Shown here: positions 1 through 64,000 of the stretch, piece by piece
Layout: each line of letters starts with the position of its first letter
Position numbering within the stretch: the first letter of the stretch is position 1
NCBI GenBank assembly: GCA_949472775.1
Contig: CASWVG010000001.1
Location: 156,013 to 220,012, forward strand
Direction: 5' to 3'
From: an uncultured Lachnospiraceae bacterium
GTDB taxonomy: Bacteria; Bacillota; Clostridia; Lachnospirales; Lachnospiraceae
DNA: 64,000 bases
Translations under genes and position numbers: made by a program
The notes under the pieces: model-generated
Databases searched by the model: none
The model's input: only the letters and a program-made list of their open reading frames with translations
What the model was told of the DNA's origin: nothing

Positions 1-116
1 ACCAGAATAATCTGATACCCCAGCTCTTTCGCCTTTTTTATGGCGGGAACCTGCAGCGCGCTTGCGCCCAGAATCATCATTTTTTTCTGCTTTTCTTCCA
101 CTTCACTTTTCTCCAT
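1..116 (-). CDS. N-terminus of a probable ATP-grasp / carbamoyl-phosphate-synthase-large-like protein (truncated by window edge)
   Basis: Minus-strand translation from ATG at 116 reads MEKSEVEEKQKKMMILGASALQVPAIKKAKELGYQIILV, a nucleotide/ATP-grasp N-terminal fold pattern; open to the window edge. Confidence 0.6.
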   Translation of the reverse strand, partial: MEKSEVEEKQKKMMILGASALQVPAIKKAKELGYQIIL

Positions 117-245
117 CAAAGCACCTGTCTGCCCTAATCAAACACCACAGCCCCGCAGCGCATCGCTCCCAAACCCTTTCTCCTCTGACAGCATAAACCC
201 ATTTGTCGTGGCAGCTCCGCTTTCGGCTTCCCGACCACGCGGCGC

Positions 246-1334
246 CTACTCCACAAACTTCCAGTCCATCGGCGTCCCACGGGAAATATCACAGCGCGCC
301 TTTTTGCCAAGCATCTCTTCATAATACATAGGCGCCATGCCGAAAGCCGGGCGTATGGAACGCAGATTTTCCGGCGTAAAAGCCTCACCCGCTTTCATAT
401 CCTGCGTCACAAACAGGGAACGCCCCTCCTCCCGGCTTCTCTCCTGCTTTTCGGTCAGTTTGTAAGTCACCCTGCCGAGCGCTTTCTCGACAATACGGAT
501 TTCATCCACCATCTTTTTAAACTCCGCAGGCTCCATAGAAAAAGCACCGTCCGGTCCGCCGTCCGCCCGGGAGAGCGTAAAGTGTTTTTCCACCATCCGC
601 GCGCCGAGAGCTACCGAAGCCACCGCTACCGCAGAACCCATGCTGTGATCAGAAAGTCCTGTCATGCAGTCAAAAGTTTCCGCCATATGGGGAATGACTT
701 TGATATTCATATCCTCATATGGCGCTGGATAAGTAGCCGTGCATTTCAGAAGTATAATCTGCTCATTCCCCTCCTCACGACACGTTCTCACCGCCCTGTC
801 AATATCCTCCAGATGCGCGAGTCCCGTCGCCATGATCACAGGCTTCCCCTGTCTTGCGATCTTACGGACAAGAGGAATGTCCCAAATTTCGGGAGATGCA
901 ATCTTATAGGCGGGCATCTGCATCTCTTCCATAAAATCCACCGCCGTGAAATCAAAAGGCGACGAAAAACAGTCCATCCCAAGATCGTTTGCCAGCTTCA
1001 TCAGTTTTGGCTGCCACTCCCATGGCGTGAACGCCTCCTGAAACAGTTCGTAGCAGGTCATACCGTCCCAGATCGTCCCCTGCGTGATCTGAAAGTATTC
1101 GTTATCACAGTCCATCGTAATGGTATCTGCCGTGTAAGTCTGCAGCTTCACCGCATCCGCGCCCGCTTCCTTTGCCGCCCGTATAATTGCTTCCGCCCTG
1201 TCATAGTCCTGCAAGTGATTTGCCGACATCTCCGCCACAATATAGGCAGGCTCGCCTTCGCCGATCAGGCGGCTGCCGATTCTTATTTTATCCTGTCCCA
1301 TGTTTCCTCTCTCCCTGCCGATCAGCTTCTGCAC
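246..1334 (-). CDS. pseI: Pseudaminic acid synthase (NeuB/PseI family)
   Basis: NeuB-type motifs: AGADAVKLQTYTADTIT, FSSPFD, KIASPE, VIMATG, LLKCTATYPAP, GLSDHS; C-terminal SAF domain. Adjacent to pseF. Confidence 0.87.
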   Translation of the reverse strand: MQKLIGRERGNMGQDKIRIGSRLIGEGEPAYIVAEMSANHLQDYDRAEAIIRAAKEAGADAVKLQTYTADTITMDCDNEYFQITQGTIWDGMTCYELFQEAFTPWEWQPKLMKLANDLGMDCFSSPFDFTAVDFMEEMQMPAYKIASPEIWDIPLVRKIARQGKPVIMATGLAHLEDIDRAVRTCREEGNEQIILLKCTATYPAPYEDMNIKVIPHMAETFDCMTGLSDHSMGSAVAVASVALGARMVEKHFTLSRADGGPDGAFSMEPAEFKKMVDEIRIVEKALGRVTYKLTEKQERSREEGRSLFVTQDMKAGEAFTPENLRSIRPAFGMAPMYYEEMLGKKARCDISRGTPMDWKFVE

Positions 1335-1453
1335 ATATCGATATCCCTTCCGTTTACTCCCGATCTATTGGCATCTTTGAACAGCTGCGTCCTGCGCATG
1401 GCGCATAATTTCGAATATAAGACGGCTCATTCGTCCGCCGCAATACATTTCTC

Positions 1454-2164
1454 TTACCGCTCAGATTTCTCCCGCATCATTCGGAATTTCATCTCCGCCA
1501 GTGCCAGATCGGACGGATTGTCTATGTCCTGCACCTCCGTCTCCGGCACAATAATGGGCAGATACCCGTCCGGCAGATCACCCTTGCAGGCAAGATACTT
1601 CTTTACATGATAACAATAAAACTGTCCGCTGTCATGGTATACAGGCTCCAGATCCTGCGACCGTTTCATGGCGTTCTCCGGATAACAGTACACAAGCTTT
1701 CCGTCCCGGATCGCCATGCCCCGCTGCGGCGGAAACGAATAGCGGACCACAGGCATCACCCCCGACGCATCCTTCTCCACCAGAAGCCCCATTGCCTCCT
1801 GCAGTTTCTGCGCCGTCACAAAGGGCGCGGTCGGATAAATACATGCCATATAATCGAACGTCTCGCCCTGCTCCTCATACGTCCGAAGCACCTCCATTAG
1901 CACATCATCCGTGGTGGCAAAGTCACCCGACGTCTCCGCGCTTCTCATAAAAGGAACCGCCGCGCCCGCGTCCCGTGCAATCCGCGCAATCTCCTCATCA
2001 TCTGTGGAGACCATGACCTCACGGAATATGCCGGACTGAAGCGCCGCCTCAATGCCGTAGATTAACATCGGCTTTCCCATAAACTCTTTGATATTCTTCC
2101 CCGGAATCCGTTTACTGCCACCCCGTGCGGTGATGATTGCCACCGCATTTAACCCTGCTCCCAT
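1454..2164 (-). CDS. pseF: Pseudaminic acid cytidylyltransferase (CMP-nonulosonate synthetase)
   Basis: AIITARGGSKRIPGKNIKEFMGKPMLIYGIEAAL; CMP-NeuAc synthetase family; neighbour of pseI. Confidence 0.87.
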   Translation of the reverse strand: MGAGLNAVAIITARGGSKRIPGKNIKEFMGKPMLIYGIEAALQSGIFREVMVSTDDEEIARIARDAGAAVPFMRSAETSGDFATTDDVLMEVLRTYEEQGETFDYMACIYPTAPFVTAQKLQEAMGLLVEKDASGVMPVVRYSFPPQRGMAIRDGKLVYCYPENAMKRSQDLEPVYHDSGQFYCYHVKKYLACKGDLPDGYLPIIVPETEVQDIDNPSDLALAEMKFRMMREKSER

Positions 2165-2345
2165 TCTGTTCTCGCTTTCCTACGTCTATTTCCAGTACAA
2201 TAAAAGTCTCTTCTTACAATAATCCCCCGCAAATGCATGTTCCAGTTTCTGCCGCATCTTCTGTTGTCTGTGTAATAGAAAAATCCGACAGAAACTGTCT
2301 TGAACGTGCAGAATGCACCTCTGTTAGAATTTCTCTGATGGATTT

Positions 2346-2374
2346 ATTGTATAGAATTACTTGGTAAATGTCAA
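2346..2374 (-). promoter_or_regulatory. Predicted sigma-A promoter for pseF-pseI operon: TTGACA-17 bp-TACAAT
   Basis: Minus strand TTGACA (2374-2369), 17-bp spacer, TACAAT (2351-2346), in the 241-bp gap between genes. Confidence 0.75.
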
Positions 2375-2405
2375 TGGAACTTATGAACGGAATAACGTTT
2401 CGAAG

Positions 2406-4565
2406 TTACAATCCCATAATCTCCTCCGCGATCCGTTCCGCCCCTTTACCATCCGTCACCTGCCCAAGGTTTTCCTTCATGCGCTCCCGAAGCATGGCGT
2501 CCGACACCAGCCTTTTTAGCCCCTCGCAGATCTTTTCAATGCAGGCATCCCTGTCCTGCGCAATGTCCCCGGCAAAGAGCATCCGCTCCCCGGCTTCAAA
2601 AAACTCCCTGTCGTAGCGCTGATTATCAGCCGACTGGAAAAATACCGTGGGAACCTGCATGGCACAAAGCTCAAACAGCATGGTACCCGCCGCGGAAACC
2701 GCTGCGTCACAGTCCGCCATCAGTCCTGCCATATCAAAGCAGGGGCGGTATACTCTCACATTTTCGTGAGTACTGGCAAACGCTTCAATGGCATCGCCCT
2801 GCGGATGATATGCACCCACCACCGCATGAAACTCAATCTGGTTCAGTTCTTCTATTTGCGCGGCACGCTGTAAAACACCAAGAACGGCATTATGCGCATC
2901 CCCACCGCCGCTTGACAGCAGTACGGAAAATCCTTTCTTTTTACTTTGCGCATCCCTGATCTGCTTGACGCCAAATTCTTCCCGCAAGGGCACATAATCG
3001 GTTCCCAGAAGCAGCCTTGTCTCACCGCCGTAAGTTTCCCGGTAGGGAAAGCGGATATGATAGGCATTATAATTGATCAGCCCGTCTACCGGAAATACAT
3101 GCTCAAAACAATCGTCAATACAAGCCAGTTTCACAAATGGACGAAGCTCCTCAAAATAAGCAGGTACCGCCTGATAAGAATCCACCAGAAGCGTTTTTAC
3201 TCCCGCCAGTTTCAGGATTTCCCGCAGCACCGGCAGTTCCTCTTCCATGTGGTTCCACTGCGTATGCAGACAGACATGATCCATCCCCGCACGGAAAAGT
3301 ATATCCTCCGCCTGCTCGTCAGCCGTGATAAACAGCACCTGCCCGCCCAGCTTTTTAATCTGCTCCGCTATGGTAATGCAGCGCATCATGTGCCCCATGG
3401 CCACCGTTTCGTTGGCGTCCACGCGGATGCCGACTACGGGCTGTCTCTCGTACAGGGCAAGCACTTCCGCAATCTGCTCCATCTCACAGGCCCCGTATCG
3501 CTGGTCGATGGGCAGCGCCAGCAGATGCCCGAAGATATATGTCTCATCCCCTTCCAGGAACTCCTTATTCTCTTCTCCTACCGGCCAGAGCACCGGCGCG
3601 TATATCCCATGTCTGGCCAGAAATCTCTGTAAACCGTCCCGCTCCTTCACATATACCGGCAGATAGAGTGGCGCCTGCTCCTCCTTTAACAGCATGGGCC
3701 AAAGCCTTTTCATGCCGCTTATATGGTCATACAGAATATGATAATTTTCCGTCCTTTTCCGGCGTGCATCCTCCTCGTCCACTCTGGAAAGAATATCCAC
3801 AGATATACGAGAAATGCGCCGCACCCCACGATAGCAGTCAAGATCACGTTCCAAAAAGCGGTTTCTTTTCAGATACTCCGCCTTTCTCGGCAGCCACCCC
3901 GCCGTCAGCGCACCCCCGGTCCTTCTCTCTTTTTCCCGCAGATACTCCCATTTCTGGACAAGCGGCACCAGCCGTTCTCTTGCATACGTCTCTCCAGACT
4001 CCAACACATCTTCCGCCAGAGGAAAATCAGATGCCACAAATCCGCCGTCGGGAACCGCATACCATTTCCGCAGACTTCCCACCACAAAATCCGCATCCTT
4101 TCCCGCCTCTTCCAGATAGTAGGACTGGGTCACATCCTCCATTACAAGCACCCCTTTTTTTCTGAGGGCAGCAAGCTGTCGGCGAATCCCGGCACAGGTA
4201 TCTGTCCCGTAATACGGATGAATGAAAAGAAGGCCCGGATCATGCTCCAGCGCCAGACGGAAAATCTCCTCCCCGGCCGTCTCCAGATCCCTGTCTACGG
4301 AGTAAAAAATAAGTTCCCATCCCTGATGACGGAAGGGCAGAAAAACACAGTCGCACATATAGGCCGGCATTAAGCAGCGTTTCGTTATATCCGGCTTTTC
4401 CCGCTCCAGACTTATCAGGGCAAGCTCAATCGCCTCCCTGCCGGAAGCTGTAAAACAGCATTGCTTTTTCCCATACTTATCCACCTGTCCAAGATGGAGA
4501 GTATCTGTGATTTCACCGTTTCTTATAGTAACGGGATTGATTTCAAAAACACTTCCGATTTCCAT
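2406..4565 (-). CDS. pseG: Fusion protein: N-terminal DegT/DnrJ-like PLP aminotransferase-type domain + C-terminal PseG (UDP-2,4-diacetamido-2,4,6-trideoxy-beta-L-altropyranose hydrolase)
   Basis: C-terminal half begins VVGIRVDANETVAMGHMMRCITIAEQIKKLGG (PseG signature, coordinate about 3440); N-terminal half has ASGREAIELAL ... VMEDVTQSYY ... SLRKWYAVPDGGF (fold-type I aminotransferase-like). Confidence 0.85.
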   Translation of the reverse strand: MEIGSVFEINPVTIRNGEITDTLHLGQVDKYGKKQCCFTASGREAIELALISLEREKPDITKRCLMPAYMCDCVFLPFRHQGWELIFYSVDRDLETAGEEIFRLALEHDPGLLFIHPYYGTDTCAGIRRQLAALRKKGVLVMEDVTQSYYLEEAGKDADFVVGSLRKWYAVPDGGFVASDFPLAEDVLESGETYARERLVPLVQKWEYLREKERRTGGALTAGWLPRKAEYLKRNRFLERDLDCYRGVRRISRISVDILSRVDEEDARRKRTENYHILYDHISGMKRLWPMLLKEEQAPLYLPVYVKERDGLQRFLARHGIYAPVLWPVGEENKEFLEGDETYIFGHLLALPIDQRYGACEMEQIAEVLALYERQPVVGIRVDANETVAMGHMMRCITIAEQIKKLGGQVLFITADEQAEDILFRAGMDHVCLHTQWNHMEEELPVLREILKLAGVKTLLVDSYQAVPAYFEELRPFVKLACIDDCFEHVFPVDGLINYNAYHIRFPYRETYGGETRLLLGTDYVPLREEFGVKQIRDAQSKKKGFSVLLSSGGGDAHNAVLGVLQRAAQIEELNQIEFHAVVGAYHPQGDAIEAFASTHENVRVYRPCFDMAGLMADCDAAVSAAGTMLFELCAMQVPTVFFQSADNQRYDREFFEAGERMLFAGDIAQDRDACIEKICEGLKRLVSDAMLRERMKENLGQVTDGKGAERIAEEIMGL

Positions 4566-4597
4566 AGGCAGTCCTCCATACGATAATCAATTCTCCC

Positions 4598-5632
4598 TTA
4601 CCGTTTTCTCTCATGTTTTTTCCTGAAGTTCCGGTACGTCCACAACAGTTTATAGTACACCATGAACACCAATGTCGATTTCATCTGCATGCGGATCAGC
4701 TTTTTCTCCTCCGCATGGGTCCGTTCAATATAATAGGGATTATTCTGAAAATCCGGAAAGCGGCATCGCATTTCCTCTCCAAGCTTCTTCACAAACCGGT
4801 ATTTTGTCCGTTTCACACCCGCCATATAGGTAAACAACGTGTTCACATAGAAGAGCAGGGTGAAACTGTACTCCAGTTCCTCCCGGTATTTATCCAGGAA
4901 ATCATGCCGCTCGGCCTCCTTTAACATCAGCCTGCCGGCCTCACACCGGTCCTCACAGCGTTTCTCCGAAATGGTATGCACAGTGGAGGAATCATGCTGA
5001 TAATAATAATACAGCGGCTCCTCAATGTACTCGAAATGATCTGCCAGCACGAGATACGAATTTCCCAGCGCATTGTCCTCATAAAAGATATGCTCGGGAA
5101 ACCAGAGCTCATGTTCCATAATCATGGAGCGGCGGAATATCTTTACCACCAGACTGCCCCCGTCCAGAATCAGACTCCGCCTCTTTCCGTCGTCCAGAAC
5201 GCCCGTCTGGCTGCTCTTGTTATTGTGCACCACTTGTCCCACTTTCATGGAATGCTCAGACGTCATATTATAGTCGCATCCCGCCAGATCGGCTCCTGTA
5301 CTTTCCGCCCTTTCAATCAGACGCGCGTACATGTCGGGCGTAATCCAGTCATCGCTGTCAATAAATCCGATCCACTCTCCCTGCGCGATTTTCAATCCCG
5401 CGTTCTTCGCGCCTCCCTGATGCCTGTTTTCTTCCAGATGCAGTGCACGGAATTTTTTCGGAAAGCGTTTCTCGTAACTTTTCAGTATCTCCCAGGAATC
5501 ATCGGTGGAACAGTCGTCCACTGCAATGATCTCGTAGTCCGCCACGGTCTGTGCCACAAGCGAGTCCAGACAATATTCCAGTTTTTTCTCCGCTGCCATA
5601 TTATAGACCGGCACAATAATACTAAGTTTCAT
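4598..5632 (-). CDS. Glycosyltransferase family 2
   Basis: LSIIVPVYNMAAEKKLEYCLDSLVAQT...DDCSTDDSWEIL...GEWIGFIDSDDWITPDMY. Confidence 0.92.
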   Translation of the reverse strand: MKLSIIVPVYNMAAEKKLEYCLDSLVAQTVADYEIIAVDDCSTDDSWEILKSYEKRFPKKFRALHLEENRHQGGAKNAGLKIAQGEWIGFIDSDDWITPDMYARLIERAESTGADLAGCDYNMTSEHSMKVGQVVHNNKSSQTGVLDDGKRRSLILDGGSLVVKIFRRSMIMEHELWFPEHIFYEDNALGNSYLVLADHFEYIEEPLYYYYQHDSSTVHTISEKRCEDRCEAGRLMLKEAERHDFLDKYREELEYSFTLLFYVNTLFTYMAGVKRTKYRFVKKLGEEMRCRFPDFQNNPYYIERTHAEEKKLIRMQMKSTLVFMVYYKLLWTYRNFRKKHERKR

Positions 5633-7985
5633 CTGATTCTGTCAGCTCCTCCCCGAGTAGCAGTTCAGCCTTCCTCTGCTCTGCTCTGTTACTGATTCTG
5701 CCCCGGTATAAGCAATAAAGTATCGCCAGTGCGGACACCACATCCGCAATCACAAATGCCGGTACCGGCCCATAGCGCACATAGATCCGATGCTCCGCGC
5801 CGTCCCCGTTTACAAAAAAGCGCATCCGCCCCCCTTCTCCCTGCTCTATCGTCACAGGCTTTCCCTGCTCATCCGCCGCCCGGTAACCGAGATAATTCTG
5901 CAGGGGCAGCTCAATATAAGCCGTGGAAGAGTCCGCAGTATAGGACACCACCGCCCGCGTTCCCTCCTTTTTAAAGTCGCGCACGGACACAGATCCCATA
6001 TCTGACGTAACCACATTTCTGGTCAGCTTATCCTCTGTCGCCCCTGACAGCCGCCATTCGTGCGGATAGAACAGTCCCACACCAACGCCCAGCTTCGTCT
6101 CATGTCCTTTGGAAGCCACCGACTCCGCATTCTTATACGGCACATGATTATTGTCGGCAGGCACCGATACGATCACTAAAAGATTGAGACTGACTAACAT
6201 TGCGAAAATGATATTCCGGTAAGGCTTTAACACCTCTGAGCGCTCAAGTCCAGCCGCTCCTGCAAAGAGCAGGCAGGCGGACGCAGGTCCCAGAAACCGC
6301 CAGGGAAATTGCAGTATCGTTGCTATGTTTCTGAAAAGATCATTTGCCATGAGCGCCCTGCTCGGGAAATAACCCGTGGACAGAAAGACAAACACGCTTC
6401 CAAGAACCAGCATGTACAGCATAAAACCGTCGGATGCATTCACCCGCCCACGCCTTTCACATAAAAGATATACAATTCCAATTCCCAGACAGCCCAGAAG
6501 CGCAAGCCCCAGTGAAAAATACTGCTTATTATAAAGACTTAACGTCTGCGTCATATTAGAAAGATTAATCGACTGTTCAAAATAGCCGCTCCACCGCAGA
6601 ACTTCCTTTTCCATATTCTCCATAAAATAGTAATACAGGAATGGAACAACATACCACGCATTCAACAGCATGGTAAGGCCTGCAGCCTTTAAAACTTCCA
6701 TGTAGCGTCTTTCGCGCACAATGCGCACGCAGTATAGAAGCACAGTAATGACACAGACCGCCGCCACATAAGCCACGCTCAGAATATGACTCTGCAGCGC
6801 GCCGGTAAACCCGATCACGAGGTAATGCCATTTTTTCCGGTCACCCATGACGATATGATAAAGCCCCGCAATAACTAACGGCCAGAAAACAAGGGCAAGT
6901 GTCTCCCCCAGATCTCCTCTGGAGAGAATATTGGTAAAACGGTATGGCATCAGCGTATAGAGCACTACTGAAAGAATAACGCTTCGTCTGGATTTCACCA
7001 TGGATTTTACCGCCACATAGGCGCAGGCTGCCGAACCCAGATTGGACAGAAATACCAAAACCTTGTAAGAAAAAGCCAGAGACACCCTGCATATCCTCAG
7101 AAATGCGCCTATATATAAAAACAGATACGGGTACATGGCATTCATATAACCGTTATTTTGCAGTCCATCCGGCAGAATATTGACAGGAATCACCTGCCCA
7201 TCCAGAATGCCGTCCTTAAGTCCTTCCAGTCTGGCCAGATGATAGCACAGATCATCTGCATTGTAGAGATAAGTCTGCATCAGTGGCGTAGTGGCAAGAA
7301 ACGCCACCCCTAAAATCACGGCACAGTCCACCAGTTTTTCCTGCGACAGCTTTCTGCCACTTCTCACATACAGCCAGGCTGCAAGATGCAGCAACAGAAA
7401 AACAACAATCAGGAAATACGTATCGGTATAAAAGAGCGTATCCGGCGCGAGGGACATCTTCCTGATCGTAAGCGTCCCTTCCCCGCAATAATTAATGCGA
7501 AGCTGCAGCGCTTTCGCGTCTTTGGAAATAGTAAAATCTGCTGTCAGCTCCTTCTCCGATGCATTGATCGGCCATGCCGCAATCTTATCGCCCTGCTCCC
7601 AGAGCTCCAGCACATTGCCCTCCTGCTCCGTGCTGTAAAGCAATGTTGCCCTATAACTGCCCTTGTTTAAAACGTAGGATGGTGTGCTTGCCACCGAGCT
7701 GTATCCGGCCAGAATATCTCCCAGCGTCCTCATATCCTCTGAATCAATTAATCCCGCTGCCTTTTTAATTACCAGTGCATTCTCTGTATTAATCAGACCC
7801 ATGGAATGCTGCAGCTCGATACCGTCATAGACAATTGGCTGCCTTCCTTCATCCCCCGCCCATACAAGCGCGATGAGCAACGCTGCCAGAGCCGTATATA
7901 TGATTTTTATCTTTAAGGATATTCCTTCTGTCATGTCCGTCTCAGTTCCTTTGATCTTCTGTGAGGATTTCCTGTCAGCGCCCAT
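5622..7985 (-). CDS. Large polytopic membrane protein, GT-C/YfhO-like
   Basis: 787 aa with many TM segments; DDLCYHLARLEGLKDGILDGQ motif typical of GT-C-like membrane proteins; 3' end overlaps the next GT2 start by 11 nt. Confidence 0.7.
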   Translation of the reverse strand: MGADRKSSQKIKGTETDMTEGISLKIKIIYTALAALLIALVWAGDEGRQPIVYDGIELQHSMGLINTENALVIKKAAGLIDSEDMRTLGDILAGYSSVASTPSYVLNKGSYRATLLYSTEQEGNVLELWEQGDKIAAWPINASEKELTADFTISKDAKALQLRINYCGEGTLTIRKMSLAPDTLFYTDTYFLIVVFLLLHLAAWLYVRSGRKLSQEKLVDCAVILGVAFLATTPLMQTYLYNADDLCYHLARLEGLKDGILDGQVIPVNILPDGLQNNGYMNAMYPYLFLYIGAFLRICRVSLAFSYKVLVFLSNLGSAACAYVAVKSMVKSRRSVILSVVLYTLMPYRFTNILSRGDLGETLALVFWPLVIAGLYHIVMGDRKKWHYLVIGFTGALQSHILSVAYVAAVCVITVLLYCVRIVRERRYMEVLKAAGLTMLLNAWYVVPFLYYYFMENMEKEVLRWSGYFEQSINLSNMTQTLSLYNKQYFSLGLALLGCLGIGIVYLLCERRGRVNASDGFMLYMLVLGSVFVFLSTGYFPSRALMANDLFRNIATILQFPWRFLGPASACLLFAGAAGLERSEVLKPYRNIIFAMLVSLNLLVIVSVPADNNHVPYKNAESVASKGHETKLGVGVGLFYPHEWRLSGATEDKLTRNVVTSDMGSVSVRDFKKEGTRAVVSYTADSSTAYIELPLQNYLGYRAADEQGKPVTIEQGEGGRMRFFVNGDGAEHRIYVRYGPVPAFVIADVVSALAILYCLYRGRISNRAEQRKAELLLGEELTESDET

Positions 7986-8018
7986 ACCAGAAAATTCTCC
8001 GTCCTGGCTGCCAATCCT

Positions 8019-9221
8019 TTACACGTCCTCCTTCGCATAATAGACCGCAATTTTCTTCACCGCCCTGATCACACTCTCCACGTCCTCATCGCTCATGGCA
8101 TAGTAGAGCGGCAGGGAAATGATTTCCTCATAAAGTTTTTCCGCGTTGGGGCACAGTCCCCGCTTATAGCCTAGTTTCTCATAGTAAGGAAAATAGTAGG
8201 TCGGTATGTAATGCACATTACAGCATACATTTTCCGCCGCCAGTGCCTCAAAAAATTGTTTCCTGTCAATCCTCAATCTTTCCGGCACGATGCGCAGAAT
8301 ATACAGATGTCGTGTCGTATCCGACTCCGGAATCTCACGCTGGATAAAAAGCGCCGGCATCCCGGAGAATGCCTCATCGTATCGCTTCACGATCTCTTTT
8401 CTGCGGCTGCTGAACATGGGCAGCTTATTAAGCTGGCTTATAATCAGCGCCGCCTGCATGTCCGTCATACGGTAGTTATAGCCGAGTGCAATCTGCTCAT
8501 AATACCAGGGACCGTCCGGCTCATGTTCCATAAGGCCTTCATCCCTCGTAATGCCATGGGTACGGTATAGAAGCAGTTTTTGATAGAGCGTATCGTCGTT
8601 TGTCAAAACCGCGCCGCCCTCGCCGCCCGTCACGGTTTTAACGGGATGAAAACTGAACGTAGTCATATCGGAAAGGGAACCGTTGGGCTGTCCCTTATAT
8701 TTCGTGCCGATCACATGGGCGCCGTCCTCGATCAGAACCAGCCCTTGTTTTTTACAGATCTCTCTCAGCGAATCAAGAGCCACAGACTGACCTGTATAGT
8801 CAACCGCAACAACCGCTTTTGTGGCAGGTGTGATGGCCGCTTCCACCTTCCCCGGATCAATATTGTAAGTTTCGGGATCAATATCCACAAAGACAGGTCT
8901 TGCCCCACAGTAGAGCGCACAGTTTGCCGAGGCCGCAAAAGTGATGGGTGTGGTGATGACCTCGTCCCCCTCTTTCACACCTGCTGCCATTGCCGCCATG
9001 TGCAGTGCCGCCGTGCCGTTGGCACAGACCACCGCATGCTTCGCTCCCGTCAGCGCGCAGAGCTTTTTTTCCAGTTCTCCAATCTTCGGTCCGCACGTCA
9101 GACAATCGCTTTTCATGACCTCCACCACAGCCTGAATATCCGCCTCATCTATATACTGATGCCCGTAATAAATGGGCGTCTCCCTTGCGGGCTTCCCACC
9201 CTCGATCGCCGGTTTTTCCAT
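8019..9221 (-). CDS. pseC: UDP-4-amino-4,6-dideoxy-N-acetyl-beta-L-altrosamine transaminase
   Basis: DegT/DnrJ family: YGHQYIDEADIQAVVEVMKSDCLTCGPKIGELEKKL, TFSFHPVKTVTGGEGGAVLTND. ORF opens at 9359, but ATG at 9221 has a GGAGGAG RBS. Confidence 0.9.
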   Translation of the reverse strand: MEKPAIEGGKPARETPIYYGHQYIDEADIQAVVEVMKSDCLTCGPKIGELEKKLCALTGAKHAVVCANGTAALHMAAMAAGVKEGDEVITTPITFAASANCALYCGARPVFVDIDPETYNIDPGKVEAAITPATKAVVAVDYTGQSVALDSLREICKKQGLVLIEDGAHVIGTKYKGQPNGSLSDMTTFSFHPVKTVTGGEGGAVLTNDDTLYQKLLLYRTHGITRDEGLMEHEPDGPWYYEQIALGYNYRMTDMQAALIISQLNKLPMFSSRRKEIVKRYDEAFSGMPALFIQREIPESDTTRHLYILRIVPERLRIDRKQFFEALAAENVCCNVHYIPTYYFPYYEKLGYKRGLCPNAEKLYEEIISLPLYYAMSDEDVESVIRAVKKIAVYYAKEDV

Positions 9222-9378
9222 ATGCTCTCCTCCATAAGCCAAAAATGCCCCTGTTTCAGCGTTCTCCCGCATAAGAAGAAGTTCCTGGCATCGTGTCCAA
9301 TGGCATGATATCTTCAGAACTCCTTCTTCCGCTGAGAAAGGACACGTATTTCCACACATGTCCTTCTAAGTTGTCGTA

Positions 9379-10374
9379 TTATTTTTCCAGTTCTACATCT
9401 TTTAACAGCGCACGGATTTCTTCCACGCCGATCCACTCCGTATTATTGTCGGAACTGTAATGAAACCCTTCCATCACTTTCTTACCCGAAAGATCCGGCT
9501 TCTGTCTGTTGTTCCATGTCATCTGCGGATAGACAATAAAGTGTTTGTCATACTCGTAGGTAGTCGCCGAGTCCTCCGTGGTCACCATGATCTCGTGCAG
9601 CTTCTCCCCCGGTCTGATACCGGTCTCCTTAAGTCTGCATCCGGGCAGCATCGCCTCCGCCAGATCCGTGATCTTAAAGGATGGTATCTTGCTGATGAAG
9701 GTTTCCCCGCCGTTTGCCTCCGCAAGCGCCTTGATCACCAGCTCCACACCCTGCGTCAGACTGATCCAGAAGCGGGTCATGCGCAGATCTGTAATGGGAA
9801 GTTCCGTCGCTCCCTCCTGAATCAGCTTGTGGAAAAAAGGAATGACAGACCCACGGCTGCCCGCCACATTTCCGTACCTCACAATGGAAAAGCTGATATC
9901 CTTCGTACCCACATAAGCGTTCGCCGCCACAAAGAGCTTGTCCGAGACAAGTTTTGTCCCACCGTAAAGGTTAACCGGGTTCACCGCCTTGTCCGTAGAC
10001 AACGCCACCACCTTGCGCACCCCCGTATCCAGCGCCGCGTCAATCACGTTCATGGCGCCGTGAATGTTTGTCTTAATGGCCTCGTTGGGGTTATATTCGC
10101 AGGCGGGCACCTGCTTTAACGCCGCCGCGTGAATGATGTAATCCACCCCCTCGCAGGCGCGCTTCAGACGCTCCACGTCGCGCACATCGCCGATGAAAAA
10201 CCGGAGTTTCTCCTCGTGCTCCTTAAACTCATTCGCCATCATCCACTGTTTAAATTCATCTCTCGAATAGATGATGATTTTTTTCGGCTCATAGTTGGTG
10301 AGCACGTATCTGGTAAAGCATTTTCCGAAAGAACCCGTTCCCCCGGTTATCAGTATGGTTTTATCTTTTAACAT
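9379..10374 (-). CDS. pseB: UDP-N-acetylglucosamine 4,6-dehydratase (inverting)
   Basis: MLKDKTILITGGTGSFGKCF...AAALKQVPACEYNPNEAIKTNIHGAMNVI...ALSTDKAVNPVNLYGGTKLVSDK; start moved from 10434 to 10374 (AGGAAGGAG RBS). Confidence 0.93.
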   Translation of the reverse strand: MLKDKTILITGGTGSFGKCFTRYVLTNYEPKKIIIYSRDEFKQWMMANEFKEHEEKLRFFIGDVRDVERLKRACEGVDYIIHAAALKQVPACEYNPNEAIKTNIHGAMNVIDAALDTGVRKVVALSTDKAVNPVNLYGGTKLVSDKLFVAANAYVGTKDISFSIVRYGNVAGSRGSVIPFFHKLIQEGATELPITDLRMTRFWISLTQGVELVIKALAEANGGETFISKIPSFKITDLAEAMLPGCRLKETGIRPGEKLHEIMVTTEDSATTYEYDKHFIVYPQMTWNNRQKPDLSGKKVMEGFHYSSDNNTEWIGVEEIRALLKDVELEK

Positions 10375-10430
10375 AGATCTCCTTCCTGCAAAAAGCGAAA
10401 ACTCAGAATCCACGAACGGGCAGGCACTTC

Positions 10431-11492
10431 TCACACTATGCCAAGTTCCCGGAACGCCTTCTCATAGGGCGCCCTGCAAAGCCCTTTTTCTGTAATAATG
10501 CCTGTAATCAGCGAATGATCTGTCACATCGAAAGCAGGGTTATAAACTTTCACACCCTCCGGCGCCATCCGCTCCTTATACCACATCTGTGTCACTTCTT
10601 CCGCCGCCCGCTCCTCAATGGGAATCTGATCCCCCGTCGCAAGGGACAGGTCTATGGTGGAACTGGGCGCGCATACATAAAATGGAATCCCGTAATGTCT
10701 CGCCAGCACGGCCACCCCCGAAGTACCGATTTTGTTGGCGGTATCGCCGTTTGCCGCCACCCGGTCACAGCCCACAAAGACCAGATTCACAAGTCCGCTC
10801 TTCATCACGGTGGACGCCATATTGTCACAGATCAGAGTCGTGTCGATGCCCGCGCCGTGAAGTTCAAAAGCTGTCAGCCTGGCTCCCTGCAAAAGCGGCC
10901 TCGTCTCGTCACAGTATACCCGGAAATCCGTCATCCCATGCTTAAGCGCCACATACATAGGCGCCGTCGCCGTACCGTATTTCGCCGTAGCAAGCGTTCC
11001 CGCGTTGCAATGGGTAAGAATCCCGTCACCTGGCTTCATCAGCCCGAAACCGATCTCCCCGATGCTGCGGCTGATCGCTACATCCTCATCCCGGATTGCC
11101 TGCGCCTCCGCAAAAAGCCGCTCCTTGATCTCTGCCACCGTCTGGTCCGCATGTGCAAGCAATGTGCGTTCCATCCGGTCCAGCGCCCAGAACAGATTCA
11201 CCGCCGTGGGACGCGAGGAGGCAAGATATTTTTTCTGCTCCCTAAATGCCGAAAGAAACGTTTCATAATCCTGCGTCTCAATGCGGGATGCGGTGAGGGC
11301 AATTCCGTACGCGGCACAGACGCCGATCGCCGGCGCGCCCCGGACGCGCAAAAAACGGATCGCCTCGTAAATGTCTTCTATTTTCTCTACCCGCAGCACC
11401 TTCACCGTGCCCGGCAGCAGCGTCTGGTCCAGTATTTCCAGACAGCTTCTGTCCTCGGAGAGAAGAACTGTGTCTAATTTCAATGCATCCAT
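10431..11492 (-). CDS. mtnA: S-methyl-5-thioribose-1-phosphate isomerase family protein (MtnA)
   Basis: RFLRVRGAPAIGVCAAYGIAL; DGILTHCNAGTLATAKYGTA; CDRVAANGDTANKIGTSGVAVLARHYGIPFYVCAPSSTID; canonical MtnA/eIF2B-alpha-like motifs. Confidence 0.92.
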   Translation of the reverse strand: MDALKLDTVLLSEDRSCLEILDQTLLPGTVKVLRVEKIEDIYEAIRFLRVRGAPAIGVCAAYGIALTASRIETQDYETFLSAFREQKKYLASSRPTAVNLFWALDRMERTLLAHADQTVAEIKERLFAEAQAIRDEDVAISRSIGEIGFGLMKPGDGILTHCNAGTLATAKYGTATAPMYVALKHGMTDFRVYCDETRPLLQGARLTAFELHGAGIDTTLICDNMASTVMKSGLVNLVFVGCDRVAANGDTANKIGTSGVAVLARHYGIPFYVCAPSSTIDLSLATGDQIPIEERAAEEVTQMWYKERMAPEGVKVYNPAFDVTDHSLITGIITEKGLCRAPYEKAFRELGIV

Positions 11493-11517
11493 ATCGTATC
11501 CCCAGTATCAATCTTTC

Positions 11518-11556
11518 AGCACACGCTATTCGCAAAATCGCATCTTCGATGCTCTC
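11518..11556 (-). repeat. Dispersed intergenic repeat family 2, copy A
   Basis: GAGAGCATCGAAGATGCGATTTTGCGAATAGCGTGTGC in the mtnA 5' leader; shares GCATCGAAG-TGCG-TTTTGCGAA-A with copy B. Confidence 0.5.
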
Positions 11557-11588
11557 CGCCGCTTCGCAGCTACTCTTGCAACACATTT

Positions 11589-11617
11589 ATTATAGGCAGT
11601 TTTCACAGACGTGTCAA
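11589..11617 (-). promoter_or_regulatory. Perfect-consensus sigma-A promoter TTGACA-17-TATAAT upstream of mtnA-pseB-pseC...
   Basis: Minus strand TTGACA (11617-11612), 17 bp, TATAAT (11594-11589); -35 overlaps the stop of the upstream gene. Confidence 0.85.
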
Positions 11618-13137
11618 CGTATTTCACGCTGCGCCTCCCACTCATCCCGGGGCATGGCAACCAGCGACTTTTTTCTGAAAAACAACGCCATTTTCTGATT
11701 CGTCCATTCCTCTTTGTCAAGCGTGACAGGCAGATGTACAAGCGGTTCCTGCTCACCCACAATAAAAGGCACCACCGCATCCTCCACACTCTCATCCGTC
11801 AAAATCCCGGTGAGCTCGTCCATCTGCTCCTTATAAGCTGCCGCCTTTCCCGAGCGGATGTAATAGTAGCACACATAGTCCGTACTGTTTTTCAGATCCG
11901 CCCTACAGATAAACAGAATCAAAAAAGCCGCCGCAAAACCTGCCGCATATACGGGCAGACTTGCTTTTTTGCTTCCACCACTTTTTTCACAAATCCATCC
12001 CAGCCCATAAAGAAGACTTCCGAACAGTGCAAAAATGAATACCCAGAAAATCGTATTGGGAACGCCCACGGAAACTGACCCTTCAGAGACTGACCCTCCC
12101 ACAAACACGACCGGCCAATATACCGCGCAGTACAGCCCCCACAAATATAAAACCACCAGTACAGGGCAGGGAAAATGCATCTGTGCCGCCGGAACGATCC
12201 CGCGCAGTATATCCCACATAAAAACCGCCAGTATAATCATAACTGCCATAGAAGCAGGGTAATCTGCAAAAAATTTCCACATGCCATGCGCCCCCTGTAC
12301 CAGTGCTTTGATAACCGCATGAAACATTTCGGACGCCGTGATATGATACCCCGCCCCACCACGCACCGCATTACCCGGCGCAAGCGCGCTGACCAGAAGG
12401 CCTGCCATCTCCAGCGCAAGAGGAAGCAGCATAAAAAGCACTTTGCGCCCTCTGTAAAGGAACAAAACCACAAACAACGCAAACAGACCCAGACCAAAAA
12501 ACGCCGTCAGATAATTTGTCCCCCCAAGAAGCGTCATCCACAAAGATGCCAGAATCAGATCCCGTCTTCGGAAATCCAGAATATAGCGAAAAAAACACGC
12601 GCAGGCAAACATGGTAAGCGCCAGGGGAACCGTGTAATGCACCGCCCCGTTATACCAGAAGAATGCCGAAGTCTGATAGGGCACAAACTGGATCAGCACA
12701 AACAGCAGAATCATATCAAGCAGCAGGAAATCCCGTTTGTCCATATGTAAAAACCGGACCAGCAGGCAGTAGAGAAAATCCGTCACCCCACCAATCAGAA
12801 GTCCCGTCATCAGCCATGGAACAATCCAGTACGCGTCATGCGAAAAAACCTCCGGCTGCAGCGAAAACAGAAAAATCGAAAACCAGGTTCCCTGCCATGA
12901 AAAATAATACTTCTTAACACTTGCAAAAGCCGCCTGCAAAACCCGTACAATCGAATGCGTATCTACCCATGCCAGATGAGTCAGAAGACCGAAGGACCAG
13001 TCATCCCCCGACGCCCTGTCCACACCCGCCACCGCCAAAATGGGCAGCAGGCTTAGAATAAAAATGATAACCGCCATCCATGTCAGCGGCGTCCGGAAAT
13101 TTCCTGCTTTTATGCCAGCAATCCAACTTTTTTTCAT
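11614..13137 (-). CDS. Polytopic membrane protein (DUF6056-like / GT-C-like)
   Basis: 507 aa, many TM segments; early GDDWSF motif and YYFSWQGTWFS. Confidence 0.6.
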   Translation of the reverse strand: MKKSWIAGIKAGNFRTPLTWMAVIIFILSLLPILAVAGVDRASGDDWSFGLLTHLAWVDTHSIVRVLQAAFASVKKYYFSWQGTWFSIFLFSLQPEVFSHDAYWIVPWLMTGLLIGGVTDFLYCLLVRFLHMDKRDFLLLDMILLFVLIQFVPYQTSAFFWYNGAVHYTVPLALTMFACACFFRYILDFRRRDLILASLWMTLLGGTNYLTAFFGLGLFALFVVLFLYRGRKVLFMLLPLALEMAGLLVSALAPGNAVRGGAGYHITASEMFHAVIKALVQGAHGMWKFFADYPASMAVMIILAVFMWDILRGIVPAAQMHFPCPVLVVLYLWGLYCAVYWPVVFVGGSVSEGSVSVGVPNTIFWVFIFALFGSLLYGLGWICEKSGGSKKASLPVYAAGFAAAFLILFICRADLKNSTDYVCYYYIRSGKAAAYKEQMDELTGILTDESVEDAVVPFIVGEQEPLVHLPVTLDKEEWTNQKMALFFRKKSLVAMPRDEWEAQREIR

Positions 13138-13226
13138 TTTGTACCATTCCCCGTTATTTTACCGCTTGTCACACAGCCATACTTTTTCCACTAAACCGTA
13201 AATCCCTGCCGCCGCCCAAAATGCTT

Positions 13227-14993
13227 TCAGCGGGACAAGTCATACACATCACAGTATTTCTCCTCAAACACCAGCTGCAGCCCGTTCTGAACAGACGCGC
13301 TGTCTTTTCCCCCAAGTCTGCCAATCTGTTCTCTGGCATCCGTCCCTTTTGCCAGATATACCACCAATGAATCGGCATCTTCTAATCTGGCATCCGCAAC
13401 CGGGTCCGGGCTGTCCGCAGAGACAAAACAGACCGCCGGATACATCAGCAGCTCATTGGTTACATCCCAGATACACCATTCCTCCCCGGGCTTGTAAAAG
13501 TAAACCACCGGCGCATCCGCTGCCGCCCGCTTCCCTGCCCAGGCCGTCTGCTCCATATCTTCCCGATAAAGAAATACCACGTCTGCCCGCACATAGCTCA
13601 GCGCGACGAGCGCCAGACTGAAAGTCACCGCAATCCCGATCATCCTTTTTTCATGTAAAGCAGCCCGTATGGGCAGACTCGTCCCTTTTTCTCCACCTTT
13701 TTCTTCCGCCGCCCACGTCCCGTCCGTCTGCCGCAGAAGGAACGCCGCACCCAGAACCAGAAGCAGCACCATAATGCCATAAACCGGAAGCTGGTAGCGG
13801 TTGGAGGTATCTCCCAAAAGCAGCCCGGTCTTGGATACCGTCAGGAAATACCCGGCTGCCGTAAACAGAAGCATATAAAATACCAGACCGGGAGTACCCT
13901 GCCTTTTTCCCGCGACACCCAAACGCCTTACCGCCACCGCAGCCACAAGGAACAGAAGCATCAGGCCAAGCAACCCGCCAAACACATACCTGTTCATCAG
14001 ATCCCAGAAAAAACAGATCCTCTCAAATGTATTCGACAGATTAAAGAAATTCTCCGTCGCCTGTGCTCCCCGCTGCCCTTTAAACATCTGTCCCGGAAAA
14101 GCCGGATAAGTCAGATACGCCAGAATAAACGCCATCCCCTGGGAAATGCCGTACCGCAGGCAGTTCCGGATATTCCTGTCCCGCCACAACATCCATATGC
14201 AAAAGAATATCGCAAGAAAAAACAGAAAGATGAAATAGTAATACTGCGTCAGAAAACCCACATAGGTCACCGCCGCCATGGCGAGAAGAGTTTTCACCGG
14301 AAGAGCTGTCCAACGCCTCCCGCCGGATCCACCTTCCTCTCCCGGCTGCGGTTTTCCTTCATCCGCTGGATCCACCTTTTCTTCCCAGCCACTTTTCTTC
14401 TGTCGGAAACCGTCCTGTAATCCCAGCACTGCCCGCACATGCAGAATGGCGCAGAGTAGTACAAATGTTGTCAACATTTCATACATTCTGATAAACACCA
14501 CCCCGCTCATGGCTGCCGGACTGAAACCATAGACAAACAGCACGGGAAAAGGCAGCCGTTCGTCCCTTCCCGCCGCCAGATATGACAGGTATGTCAGCAA
14601 TATAAGATTCATGCCGTGAAAAAAGAGATTGACCGACAGTCCGGTCCACTTTGAGAACACGCCAGACGACAGGGAAGCCACTGTGTGGAACACCCAATAA
14701 TACATGGGCGGATGTACGTCCCATGACTGCACCTGTTTTACAAGCCCGTACTGGAACTGCTGACCCGGAAGCACCACAAACTCGTTGCGGTACACATCCC
14801 GCTCCATCCACTCTCCATCTTCCACATAAAAGCCGTTCGTACGCGCGGTGGAATAGTAGGTGTAATACTCATCCTCATGGAACCCCTGTTTCTGGGTGCA
14901 AAACCAGAATGCCGCCGCCATCTGCAAAAACCACAGTACAATGAAGCACACAAAATATTTTGTTTTCTCCCTGCTTCCCTTCCATTTAACCAT
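13227..14993 (-). CDS. GT39/PMT-like membrane glycosyltransferase (GT-C)
   Basis: CTQKQGFHEDEYYTYYSTAR N-terminal acidic motif, WDVHPPMYYWVFH, multiple TMs. Confidence 0.65.
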   Translation of the reverse strand: MVKWKGSREKTKYFVCFIVLWFLQMAAAFWFCTQKQGFHEDEYYTYYSTARTNGFYVEDGEWMERDVYRNEFVVLPGQQFQYGLVKQVQSWDVHPPMYYWVFHTVASLSSGVFSKWTGLSVNLFFHGMNLILLTYLSYLAAGRDERLPFPVLFVYGFSPAAMSGVVFIRMYEMLTTFVLLCAILHVRAVLGLQDGFRQKKSGWEEKVDPADEGKPQPGEEGGSGGRRWTALPVKTLLAMAAVTYVGFLTQYYYFIFLFFLAIFFCIWMLWRDRNIRNCLRYGISQGMAFILAYLTYPAFPGQMFKGQRGAQATENFFNLSNTFERICFFWDLMNRYVFGGLLGLMLLFLVAAVAVRRLGVAGKRQGTPGLVFYMLLFTAAGYFLTVSKTGLLLGDTSNRYQLPVYGIMVLLLVLGAAFLLRQTDGTWAAEEKGGEKGTSLPIRAALHEKRMIGIAVTFSLALVALSYVRADVVFLYREDMEQTAWAGKRAAADAPVVYFYKPGEEWCIWDVTNELLMYPAVCFVSADSPDPVADARLEDADSLVVYLAKGTDAREQIGRLGGKDSASVQNGLQLVFEEKYCDVYDLSR

Positions 14994-15053
14994 TCCTGTT
15001 ATTTCCCACTTTCACGCCTCGTCCATCCTGTATTCATTACGAGCTATACTCCG

Positions 15054-16055
15054 TCATCCCGTTTTCTCCCTCAGGTTCATCTTCCATGCGTGCGCACCCC
15101 TGACCGTCCGGGGCGCCACGGAAAGCAGCAACAGATATACTTTATTTTTTCCCGTCAGATACGGATTTTTGATCATATCGCACACATGCCGTCGCAGATA
15201 CTTTTTTACATTTTTATAAAAAACGTTATCCCCCTTCATCTGCGAAAGAGGCACGTGCAGCATGTAATCCAGTCTCTGATAGAGATTAAAGCGCACCGCG
15301 TATACATGTAATGCGGGATATTTACGGTCCACAAGTTCCTGCGCCATATCCGCGTTTTCCACGATATCCATGAACACCCGGGAGAAGGTGTCTTTTGTCT
15401 TTTTTCTTGTAGTGCTCTCCTTGCGGCACACCACATGGTAACCCTGTCCCGGCAAAATACAGACACCCGGAATCTCCTGTAAAATATCCAGAAGCAGCCG
15501 GAAATCCTCATTCAGTTCCCCCTCCGGGAACCGATGCCCGGCAAAGATTTCCCGCGGAAACAGCTTAGTGCAAAAGGAGCTGTCCCCCCGGTGCAAAAGA
15601 AGTTCTTTTATAAAAGTTTCCGAATCGCAAAACCGCTCCTGTTCCGGCGGCGTACAGATGTCCGGCAGCCGCCTTCCATCCTCGTCCACCTCGTCGCGCG
15701 AAATCTGCGCCACAGGATATTTCCCATCCTCCAGCACACGGGCAAGTTCCTCATACACATAATTGTCTATATAGTCGTCGCTGTCCACAAACCCGATATA
15801 ATCACCGGATGCCTCGGAAAGCCCCGCATTTCTGGCGGAAGAAGCGCCGCCATTTTCCTTATGGCGCACGAGAATACGCGCATCATCCACCGCGAGCCGC
15901 TCACACAATTCCCCGGTGCCGTCCGTGGAACCATCGTCTATCAGAAGAATTTCCAGCTCTTCATATGTCTGGGCACAGAGAGAGCGCACACATCTTTCCA
16001 GACAGTTTATGGAATTGTACACCGGCACAATCACGCTGATTTTTTTCGTTTCCAT
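15054..16055 (-). CDS. Glycosyltransferase family 2
   Basis: KISVIVPVYNSINCLERCVRSLCAQT...DDGSTDGTGELC...GDYIGFVDSDDYID; start at 16055 with GGGGCAG RBS. Confidence 0.92.
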   Translation of the reverse strand: METKKISVIVPVYNSINCLERCVRSLCAQTYEELEILLIDDGSTDGTGELCERLAVDDARILVRHKENGGASSARNAGLSEASGDYIGFVDSDDYIDNYVYEELARVLEDGKYPVAQISRDEVDEDGRRLPDICTPPEQERFCDSETFIKELLLHRGDSSFCTKLFPREIFAGHRFPEGELNEDFRLLLDILQEIPGVCILPGQGYHVVCRKESTTRKKTKDTFSRVFMDIVENADMAQELVDRKYPALHVYAVRFNLYQRLDYMLHVPLSQMKGDNVFYKNVKKYLRRHVCDMIKNPYLTGKNKVYLLLLSVAPRTVRGAHAWKMNLREKTG

Positions 16056-16122
16056 CTGCCCCTTTCTGTCCACCCGCCGCGTTTTGCATATCCTCTGCCA
16101 TGCAGTGTTTCTGTCATCCCTT

Positions 16123-17295
16123 TTAATCGTCTTCTGGTGGATATTTCCCCGGTCTGATCACGGGCGCCTCACTTAAAGGTCCCGCTTCCTCCGGGCACAG
16201 CCTTCCCTGCCGCATGCCCTCCACAAACCGCAAGAGAGCAGACGCCGCGTGTTCCGCGTTCCACATATCCCGGATTGTCTCGTAAGCGGCACGTCCCATG
16301 CCCCGCCGTTCTTCCCAGTTTTCAAAAAGATCGAGCACTAGCGCCTCCATTTTCTCGTAGCGTCCGCCGGAATAAAGCAGGCCGTTTTCTCCGTGGCGGA
16401 TCAGATAGGGAGCCGCGCCCACACGGGCGTCAACTACCTCCACACAGCCGCTGTTCATGCCTTCATTGACCACCGCGCCCCAGCCCTCCAGATGATTGCT
16501 GGTAAAAAGGTGGATATGGCACTTCTCCATCACATCCCGCACCTGGCCGGGTTTCGTATATCCATAAAACGTAAAGGCATCAGACAGCCCTTCGCGTTCC
16601 ACCTCTTCCTTAATCGCGGACTCCAGGTCGCCGCCACCCAACATATGCATCCGGTAGGCATATCCCTTCTTTTGCAGTGTTTTTCCAAGCCGCACCACAT
16701 ACTCCGGATGCTTTAACGGAATAAACCGTCCCGCCCAGACAATCTGCAGCGGTCCTCCCTCCGGTTTCATTGCCGCAAATGTCTCGTCATCATAAGTCCT
16801 AAGTTCGGTAAAATACCCCCACTTGAATAACTTGCCCGGGTACGCCCCTATCAGATGAAAGTCCGACGCCGCATACGCACCTGCACAGAGCATACAGATG
16901 TTCTGTCCCCGGTATCTGATATGCTCCTGATATTTTGCCACCAATCCTCTCGGAGAGATGGCCTTCCACTGCCCCTCCCGGTACAGCCGCTCACTCACCC
17001 GGAGTGTGGTCTTTCCCGACCGGAGCCTCGGCGTCACAATATCTTCCCTGCCCGTCCAGCCAAAAAGCACCACGTCACTTTCCATAATCCGTTTCAGACA
17101 CTCGTACTCGTCCTCATAAAGGCACATGACATAGGGTATTTCCTGCAGATCAACACCCCACCCCATTTCCACGCGCTCCGCCTCCATGGGCATGGTCTGG
17201 ATGAATACAAACCCCTTCCCCAGCCGCTTATACAGCGCCTCGCAGAATGGGAGCTGATGATGGTTGATGTAGTTTGACACAAATGTGAATGTCAT
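16123..17295 (-). CDS. Glycosyltransferase family 4
   Basis: IVWAGRFIPLKHPEYVVRLGKTL...FTFYGYTKPGQVRDVMEKCHIHLFTSNHLEGWGAVVNEGMNSGC. Confidence 0.88.
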   Translation of the reverse strand: MTFTFVSNYINHHQLPFCEALYKRLGKGFVFIQTMPMEAERVEMGWGVDLQEIPYVMCLYEDEYECLKRIMESDVVLFGWTGREDIVTPRLRSGKTTLRVSERLYREGQWKAISPRGLVAKYQEHIRYRGQNICMLCAGAYAASDFHLIGAYPGKLFKWGYFTELRTYDDETFAAMKPEGGPLQIVWAGRFIPLKHPEYVVRLGKTLQKKGYAYRMHMLGGGDLESAIKEEVEREGLSDAFTFYGYTKPGQVRDVMEKCHIHLFTSNHLEGWGAVVNEGMNSGCVEVVDARVGAAPYLIRHGENGLLYSGGRYEKMEALVLDLFENWEERRGMGRAAYETIRDMWNAEHAASALLRFVEGMRQGRLCPEEAGPLSEAPVIRPGKYPPEDD

Positions 17296-17313
17296 GTTAC
17301 CACCTCCTCCTCG

Positions 17314-17366
17314 GAGAATACCGCTTTTCAGGCATTCTCCCGAGTGAGACTTAGTATTTCTTAACG
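17314..17366 (-). repeat. Dispersed intergenic repeat family 1, copy 1 (hairpin-forming leader element)
   Basis: AAGAAATACTAAGTCTCACTCGGGAGAATGCCTGAAAAGCGGTATTCTCCGAGG; matches copy 2 at 52227-52276. Confidence 0.6.
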
Positions 17367-17406
17367 AAGCAGCCTCTGCTGCGAAGTTTTTGAAGTACTT
17401 CTCACT

Positions 17407-18693
17407 TTATTCCAGCATCTCCCTGTAAATATGCATCAGACGGTAATAATTCTGATCCGCGTCGTGGTTGACACGGGCATGTTTTCTGGCATTGTCGGAG
17501 AGTCTGTCCACAATGGCCTCCTTCGTGAACACTTCGATAATGCTGTCAGCCAGCGCGTCCACATCCCCGGGCGGGTAGAGAAATCCGTCCCCGCCGTCCG
17601 TCAGAATATTATGTATGCCGCCCACATTTGCCGCCACACAGGGCACGCCCAGAAGCATTGCCTCCCCCACGGAATTGGGAGAATTTTCAAGAACCGACGG
17701 GCAGACGAAAACCTGACAGCTCAGATACTGCTTTTTCATCTCCTCCGCGTCAATCCGTCCAAGCATGTTGATCTTTTCTTCCAGATTATTTTCACGGATC
17801 AGTTTTTTGAGATATTTACCATATGCGGGCAGTTTTAACGCATCCTTCCACGTCTCTGCCTTCAGAATATCCGCTCCCGCCACGTAGACCTCCGCATCCG
17901 GAAACTGCTCCAGAATTTTAGGCATCGCCTGTAACAGATAGTGGAACCCTTTCAGCGGATAATCACCCTGGCTTAAGAAAATACGATGGGTCTGGCAGTT
18001 GTATTTACTCCACCTGTCGCGGTAAAACACGCCGCGCAAAGTCTCATTCAGAAAGTGATAGACAGCGTCCGGATTAATTTTTGAAGTCTCCGCCCGGTCA
18101 AAATCCGTCCGTCCCGCGATATGCCCTGTTCTCTTGATGGCCTCAATTTCATACTCGCCACGCTTTTCAAACTTCTTCTGCTGCCGCCGGATACTGTCCT
18201 TTCTGACACGGTCACGGAATGTGCTCTGTCTTTGTACCTTCACAGGCAGATCCGCCATATACACCTTCGCAATCGCGGAAACCAGCCCCTGAATGCCAAT
18301 CAGCGTCCTCTCCGGTCGGTCAAAGACTTTAATCGACGCCAGCGCGTGGGGAAATTCGGTGCCGAACACATGCAGAATATCCGGCTGAAAGTCATTGATA
18401 ATAAGCTCAAAATGCTTTTCCAGATCAGAATCATAGTGCTCCGGCGCCGTCAGATCCTCCACAAAACCATAACAATGACAGGAAATGCTCTCCCCCAGCG
18501 GCATCATCCGGTCAAAATTTCCCAACGATTCTTCCACCGGAAACGCAATGCCCAGCTCAATCCGGTTCCTCTCCTGCTCCATCACCACCCGGTCAAGCAG
18601 TCCGGAAAGCCACCCCTCCCTGTTGCTGCAGGGAAGATTCAACCTTTTTGCAATCGCCGGAAGCATGATATTACACACCCATAAAACTTTCAT
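17407..18693 (-). CDS. Glycosyltransferase family 4
   Basis: FLSQGDYPLKGFHYLLQAMPKIL...VFVCPSVLENSPNSVGEAMLLGVPCVAANVGGIHNIL; start at 18693 (GGAGGT RBS). Confidence 0.9.
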   Translation of the reverse strand: MKVLWVCNIMLPAIAKRLNLPCSNREGWLSGLLDRVVMEQERNRIELGIAFPVEESLGNFDRMMPLGESISCHCYGFVEDLTAPEHYDSDLEKHFELIINDFQPDILHVFGTEFPHALASIKVFDRPERTLIGIQGLVSAIAKVYMADLPVKVQRQSTFRDRVRKDSIRRQQKKFEKRGEYEIEAIKRTGHIAGRTDFDRAETSKINPDAVYHFLNETLRGVFYRDRWSKYNCQTHRIFLSQGDYPLKGFHYLLQAMPKILEQFPDAEVYVAGADILKAETWKDALKLPAYGKYLKKLIRENNLEEKINMLGRIDAEEMKKQYLSCQVFVCPSVLENSPNSVGEAMLLGVPCVAANVGGIHNILTDGGDGFLYPPGDVDALADSIIEVFTKEAIVDRLSDNARKHARVNHDADQNYYRLMHIYREMLE

Positions 18694-18764
18694 TCGTACC
18701 TCCATTCCAAAGCCTTCAATGCTAAGAACCCCTTCTCATTCCAGTGTTTATCACGGCGAAACGC

Positions 18765-19658
18765 TCATATCTGCCTTCCGCCCTGTGTTTCTCTGTAAAA
18801 TCCCGCCTTTATTTTCTGGTAGACACCTGCTGTCGCTTCATGGGTCGCCAGATAAGTCCGAAGCGGCGCAAGCGTCAAAAGCAGAAACAGTCTGTACTTA
18901 AAGATCTGCCCGCAGCTCATATATTTTTTTACAATATGCGCGTGTTCCGCAGCAGAACGTTTCCTGTTTTCTTGGTTTTCCGAAAAACCTTCTCCCTCGT
19001 AGGATGCCACAGTCAGAGGCATGTAAATCATAGTTGCCCGCGCCCTGTAATAGCACCACAGAAAATGCTCGTAATCCGCACGGACTCTGTAGCATGTCCG
19101 AAAGCCCCGCTTCGTAAGGAGCCGTCTGTCATAAAAACAGGCCTGATGACAGGGTACATTGCGGTAACAGGCAAAATCGTCAATCACGGGATTTGACATT
19201 ACATGCGCGCCCGTTGCCCGTTCCATGATATTGCCGTAAAAAATCGCCGGACGGGGCCGTTTCTTTTCATTTCCGTGGCTGCCTGCTGCCATTTTCCCGC
19301 TCTTACGCTTTCCCGGTTCCGTCCCGGAAGCCACCACATTTCCACGCTCTTCGATTTCATGCTTAACCCTTGCAAGCACCTCTTCATCCGCAAAGTAGTC
19401 GCCGCAGTTCAGGAAAAACAGATACTTCCCCGCTGCGTGGGAAACCGCCCGGTTCATGGCATCATAAATACCCTCGTCACACTCGCGGAAAAGTTTTAAA
19501 TCGCCCCCGGCGGACAGTCGCTCCACCGAGCCGTCCGCAGAAAGCCCGTCCTGCACGATAATTTCGTAATCGTCTTCTGTCTGCCTGCGGACACTCGCAA
19601 TCGTTTTCTCCAGTTTTTCGCCCGCATTATAACAGACGACTATGATGCTGAATGTCAT
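18765..19658 (-). CDS. Glycosyltransferase family 2
   Basis: MTFSIIVVCYNAGEKLEKTIASVRRQTEDDYEIIVQDGLSADGS; open from 19700 (TTG); ATG at 19658 has a GGAG RBS. Confidence 0.88.
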   Translation of the reverse strand: MTFSIIVVCYNAGEKLEKTIASVRRQTEDDYEIIVQDGLSADGSVERLSAGGDLKLFRECDEGIYDAMNRAVSHAAGKYLFFLNCGDYFADEEVLARVKHEIEERGNVVASGTEPGKRKSGKMAAGSHGNEKKRPRPAIFYGNIMERATGAHVMSNPVIDDFACYRNVPCHQACFYDRRLLTKRGFRTCYRVRADYEHFLWCYYRARATMIYMPLTVASYEGEGFSENQENRKRSAAEHAHIVKKYMSCGQIFKYRLFLLLTLAPLRTYLATHEATAGVYQKIKAGFYRETQGGRQI

Positions 19659-19682
19659 TTCTTTTGTCTCCGTATTATTTTT

Positions 19683-19721
19683 AGCCATGCTTTTTCGCAA
19701 AAACGCAGCTTCGATGCTTCC
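19683..19721 (-). repeat. Dispersed intergenic repeat family 2, copy B
   Basis: GGAAGCATCGAAGCTGCGTTTTTGCGAAAAAGCATGGC; matches copy A upstream of mtnA (about 11518-11556). Confidence 0.5.
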
Positions 19722-19876
19722 TTAGGTCGCGCACACCCCAACCGGCTCTTCGTTCGGGCTCCGGCCCCAGCCACTCGTTCAAAAGCCGGCTTTCTTTCTG
19801 TAAGATTTATATCGTAACATTTTGCCAAAAACAAGCTTTCACAAACTGCATGTCCTGAATCCCCACGGCTCCCTGC

Positions 19877-21115
19877 TTACGTCACATCTGACAATATGTC
19901 CACCATCTCATGGAAGAAAAATGTCTTGTAGGGCAGAATCAGCACGCCGTCATTGGCTCCCTTTTTCAGGTACATGGCGAAGTACAACACCGCCGCCAGA
20001 AGAATCCCCACCCGGAAAAGCCGACGCCATTTTTTATCCGGCACTGCTTTTAAAAGCATGGGCAGAAACAGAATCTGGCTCACCATCAGATAATATCCAA
20101 TCCGCGAAATAATGGGCAGAAAGGAGCAGAACACATAGAGAACAAGCGCTCCCGAATTCAGATAAGTGTAAAACCAGAACCGCCGGTTCCACGTCTTCTC
20201 TTCCTCTATATTTGTATCTCTTTTTTCGCCAATTATTCCTGTTCCATTCCCGTCGGTTTTTGTATTTTTTTCAAATCTTTTGCCCACTTTCTGGGCATTC
20301 ATGTAATTTCTGTCGCTGTTTTCCCTGCATCGCATCAGATACACAATCCCCGCAAAAGCCAGAACCGCCACACAGCGCAGAATACTGATGTAGCTTGTAC
20401 CGCCTTCCAGATACTCCGTATCCTCATAAGTCGGGTACAGAAATACCACCAGCTTTAAATAAAAATCCTGCAAAAACAGAAAGGTGGTACAAAAAGCGGC
20501 CGCCATGGCAAGCTGCCATTTTTTCCATGACAGGGACGCCAGAAAATAGAGCGGAATCACGACCAGAAGCGACTTGTGGAACGTCGCGCCCAAAGCCACC
20601 AGAACCACAAATCTGCCCCACTGCCTGCGCAGTACAAACTTCATGGAGTAGAGCGCAAGCGCAAGCGCCAGATAATAGCGCACCGTGCTGAATGTCTGAA
20701 AATAATAGCCCAGCGTCATAAAGAGGAAAAAAGTCAGCCCAAACTCATCGCTCTGCTCATACATGGCAAGCAGGAAAAACAACACGGTCACAAAGGAATA
20801 GAATGCAAATACCAGCAGAAAGTTTTCATAACCCGACAGGCCATAAATCAGTTTCACTAACAGATTGAATCCGATCTCCGTTGGCACGTAAGCGTCACAG
20901 TTGACCAGATGCATGAACTCCACATACTTTGCGTAATCGTTGCCCACATTGAGCCTGCACGCAGAGAGCAAAAACAGAATCAGAAATATGGCCGTCAGAC
21001 TGACGCGGTTATAAAGCTGCTGTCTTGTAAGCGTATGGGATTGTCTTGTCGGACGGTTGTTCACCAGACTTGCAAGAAGCGCTGTGACAACCGCAACCGT
21101 GATATATAAAATCAT
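19877..21115 (-). CDS. EpsG-family O-antigen/EPS polymerase
   Basis: MILYITVAVVTALLASL...RLNVGNDYAKYVEFMHLV...EIGFNLLVKLIYGLSG (EpsG/Wzy-like); ATG at 21115 overlaps upstream TGA (ATGA). Confidence 0.82.
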   Translation of the reverse strand: MILYITVAVVTALLASLVNNRPTRQSHTLTRQQLYNRVSLTAIFLILFLLSACRLNVGNDYAKYVEFMHLVNCDAYVPTEIGFNLLVKLIYGLSGYENFLLVFAFYSFVTVLFFLLAMYEQSDEFGLTFFLFMTLGYYFQTFSTVRYYLALALALYSMKFVLRRQWGRFVVLVALGATFHKSLLVVIPLYFLASLSWKKWQLAMAAAFCTTFLFLQDFYLKLVVFLYPTYEDTEYLEGGTSYISILRCVAVLAFAGIVYLMRCRENSDRNYMNAQKVGKRFEKNTKTDGNGTGIIGEKRDTNIEEEKTWNRRFWFYTYLNSGALVLYVFCSFLPIISRIGYYLMVSQILFLPMLLKAVPDKKWRRLFRVGILLAAVLYFAMYLKKGANDGVLILPYKTFFFHEMVDILSDVT

Positions 21116-21894
21116 CTGCCGCGCGCCTCCCGCACGCCTGCGCACATCATGCGAAACGCTTTGCAAACCGGAATTTCCCGGCACATGGTTTTCCTGTGCA
21201 CCCACAAAAAACGCAGGGAAAGCGGCAGCGCCAGCTTCCCGTAGAGATAGTGATAGAGCACGCCCCTGTCCCGGAAAAACCTTTCATGATACCCTGAAAA
21301 CCATGTGGATTCCCGCTCCTGCTCCCTGCCGATACACGCGGTATGTGCGTAAATCCGAAGCCCCGCCTTCAGGCAGTCCCGCAAAAACAGGCTGTCCTCC
21401 CCGTTGCTGTACTTTGCGCCGCCGCCAAAAAGCAGCGAATAGTGCACATTCGCCCTTCGCAGCGCATTTAGCCTGGCTGAAATACTATAAGCCGGATATC
21501 TGCCGTAATTGCGATAAGTAATCCTGCGGATCTCCCGGTTCCAGTAAGTTCTGCGGGAAGCGGCGACCTCCACGTTGAAGAGAATCAAATCCGCGTCGGG
21601 AAGCGACTCGTAAGCTCTGCGAATCTTCTCCACATAATCCGGCTTTAATACAATATCCTCATCAGAAAAGAGCACCGTATCATCCGACGCGTGTAAAAGC
21701 GCGGTATTCCGGCTTAATCCCACGCCACGCTCCGGCATGGAAAAGCACTTCACACGCCCGCCCTGCACCGCAATCGTCTCATAGGCATAACAGTCACATT
21801 GGTTTACAAGCACCGCGTCCGTAACGATATGCATTTTTGAGATAAGCGCTGCGGCATCCTTATTCACCGCAGAAACCAAAACTTCCAATTTCAT
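21112..21894 (-). CDS. Glycosyltransferase family 2 (EPS type)
   Basis: MKLEVLVSAVNKDAAALISKMHIVTDAVLVNQC...GVGLSRNTALLHASDDTVLFSDEDIVL. Confidence 0.85.
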   Translation of the reverse strand: MKLEVLVSAVNKDAAALISKMHIVTDAVLVNQCDCYAYETIAVQGGRVKCFSMPERGVGLSRNTALLHASDDTVLFSDEDIVLKPDYVEKIRRAYESLPDADLILFNVEVAASRRTYWNREIRRITYRNYGRYPAYSISARLNALRRANVHYSLLFGGGAKYSNGEDSLFLRDCLKAGLRIYAHTACIGREQERESTWFSGYHERFFRDRGVLYHYLYGKLALPLSLRFLWVHRKTMCREIPVCKAFRMMCAGVREARGR

Positions 21895-22000
21895 CGCGTC
21901 TCCAATCTCTTTTCTGAAAATCTCCCGCTCTGCAATCCTGTAATCCCTTTTCTCCGGCGGCTGTCCGTTTCCCCGCTATCCTTTCACGCCGCGACACTAT

Positions 22001-22993
22001 CTACAATCCTTTCCTGTCTCCCCGTGTAAGAAATACGTTCCCGTAATATCTCCGCAGAAACCGCATATCACAATCCCGGACCGCCACTCCGCACAGCGCA
22101 CAGTCCTGCACCTCTAACTGTTCAATCACATATGACACAAAAGCGCCATGTACCTTTCCGAAAGGCAAAGACAGTACCACGCCTCCCGCCTTACGCATAT
22201 CCCGGAACGCTTCCTCGGAAAAAAGCACATTCCCATCCAGTTCACAGATCCGGATATCCCCCATCTTCTCCCGGACATAGGCAAGATTGTTTTCATAATC
22301 CTGCTTAAGCGTTTCCGCTCCCGAAGCATAGCCAATAAATGACATATCTGTCACCTTTTTGACATCACCCGCCACAAAAATGCGGTCGTCCATCACATAA
22401 TAAAGTGAGAATCCCAAAAGACCGATAAACAGCCCCAGAAATGCACCGACAAACACCGCCTGCGCTGTCCTTCTGTCCGCCACCACAAGTTTCGATTCTG
22501 TCTTCTGAATCGCATGGATCCGGATAAATTCCTTCGCCTGCCCGCCATATGTTTCAAGCGCCCGCACCGCCGCCGAGAGAACCTCGTCCGTGCGCTCCGG
22601 CCTGTGTGTCGTAACCGTAATCGTCAAAAGACGGATATCCGAGAGAATCTCCGCTTTGATTGCCTCCTCCGTCTCCTCCCGCGTATAATCCGCGGGGAGA
22701 TTGCCAAGCGTCAGTTCCATGATCGGGTCCGCCGCCATCAGATCGTTCCACGTATACCCGTTGTAAGCCTGATACACTTCCCCCGTCTCGTCCGCCGCAA
22801 AATCCAGATACACCTTCGCGTAAGCCGTATACTCCCGCTCCGATTCCGGCACCATCCGCACAGCCGTATACACGATTATGCCAAGCAGGGCGCCGCCAGC
22901 CACCGCCCCCAGCACAAGTGGCAGTTTCCCCAGCAGACACAGCATATATTTTCTCAAATCCATGCCATCATCAGCATAGTGACTATCTTTCAT
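22001..22993 (-). CDS. Wzz/YveK-type chain-length / capsule biosynthesis transmembrane protein
   Basis: MDLRKYMLCLLGKLPLVLGAVAGGALLGIIVYTAV N-terminal TM, periplasmic region, second TM AVFVGAFLGLFIGLLGFSLYYVMDD. Confidence 0.75.
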   Translation of the reverse strand: MKDSHYADDGMDLRKYMLCLLGKLPLVLGAVAGGALLGIIVYTAVRMVPESEREYTAYAKVYLDFAADETGEVYQAYNGYTWNDLMAADPIMELTLGNLPADYTREETEEAIKAEILSDIRLLTITVTTHRPERTDEVLSAAVRALETYGGQAKEFIRIHAIQKTESKLVVADRRTAQAVFVGAFLGLFIGLLGFSLYYVMDDRIFVAGDVKKVTDMSFIGYASGAETLKQDYENNLAYVREKMGDIRICELDGNVLFSEEAFRDMRKAGGVVLSLPFGKVHGAFVSYVIEQLEVQDCALCGVAVRDCDMRFLRRYYGNVFLTRGDRKGL

Positions 22994-23076
22994 AGCGTAA
23001 ATCCTTCCACTCTATATTTACACCCGGCGGCTGCTCTGTAAACGCAGCCAGCAGCCTGCCATCCGCGCGCCGCTCT

Positions 23077-24447
23077 TTACTTCAGTGCCGTCGTCTGGCT
23101 CTCCTCAACCCCCTCCGTACTCTCCGGCTTAATCAGAATCTTTAACGTCAGCAGCATCAGCTTCAGATCCAGCCACACGGAATATTGTTCGATATAAGTC
23201 AGATCCAGCTTCAGTTTATCGTATGGCGTCGTATTGTACTTCCCGTAAACCTGCGCATAGCCCGCAAGCCCTGCCTTCACTTTCATGCGGAAGGCAAACT
23301 CCGGCATCTCCTCCATATACTGGTCGATAATTTCGGGCCTTTCGGGGCGTGGTCCGATAAAGGACATCTCCCCCTTAAAAATGTTAAAAAGCTGCGGCAG
23401 CTCGTCGATTCTCGTCGCGCGGATAAACTTTCCGACCGGTGTGATGCGGGAATCATTTTTAGACGCCAGCCTTGCCACCCCGTCTTTCTCCGCATCCACC
23501 CGCATACTGCGGAATTTTAAAATATAAAATTCCTTTCTGTCCCGGGTACAGCGGATCTGCTTGTACAAAACAGGACCGCCGTCATATAATTTGATCGCTG
23601 CAGCCGTGATCAGCATAAAGGGGGATGCAATCACCAGAAGCAGTATCGAGCACACCAGATCAATCAGCCGCTTCGCCACCCGCTGCTCCACTTTAAGGGA
23701 ATACTCCCTCGTCAGATAAATAGGCGTGTCAAATAAGTGAAGCTGATCCGCGCCTTTGATAAGCACATCAGATATCTTCGGCATTGTATACACACGCACC
23801 GACAGACTGTAGCAGTATTTTAACAAAATGTTCCGGTCTACCGCGGAAATATCCCACAATACCACCGCACCATAACCTTTTCCGATCTCCCCTTTCACCG
23901 CCTCCATGCCCTTGGAAATATTCACACATTTCCTGATCTGATACTTGTCCTTCCTCGTACCAAATTTTCTTACGATATCATCAATAGGCCGTTCCCCGTG
24001 TACAATCAGAATCTCTCTGGGCGGGAACGCCTTATAGTAGCAGGCATTGCAGAAAACCACCCAGAATCCCGCCAGCGCCGTCTGCAGCAGCATCGTCCAG
24101 ACAATGGGTCGCACATCCACCACCCAGTTTGCCATCAGGGAAATCTGAAAGTAGGAAATCACATTGACAATGAACAGGGAAAACAGTTCCGAAATGAATA
24201 CATCTACGGGTTTCAGATAACCGATCTTCAACGCGCCGTATGTATTCGCGAAGAAAAACAGCAGCACAAAATAGATCAGAAGGATCAGTACGTGCCCCTT
24301 GAAATAAAACCGAAAATTTCTGTGCGTTCTCAAAAACGGGTAATACGTCGTCAGCCAGAAGTACGCATAGACCGCCGTCTGGAAAATCAGCCCGATAAAA
24401 GAAAGTTGTAAAATAATCAGTCTTTTTAAGGTTTCCACTTTTCTCAT
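23077..24447 (-). CDS. Polyprenyl glycosylphosphotransferase (initiating sugar transferase)
   Basis: KRLIDLVCSILLLVIASPFMLITAAAIKLYDGGPVLYKQIRCTRDRKEFYILKFRSMRVDAEKDG...TRIDELPQLFNIFKGEMSFIGPRPERPE. Confidence 0.95.
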   Translation of the reverse strand: MRKVETLKRLIILQLSFIGLIFQTAVYAYFWLTTYYPFLRTHRNFRFYFKGHVLILLIYFVLLFFFANTYGALKIGYLKPVDVFISELFSLFIVNVISYFQISLMANWVVDVRPIVWTMLLQTALAGFWVVFCNACYYKAFPPREILIVHGERPIDDIVRKFGTRKDKYQIRKCVNISKGMEAVKGEIGKGYGAVVLWDISAVDRNILLKYCYSLSVRVYTMPKISDVLIKGADQLHLFDTPIYLTREYSLKVEQRVAKRLIDLVCSILLLVIASPFMLITAAAIKLYDGGPVLYKQIRCTRDRKEFYILKFRSMRVDAEKDGVARLASKNDSRITPVGKFIRATRIDELPQLFNIFKGEMSFIGPRPERPEIIDQYMEEMPEFAFRMKVKAGLAGYAQVYGKYNTTPYDKLKLDLTYIEQYSVWLDLKLMLLTLKILIKPESTEGVEESQTTALK

Positions 24448-24451
24448 GGTC

Positions 24452-25285
24452 TTATATCCGCCTCATTGTCGCTCTGTACGCCCAGAACACAAAATAGAAC
24501 GCGCTGGCAAAAACAGAGAGTTTCTCCTGTCTGCGGTACAGATTCCAGATCCGTTTCACCGCCTTAAGTTTATTAGATGACAGAGACTTTGCCGGTCTCC
24601 TGTAAACCGCAAGCACCTCGTCAAGCCCGTACGCCGTATGCCCGGCGCGCAGAATCTGCCACCATGTCGCCGTATCCTCGCTCTCCACCTGCGGCATCCG
24701 GATCAGTTCATCCGGGACAATACTCCGGTCAATCACAACGGTGGTTGTAAAAATAATCGTGCGGGACAGCGCCTTTTTATAAGTCAGCGTCCCGGGCACA
24801 TGCACCACCCTGCCGGTGGGTCTTGCCTCCTCGTCGCCAAACTCATAGGCGGAAAACGCAACCCCGGCCCCTTTTTCCCTCATAAAGGAAAGTTGTTTTC
24901 TAAGCTTGTCCGGAACCCAGATATCGTCCGCGTCAAGAAAGGCGATATACCGTCCGCCCGCCAGATCCATGCCTGTATTGCGCGCCGCCGCGGCGCCCTC
25001 ATTTTTATTCTTGCAGATGAGGAACACCTTTTTCCCGTCCCCGCACAGATACTCCTCAATATGCTTTACATGTTCCAATACGGCGTCCGACGGATGATGC
25101 CCGTATGCACAGAGCGCCTCTTCAACTGCCTCCACGCTTCCATCCCCTGAGCAGTCGTCCACTAACAGAAGCTCCCATCTGCCGTATGTCTGCGAAAACA
25201 CCATCTCAATCGTATCCGCGATATAGGCTGCCGCCCGGTACACCGGCACGATAATACTGACCAGCCCGTCCACTTTATCCTTCAA
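24452..25285 (-). CDS. Glycosyltransferase family 2
   Basis: LVSIIVPVYRAAAYIADTIEMVFSQTY...GGRYIAFLDADDIWVPDKLRKQL. Confidence 0.92.
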   Translation of the reverse strand: MKDKVDGLVSIIVPVYRAAAYIADTIEMVFSQTYGRWELLLVDDCSGDGSVEAVEEALCAYGHHPSDAVLEHVKHIEEYLCGDGKKVFLICKNKNEGAAAARNTGMDLAGGRYIAFLDADDIWVPDKLRKQLSFMREKGAGVAFSAYEFGDEEARPTGRVVHVPGTLTYKKALSRTIIFTTTVVIDRSIVPDELIRMPQVESEDTATWWQILRAGHTAYGLDEVLAVYRRPAKSLSSNKLKAVKRIWNLYRRQEKLSVFASAFYFVFWAYRATMRRI

Positions 25286-26225
25286 GTTCCTGTCCCCCGA
25301 TCTCTTCCCTGACCAGATAGATCGGTCTCCTCTTCACTTCCATATAAGTCTTTGATAAGTATTGCCCGACAATCCCCAGGCAAAACAACTGCACGCCACT
25401 GACCATCATAATAATGCAGACCAGGGAAGGCCAGCCGGAAGTCGGATCGCCAAACAATAGTTTGCGCACTATCGTCACAATAATCATGACAAAAGCAAGC
25501 AGACAGAAGAACACGCCCACCACGGACGCAATTGTCAGCGGAACCGTGGAAAAAGCCATAATACCCTCGAGGGAGTACAGGAAAAGCTTCCAGAACGACC
25601 ATTTCGTCTCGCCTTTTTTGCGTTCCACATTTTCGTACTCCAGCCATTTGGTCTCATAGCCTACCCAGCCGAAAATACCCTTGGTAAAGCGGTTATACTC
25701 CGACATAGACAAAATTGCATCCACTACCGGTCTGGTCATCAGCCGGTAATCCCTGGCGCCGTCCACAATCTCCGTTTTGGATATTCTATTCATAAGTCTG
25801 TAAAACATCCTGGCAAAAAAAGAACGGATAGCCGGTTCTCCCTTTCTGGTCACACGTCTGGTCGCCACCGAGTCATACCCCTGCTCAATGTAAGAGTACA
25901 TCTCCGGCAGAAGAGAGGGCGGATCCTGCAGATCCGCATCCATCAGTACAGCCAGATCGCCGCTGCATTTCTGCAGACCGGCATAGATTGCAGCCTCCTT
26001 GCCGAAATTGCGTGAAAAGGAAACAAGGCGCACCCGCCCGTCCACCTCATGGAGCTTCTTAACCTCAGAGACCGTCTGATCCCGGGATCCGTCATCCACA
26101 TATATAATTTCGAGCGCTATCTGCTTCTCGCAAAAAAAATCTTTATTTTTGCATAGCTCATCATAAAAATCCCTGATATTCTCCTCTTCGTTGTAACAGG
26201 GTACAATGACGCTGAGTAACTTCAT
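25275..26225 (-). CDS. GT2, DPM1/GtrB-like with C-terminal TM segments
   Basis: LSVIVPCYNEEENIRDFYDEL...DDGSRDQT...NFGKEAAIYAGL...LMDADLQDPPSLLPEM; C-terminal TM pair. Confidence 0.92.
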   Translation of the reverse strand: MKLLSVIVPCYNEEENIRDFYDELCKNKDFFCEKQIALEIIYVDDGSRDQTVSEVKKLHEVDGRVRLVSFSRNFGKEAAIYAGLQKCSGDLAVLMDADLQDPPSLLPEMYSYIEQGYDSVATRRVTRKGEPAIRSFFARMFYRLMNRISKTEIVDGARDYRLMTRPVVDAILSMSEYNRFTKGIFGWVGYETKWLEYENVERKKGETKWSFWKLFLYSLEGIMAFSTVPLTIASVVGVFFCLLAFVMIIVTIVRKLLFGDPTSGWPSLVCIIMMVSGVQLFCLGIVGQYLSKTYMEVKRRPIYLVREEIGGQELEG

Positions 26226-26272
26226 AATACTCTCCTTTCATGCATACCGATATAAGTGTATCATATTTACAT

Positions 26273-26299
26273 AAAAAAAGGAAGAGACGTGTCTCTTCC
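26273..26299 (-). terminator. Rho-independent terminator (minus strand) after the Spo0A_C gene
   Basis: Perfect 9-bp stem GGAAGAGAC-AC-GTCTCTTCC followed by TTTTTTT. Confidence 0.85.
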
Positions 26300-26355
26300 C
26301 AAAACCAGCGTGGAACAGGCCTGGCCCGCAAACCCGGCCTGTTTTCCCATTTCAC

Positions 26356-26736
26356 TTATATCAACTTGTTTTTCAGGCGTATATAATCCGCCACAACGGC
26401 GATATATTCACTGTTCGTCGGTCTGGTATACTCCAGTGTATTGCTGTAACCGAACAGTTCCTCAAAGAGATCACTGTTTCCCCTGTCCCACGATACCTCA
26501 ATCGCATTGCGGATCGCGCGCTCGATCTTCGTGTCCGTGGTCTGGTACATCTTCGCCAGATCCGGATAAAGCAGCTTTGTCACGCTCCCCACCAGTTCCA
26601 TGTCCTCCACACACATTTCCACCGCACTCCGCAAAAACTGGTAGCCACGCAGATGTGCCGGTATCCCGAGTTCCAACATAAAATCAGAGATTGTTTTCTC
26701 AAGCTCTCTCGGACTTATCATATTCTGTTGTGCCAT
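26356..26736 (-). CDS. Stand-alone Spo0A C-terminal (DNA-binding) domain protein
   Basis: LGIPAHLRGYQFLRSAVEMCVEDMELVGSVTKLLYPDLAKMYQTTDTKIERAIRNAIEVSWDRGN matches the Spo0A effector domain; no receiver domain; ATG at 26736. Confidence 0.88.
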   Translation of the reverse strand: MAQQNMISPRELEKTISDFMLELGIPAHLRGYQFLRSAVEMCVEDMELVGSVTKLLYPDLAKMYQTTDTKIERAIRNAIEVSWDRGNSDLFEELFGYSNTLEYTRPTNSEYIAVVADYIRLKNKLI

Positions 26737-26795
26737 TCCCCTCTTACTCCTTTGCAAATATTGATACGATTCGACGAATGTAGTTAATTGTTTCT

Positions 26796-26831
26796 TTCGA
26801 CAATCATATCAAAAATGCATCGCGCTGTAAA
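26796..26831 (-). promoter_or_regulatory. sigma-A-like promoter TTTACA-17-TATGAT with a perfect 0A box (TTGTCGAA) immediately downstream of -10
   Basis: Minus strand TTTACA (26831-26826), 17 bp, TATGAT (26808-26803), TTGTCGAA (26803-26796); second near-box TTCGTCGAAT at 26778-26769. Confidence 0.7.
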
Positions 26832-26926
26832 CGGTAATTTATCGCGCAGAGGAATATTTTTGCACGAAAAGGCAGTTTCAAGGTTTTAAATTTCGCGCAA
26901 AAAATTACTTTCCAGTAAAAAACATC

Positions 26927-27868
26927 CTACAGTCTCGCCTCGTTTACATTTTCCCTAAACCACTCGTAAGCAAGCCGTACGCCTTCCTCAAGTTCTACTT
27001 TATGCTGCCAGCCGAGCCCTTGCAGCTTCGTCACATCCGTGAGTTTCCTGGGCGTGCCGTCCGGCATCGTCTGATCCCAGACAATTTGTCCCTTATACTC
27101 CACTGCCTTCTTCACCGTGTCAGCCAGCTCTTTGATCGTAACCTCCTTGCCCGTACCGATATTGACATGCTGCTCCCCACTGTAATTCTCCAACAGGAAT
27201 ACGCAGGCGTCTGCCATGTCATCCACATACAAAAATTCCCGGAGCGGTGTGCCAGTACCCCACAATGTGACCATAGGCTCACCTTTCACCTTTGCCTCAT
27301 GAAACTTTCTGATCATCGCCGGCATGACATGGGAACCTTCCAGATCATAATTATCGTATGGGCCGTACAGATTCGTGGGCATACAGCTTATGAAATCGTC
27401 CCCGTACTGCCGTTTATAAAACTTGCACATTTCAAGCCCGGCGATCTTGGCGATGGCATACGCCTCGTTTGTTTCCTCCAACGGACCCGTCAGCAATGCA
27501 TCTTCCGGAATCGGCTGGGGCGCCAGTCTTGGATAGATACAGGTGCTTCCCAGAAAAAGAAGCTTCTTCACCTGGTATTCATGGCAGCAATGAATGACAT
27601 TGCACTGGATCTGCATATTCTCGTAGGCAAACTCCGCAGGCGCCGTGTTATTTGCATTGATGCCGCCTACCTTGGCCGCCGCCAGCACTACCACGTCAGG
27701 ACGCTCCTTTTCAAAGAAATCCCGCACTTCCTGTTGACTTGTTAAGTCAAGCTCCCTGTGCGTCCTGCCAATGACATTTTCATATCCCTTTGCCTGCAGG
27801 GACCGCACAATTGCACTGCCCACCAGTCCCCTGTGTCCTGCCACATAAATTTTATCTGTCTTATTCAT
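26927..27868 (-). CDS. fcl: GDP-L-fucose synthase
   Basis: [47 protein letters not shown]...[44 protein letters not shown]. Confidence 0.96.
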
Positions 27869-27949
27869 TACGCCGTCCTCCTAACTTCTATCAGTCTATC
27901 ACAGTACAATCCCTTTTACAAGGGAATGGCCACCGCCGCAAACCCGCCG

Positions 27950-29950
27950 TCACCGCTGTTCTTCACTTCTTAGCCCCTGCATGTCCGCCGCGCAAAACCC
28001 GTCCCCGATTCCTGTGCCCAGAAACGCAATATCCGCCTCAGACGGCGAGGACGGGAAACTCTTATATCCCACCTGGTCACCCACAATCGGACAATAAAAA
28101 GTAACGCCATCAATCTCGTATGACCGTGTCTCATAATTTTCATAATCTTTCTGGACAAGCCAGTAATCATTCCCATAGGAACCGGCAGTTTCCCGCGCCA
28201 GCGCAAATCCCTTATAGAGAAGGAGCAAAACTACGAAGACAGAGGCTGCCCGTTCCATTGCAGTCCGCCATCCTCCGCCGTTTCCATGCGGATCACCCTG
28301 CGTTCCCGCGCTGCCCCGTACCCGGAAGGCATCCTCACTTCTCCCCGCTCCCGTCACAGGACGCATCACCGCCTCGTAAAGTCCCCCAAACACCACAGCC
28401 GCCGTCAGGTACACCCATACACAGCCGTAGCGGATCAGCGGCGAAGTGCACAGCCAGAAGAGAAAAGAACCTGCCACGGTCGCCTGCGCCGTGAAAAGAG
28501 CGGGGGATATCATACCTTCCCGCACCACTGCCGCATCTGAAACCGCCGGACGTCCCTCTGTTGCCGCACGTCGTCCTCTGAACCATCTCCACGTCAGATA
28601 CGCTGCCTCCACCAGTAAAGCGAAAACTGCCACCGCCGCCGCCAGCACGAGAGCCCTGTCGCTCCCCGCCAGTGTCCGAAACCACCCGGGCAGCCACTGC
28701 CGCATGGGCATGTCGAACTGTGCCACGTCCGTGTAGCCCCTGCCCCAGACCTGTATTTCCCTGGCGTCATAATCCGCCAGCCCTTTTGGCATTTTCCAGA
28801 CCACGTCAAACAGGTCTATCTGTGTGAAAGGATAGACAAGCCACCCCGAAATCACCACATTGCGAATAAAGAAGGGCAGCGCCGTCAAAATCCCCAGGCC
28901 CAGATAAACCCCTGTCTCTCCCCACCTTTTCTCCCCTATCAGACGACACGCCGGATAAATCGTGAGCAGAAGAATCAGTGCCGCCGACAGCTTCACCGTC
29001 ATCAGGAACACGCCCAGCACACACAAAAGCCCATAGGGGAGAATCGTCCGCTCCCCGCTTTCCGAAAGATCCAGCCACTTTATCACCATATAAAATGCCA
29101 CAAGCACCATAAAATAATCCGAAGCCGGGGAAATCATTTCATCAAAAATATTCACCAGATAATACACGCACATCACTCTGGCAAAATCACTCGCCCGAAG
29201 CCGCCCGGCACGCAGGGACTTCCTCATCCGCAGACAGACCACCGACAGCAGAAACGCAAGCCATCCCGCCGCGCAGTGATAGGACTGTCCACCCAGAAAG
29301 GCCATACTGTATAGCGCAGAAAGGGCAAAGGAAGAACTGTTGTATGCCAGTCTGCAATGCAGATTGCCCAGCCCCTTCACCACGCCGTACTCTTCCATCC
29401 AGCGAATGCTCTGGGCATGGTAAAGCCCCGTATCATAATGAATGATGCCGCGGGAGGTGCCATAGGCGAATAAGAGAAACAGGCCAAAGACTGCGCAGAA
29501 CCGAAAAACCCTCGAGCCATTCTGCTCCCCGTGATCCGGCATACGGCTGCCTTTCCGGTCTCCTCCAGTGAACGTTTCCGCCTCGAAAAACACAAGCCGC
29601 CGGACCGTTTCCGCAAACACCCTCTTGTTGACCGCAACAGTCAATGCGCAGAGAACACACAAAATCACATTTGCCGCAAGTCCCACACCAGAAAACAGGC
29701 TGAAAAACTGCGCATAAACCGTCACACTGACAAGGCCGCACATAAAATACGCATCCCAGGTCCGAATCATCGGGCAGAAATGTTTGCTTTCCCTGCCCCC
29801 GCGCCGCCTGCACACCTTGTCAGCGTCCGTATTCCCCGTACAGACATGTGCATAATAAGGAAGGTGCCGCGTGATTACACGCAGCACACCATATCCGATG
29901 ATAAATGTAGTTATACCCATGTAGAGCCAGATCAAAATTACCGACAACAT
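27950..29950 (-). CDS. Large polytopic membrane protein (GT-C-like, LIC_10190-type)
   Basis: 666 aa, many TM segments; YDTGLYHAQSIRWMEEYGVVKGLGNLHCRLAYNSSSF motif. Confidence 0.6.
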   Translation of the reverse strand: MLSVILIWLYMGITTFIIGYGVLRVITRHLPYYAHVCTGNTDADKVCRRRGGRESKHFCPMIRTWDAYFMCGLVSVTVYAQFFSLFSGVGLAANVILCVLCALTVAVNKRVFAETVRRLVFFEAETFTGGDRKGSRMPDHGEQNGSRVFRFCAVFGLFLLFAYGTSRGIIHYDTGLYHAQSIRWMEEYGVVKGLGNLHCRLAYNSSSFALSALYSMAFLGGQSYHCAAGWLAFLLSVVCLRMRKSLRAGRLRASDFARVMCVYYLVNIFDEMISPASDYFMVLVAFYMVIKWLDLSESGERTILPYGLLCVLGVFLMTVKLSAALILLLTIYPACRLIGEKRWGETGVYLGLGILTALPFFIRNVVISGWLVYPFTQIDLFDVVWKMPKGLADYDAREIQVWGRGYTDVAQFDMPMRQWLPGWFRTLAGSDRALVLAAAVAVFALLVEAAYLTWRWFRGRRAATEGRPAVSDAAVVREGMISPALFTAQATVAGSFLFWLCTSPLIRYGCVWVYLTAAVVFGGLYEAVMRPVTGAGRSEDAFRVRGSAGTQGDPHGNGGGWRTAMERAASVFVVLLLLYKGFALARETAGSYGNDYWLVQKDYENYETRSYEIDGVTFYCPIVGDQVGYKSFPSSPSEADIAFLGTGIGDGFCAADMQGLRSEEQR

Positions 29951-30045
29951 TTCTGATATACGTTTCCTCTATCTTTCTCTTCTGTCCCATGCATTCCGAC
30001 CCGCCGGTTGCTTCCGGCATATCCTTGAACGCAGCAGACAACCCG

Positions 30046-31116
30046 TCAGTTTTCGCCCTGCGCTTTGTACTCCCCGCAGCTCATTCCCGCGATTTCCTTT
30101 AAGTCCGCATCCATCATCATGGATACCAGCCCTTTAAAGTCCACTTTGCGTCTCCAGCCAAGCTCCTTCTCCGCTTTCTCACAGTTGCCCCACAAAAACT
30201 CCACTTCCGCCGGGCGGTAAAATTCGGGATTCACGTCGACGAGCAGACGGCCGCTCTTTGTGTCATAGCCCTTCTCGTTCACGCCGGTTCCCTCCCAGCG
30301 GAGCTGAATGCCAAGTTCACCAAACGCCGCCTCCACGAACTCCCTTACCGTGTGCGTCTCGTTGGTGGCAAGCACATAATCGTCGGGCTTGTCCTGCTGC
30401 AGCATCAGCCACATGCCCTCTATATAGTCGCCCGCAAATCCCCAGTCTCTTTTCGCGTTCATATTGCCCAGAGACAGCTTCTCCTGTTTGCCCGCAATTA
30501 TATTCGCAATAGCCAGCGTGATCTTTCTCGTCACAAAATTCTCTCCGCGTCTTGGCGACTCGTGGTTAAATAATATACCGTTGCAGGCAAACATGTTGTA
30601 AGACTCTCTGTAATTTACTGTTATCCAGTACGAATAGAGCTTCGCCGCGCCGTAAGGACTCTTCGGGTAAAAAGGCGTCTTCTCACTCTGGGGCGCCGTC
30701 TCCGGGATTCCCCCGAAAAGTTCTGATGTGGAAGCCTGATAATATCTGCATGTCCCGCCGTTTACACGAATCGCCTCCAAGAGTTTCAGCGTGCTTACGC
30801 CAGTAGCCTCCGCCGTGTACTCGGGGACCTCAAAGGAAACGCCCACATGGGACTGTGCCGCCAGGTTATAAACTTCGGTGGGACGAATCTCCGCGATCAG
30901 CCGCATAAGATTGCTGGAATCCGTAGTATCCGCATAGTGCAGAAAAAATTTTACCTTATGATAATCAGAGGCAATCAGATGATCAATCCTTCCCGTATTG
31001 GCAATACTGTGCCTGCGGACCAGACCGTGCACCTCATATCCCTTCTCCAGCAGAAACTCCGCCAGATAAGAGCCGTCCTGTCCTGTAATTCCTGTAATTA
31101 GTGCTGTTTTCTGCAT
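30046..31116 (-). CDS. gmd: GDP-mannose 4,6-dehydratase
   Basis: [33 protein letters not shown]...[70 protein letters not shown]. Confidence 0.97.
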
Positions 31117-31230
31117 ATTTTCTTACCTTACCTTCCTAATTCTCCTTCCGTCTTCACACTGCTCATTGTCATCGTAAACATTCTCGCACAAAAATCGCCG
31201 GCTGTCAAAAACCGCATTCCGCTACTCGCA

Positions 31231-32070
31231 TCATTGTCCAAGATACTCCGCAATCGCGTCGTGCCAGTCCGCAAACATAAAGTCTGTCGTCATTTTAAAC
31301 ATATAATTTTCCAAAATGGAGTAAGCCGGACGCTTCACCGCCGCGCCATACTCTTCCGAGGTAATCGCTTCCACCACAGTCTTTTTCCCCGCCAGACGGA
31401 AAATCTCCTCTGTAAACTGCGCCCAGCTGCAATCCCCTTCGCAGGTGGCATGAAACAATCCGTAATTTTCTGTGGGCAGCAGATAGACAATAGCCTTCGC
31501 AAGTTCCCTGGCGCTGGTGGGAGAACCTACCTGATCCCGTACCACCCTCACCTTATCGTTTGTCTCGGAGAGCCGCAGCATCGTCTTTACAAAATTCTTC
31601 CCGTCCCCGTATAGCCATGCCGTGCGCAGGATGAAATGCCTGTCGCTGAATTCCTTCACGAATTCCTCCCCCGCCAGTTTCGTCCTGCCGTATGCGCCCT
31701 GCGGACCGACCGGATCGGTTTCCTTATAAGGTCTCGTTCCGTTTCCGTCAAACACATAATCTGTGGAAATATGCATCAGCTTCGCACCCGTCTCGTTAGC
31801 CGCTATACTTAAGTTGCGTGCGCCGACGGCGTTGATCCGGAAAGCGAGATCTTCCTCTTTCTCACATGCCTCCACCGCTGTGTAGGCGGCACAGTTGATA
31901 ATCGCGTAAGGATTGATTTCCCGCGCGAATTTCATCACCTCATCGATCTTCGTGATGTCCAGTTCTCCCACATCCGTGTTGACCAGTTCATATTCCGTGC
32001 TGCCTGCGTATTCCAGATTGACGGCCCGTCCAAGCTGCCCGTTGCAGCCGGTCACAATTATTTTCTTCAT
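31231..32070 (-). CDS. rfbD: dTDP-4-dehydrorhamnose reductase family protein
   Basis: KIIVTGCNGQLGRAVNLEY...INCAAYTAVEACEKEEDLAFRINAVGARNLS...STDYVFDGNGTRPYKETDPVGPQGAYGRTKLAGE. Confidence 0.92.
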   Translation of the reverse strand: MKKIIVTGCNGQLGRAVNLEYAGSTEYELVNTDVGELDITKIDEVMKFAREINPYAIINCAAYTAVEACEKEEDLAFRINAVGARNLSIAANETGAKLMHISTDYVFDGNGTRPYKETDPVGPQGAYGRTKLAGEEFVKEFSDRHFILRTAWLYGDGKNFVKTMLRLSETNDKVRVVRDQVGSPTSARELAKAIVYLLPTENYGLFHATCEGDCSWAQFTEEIFRLAGKKTVVEAITSEEYGAAVKRPAYSILENYMFKMTTDFMFADWHDAIAEYLGQ

Positions 32071-32310
32071 GTTTCTTTCGCCCTTTCCCAGTTTTCTGCC
32101 AGTCGTCTACAACTGGATTCATGTCTTATATTCTAACACATAAAAAATCTGACATACAAAAAAATTTTCCATATGCTGCGCTTTTTGCCCCCAGATTAAA
32201 ACGCCTTATCCTATCTATAAAAAATTTAGGGCTCTCATCATCCTGCCTTTTACATAGAAAAATTTTATTTATATTATACGCTATCTTTCAACATTCACAC
32301 AATGAAATTC

Positions 32311-33561
32311 TTATAAAGATAACGAAAAGCCTTTAAAGATCCCCCGCAGCACTACCGCAATCCCAAGAGACACCACTCCCGCAAATAAAACCACGGCATA
32401 CTCAAACCCCTTGCAGAATTCAAACAAAACACCGTACATGGCATTGCCAAGCGGCTGGGCGCACATCGCCACGGTAATGATAACCGCGATCACCTTTCCC
32501 AGAAGATGGGGCGGCGTCACCGTCTGGAAAAACGTCATCATCTGTATGGTAAAAACGGTACAGCATGTCATAACCACAAAGCAGCCTGCCGTCAGAATCA
32601 CATAGTTTACCACGCCGGACGAAAACACAGCTAACGACACGGCAATGGGAAACATGCTCAACGCGGCAGTCACGATCAGCACGCCCGACTTTCTGATGGA
32701 GAGCTTTTTGGCAAAAACACCCGCGCAGATGCCGCCTGCAAGCCCGCCAGCGGCGAGAATCCCTTGCGCAAATCCGTAAAGCCGGTTCGCCTGCGCTGCG
32801 TCCAGATCAATCACCTCCGTCACCAGGTAGGGCAGCGCTACCATAATCATGGAAGATAAGAACAGATTAATCCCGCAGACCGCCAGAACCGCCTTCCCAA
32901 TCACAGGCATATCTCTGCGTATAAAGCGGACGCTCTGCCCGAAATCCGACCGGACTGTCTGCCAGATACTGCCCTCCGAAACCTGTTTCTCAAAAGGAAT
33001 CCGAATAAAAATTTCCATGACCGCCGAGAAAACAAAGCACAAAGTACAGACCAGAAGCACAGGCTTGAGCCCGTACGCGCTGTACACAATTCCGCCAAGT
33101 ACCGGACCAAGCAGAGCCGAAAAAGAACTGATCATATTGACAATGGAATTTGCCTCCATCATACGGTCCGCCCCCACAAGCACAGGAATGGACGCCTGCA
33201 CGGACGGCTGATAGGCGCCCGCGATACCGTACAGAATCATCAGCGTGGCAGTCAGCAGCATTACAAGATCAGCCCCATCCATCAGGAGACAGAATACCAG
33301 CACCAGCGCCGCCGTAAAAAAATCCAGTATAACCATGACATTCCTTTTATTCACCCGGTCCGCAACCATGCCGCCCACCGGCGAAAGCAGGATTGACGGG
33401 ATAAATGCGCACGCCATCACGGTACCGTAAAGCGCAGACGACCCGGTCTGGTTTAAAAGATACAACGGCAGGGCAAACCGCAACGCCGCATTGCCGAACA
33501 GGGAAATGATCTGCCCGATCACAACCAATGTGAAATCCCTGGAAAATAATTTTTGTTTCAT
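32311..33561 (-). CDS. MFS transporter (MefA/macrolide-efflux-like)
   Basis: DFTLVVIGQIISLFGNAALRFALPLYLLNQTGSSALYGTVMACAFIPSILLSPVGGMVADRVNKRNVMVI. Confidence 0.88.
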   Translation of the reverse strand: MKQKLFSRDFTLVVIGQIISLFGNAALRFALPLYLLNQTGSSALYGTVMACAFIPSILLSPVGGMVADRVNKRNVMVILDFFTAALVLVFCLLMDGADLVMLLTATLMILYGIAGAYQPSVQASIPVLVGADRMMEANSIVNMISSFSALLGPVLGGIVYSAYGLKPVLLVCTLCFVFSAVMEIFIRIPFEKQVSEGSIWQTVRSDFGQSVRFIRRDMPVIGKAVLAVCGINLFLSSMIMVALPYLVTEVIDLDAAQANRLYGFAQGILAAGGLAGGICAGVFAKKLSIRKSGVLIVTAALSMFPIAVSLAVFSSGVVNYVILTAGCFVVMTCCTVFTIQMMTFFQTVTPPHLLGKVIAVIITVAMCAQPLGNAMYGVLFEFCKGFEYAVVLFAGVVSLGIAVVLRGIFKGFSLSL

Positions 33562-33649
33562 TCTTTCATCCTCCTTTTAATACCCACTGTCGGTATGTAT
33601 TTATTTAAAAATATTCTGCCCGTTTTTCAGGACAGAAACATTTTCTATA

Positions 33650-34303
33650 TTATTTACGTTCCTGATATATTGCGGTCAGTTCGCGCATTCTCGCTATCAT
33701 TTCCTCATCTACGATATCCAGCCCCATGCCCTTCAGCATCTGGTCAAACACCAGAAACTTATAATAGGTTTCCTCCACAGAATTATCAAATATCATCGGA
33801 TTGATCCAGACATTTGCCACAAGCGAAATCAGTTCCGCAAGCTGCTTCGGATGCTCTGCGACGATGGAGCCGTCGGCAATGCCTTCCATAATGATTGGCA
33901 GGATATATTCCGGCGCTGTCAGTTCTATGGTTTCATACAAAAGACTGGCAAGGAGCCGCGGATTATTGTAAAAGCCGGGCGCCACCTGAAATATCTCATC
34001 CTGCGCAGGGCGGCACAGGGAAGACTTAAACAATGTTCTCAGCTTCTCTATGCCATTCAGATCCCTGCGTTCCAGGGTGCCCGCAAGCTTCCGATTTGAC
34101 TCCTCCATGATCCTGTCCGTAACCGCATCCAGAATTTCCTCTTTCGACTTAAAGTGATGATAGATTGCACCCTTGCTCAGCCCGCCAAGATTGTCTATGA
34201 TATCCTGAATAGACGTATGCTCGTAACCCTTCTCCATAAACAGACGTCCCGCAACATCCAGTATCAGATTGACTGTTTCTTCGGGATACTTATTTCTTGC
34301 CAT
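33650..34303 (-). CDS. TetR/AcrR family regulator
   Basis: ILDVAGRLFMEKGYEHTSIQDIIDNLGGLSKGAIYHHFKSKEEILDAVTD TetR HTH. Confidence 0.93.
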   Translation of the reverse strand: MARNKYPEETVNLILDVAGRLFMEKGYEHTSIQDIIDNLGGLSKGAIYHHFKSKEEILDAVTDRIMEESNRKLAGTLERRDLNGIEKLRTLFKSSLCRPAQDEIFQVAPGFYNNPRLLASLLYETIELTAPEYILPIIMEGIADGSIVAEHPKQLAELISLVANVWINPMIFDNSVEETYYKFLVFDQMLKGMGLDIVDEEMIARMRELTAIYQERK

Positions 34304-34323
34304 ACCTCATTCCTCCCCCCGCC

Positions 34324-34377
34324 CATACATACTAGTAGTATGTATGTACATTAACATACCACCAGTATGTTTGTCAA
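34324..34377 (-). promoter_or_regulatory. TetR operator pair: CATACATAC-tagta-GTATGTATG and AACATAC-cacca-GTATGTT, next to -35 TTGACA
   Basis: Dyads at 34324-34346 and 34353-34371 (centres 27 bp apart); TTGACA at 34377-34372 on minus strand. Confidence 0.8.
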
Positions 34378-34535
34378 CTATATCTTTTTTGCGCCTGCGC
34401 ATCCCATAACACCTTCCAAATTTCGTAAAAAATGTGGATATTTTAAGATTTTTTGTAGTGACTCGCCCTGTCCGTTGTGATAAAATGTACGCGTTGGCAA
34501 AATCTGCACTATGATAAGGAGGATTTACACGAAAC

Positions 34536-35687
34536 ATGAAAAGATTACAAGTTTTACTTCTCGTCGCTCTGTCTTCCGCCTTGTTTCTTACCGGCTGCGG
34601 TAAAGAGAAGGAAGAAAAACCGAAGGTTGAAGCGCCTGTCGTGGAACAGATAATCGACGATATCCCCGATGAGGAAGAAACACCAGAAGAGGCAGAAGAA
34701 CCCGCGCCCGAAGAAGATGTACCGCCCGAAGAGGGCATGGTGCGCAGCCGCATCACAAATGAGTGGGTGGATGAGGCAGTCAACAACACAAGGCCTCTCG
34801 CCATTATGACCCCCAACACAAAAACCGCGTCCCAATATGGCATTTCCAATGCGGATGTTGTGTACGAATGTAACGTGGAGGGAAGCATTACCCGTCTGAT
34901 GTGGATTATCCAGGACTGGAAAAATGCCGACAAGCTCGGCAACATCAGAAGCTGCCGTGACTACTATGTGTACTGGGCTTTTGAGTGGGACGCTCTCTAC
35001 GTTCATTTCGGCGGTCCCTTCTACATAGACGAGGTAATCAAACGCACGGACGACATCGACGGCAAGACCAGCAGCAACTTTTTCCGCGATAAGAGCGCCA
35101 AGAACTCCACAGACAACGCTTTCATCGATGCAGCCGGCGTCCTTGCCGACGTGGATAAACTTGGCTATGCTACCCAGATGCGCGACGGCTACGCTGATGA
35201 ACAGCACTACCGTTTTGCTCCCGTAAATCAGCCAAACGACCTTTCGCAATACAGCGACGCAATCACGGCAAACAGGATAGACATGTCACCCACTTATCCT
35301 GTGACCAACTGCTACTTCGTCTACAATGGCGAAACCGGGCTTTACGAGAGATTCCAGCATCTATCCGGTTCCTCGGACGGACCGCATACGGACATGGCAA
35401 CAGGGAAACAGCTTACTTTCAAAAATATCCTTGTTCAGAACACCTACTATGAAGTGCGCGACGCCAAAGGCTACCTGGCGTTCCGCTGCCACGACAACAC
35501 GAGAGACGGCTGGTTTTTCACCAACGGCAAGGGTATTCATGTGAACTGGGAAAAATCTTCCGATTACGGCGCGACAAGATACTATGACGATGCCGGAAAT
35601 GAAGTTGAATTAAACACCGGCAAAACGATGGTGTGCATCGTGGAGGACGGTGATTCCTTCCTCGTGGATGACCAGGAAATAAAATAA
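34536..35687 (+). CDS. DUF3048 (YerB-like) lipoprotein
   Basis: Lipobox LFLTGCG; RPLAIMTPNTKTASQYGISNADVVYECNVEGSITRLMWIIQDWKNADKLGNIRSCRDYYV (DUF3048). Confidence 0.88.
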   Translation: MKRLQVLLLVALSSALFLTGCGKEKEEKPKVEAPVVEQIIDDIPDEEETPEEAEEPAPEEDVPPEEGMVRSRITNEWVDEAVNNTRPLAIMTPNTKTASQYGISNADVVYECNVEGSITRLMWIIQDWKNADKLGNIRSCRDYYVYWAFEWDALYVHFGGPFYIDEVIKRTDDIDGKTSSNFFRDKSAKNSTDNAFIDAAGVLADVDKLGYATQMRDGYADEQHYRFAPVNQPNDLSQYSDAITANRIDMSPTYPVTNCYFVYNGETGLYERFQHLSGSSDGPHTDMATGKQLTFKNILVQNTYYEVRDAKGYLAFRCHDNTRDGWFFTNGKGIHVNWEKSSDYGATRYYDDAGNEVELNTGKTMVCIVEDGDSFLVDDQEIK

Positions 35688-35713
35688 ACACCGCTGGCCG
35701 GCTGTGCCGGGTC

Positions 35714-35748
35714 AAAAAGGGAGCGCCCAAACCGGACGCTCCCCTTTC
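35714..35748. terminator. Bidirectional terminator between convergent DUF3048 and galactanase genes
   Basis: aaaaaGGGAGCG...CGCTCCCcttt; T-rich on both strands. Confidence 0.75.
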
Positions 35749-35760
35749 TATACTGTCTGT

Positions 35761-44706
<8,946 letters not shown>

Positions 44707-44733
44707 CTACCCACTTGTACCTTCGTGAAAAAG

Positions 44734-44769
44734 TATCCGCGCAACGTTGCGCAACCGTTTGCGCGGATA
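44734..44769 (-). promoter_or_regulatory. Palindromic 5'-leader element of the galactanase gene
   Basis: 11-bp arms TATCCGCGCAA/TTGCGCGGATA with nested GTTGCGCAAC; followed on minus strand by TTTTT; directly downstream of the promoter. Confidence 0.7.
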
Positions 44770-44778
44770 TCTAATTTC

Positions 44779-44807
44779 ATTATAGTAAAAGGCGCCACTT
44801 TTCGCAA
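44779..44807 (-). promoter_or_regulatory. sigma-A promoter TTGCGA-17-TATAAT for the galactanase gene
   Basis: TTGCGA 44807-44802, 17-bp spacer, TATAAT 44784-44779 on minus strand. Confidence 0.75.
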
Positions 44808-44871
44808 GCAGCATTGTCCCGTAGTATTTACCAATCTTCCCGGTTGTTTTTTATGAAAAAAGACCAACAAT

Positions 44872-44903
44872 GAAAAAGGCCAGCACCCGAAGGCCCGGCC
44901 TAT
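44872..44903 (-). terminator. Rho-independent terminator after the blaR1-like gene
   Basis: Minus strand AGGCCGGGCC-TTCG-GGTGCTGGCCTTTTT. Confidence 0.65.
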
Positions 44904-44929
44904 TCAACCTTTATTCACTAAACACGTTC

Positions 44930-46723
44930 TCACTCACCATCCTGTGGAATCCAGATCCCGTCCTCCCCGTAAGGCTGTACCAGCTTCACCGAATCGCTGC
45001 TGCCATCTACTGGAAAAGAAATGATCACCTCCACGCTGCCGTCCTGCGAAAGCACGACTACACCCTGATCCGCCATGGCTGTTTCCGTCCTCACATATCT
45101 TTCTTCCGGCGAAAGATTTAAGAGAAACACTGCCGCTGTCTCCGGTGCAAACAGATCCCGGTAATACGCGCTCTCTCCGTTCTGCAATGCGTGTTCATTC
45201 AGTGCCTCCCCCAGGCCGTTCTTCAGATAGTCGATGGGTGTACTGTTAATGCCTGCACCGTATGCCGCTTCAAAGCTATCGCCGTCGGAAATACTGCTCA
45301 GATAGTCCATAGCGCTTTCACCTACCCGGTAAGCATCCCCCTCCCGCTCCCATGTCAGGTGCTCCCGCCACACTGTCACGTGGGGATCCGACGTCCACGC
45401 ATAGTACAAAATAACCGTGTCCTCCTCCGTGCATGCCACAATGCGGTAACCATTCTCGCTGTCCCACGGCCATGGGCTTGACCAGCCGAAGCTGTAAGTC
45501 CCATCCTCTCCGCTCAAAAGCTCCTTGTTTATCAGATGCGCCCGGCCCTGCGCGGTGCAAAGCTCCACAATCGTATTTCCGTCCCTGTCGCAGACCGCTT
45601 TCGCCCACCTGTCTGCCGCCTGCCATAATTCCCCGTTTTCCACTCCCGCCGCCTGCTGTTGTCCGGCATCCCCAGCCTCTGCCACCTTTGGATCGGTGCC
45701 AAGAGCCACCGCAGCCACCGCGACCACCATCATAGCAATTCCCACCGAAAACGGCTTCGGACTGTGCCAGCGCATCACATTTTTTATGCGCGTCTTCGTA
45801 TCGCCCTCCCCAAAGGCTAACGGGGTGCCGCCCGAAAAGAGTCGTCCTGTCGCCAGATTCAGCAAAGAAGCCGCATAATCCGCCTGGATGCTGTCTCCCA
45901 TCTTTCGCATGACCGCCTCGTCGCAGGACATTTCCATGTCTTTCCCGGATAGATAATAAGCCGCCCAGACCAGCGGATGAAACCAGTAAACCGCCAGCGC
46001 AAAAAAGGAAAGCAGTCGTATGATGTGATCACCCCTGCGGATATGCGTCTGCTCATGCAGAAGGATATAATCCATTTCCTTCTCCTGCAAAGGGGAAGGC
46101 AGATAAATCCGGGGCCGGACCACCCCGATCACAAAAGGCGTAGGCGCATAGTCGGACAGATAAATATTGTCCCGAATCCGCACCGCGCCTTTCAGTCTGC
46201 GGGACAGAAATACCAGACTGACTGCTCCATACAGGAGCATTGCCGCAGTGCCTGCTGCCCAGACATAAGACGCAATCCGCAGTCTGGACTGGTGGGTCCA
46301 CCTCTCTTCCCGCAATATGTCAGGTTCCTGCTCTTTTGCCTGTAAGGTCTCTGCTTCCCCCACTCCGCCTATTGGCTGCATCCCTTGAGAAAACGCCGTC
46401 GATACCATCTGTGTCTGCGCGGCATCCTCCGTTTCAAACATGCCCAGGAACGAAAAGGAAGATATAATCGTAAAAGGGCATAAAAGGCGGTAAAGCACAA
46501 GCATCCACAAAAGGTAACTGTATATCTTCGGCGCACGCTTAAGCAGTACCCGTAGCAGCAAAATAGCCAGCACGATCCAACCCGCTACCATACTGCGGTA
46601 CAACACCTTTAAAAATATCGTCTCTCCCCCGCATATGTACTCAAAATCATAAAATTGCCTGTTAAGCCCCATTTGAAAAAGCCGTTGCATACCGCCAAGG
46701 AGCGTCTCTGCCCATTGATTCAT
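44930..46723 (-). CDS. M56-family (BlaR1/MecR1-like) membrane metalloprotease sensor with a non-canonical extracellular C-terminal region
   Basis: YILLHEQTHIRRGDHIIRLLSFFALAVYWFHPLVWAAYYLSGKDMEMSCDEAVMRKMG; no SxxK/SxN/KTG transpeptidase motifs recognised in the tail. Confidence 0.9.
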   Translation of the reverse strand: MNQWAETLLGGMQRLFQMGLNRQFYDFEYICGGETIFLKVLYRSMVAGWIVLAILLLRVLLKRAPKIYSYLLWMLVLYRLLCPFTIISSFSFLGMFETEDAAQTQMVSTAFSQGMQPIGGVGEAETLQAKEQEPDILREERWTHQSRLRIASYVWAAGTAAMLLYGAVSLVFLSRRLKGAVRIRDNIYLSDYAPTPFVIGVVRPRIYLPSPLQEKEMDYILLHEQTHIRRGDHIIRLLSFFALAVYWFHPLVWAAYYLSGKDMEMSCDEAVMRKMGDSIQADYAASLLNLATGRLFSGGTPLAFGEGDTKTRIKNVMRWHSPKPFSVGIAMMVVAVAAVALGTDPKVAEAGDAGQQQAAGVENGELWQAADRWAKAVCDRDGNTIVELCTAQGRAHLINKELLSGEDGTYSFGWSSPWPWDSENGYRIVACTEEDTVILYYAWTSDPHVTVWREHLTWEREGDAYRVGESAMDYLSSISDGDSFEAAYGAGINSTPIDYLKNGLGEALNEHALQNGESAYYRDLFAPETAAVFLLNLSPEERYVRTETAMADQGVVVLSQDGSVEVIISFPVDGSSDSVKLVQPYGEDGIWIPQDGE

Positions 46724-46758
46724 CTCGCCCTCCTTATCCCCGTTCTGAACAACGATCC

Positions 46759-47121
46759 CTATTTGTTCCTGCTTTGGTCAATAATTTCCTGTAACTCCTT
46801 GATTTCCTTTTCGGACAGCTTACTCCTTGATGTGAACGCCGCCAGAAATTTCGGCAGAGAGCCGCCAAACGACTCCTCCACAAACTGCCTGCTCTGCATG
46901 GCATCAAATTCTTCCCTGCTGACAAGGGAAGTCACTATTCCGCTCTCGTTCTGAAAAAGCCCTCTGTCGCAGACCCTGCGGAGAATCGTATAGGTCGTGG
47001 ATTTCTTCCAGTCCAGTTCCTTCTCACATAATTTCACCAAGTTTCCCGACGATAACGGTTCGTTCTCCCAGATCAGATTTGCGAAGCGCATCTCCACCTC
47101 GCCTAATTTGTACTCCGCCAT
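46759..47121 (-). CDS. BlaI/MecI/CopY family repressor
   Basis: YKLGEVEMRFANLIWENEPLSSGNLVKLCEKELDWKKSTTYTILRRVCDRGLFQNESGIVTSLVSREEF; start at 47121. Confidence 0.93.
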   Translation of the reverse strand: MAEYKLGEVEMRFANLIWENEPLSSGNLVKLCEKELDWKKSTTYTILRRVCDRGLFQNESGIVTSLVSREEFDAMQSRQFVEESFGGSLPKFLAAFTSRSKLSEKEIKELQEIIDQSRNK

Positions 47122-47188
47122 TTCTGTTCCCTTTCCGCATCCGCACGATCGGCTGTCACGCATGTCTGTAAATTTATTTTATTTCTCG

Positions 47189-47243
47189 GTCTACTATATG
47201 TAGACCATATAAAGAGTCTACACGCAGTAGACCATTTTGTCAA
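47189..47243 (-). promoter_or_regulatory. BlaI-type operators and promoter: two GTCTAC-N5-GTAGAC dyads with TTGACA-17-TAGACT
   Basis: Dyads at 47189-47205 and 47216-47232 (27 bp centre to centre); -35 at 47243-47238, -10 at 47220-47215. Confidence 0.8.
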
Positions 47244-47293
47244 GCCTGTAAATTATCCTTTTCAGTAATGGACTGTATTCCCCAATTATCTAT

Positions 47294-47953
47294 TCACCCA
47301 ACATCAGCTTTTTCCCTTATTTCTTCTACCAACTGATAAACCGTTGTGCATGGACACATTTGGGATGGGATAGTTTTCCCTTCCCGCACACATTGCTCAT
47401 ATTTCTGCCTTGCTATTTGAAGTGCTATTTCTTCATCTCCTGTCCGGCAGACTTTTTCATATAATCCTGCGTCCGCTTTTGAATACTTCTGTCCGGTTTT
47501 TCTTTGGAAGACCTTTTCAAATTCGCTACAGCATACCCAAGATTCCATAACAGCTGGCATTAAACCATAATAAGAATGCATCCAGATTTCAAAACATGGA
47601 TTTGACCACCCCACCCTAATATCGAAAGATTCGGCTTCTCTGATTATCTCATCAAAGTCTTTCACCTCATCCCTGTCAAATACAATCCAAGGTATTCGAT
47701 ATTGTGCGTCATAAGCGGTCATTGCAAGACACTTATCAATCATTGCCCTCGTCTTGGTCTCCACTACCTTAATTACCAATTTCTTTTGTACTTCTTTCGG
47801 AAGTTCCTTGTGCAGTCCCTGAAAATAACATCTCTCCGTTGCTTCCGTATCTGTAACGATCAAATAATACCCTAGTTCTGGAATCTTAACAGGAAGACGC
47901 TGTTCTCTGGATTTACGGTTCCCAGTCCTGTCTTTTCTTGCCATATCCGTCAC
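47294..47953 (-). CDS. RloB-like / AbiLii-like protein (TOPRIM-like candidate)
   Basis: YYLIVTDTEATERCYFQGLHKELP...IPWIVFDRDEVKDFDEIIREA...VGWSNPCFEIWMHSYYG; GTGA overlap with the upstream ATPase stop (alternative ATG at 47944). Confidence 0.85.
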   Translation of the reverse strand: MTDMARKDRTGNRKSREQRLPVKIPELGYYLIVTDTEATERCYFQGLHKELPKEVQKKLVIKVVETKTRAMIDKCLAMTAYDAQYRIPWIVFDRDEVKDFDEIIREAESFDIRVGWSNPCFEIWMHSYYGLMPAVMESWVCCSEFEKVFQRKTGQKYSKADAGLYEKVCRTGDEEIALQIARQKYEQCVREGKTIPSQMCPCTTVYQLVEEIREKADVG

Positions 47954-49212
47954 TCTCCCTTAAAGATATCAATACTTTTCAATGTAGGAATCGCACCATA
48001 CTTGCCTATCAGATAATTTTTTTCATAACTCTCATCCTTTCGGATTCTGGCTCCAGACTCATCTACAAAATCTGCCAGAGAATACAGTTTAGAAATTCCC
48101 TGTTCATCTTTTTCCGTAAACCACACCTCATCCCTGCGTAAAAGCTGATTCGACAACTGCCATGTATCATGTGTTGTAAAAATTAACTGTGCATGCTTTA
48201 TGTTGATTTCCGGATTTAGGAAAGTAAGCAAAAAGTTACGAACCAGTAATGGATGCAGACGTGCATTCAGTTCATCAATAAAAAATACACTTCCCTTCTC
48301 CAAAACATTCTGCAATTCCGGATACAACGCAAACATTTTCAACGTTCCTGCCGACTCCATACTCAGCGGAATAGCGGCAAACGTATCAGAATCTATTTTT
48401 TTATGCAATGAACTAATCTTAAAGGTTTCTTCTTTACTATCCGCATCATGTGGAATCTTTTCTATCTCAAAATCCTTAATATGCTCGTCAAAGGATGCAA
48501 AGTATTCAATTACTTTCTTTTGTACGCTGGTATCATCAACAAATCCCTTTGGCAGACGGCGCGACAAAAAGAAGTTAGTAAATGGATCCCCGAAATCAGC
48601 AAACTCATTTGCCATGAACCAGTCACGGATATCTTTACACTTACTTACCTTTAATTTGGCGCCAAGAGAAACGATTAGAACCTGTTTTTCCAAAGCTACC
48701 TGAATATTATCCCTGCTACTTTTGGGAAGCCCGGATAAATCCAATATATCTTCCTCAGTAGAACGGTAAAATACAGAAGCATATTTGCGTGCAGTCTTTG
48801 CCTTAACATTTAGCCATTCTTCCGTCACCCCATGTCGGTCTATACAAAAACCATAATTATATGTTTTTTCAGCCTTATCTCCCGGAATTGTAAAATATAC
48901 TTCAAAACTGGATTCCGCATCATTTGAAACACTGTCAAACAAAAACGGGGTAGGTCTGTATTCCTCAAACTTTTCTTCCTCATCTCCATATTTAAAAGAT
49001 TCAATCACATAATCAGCCATGTATTCAAATGCATTATATATATTGGATTTTCCACTCGCATTTGCCCCATATATAGCCGCCATAGGCAAAATTTTATCAT
49101 TTCCCTCAGTAACTACTCTATCAGAGAATTCTGTCATCTTTGCAGCAGATAAATCCAATGACACCTCATCTCTAAAAGATTTGAAATTTTTAAAATTAAA
49201 TTGTATAAGCAT
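47950..49212 (-). CDS. AAA family ATPase, RloA/AbiLi-like (AAA15)
   Basis: MLIQFNFKNFKSFRDEVSLDLSAAKM, Walker A AIYGANASGKSNIYNAF, FFIDELNARLHPLLVRNFLLTFLNPEIN, QLIFTTHD. Confidence 0.9.
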   Translation of the reverse strand: MLIQFNFKNFKSFRDEVSLDLSAAKMTEFSDRVVTEGNDKILPMAAIYGANASGKSNIYNAFEYMADYVIESFKYGDEEEKFEEYRPTPFLFDSVSNDAESSFEVYFTIPGDKAEKTYNYGFCIDRHGVTEEWLNVKAKTARKYASVFYRSTEEDILDLSGLPKSSRDNIQVALEKQVLIVSLGAKLKVSKCKDIRDWFMANEFADFGDPFTNFFLSRRLPKGFVDDTSVQKKVIEYFASFDEHIKDFEIEKIPHDADSKEETFKISSLHKKIDSDTFAAIPLSMESAGTLKMFALYPELQNVLEKGSVFFIDELNARLHPLLVRNFLLTFLNPEINIKHAQLIFTTHDTWQLSNQLLRRDEVWFTEKDEQGISKLYSLADFVDESGARIRKDESYEKNYLIGKYGAIPTLKSIDIFKGE

Positions 49213-49610
49213 ATTTGCACCCCACTTCTTTCTTTATATCTATTATAGCGTATTACTTTTATTTTCCAATGACTAACTTAGATTTTTTCTCATTTACATG
49301 TACTTTATTCTATTTTTAGCTACATACCATATAATTTGTTAAGACAGTATGAAGGCAAATCTTTTACTCAACAGACAAAATACCTGGAAAAATTATATTT
49401 TCATGTCTGGCACGACATTTCTCATAGGCAGCCCGTCATATAGGAAGCGCAGCCGTAACGGCACACCTTTGCAACAAGATTACTTAATAAAATATCAAGT
49501 CATCAAGATATAAAAGCAGTGCCCAAGCTACCAGGGAATGAATTTTGAAAAAATAAGAAAAAAGAACGGAGGCTTAAGTCTAAAAAGACAATAAGAGAAA
49601 GAGCGGATAA

Positions 49611-49638
49611 CAAAAAACCCCGACACATCGGGGTTTTT
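49611..49638. terminator. Terminator hairpin after tRNA-Cys
   Basis: AAAAACCCCGA-CACA-TCGGGGTTTTT symmetric hairpin with T-run on both strands. Confidence 0.85.
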
Positions 49639-49642
49639 AAGA

Positions 49643-49713
49643 GGCGCAGACCGGATTTGAACCGGTGAATCAGGGTGTTGCAGACCCATGCCTTACCACT
49701 TGGCTACTGCGCC
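49643..49713 (-). tRNA. tRNA-Cys (GCA)
   Basis: GGCGCAGTAGCCAAGTGGTAAGGCATGGGTCTGCAACACCCTGATTCACCGGTTCAAATCCGGTCTGCGCC; anticodon GCA; cloverleaf folds. Confidence 0.95.
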
Positions 49714-49796
49714 GTAATATAATCGGAGTAAATTCTTACAGAATTAACTCCTGAAGAATTACTTCGTAATTCTTCGCTTCCCGGTCTTTTGACCGA

Positions 49797-49868
49797 TGAC
49801 TCCAACGGGAATCGAACCCGTGTTACCGCCGTGAAAGGGCGATGTCTTAACCGCTTGACCATGGAGCC
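49797..49868 (-). tRNA. tRNA-Glu (TTC)
   Basis: GGCTCCATGGTCAAGCGGTTAAGACATCGCCCTTTCACGGCGGTAACACGGGTTCGATTCCCGTTGGAGTCA; anticodon TTC. Confidence 0.96.
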
Positions 49869-49902
49869 TAACGAAAGGCTTCATGTAGCCTTAACGAATG
49901 AT

Positions 49903-49931
49903 ATAATACCATATCTCCAGGCATTTGACAA
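49903..49931 (-). promoter_or_regulatory. Promoter of the tRNA-Glu/tRNA-Cys unit: TTGTCA-17-TATTAT
   Basis: Minus strand TTGTCA 49931-49926, 17 bp, TATTAT 49908-49903, directly upstream of tRNA-Glu. Confidence 0.75.
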
Positions 49932-49962
49932 GGGCATTTTCAAAGAAATTTACATCGGCGGC

Positions 49963-50003
49963 TGAGAGAGCGGCACAACGCCAAAGCTGTGCCGCCTCTT
50001 CCT
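49963..50003. terminator. Hairpin downstream of the GH36 gene (possible terminator)
   Basis: GAGAGCGGCACA...TGTGCCGCCTC long stem; no clean U-run on the minus strand. Confidence 0.4.
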
Positions 50004-50039
50004 GCTTTTATTATATTCCACTATTTCAAAAAAGTGCCA

Positions 50040-52190
50040 TCAGATTTTTGCCGCCAAAACCGCCACAGCCCTCATATCCTCTGGAATCCGGCACACCAGC
50101 CTGCCGTCCTCCAAGGTAACGTCCGCCTCCGCATCGGAGTAAACTTCCTCGATCCGATACGTCCCGTCCGCCGGAAGCGGAACCTCCAGTGCCCCGTCGT
50201 GCGCACCGTTAAAGCTGTGGAATACAGCCAGCAGCCCATCCTTTTTCTCATGCTCCACACCGCCCTGTGTCCGCACGAGGCACTGCCAGCCCTCCGGGTG
50301 CCGCCAGCTTACCACTTTCGGCCCATAAAGCCTGCTGTAGCCGTCCTTAATGATGGGCGCCGCCTTTTTATAAAAAGCGATTCCCCTGTCAATCACATCC
50401 CACTGGACATCTGTCAGCCTGGTCACATCCCCCGACAGACACATCCTGCCAAGAAACGTGTTGGCGATGGAATAGGCAATCCTTTTCGGGGAATCCGCCT
50501 CCCGGATCACGGCCCAGATCTGGCTCTGTCTCGGCAGGATCACACGGTGCAGGGCTGCCGCAATAATCGGAATCTCCTCGCACTCATGGGCATCCGAGAA
50601 GGATGCCATGCTGCACTCTCCCATCATAAGCGGCTCCAGCTTGTGCCCGCCCGAAGAACAGTTTTCCAGTATGATGCCGGGCACCCGCTCCTTCACCTTC
50701 CGTATAAAAGCAAGAGATGCCTCCATATTCTGGCGCAGGCCCTCACCCAGCGACTCCGCGCCGTCGCACCCAACGCCTATGGTGTCATTATAGTCCATTT
50801 TCATGTAGGAGAAGCCATACTTTTCCAGCGTTCCGATGACCCTCTCCTCCAGATAGTTCTGCACCCACTCCTGCCTCATATCCCAGAATCTTCTCATGGT
50901 AGTGGTGAGGGGCGCGCCGTTTCTCTGAAGCAGATGCGCCATATTCTGGTAGCTCTCCGCCCGTTCCCCCACATTGTCGATCTCAAACCAGATCCCGGCC
51001 TTCATGCCGTGATCGTTGATCGTCTTCACCGTCTTGTCAAGGCCGTCCGGGAACAGTTCCTTCGACACATGATAGTCTCCCATCGCCACATCCCAGGGAA
51101 TCCCCTCCTGCTTATACCAGCCGCAGTCAATCACGAAATACGAAAATCCCTTATCCTTGATCGCTTCCAGAATCCCACAGATATTTTCGTGGGAGGGACA
51201 GCCCCATGTCGTACAGTATTCATTAAATATGATGGGAAGCGCCTGCTCCGACTCCGGCCCTTTGTCCACCGCTTCCTCCAGAGCCGCCGTCATCCTCTGG
51301 GAGATCTCTTCGATGCCGCCTCCCCAGCAGACCGACAAAATTGCCGTGGGCGTCACAAAGGTTTCTCCCGGAGCAACCGTCTTCATCCAGTGGCCCAAAT
51401 CATAGTCCGCCAGCCCCCCGGAAAGCGCCGCCTCATCGCCCCTGCGGTAAAGCTCCATCTGCCAGCTTGCATTGTGACAGATCATCGCGCCCCAGAATAT
51501 GTCGGACTTCACATCCTCCACCACCGCATACGGAAAATACCCGTTTACCGGCATGGAGCCCACCTGCCCGAACCGCTCACAGCGCACCGCGTGGCCGCCC
51601 CATGAAGGCTCCAGTTGTAAATCCTCCAAAAGCTGCGACTCCGTTCTTCCCTCCATGCTCCACACACTGCGGATGCGGTGTAACTTGAGACAGCCGCTCT
51701 CGTCCGCACCGGCAAACGGGGAAATACCGCCCAGCGAAAAGCTGGAGAGCATCTCCAGATCTGCCGCCTGCCCGGATGCATTCTCAAATTCCGTATGGGA
51801 GAGCAGACTCTTCTTACCCTTTTTCCAGACAAGGTAATGCCGGTAACGGTATCCCCGCTTATCCGAAAAGCTTGTGCAGATCACCGTCCCGCCGGTTTCC
51901 CGATCTCCGGCCTCAGCGCCTCCGTCCGTCGCCTCCTGCCCCTCAAACGCCAGGTTCTGCACGGACGCGCTCTGCCGCATCGTCCTGCCGCCCGCGTATC
52001 CGCCCGCATAAGTGTCCCCGGCAAGCTTCACCTGCACCAGGGAATCCGGGTACGGCTTTTCCCGGTAAGAAACCTCGTAAGTCCTGTCCGCCGGGAGCAG
52101 TACAAGCTCCATGCTTCCCGTCTCCTCGTCCTGCACATAGCAGGCGCGCATGTCCCCCAGTATAAATTCGCTGTATACTTTCTTCATCAC
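50040..52190 (-). CDS. GH36 alpha-galactosidase
   Basis: YCTTWGCPSHENICGILEAIKDKGFSYFVIDCGWYKQ...GIWFEIDNVG...YMKMDYNDTIGVGCDG...ILENCSSGGHKLEPLMM...SFSDAHECEEIP. Confidence 0.9.
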   Translation of the reverse strand: MMKKVYSEFILGDMRACYVQDEETGSMELVLLPADRTYEVSYREKPYPDSLVQVKLAGDTYAGGYAGGRTMRQSASVQNLAFEGQEATDGGAEAGDRETGGTVICTSFSDKRGYRYRHYLVWKKGKKSLLSHTEFENASGQAADLEMLSSFSLGGISPFAGADESGCLKLHRIRSVWSMEGRTESQLLEDLQLEPSWGGHAVRCERFGQVGSMPVNGYFPYAVVEDVKSDIFWGAMICHNASWQMELYRRGDEAALSGGLADYDLGHWMKTVAPGETFVTPTAILSVCWGGGIEEISQRMTAALEEAVDKGPESEQALPIIFNEYCTTWGCPSHENICGILEAIKDKGFSYFVIDCGWYKQEGIPWDVAMGDYHVSKELFPDGLDKTVKTINDHGMKAGIWFEIDNVGERAESYQNMAHLLQRNGAPLTTTMRRFWDMRQEWVQNYLEERVIGTLEKYGFSYMKMDYNDTIGVGCDGAESLGEGLRQNMEASLAFIRKVKERVPGIILENCSSGGHKLEPLMMGECSMASFSDAHECEEIPIIAAALHRVILPRQSQIWAVIREADSPKRIAYSIANTFLGRMCLSGDVTRLTDVQWDVIDRGIAFYKKAAPIIKDGYSRLYGPKVVSWRHPEGWQCLVRTQGGVEHEKKDGLLAVFHSFNGAHDGALEVPLPADGTYRIEEVYSDAEADVTLEDGRLVCRIPEDMRAVAVLAAKI

Positions 52191-52226
52191 TAACCTCCAT
52201 CAAGCCGCCCGCCGCACCCCCGGCAG

Positions 52227-52276
52227 GCACAGAGAATCCCGCTTCCGCGCATTCTCCTATGTGAAACTTTGCACTT
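52227..52276 (-). repeat. Dispersed intergenic repeat family 1, copy 2
   Basis: GAGAAGTGCAAAGTTTCACATAGGAGAATGCGCGGAAGCGGGATTCTCTGTG; similar to the 17314-17366 element and in the same position relative to flanking genes. Confidence 0.6.
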
Positions 52277-52282
52277 CTCTCT

Positions 52283-53155
52283 TCAGCCTTTTACCGCCCC
52301 CACAGTCATACCTTTGATGAAATACTTCTGCAGGCTCAAAAACAAAATCGAAATCGGCAGCACAGATACGACAATGGCCGCCATCGCGGTCGTGTAATCG
52401 CTTGCCTGCGCCGAAAACAGCGACTGTATCGCCACCGTCAGCGTCTTTAATCCTTTTTTGCTCACATACAGGCTCGCCAGCAGATAATCGTTCCAGATCT
52501 GGAATGACTGCATAATAATCAACGTGGCAAAAGCCGGTTTGAGCAGCGGAAATACGATCACGAAATAGGTCCGTACCACGGAACAGCCATCGATCCGTGC
52601 CGCCTCTTCCAGCTCCAGCGGAACCGTGGTCATAAAACTGTTCATCAAAAAAACACCGAAAGAAATGCCCGTTGCAATGTACATAAATATAATACCATAT
52701 CTCGTATTTGTCAGGTGCATTTTGTACCCGATCGTATAAATCGGCAAAAACAGCGCCTGAAAGGGAATCAAAATACCGATCACAAAATAGATAAACGAAA
52801 ACTGAAAAATTCTGCCTTTCCCCCTGGAGATTGCCCATGCCGTAATACCGCACAGAAACGCCAGAATCAGTACGCTGATGACCGTGTAGAGAAACGTGTT
52901 CGTAAAGGTCGTCGTCAGATTCAGTTTTTTTAAGGCCGTCTCATAGTTCGCCCACTGCAGAGAATCCGGCAGCTTCAAAGGACTGGTCAGATACAGCTCT
53001 TTCTTCGTCTTAAAAGAGTAATTCAAAATCACAAACAGGGGGAACAGAAACAGTACCGCCACCACCGTCATCACGGCCTGTACGGCAAATGTACGCAAAG
53101 TATACGGTTTCTGGTTCACATCTTCCGCCTTTCCCGCGCGCTTTATAAATGCCAT
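52283..53155 (-). CDS. Carbohydrate ABC transporter permease (MalG/MsmG type)
   Basis: EEAARIDGCSVVRTYFVIVFPLLKPAFATLII binding-protein-dependent permease EAA motif. Confidence 0.94.
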   Translation of the reverse strand: MAFIKRAGKAEDVNQKPYTLRTFAVQAVMTVVAVLFLFPLFVILNYSFKTKKELYLTSPLKLPDSLQWANYETALKKLNLTTTFTNTFLYTVISVLILAFLCGITAWAISRGKGRIFQFSFIYFVIGILIPFQALFLPIYTIGYKMHLTNTRYGIIFMYIATGISFGVFLMNSFMTTVPLELEEAARIDGCSVVRTYFVIVFPLLKPAFATLIIMQSFQIWNDYLLASLYVSKKGLKTLTVAIQSLFSAQASDYTTAMAAIVVSVLPISILFLSLQKYFIKGMTVGAVKG

Positions 53156-54039
53156 TATGACTGCACCTCCTTACTCTTTAAGCCCTTCACCTGCACCATA
53201 GCCACCAGCAGCAGAATAAATACCAGCGTCACCGACATGGCCGAACCATATCCATACTGCCTGCCGCTGATCGCCGTCGAGTAAATCATCTGGATAACGG
53301 AGGTGGAAGCCCGGCCCGGGCCGCCGCCTGTGGATGATACCAGCAGGTCATACACTTTGAGGGAGCCCGTGGTAATGCCTACCACGCAAATCGTGATTGC
53401 CGGGGCAAGCATCGGAATTGTTACGTTGAAAAACCGCTGTACGGCACTGGCCCCGTCAACCTTGGCCGCCTCGTACAGATCTGAGGGAACAGACTGTAAC
53501 CCTGCCAGATAAATCAGCATCCAGTAACCGATCCACTGCCAGTTGTTGGCGATAACCAGACCAGAAAGGACGGTCTTTCCGTCTCCAAAAAGCAAAAAGT
53601 TAATATTCGTTCCAAAAATTTCATTCAGCTCCGGCAGCACATTGGAATACAGTTTCAGCCAGACGAAACCGACAATGACCGCGCTGACCAGACAGGGAAT
53701 AAACAGAATCGTCCGATACACTTTCTGCGCCTTGATTCCGCTGTCCAGGGCCACCGCAAACAGCAGGGCAAATACATTCTGCACAATGGTGTTGGCGATG
53801 GTAAATTTGATCGTAAACCACCACGCCTGTCTGAAGTTCGCGTCTTTCCAGAGATTGATATAATTGGAAATACCAACAAACTCTTTTTCTACACTCATAC
53901 CATCCCAGCTTGTGACAGAATACCTCAATGCCAAAAGCAGCGGCAGGATCACTCCTATGGTAAAGATCACCATACCTGGGACAACCAGGAGAAAATACTG
54001 AAGGTTCATTTTATCCTGCATTGTTTTCTTTTTATTCAT
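53155..54039 (-). CDS. Sugar ABC transporter permease (MalF/MsmF type)
   Basis: LPLLLALRYSVTSWDGMS...YEAAKVDGASAVQRFFNVTIPMLAPAITIC EAA motif. Confidence 0.94.
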   Translation of the reverse strand: MNKKKTMQDKMNLQYFLLVVPGMVIFTIGVILPLLLALRYSVTSWDGMSVEKEFVGISNYINLWKDANFRQAWWFTIKFTIANTIVQNVFALLFAVALDSGIKAQKVYRTILFIPCLVSAVIVGFVWLKLYSNVLPELNEIFGTNINFLLFGDGKTVLSGLVIANNWQWIGYWMLIYLAGLQSVPSDLYEAAKVDGASAVQRFFNVTIPMLAPAITICVVGITTGSLKVYDLLVSSTGGGPGRASTSVIQMIYSTAISGRQYGYGSAMSVTLVFILLLVAMVQVKGLKSKEVQS

Positions 54040-54111
54040 ATCTCAACTCTCCATTCCCGGTTTAGAAAAGCGGGGAGAAGAATACTCTCCTCCCCGCCAA
54101 GACACATCCTG

Positions 54112-55464
54112 TCACTGCGCACTGCTGGAACCGACTCTTGCGTCGGAGGCCGACAGGCACTCCTCAAAGCTGATGTCTCCCTGCAGATATGCCGCGATAT
54201 CCGCCGCGTTCTCCTCCTGGAAACCGCCCCATACGAGCTGGTTGTTGCCCAGTGTCACGTCGACGATCATTCCCTTGGACGCATACGCGTCGATATCCGC
54301 CTGGCTGGGATTCGGGAAAGTAGGCACGACATCCTTCAACATAGGAGCCGTCTTCGTGAAATCCAGAATCTCCACTGCCAGTTCCTTGTCGCCGGAAAGC
54401 ACGTCTAACACACAGTTTACGGCATCCTGATGCTCTGTCTCCGCACTCGTCATAATCGCGATATTCGGCTCGAAAATCAGCTTGGAATCACCAGTCTGGT
54501 TCGGGAACGGGAAAATACCGAAGTCAAAGTTCTCGTCGATGTCAAGGAAATTCTGGATCGACCAGGAACCAGACACTTTCATAGCCGCCTCACCCAGCAC
54601 CATTCTCGCATCGCAGTCCGTCTGCTCTGTGGAGAAAGTCTCGGGATAGGTGTTGTCAAAGATCAGTTTATTGTAGGAATAAGCCGTCTGTGCCGCCTTA
54701 TCCTCTGAAAAGCTCACTTTTCCGTCTCTGAACTGGTCGCCCCAGTCAGGTGTGTTGTTAAACACGTCGTTCATCATAAACTGCATGGTCACGTTACCGA
54801 TGGACCAGGTATCTACCATATGGCTTGCAAAAGGAACAATTCCCTTCGCGTTGCAGTCATCCACAATCGCCTGCAGTTCTTCCTGTGTGGTGGGAACAGA
54901 CCAGCCGTTTTCCGCAAACATCGTCTTATTGTAATATACGCCTTGATACAGCGCATTGTATACAAGTCCGTAGGTTTTGCCGTCGATGGTCACATTCTCT
55001 CTCGCCGCATCCAGCCCTCTGTCGAGGTAGACTGCGTCAATCTCCCCCAGAAGTCCCTGGGAAGCGTATGTTGCCACGTCCTGCGCTTTGCCGATGATGA
55101 TATCGGGAAGGCCGGACTGCATGTACTGCTGCATCTTCGGATGAAACTCGCCGTCCCAGCCTGTGCACTCCCACTCCAATGTTATATTGGGATATTTCTC
55201 AGCCAGCGCCGCGTCGATCATATCCTCGATTCCGGCATCCGTGGTGGACTGGCCCGCCAGCACGGTCAGGGTAACCTCTTCCCCGTCAGCGGCCGCAGGC
55301 GCTTCCTCCGCTGCAGCTTCCTCCGCAGGCGCCTCTTCCTCCGCTGCCGGCTCTGCCGCAGGTGTCTGCGCCGCACCGCCGTCATCTGCTGCGCCGCCGC
55401 ACCCTGTCAGCGCACTGACTGCCATTGCCGAACATAAAATCGCACTTAACAATTTCTTTTTCAT
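54112..55464 (-). CDS. ABC transporter extracellular solute-binding lipoprotein
   Basis: Lipobox AVSALTGCGG; TLTVLAGQSTTDAGIEDMIDAALAEKYPNITLEWECTGWDGEFHPKMQQYMQSG. Confidence 0.93.
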   Translation of the reverse strand: MKKKLLSAILCSAMAVSALTGCGGAADDGGAAQTPAAEPAAEEEAPAEEAAAEEAPAAADGEEVTLTVLAGQSTTDAGIEDMIDAALAEKYPNITLEWECTGWDGEFHPKMQQYMQSGLPDIIIGKAQDVATYASQGLLGEIDAVYLDRGLDAARENVTIDGKTYGLVYNALYQGVYYNKTMFAENGWSVPTTQEELQAIVDDCNAKGIVPFASHMVDTWSIGNVTMQFMMNDVFNNTPDWGDQFRDGKVSFSEDKAAQTAYSYNKLIFDNTYPETFSTEQTDCDARMVLGEAAMKVSGSWSIQNFLDIDENFDFGIFPFPNQTGDSKLIFEPNIAIMTSAETEHQDAVNCVLDVLSGDKELAVEILDFTKTAPMLKDVVPTFPNPSQADIDAYASKGMIVDVTLGNNQLVWGGFQEENAADIAAYLQGDISFEECLSASDARVGSSSAQ

Positions 55465-55551
55465 AATTTTCTCCCTCCGTAAGATTGATTTGTTTTGTTA
55501 TAATAACTATATAATCTTACACAGGGATACTACTATGCTATTTTTGAAAAA

Positions 55552-57162
55552 CTAACTTGTAAAATTTTGAAATAATCGGTTTCTGTATTCCCTCGGACTG
55601 ACGCCTGTGTGTTTTTTAAAGACTTTGCTGAAATAAGTATAGTCGTCATATCCTACCATAAAGGCTACCTCCGCGATATTGATATCCTCCCTCTGCATCA
55701 GCTCCTTGGCCTTTTCCATCCGTTTCCCCGCAATGTAAAGCATCAGATTTTCACCCGTCTCCTGCTTAAAAAGCCTGGAAAAATAGGAACTCTCCACCGC
55801 ATATTTATCTGCCAGCCCGGAGAGAGTCAGCTCCTCAAAGTAGTTCTCATTGATGTAAGCCACCGCCTCCTTGACGTAGTCCCTGATATTCCCGGATACC
55901 TCGCTCTTCTTCTCTCCCAGCACCACATTCTGCATCTCCGCAAGCAGTGACAAAAGCTGCTCCACATCCAGGCTCTCCACCACCTTGTCCGCCATCTGCT
56001 CCAGACGGCCCAGCTCCCGGATGCTCTCCTCCGATGCTCCCTGCCCGGTGAGATAATCCTGGAAAATGGCTGAAATCCTGTTCACGGTCTGCTTCATCTC
56101 CATAAAGTTGCGCCGCTCACAGGCGCCGAATCCCAGCTCGTCCAGCAGAAACTCCGTCAGTGTGCGCTCGCTGCCTGTTTTTAGTGCGGCCCTCAGTCTG
56201 TGCTCCATCTCCTGCGTGAAGCAGTCCACCACCTGATGGTTCATGCTGTTCTTTTCCTTATTGCTAAAAAGGATCACGCTCTCCGTGCTGTAAGGTCTGG
56301 TCATCAGGACGGAGATGCTCTGCACATAGGCATCGTGCAGACTGTCCATCGAGTACGCCTGCTCGCTGACGGCAATGGTAATGGGGCTGTCTGTCTCCTC
56401 CTTCAGCCGCTTCATCATCTTAAGTGCCAGAATCTGCTGCTCAGCCACATCCAGCTCACTGACAACCAGAAACTCGTTGCTTCTGTTGATATAGTTAAAA
56501 ATGACCAGATTTTGTTTCTGGTCAAATTCCCGCAGTTTCTTTTTCACGGAATAGGATAAATAGTTCATATCATACTGGTAGCGCCCCATCAGCGTCTGCA
56601 GGTCGTGAATTTTAATCAGCATAATGCTGCATCCCACCGAATCCAGCGCTGTCCCGCTGACCGGGGTCATGGAAAGCCGCACCCTCTCCTTTTCAATCAG
56701 AAGGCTCAGCTCTCTGTCCTGCAGAAGCGAAGCCGCTTTCAGCGTCTGTCTCTCATTTTCTTCCTTTTCGCTGATCAGCTCAAGCGCCTTGGAAACTGCC
56801 CGGATCAAATCAATTTTCGTCACAGGTTTCAACAGGTAATTGATGGCTCCCGCCATCAGCGTCTCCTTGACATAGTCAAAATCATCGTAGCCGCTGAGCA
56901 CCAGAATGACGATCTCCGGGTACTGCTCCTTTACCTTTTTCACCAGATCCACCCCGTTTAAAAAGGGCATGTTGATATCTGTTATCAGAATGTCCGGCCT
57001 GTCCGCTTCCAGGATCTGCAGCACCTCTTCCCCGTCCTGCGCAGGAGACATAAAATCAATCTGGTACTCCTCCCAGGCTATCATGCTTCTGATCTTTTCC
57101 CTTGTCCAGTACTCATCATCCGCAATCAGTAACTTATACTTTTTCCTTCCCATACAGTTCAT
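55552..57162 (-). CDS. YesN-type AraC-family response regulator
   Basis: REC domain YKLLIADDEYWTREKIRSMI...DILITDINMPFLNGVDLVKKV; C-terminal AraC HTH VESSYFSRLFKQETGENLMLYIAGKRMEKAKELM...GYDDYTYFSKVFKKHTGVSPREYR. Confidence 0.96.
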   Translation of the reverse strand: MNCMGRKKYKLLIADDEYWTREKIRSMIAWEEYQIDFMSPAQDGEEVLQILEADRPDILITDINMPFLNGVDLVKKVKEQYPEIVILVLSGYDDFDYVKETLMAGAINYLLKPVTKIDLIRAVSKALELISEKEENERQTLKAASLLQDRELSLLIEKERVRLSMTPVSGTALDSVGCSIMLIKIHDLQTLMGRYQYDMNYLSYSVKKKLREFDQKQNLVIFNYINRSNEFLVVSELDVAEQQILALKMMKRLKEETDSPITIAVSEQAYSMDSLHDAYVQSISVLMTRPYSTESVILFSNKEKNSMNHQVVDCFTQEMEHRLRAALKTGSERTLTEFLLDELGFGACERRNFMEMKQTVNRISAIFQDYLTGQGASEESIRELGRLEQMADKVVESLDVEQLLSLLAEMQNVVLGEKKSEVSGNIRDYVKEAVAYINENYFEELTLSGLADKYAVESSYFSRLFKQETGENLMLYIAGKRMEKAKELMQREDINIAEVAFMVGYDDYTYFSKVFKKHTGVSPREYRNRLFQNFTS

Positions 57163-58951
57163 CCTCTTTCAATGCCGCCACCGTCAGATACACCGCCGAT
57201 CCCTCACCCAGTCTGCTCTCAATCGTAAGACCATACTCCTCGCCGTAAATCATCTTTAATCTGGCGTTGATATTTGACAGTCCGATAGAGTTCCCCTCCT
57301 CGATCAGACCCCTGTCATTTTCCCTGAGAAACCGGTTGAACTTCTCCGCATCCATGCCAACACCGTCATCACGGACCATCACAAACAGTTTTCCATCTGC
57401 CTGCCATACTTTGATGACGATATTTTTTTCGCCGCGCTTATTTTTCAGACCGTGGTTGATGGCATTTTCCACCAGCGGCTGTATGGAGATCTTTGGCATC
57501 GAATAGAGCAGCGCATCCTCGTCTATGTCGAAATGATAGCGGATCTCCTGGCGCATGCGCACATTCATCACAAAAATGTAATTTTTCAGATGGGCAATCT
57601 CCCTTGACACCGTGGCATACGGATATTTCATATCCAGGCTGTAGCGGAAAATATTGCTGAGCGACTGGCAAAGGTCACTGACCAGATCGCAGTTCTGTAT
57701 GCTGGCAATGCTGCTCATGGTATCCAGCGTGTTGTAGAGAAAATGAGGGTTGATCTGCGCCTGCAGGGCCTGGTACTGCGCCCTGTTTAAGAGAAGCTGG
57801 TCCTGGTACCTCTGCCCGATCAGATTCTCAATGGAATCCAGCATATAATTAAACTCCTCACCCAGTTTCCCGATCTCGTCCTGCACCTGGTAAGTGACAC
57901 GAAGATTCGTCTCTCCGCCCCGTATCCTGCCGATCGTCTCCATCAGACTGGCCAGCGGCTTTGTCAGACTCTTCGTGATATAAGTGTACAGGATAATCAT
58001 TAGAATGCTCAGTGCCGTCACACTCATAAACAGTGTTCTGGAAAGCATTTTCTGACTCGCTTTTAAAGCAGACTGCGGCAGAACCGCATAGACATCCAGA
58101 TCATATTTTTTTAACGGCAGATGGAAAAATACCTTCTCCGAATCCGCCATCTCCACAGCCGATTTTCCATCCACCCGGATGTCCTCCACGGTCTGTTCGT
58201 AGAATCCGGTGTATTCCTGCCCCGTCTCCCCCATCTCCGCAAAGGCCCTGTCACCCGCCGGCTGCAGCCAGACAAAGGTATTTTCACCCATCTGGTATTT
58301 CTGCATGATCTTCTGCATCATCTTCACGTCCGCATCGCAGACAATGTATCCGATCATACTTTTTGTGCTGGAGATCCCGTAAATTTTCAGCACAAATCTG
58401 ACCATATCCCCTTCCGTGGACGGATTATGGTAACTGGAGATCAGCATCCTGTTTTCATCAGACTCCGCGTAAGCCCTCACCCGGTCCGCATTGTAGATCT
58501 CCGCCTCCTCGTAGATATCGGCCGCATAGTTGCGCTTCGGCGTAGAAGCCTTCCGATACACACTGACCACCTCGTGGGCGCTGTTGTAGAAATACAGCGC
58601 CATCATGCCGTCACTGGCCGTAAAGTACTGCTCCGCATAGTCTCTCGCATAGCGGTAATAGTCCTGCCGCAGCGCATCCGTTGTCTCATATTCCCGCAGC
58701 GCACGCAGAAACATTTTGTCATTATAAATATTGACCATGCTGTTTTCAATTCCCTCGATATAGCTCCCAAGCTCATTCTGCATATTATCCAGGGAATTAT
58801 AGGCGATGTCCCGCGCCTGCTCGTAAACCATGTTGGAACTGACATTGAGAAGCAGCATTGTCTGCAAGACCAGCGCCACCAGAGTACACAAAATACAAAT
58901 AAGCAGTATCTTGTTCCGCATGCTTCCTCTGACAGAAACTTTTCCAATCAT
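57134..58951 (-). CDS. YesM-type sensor histidine kinase
   Basis: HAMP + His_kinase ALQAQINPHFLYNTLDTMSSIA, PKISIQPLVENAINHGLKNKRGEKNI, DDGVGMD. Confidence 0.96.
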   Translation of the reverse strand: MIGKVSVRGSMRNKILLICILCTLVALVLQTMLLLNVSSNMVYEQARDIAYNSLDNMQNELGSYIEGIENSMVNIYNDKMFLRALREYETTDALRQDYYRYARDYAEQYFTASDGMMALYFYNSAHEVVSVYRKASTPKRNYAADIYEEAEIYNADRVRAYAESDENRMLISSYHNPSTEGDMVRFVLKIYGISSTKSMIGYIVCDADVKMMQKIMQKYQMGENTFVWLQPAGDRAFAEMGETGQEYTGFYEQTVEDIRVDGKSAVEMADSEKVFFHLPLKKYDLDVYAVLPQSALKASQKMLSRTLFMSVTALSILMIILYTYITKSLTKPLASLMETIGRIRGGETNLRVTYQVQDEIGKLGEEFNYMLDSIENLIGQRYQDQLLLNRAQYQALQAQINPHFLYNTLDTMSSIASIQNCDLVSDLCQSLSNIFRYSLDMKYPYATVSREIAHLKNYIFVMNVRMRQEIRYHFDIDEDALLYSMPKISIQPLVENAINHGLKNKRGEKNIVIKVWQADGKLFVMVRDDGVGMDAEKFNRFLRENDRGLIEEGNSIGLSNINARLKMIYGEEYGLTIESRLGEGSAVYLTVAALKEDELYGKEKV

Positions 58952-59015
58952 CCGCTATCCTTCCTTGACAGGCTGACACACCAAAAAGCGGGAATGGTCC
59001 TGTTTTTCTGTGCCG

Positions 59016-60329
59016 CTATTTCCCAAGCGCCTCCTCCTGTAACCGATCAAACTGCGCCATGCACTCATCCACGGTTGCGCCGCCTAACAGCTCCCTCACA
59101 ATCAAGCATGTGTTTCCCCACTGTTCCACTTCCATCGCCGCATTGGAACCAAGCACATAGACATTATTGTGAATCCTGTCATGCAAGAGCTTCAGTGCAG
59201 GAACACATTCCACTTCCACATTTTTGGACGGGGAAATGACCCTGTTCGTCTCCGCATAAATCTGTAACGCCTCGTCAGAGAGCATCACATCCAATACCGC
59301 CAGCGCATCTTCCCCGTGTTCCGCATTGATCCCAACGCCAAACCCTGTCATGGTCATAACCGGCATCTGTCCACGGCTGCTTGGGAAGCCAATGACCTGC
59401 ATTTCAAAATCTGTCTTTCCATAAGCGGTCTCCGTGTTCGCCGCACCCCAGTATGCCATAACGATGGGCGTCTTCTGCGCAAGAAAATCCGCTCCCTCTC
59501 CCTCGATCGCCTCGCTCACAAGAGCCTTCTCTGCGTCCACATATCCCTTGTCAATCAGCTCCTGCAAAAATACAAATCCTGGACGCATATAGTCGCTGTA
59601 TTTGCTCTCCCCGCTGTTTAATGCGGCGATTTCCGCCTCTGTGTTCCCACCGTTGTATAAATCAGCGTAAGCCTGCGCCAGCACAAAGGTTTCCAGCCAC
59701 CATCTGTTCGCGCCAACCGGCGTCTCTACGCCATTCTCCTTAAACACTCTGCAGCACTCTAAAAAATCTTCCGGCGTCTCCGGCAAAGTGAGCTGATACT
59801 TGTCAAACATATCCTTATTGATAAACAGACCGTAAGCCACTACCTCCTGCGGAACCGCCACCAGCTTTCCGTCTACCATATTTGCCACTTTCACCACATC
59901 CCTCAGATTTTTGACGCAGTCCAATCCCGACAGATCCTTCAGCTTACCCTCTTCGCCCAGCATGAGAAGGGTGTCCGAGTTCAGCAGATAAATATCATCC
60001 ATATCGTTGCGCGCCCTGTCAAGCGTCACCTCATCATATGTCTTATCTTGATAATCTTCTGCCGTATACGTCACATAGCCCACGCTTACGCCCATCTTTT
60101 CCTCTGCCAGCATAATCGTCTTGTCTGCTGCGCTTCTTGCCACATTTTCCACATTGGCTTCCGTTTTTTCCATAGGGCTGAACAGACTTACTTCACGATT
60201 CGTCTCTTCCTCCACGACAATCAGCTTATGATCGGATCCGCTTATTCCGCCACACGCCGCTATAGAGAAAGCTGTTATTCCGGCAAGGCACAATAGTCCC
60301 CATTTCCTGAAACCGCTCTTTCTGCTCAT
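59016..60329 (-). CDS. Extracellular solute-binding lipoprotein not adjacent to permeases
   Basis: Lipobox AFSIAACGG; DSDTLLMLGEEGKLKDLSGLDCVKNLR...GLFINKDMFDKYQLTLPETPEDFLECCRVFKENG. Confidence 0.9.
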   Translation of the reverse strand: MSRKSGFRKWGLLCLAGITAFSIAACGGISGSDHKLIVVEEETNREVSLFSPMEKTEANVENVARSAADKTIMLAEEKMGVSVGYVTYTAEDYQDKTYDEVTLDRARNDMDDIYLLNSDTLLMLGEEGKLKDLSGLDCVKNLRDVVKVANMVDGKLVAVPQEVVAYGLFINKDMFDKYQLTLPETPEDFLECCRVFKENGVETPVGANRWWLETFVLAQAYADLYNGGNTEAEIAALNSGESKYSDYMRPGFVFLQELIDKGYVDAEKALVSEAIEGEGADFLAQKTPIVMAYWGAANTETAYGKTDFEMQVIGFPSSRGQMPVMTMTGFGVGINAEHGEDALAVLDVMLSDEALQIYAETNRVISPSKNVEVECVPALKLLHDRIHNNVYVLGSNAAMEVEQWGNTCLIVRELLGGATVDECMAQFDRLQEEALGK

Positions 60330-60426
60330 TTACACTATGACCTCCATTGCCTATAATTTCAATATTTTTATTGCAGTCCAGATGCACTGCCACGCATACC
60401 ATATTATATGTGTATATTTATCACAA

Positions 60427-63000
60427 TCATTGCTCTATATGCTTTGTATATTGCTTGATTACCTTCTTTAACAATTCTATGTCAATCGGCTTCGCCAGAT
60501 GGACGTCCATTCCCGCATCCAGCGCCTCCTTTTCGTCTTCCGCGAAAGCGTTCGCCGTCATTGCGATAATCGGAATTGTCCGCGCATCTTCACGCGCCAA
60601 TGCCCTGATCGCCCTGGTGGCGTCATAACCGTTCATAACCGGCATCTGCACATCCATCAGAATGGCGTCAAACTCGCCCGCCACAGCTCTCTCAAACCGC
60701 TCTACCGCTAGTTCTCCGTTCTCCACAATCTCGCACCCTGCATTTTCATAGGTAAGAATCTCCCGCAGGATTTCCGCGTTAATCTCATTGTCCTCCGCCG
60801 CAAGAAAATGCAGCCCTTCCAGACTTTGCCCGGGTTCCGCCGCAGACTCCCCGTCTCTTTTCGGCTCTGCCCTCATCTCCAGTATCTTTTCTTTGAAAGC
60901 CGACGCAAAAAACGGTTTTATGAGCACGTCGGCATTCTCTGTCTGATCCAGATCCACCGCTTCCGCTTTGCCGTGATCCGATAAAACCAGAACAGGAACC
61001 GTTTCCCCGATCCTCTCCCTGATCTGATTCACCGCCTGCGCTGCACCCGTCTCCACGATACTTCCGCCAAGCAGCGCCACCTGATAGCCGCCCGCATTCT
61101 TTTCCAGCAGAGACAAAGCCTCCTCCATATTATGCGCCAGATCCGCCTCCACGCCCACATCGCCCATGAGCGTCTTTATATTTCCGCAAGTTTCCTCATC
61201 CGTATCCATAACGAACATCCGCGAAATACCCATCTGCGCCCAGAACTGCCTGTCTGCCTGTCCCTCCGGGATGCGGAACTCCAGTTCAACCCTAAACAGG
61301 CTGCCTTGATCCACCTCGCTGAAAACGTCAATCGTGCCGCCCATCAGCTCTATAATATTCTTGGTGATCGCCATGCCAAGCCCTGTGCCCTGCACCTTAT
61401 TTGTAGTGCTGTTTTCTGCCCGCGTAAAGGCATCAAATATCGTTTCCAGATACGCCTTCGTCATGCCGTATCCGTTATCCTGCACCTCGATCCTAATATG
61501 CTCGAACTGACTGGACCGCTGTTTCAGACCAATAATCCGAAACCAGATGCTGCCGCCTTCCGGCGTATATTTGACAGCGTTGGATAGCAAATTAATTAAA
61601 ATCTGATTGATACGCGTCTCATCGCCCAGCAGGAACTCATGTTTGATTCCCGTCACTTCCACTGAAAACTTCTGCGATCTCGCCTCCGCCATCGGACGGA
61701 TGATCGCATCCACGGAAGACACCAGATCATTCAACGTAAATTCTTCCACATTCAGGACGACCTTGCCACTCTCTATCTTAGACACATCCAGAATATCATT
61801 GATCAGACTGAGCAGATGCTGCCCGGACGCCATGATCTTCTTCGTATATTCCCGCACCTTTTCCGGGTTTTCCGCATCTCTGGCAAGCAGCGTCGTAAAT
61901 CCCAGAACCGCGTTCATCGGCGTGCGGATATCGTGGGACATATTGGAGAGAAACATGGTCTTTGAATTGCTTGCAATCTGCGCCGCCTGCAATGCCTCCG
62001 CCAGCCTGCGGTTGCTGATCTCTCTCTCCTCCTCCCGCTCCCTGCGAAGTCTGATCTTCTGCCTCTGATTCAGATAATACACTATACAGCACAGGATAAA
62101 AGCGGTCAGCATGACAAAAACCACTATAAAAATATTCTGGTTGACCGTCCTGCCTTCCTGCTGTATCGCCTCGATCGGCACATAGCCGATCAGATAAATC
62201 GTGCCGCCATTTACCGACCACATGTAATTCAATGCATCTTTATTTCTAATATCATGGTAGAACATAATGTTCTTATTGTTTTTCAGGCAGTCCTCCACCT
62301 CTTCCCGGAGACCTTCCTCCTGAATATTATTTGCCCGATAAAAATCCGTCAGGTTCAGATGACCCGCACTCCGTTCCCCCATGCCCTTAGGTTTTAAGAC
62401 AAACCGCTCTGTCTCCGCGTCCATGATATAGAGCATTGCCTGTTGGTTGTAAAAACCCTCCGGCAGCGACTTGTCAAAGCTATCATAAATATACTCCACA
62501 TAAAGCGTGGCAATCTCCTGTCCATCTCTTATTACAGGGCATTTGATGCAGTAAGCCCATGTCCCCATATAGTTTAAGTAAGACTGGGATACCAGCAGTC
62601 CATCAATCATTCCCCCCGCGGAAAAGTCCATTCCTTCCTCCGTGAACGCCTCTCCCGTGCTGCACACGCCCACCGTTTCACCCGACCGTATCAAGCCGAG
62701 TTTTACCATGGTTTCGCTTTTATTATAGTTGAGTACATACTCTTCCGGTCTCTCCATCGCGGCAATTCCCTGCGCCATCAGTCTCTGATACTCCGCCTCT
62801 TTGTTTAAAATCGCTTCAATTGTACATTTGATCAGATCAAGGCTCTCATTCAGATTCTGCGTCGCTGACGCCGCCATCTCTGTCATAATTTTGCTAGATA
62901 CGGAGAAAACGATAACGCCCAGAACAAGGAAGACCAAAACGATAGAAACAAGCAATGAAATTCCTCTATCTCTCTTACTTTCATTACGTTTCTTATCCAT
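60427..63000 (-). CDS. Hybrid sensor histidine kinase (TM sensor, HisKA/HATPase, receiver domains)
   Basis: KTMFLSNMSHDIRTPMNAVLGFTTLL, INQILINLLSNAVKYTPEGG, GTGLGMAITKNIIELMGG, ILMDVQMPVMNGYDATRAIR; start ATG at 63000. Confidence 0.95.
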   Translation of the reverse strand: MDKKRNESKRDRGISLLVSIVLVFLVLGVIVFSVSSKIMTEMAASATQNLNESLDLIKCTIEAILNKEAEYQRLMAQGIAAMERPEEYVLNYNKSETMVKLGLIRSGETVGVCSTGEAFTEEGMDFSAGGMIDGLLVSQSYLNYMGTWAYCIKCPVIRDGQEIATLYVEYIYDSFDKSLPEGFYNQQAMLYIMDAETERFVLKPKGMGERSAGHLNLTDFYRANNIQEEGLREEVEDCLKNNKNIMFYHDIRNKDALNYMWSVNGGTIYLIGYVPIEAIQQEGRTVNQNIFIVVFVMLTAFILCCIVYYLNQRQKIRLRREREEEREISNRRLAEALQAAQIASNSKTMFLSNMSHDIRTPMNAVLGFTTLLARDAENPEKVREYTKKIMASGQHLLSLINDILDVSKIESGKVVLNVEEFTLNDLVSSVDAIIRPMAEARSQKFSVEVTGIKHEFLLGDETRINQILINLLSNAVKYTPEGGSIWFRIIGLKQRSSQFEHIRIEVQDNGYGMTKAYLETIFDAFTRAENSTTNKVQGTGLGMAITKNIIELMGGTIDVFSEVDQGSLFRVELEFRIPEGQADRQFWAQMGISRMFVMDTDEETCGNIKTLMGDVGVEADLAHNMEEALSLLEKNAGGYQVALLGGSIVETGAAQAVNQIRERIGETVPVLVLSDHGKAEAVDLDQTENADVLIKPFFASAFKEKILEMRAEPKRDGESAAEPGQSLEGLHFLAAEDNEINAEILREILTYENAGCEIVENGELAVERFERAVAGEFDAILMDVQMPVMNGYDATRAIRALAREDARTIPIIAMTANAFAEDEKEALDAGMDVHLAKPIDIELLKKVIKQYTKHIEQ

Positions 63001-63060
63001 TTTGATCTCCATTCCACTTTTAAAACCAGCTACTTCAGTATTCATCATTTCTTTGCTCTT

Positions 63061-63089
63061 ATTATATTCCAGATTTTGCATATAGTCAG
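63061..63089 (-). promoter_or_regulatory. Candidate promoter CTGACT-17-TATAAT for the hybrid kinase
   Basis: Minus strand CTGACT 63089-63084, 17 bp, TATAAT 63066-63061. Confidence 0.5.
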
Positions 63090-63097
63090 TATAAAAA

Positions 63098-64000
63098 TTA
63101 CTTTTCCTGCCCAAACAGCGCCGCCGCCTTTTCCATCCGCTCTGCAATCTTCACACCGAAAGGACAACGGCTTTCACAGGCCTTACAACCGATACACGCA
63201 TCCGCTCCGCGCTCCAGCGCAAGATAGTGCTCCCTCACACTGGCGGGAACCTCCCCCTGCATAACGGCAAGATCGTAATATTTGTTTACCATGGCAATGT
63301 CAATCTCTTTCGGACAGGGTTTGCAATGTCCGCAGTATGTACATTCGCCCTTTCCGAAAGTATTGCGGGGCGCTTTCGCCAGAACGGCGGCATAATTCTT
63401 TTCCTCCTCATCAGCGGTTTCATATGCCACCGCCTCCTCCACGTGCTCCGGCGTATCATATCCCGCCAGAACCGACGCAACCGCCGGGCGGGTCAGACAG
63501 TAATGGATACACTGTACAGGCGTCAGCGCAACACCGAAAGGAGAACGCGCCGCATCAAACAGCCTGCCTCCGGCATAAGGTTTCATCACGGTAATGCCCA
63601 CATCATTCTGCTCGCAGAGCTTGTAGACTTCAGATCGCGCCGGGTCAATGCCGCCAAAACCGTCCGCATACTCCTCCGCAAAATAATCATCAATATTATC
63701 CGTGGGCGGCAGGAGATCAAACGCCGGGTTAATGCTGAACAGAATCATCTCAATCAGCCCGCTCTCTGCTGCCTTTTTCGCCATAAGAGGGTTGTGCGTG
63801 CTCATGCCGATATGGCGTATCTTTCCGCACGCTTTCAGTTCCTTCACGTACTCGATAAACGGTCCGTTCATCGCATTTTTCCAGTCATCCTCCTTATCAA
63901 TAAAGTGTATCATACCCAGATCCACGTAGTCCGTCTGCAGACGCGCCAGCAGATCCTCAAAAGCCTCCCTGCACCTGTCCACATCACGGGTCCGCTCATA
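63098..64000 (-). CDS. Aldo/keto reductase with C-terminal 4Fe-4S ferredoxin motifs (N-terminus beyond window)
   Basis: LLARLQTDYVDLGMIHFIDKEDDW, GMSTHNPLMAKKAAESG, CTYCGHCKPCPKEIDI and CIGCKACESRCPFGV clusters; frame open to 64000 (…YERTRDVDRC). Confidence 0.9.
   Translation of the reverse strand, partial: YERTRDVDRCREAFEDLLARLQTDYVDLGMIHFIDKEDDWKNAMNGPFIEYVKELKACGKIRHIGMSTHNPLMAKKAAESGLIEMILFSINPAFDLLPPTDNIDDYFAEEYADGFGGIDPARSEVYKLCEQNDVGITVMKPYAGGRLFDAARSPFGVALTPVQCIHYCLTRPAVASVLAGYDTPEHVEEAVAYETADEEEKNYAAVLAKAPRNTFGKGECTYCGHCKPCPKEIDIAMVNKYYDLAVMQGEVPASVREHYLALERGADACIGCKACESRCPFGVKIAERMEKAAALFGQEK

Follow-up and report, generated by a model that had tools for sequence, protein, structure and literature searches.

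The window that we analysed, a stretch of 64,000 nucleotides from an uncultured Lachnospiraceae bacterium (contig CASWVG010000001.1), carries on its minus strand a block of genes for the biosynthesis of pseudaminic acid (Pse). Reading along that strand, pseB, for the 4,6-dehydratase/5-epimerase (9379..10377; TIGR03589, 535 bits), is followed by pseC, for the canonical UDP-sugar 4-aminotransferase (8019..9221; TIGR03588, 474 bits against a cut-off of 423.5), which the initial annotation had rightly recognized as a separate gene. Next come a multi-spanning membrane protein (PTPS_related) that is a conserved neighbour (5622..7985), a family 2 glycosyltransferase kept in most loci (4598..5632; Pfam PF00535), the open reading frame considered here (2406..4565), pseF, for the CMP-Pse cytidylyltransferase (1454..2164; TIGR03584, 269 bits), and pseI, for pseudaminic acid synthase (246..1334; TIGR03586, 483 bits). 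All four pse genes exceed their cut-offs, and they share one gene block with the PseG discussed below. The 5' end of an ATP-grasp gene of the L-amino-acid-ligase type (LAL_C2) occupies positions 1..119, with the remainder to the left of the window (L077:16636-18132); beyond this ligase gene are a GT52/polysialyltransferase-like protein and a PglK-like ABC transporter. The order GT2 - [PLP]PseG - PseF - PseI - X - GT52 - PglK is conserved across loci. Directly upstream of pseB, here and in 17 related loci, lies an mtnA-type (methylthioribose-1-phosphate isomerase) gene (10431-11492) with no obvious link to Pse. Upstream of the mtnA-pseB block there is a perfect TTGACA-17-TATAAT promoter-like site (11589-11617, minus strand), and an 11/12 promoter-like site (2346-2374) lies upstream of pseF.

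The open reading frame at 2406..4565 encodes 719 aa from an ATG start, with no internal stop and with a Shine-Dalgarno-like GGAGG (ribosome-binding-site-like; 4573..4577, minus strand) 5' of the ATG. It joins an N-terminal PLP (fold-type I) domain to a C-terminal PseG domain, much as the initial annotation had proposed from the letters alone, and the motifs picked out at that time (ASGREAIELAL, VMEDVTQSYY and SLRKWYAVPDGGF) are all present in the protein. The PseG part (residues 373-719; 2409..3449) matches TIGR03590 with 179 bits, above the cut-off of 153.55, across residues 378-654, and has the invariant GH392xMRC motif. Since it passes the equivalog cut-off for the UDP-6-deoxy-AltdiNAc hydrolase and sits in an operon with pseB, pseC, pseF and pseI, it is predicted to carry out the same hydrolysis. 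The standard PseG stands alone, however, whereas this one is preceded by a PLP domain of 372 aa.

On the basis of a structural model and profile comparison, the N-terminal domain (residues 1-372; 3450..4565) is a fold-type I PLP domain related to the DegT/DnrJ enzymes, forming a separate and very divergent family. An AlphaFold2 model of the domain (40 sequences) has a mean pLDDT of 88.8 and a pTM of 0.90. The top list of a Foldseek search with it against the PDB consists entirely of DegT-type sugar enzymes (QdtB, HCAN_0200, WlaRG and WecE), at TM 0.59-0.65, ~15% identity and an rmsd high enough that the whole chain superposes poorly on these matches. Profile alignment by hhalign to a PseC/WecE/LegC-type set (97.7%, E 1.8e-12) places K167, the predicted PLP Schiff-base lysine (GSLRKWY; codon 4065..4067), opposite PseC K195, and D144, the predicted partner of the PLP ring nitrogen (MEDVTQ; codon 4134..4136), opposite D166. 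The PLP lysine is thus intact, and K167, D144, Q147, S164, R43 and R356 do not vary among 40 relatives. The domain is apparently an active PLP enzyme, cofactor binding and activity being predicted from these residues. Pfam, taken up to E 10, has no match for the N-terminal 372 aa, PF01041 included; a PDB sequence search with the single domain had no match either, so that profiles were needed; the PseC equivalog TIGR03588 is not among the matches of the fusion protein; and NCBIfam offers a weak match to the PLP lyase EgtE (E 4e-5). The YNYRM-x-D-x-QAA loop of DegT enzymes is absent, the aligned region reading GVRRISRISVDIL. Of the DegT/DnrJ-like assignment first made for this domain, therefore, the fold holds and membership in the Pfam DegT family does not. 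The domain has in common with the DegT/DnrJ/EryC1/StrS enzymes (PseC, WecE, QdtB, WlaRG) the fold, the PLP lysine and the aspartate, but it differs from them in the lack of a Pfam match, in the low identity just given, in a different C-terminal half with an invariant DQRY, and in not replacing PseC.

We define here an "EIGS/EIGG" PLP family, whose distant members stand alone, have 314-383 aa and share an N-terminal EIGS/EIGG, an [ST]xRK motif and DQRY near the C-terminus. Their profile matches that of the window domain at 100% probability, and the window domain has all of the family's attributes: the motifs, the conserved D, and a location within an amino-sugar cluster, next to a ligase or acyltransferase gene. 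In 20 distant relatives the K, the D and the R preceding the K are invariant; four of these relatives match PF01041 (best E 1.4e-10). The family was found in 17 of the 391 Clostridia genomes searched and, outside the Clostridia, in Proteus mirabilis, Cupriavidus and Priestia; those matches led to no known structure, and the Priestia member is annotated as a hypothetical protein. Distant relatives in amino-sugar clusters adjoin ATP-grasp, FemAB-like or GNAT genes. One sugar cluster (L112:4477-12098) combines a GNAT with two ATP-grasp genes and two distinct members of the PLP family, and a Proteus mirabilis polysaccharide cluster (L148:9130-13972) holds a sugar aminotransferase, a WbqC-like protein, the PLP relative and an SDR-type enzyme; nothing useful was found in the WbqC literature. 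Three clusters of the legionaminic acid (Leg) type (L116, L123 and L124) contain a PLP relative with FemAB-like and GNAT genes, the last of them beside flagellin genes; they are a possible source of an amino-acid-bearing Leg.

The fusion is widespread in the Lachnospiraceae, isolates such as Kineothrix alysoides (L053) included. Among 43 loci from GTDB contigs, a single open reading frame encodes both domains in 35, and in six (L047, L048, L049, L050, L055 and L069) the two parts are adjacent genes on the same strand; the remaining two are broken in frame (L063) or cut by a contig end (L071). Another split pair occurs in L015, and a triple fusion, PLP-PseG-PseF, occurs as a single 991-aa open reading frame in L073 (7743-10718), with a PseF part that exceeds the TIGR03584 cut-off. 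On the PseG tree, the distribution of the split state takes three or more changes to explain. Fused, adjacent or triple-fused, the PLP and PseG parts thus remain together. Both parts are under purifying selection, as dN/dS between close relatives lies at about 0.09-0.12 in the PLP domain and 0.07-0.14 in PseG. An assembly or annotation artefact, including the possibility of two separate open reading frames in the window, was ruled out by the many independent assemblies, the isolates and the purifying selection. In the open-access literature searched, we found neither the PLP-PseG fusion nor this PLP family described, and likewise no account of the exchangeable slot presented below.

By domain content the partner gene behind pseI is an L-amino-acid-ligase-type ATP-grasp gene, with Pfam ATP-grasp_4 at 70.7 bits and LAL_C2 at 69.5 bits, both over cut-off. 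Across 77 genomes of the genus, the PLP domain and the LAL ATP-grasp occur together in 33 and are both absent from 40, while two genomes have the PLP domain only and two the ATP-grasp only. All four discordant genomes are incomplete, with breaks inside the cluster or close to it: three contigs end inside it (L132, L133 and L135), and that of L131 (G474, 84%-complete) extends only 0.5 kb past pseF. In most genomes without the PLP domain, slot X instead contains a fold-III PLP decarboxylase-like gene (LysA/FslC-like, below cut-offs) and an ATP-grasp gene of another type. This arrangement, an alanine-racemase-fold decarboxylase-like gene and an ATP-grasp gene within the Pse operon, which we call type B, can be seen at L082:10794-12964 and L079:6915-9412. 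The PLP domain (35 genomes) and the decarboxylase-like gene (34 genomes) are found together in a single genome, G449, and the decarboxylase-like copy there is outside the Pse cluster. Elsewhere PseI has a fused C-terminal GNAT (L138:6359-7858, G482, a genome without the PLP domain), is fused to a formyltransferase-type domain (L137:8990-10618, G484) or has a separate formyltransferase next to it (L142:8957-9505, G455); the latter two suggest an N-formyl Pse. The initial annotation had noted neither the tight link of the PLP domain to an ATP-grasp ligase nor this exchange in sister genomes. We infer that the PLP domain and its ATP-grasp act as one cassette among several that can replace each other, each installing an N-acyl group of Pse.

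Fisher tests on the associations of the PLP domain give p = 5e-17 and 2e-12, values that ignore shared ancestry and are for that reason far too optimistic, as PLP presence changes only twice on the PseG tree. One change separates basal groups lacking the domain (L016-L019, L130 and L129, with the divergent L137, L138 and L140) from its bearers; how the tree is rooted decides whether this was a gain or a loss. In the other, the domain was lost recently in L128, whose sister L052 carries the fusion; recombination of pseG alone could also explain the position of L128. The LAL ATP-grasp changes together with the PLP domain in both transitions, two pairs being too few to reach significance in a sign test.

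In the textbook pathway, PseH acetylates the 4-amino sugar made by PseC. The established order of the enzymes is PseB, C, H, G, I, F, with PseH directly before PseG (PMC7910423). A genome-wide search found no PseH (TIGR03585) over cut-off in any of 30 genomes. The PLP domain itself has a fold-type I PLP fold and not that of a GNAT. That PseG should be fused to the enzyme acting just before it is natural, given the position of PseH in the pathway and the existence of PseG-GNAT fusions: the annotation of a Parabacteroides PseG (WP_009276750.1) gives it a fused GNAT, which would be expected to work on the sugar amine in the step that precedes PseG. There the GNAT is C-terminal, whereas in the window the extra domain is N-terminal and the ATP-grasp is a separate gene. 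The main uncertainty of our model comes from a PseH-like GNAT (64-81 bits, cut-off 93), which every cluster type has next to wecE at a distance of ~14 kb, even where PseI has its own GNAT or a formyltransferase. This GNAT may serve as PseH, in which case standard acetylation would be possible and the cassette could act elsewhere. Its constancy whatever the slot contains and its place beside wecE make it more likely, however, that it acylates the WecE product, a Fuc4N sugar.

The reading that we favour, with belief and doubt about evenly balanced, is that the fusion is a bifunctional enzyme of a non-standard Pse pathway, which together with the ATP-grasp enzyme installs an N-acyl group on the 4-amine of the PseC product (the future N7). 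PseC would supply the UDP-4-amino sugar; the ATP-grasp enzyme would form an amide between its 4-amine and an amino acid or related acid; the PLP domain would alter the amino group of this substituent, most simply by transamination; the fused PseG would take the product on, removing UDP from the 6-deoxy-altrose intermediate; and PseI and PseF would complete CMP-Pse. The installation would be the PseH step or a later N-substitution, and here the group is probably derived from an amino acid. The genes of the cassette do not name the acyl group, and we infer its amino-acid origin, along with position N7 and the order of the steps; the PLP domain could also act on a free metabolite and not on the sugar. 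A modified Pse derivative, among the options that the initial annotation had put forward, is the one best supported by the gene context, and the domain does appear to be additional to the standard pathway, as supposed, with a canonical PseC in every PLP-bearing genome tested. On a larger scale, and with rather less assurance, we would propose that Lachnospiraceae have PseH-free Pse pathways in which acetylation is replaced by exchangeable cassettes, that the cassette seen here uses PLP chemistry on an amino acid attached to the sugar, and that its domain represents a widespread, unnamed PLP family serving such substituents.

The PLP domain might instead be a further sugar aminotransferase, placing an extra amine on a Pse precursor or on Pse for the ATP-grasp enzyme to acylate, with a triamino nonulosonic acid as the product. 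Its closest folds are all nucleotide-sugar aminotransferases, its profile matches DegT enzymes, and it is coupled to an amide-forming ligase. We nevertheless consider this rather unlikely, as the domain is remote from the DegT enzymes and has no YNYR-type loop, and as the slot in sister genomes holds a plain acetyl- or formyltransferase with no additional aminotransferase of this family, so that acylation of an existing amine fits better than a new one. Nor does it seem probable that the role of the cassette is to attach some later or extra substituent (at N5, O-linked, or on CMP-Pse or the glycan), with N7 acetylated by the GNAT ~14 kb away and the PseG fusion serving only for co-expression or scaffolding. 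The presence of that weak PseH-like GNAT in all cluster types would suit such an arrangement, as would the Leg clusters that hold PLP relatives alongside a LegH-like GNAT and a FemAB-like protein, and the amino acid at N5 of C. botulinum Leg (quoted in PMC5207245). The same GNAT is present whatever occupies the slot, even with a second GNAT fused to PseI, and its proximity to wecE points to Fuc4N.

A non-catalytic or purely structural partner of PseG, as the initial annotation had allowed, would be compatible with the fusion and operon context alone and with the sister genomes whose PseG has no PLP domain. It is very unlikely, because the Schiff-base lysine, the PLP aspartate and further pocket-type residues are invariant (K167, D144, R43, Q147 and R356 in the 40 relatives, K, D and R in the 20 distant ones) and dN/dS of the PLP part equals that of the enzyme PseG. 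Least credible of all would be a redundant or replacement PseC, for which the DegT-like fold would speak: TIGR03588 does not match the domain, and every PLP-domain genome tested has a canonical PseC over cut-off. The domain is therefore not the standard 4-aminotransferase. LegC over cut-off is likewise present in three genomes that have Leg clusters together with PLP relatives, and a duplicate PseC/LegC was ruled out on the canonical genes in the genomes tested.

Amino-acid-bearing sugars and PLP enzymes for tethered substrates both have precedents, which lend support to the mechanism that we favour. V. vulnificus is reported to make the alanyl-bearing Leg5Ac7AcAla (PMC7371886), and Leg5GluNMe7Ac has been ascribed to C. 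botulinum, as quoted in PMC5207245. The C. difficile RT027 type B flagellin locus (CDR20291_0244-0247: FemAB, ATP-grasp, OCD-like, FdtB) ties ATP-grasp and FemAB-like genes, both of which also neighbour our PLP family, to an amino-acid amide on an amino sugar; the ATP-grasp gene CDR20291_0245, beside the FemAB-like gene, is needed for the terminal Fuc3N with its taurine-Ala-Gly amide (PMC5207246, PMC5207245). The sugar there is Fuc3N and not a nonulosonic acid, however, and the paper describes no gene of this PLP family at the locus. BtrK and FslC are PLP enzymes acting on tethered amino acids (PMC7857480); such alanine-racemase-fold decarboxylases are of fold-type III, whereas the window domain is of fold-type I. 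As the type B cassette of the Pse operons pairs a BtrK/FslC-type enzyme with an ATP-grasp ligase, the logic of a ligase plus a PLP enzyme recurs. The Shewanella sfm operon also has a terminal ATP-grasp gene, in a Pse-like pathway without a clear PseH orthologue, but a PLP gene of this kind is not described there.

Pseudaminic acids are found on bacterial surfaces, flagella included, and are read by hosts and phages, and their N-acyl groups are a main source of their chemical variety. To our knowledge, only a few enzymes that install acyl groups have been described. PseG, PseC and ATP-grasp ligases are already known, and within this variant of the pathway sits an enzyme family without a name. 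The findings point to a modular "acyl slot" in commensal Lachnospiraceae and to a PLP family that has no curated model and is hidden among hypothetical proteins. They suggest that many gut Lachnospiraceae make an unusual Pse, probably decorated with an amino acid, and the fusion and its ligase provide a ready genetic handle for finding this unknown sugar.
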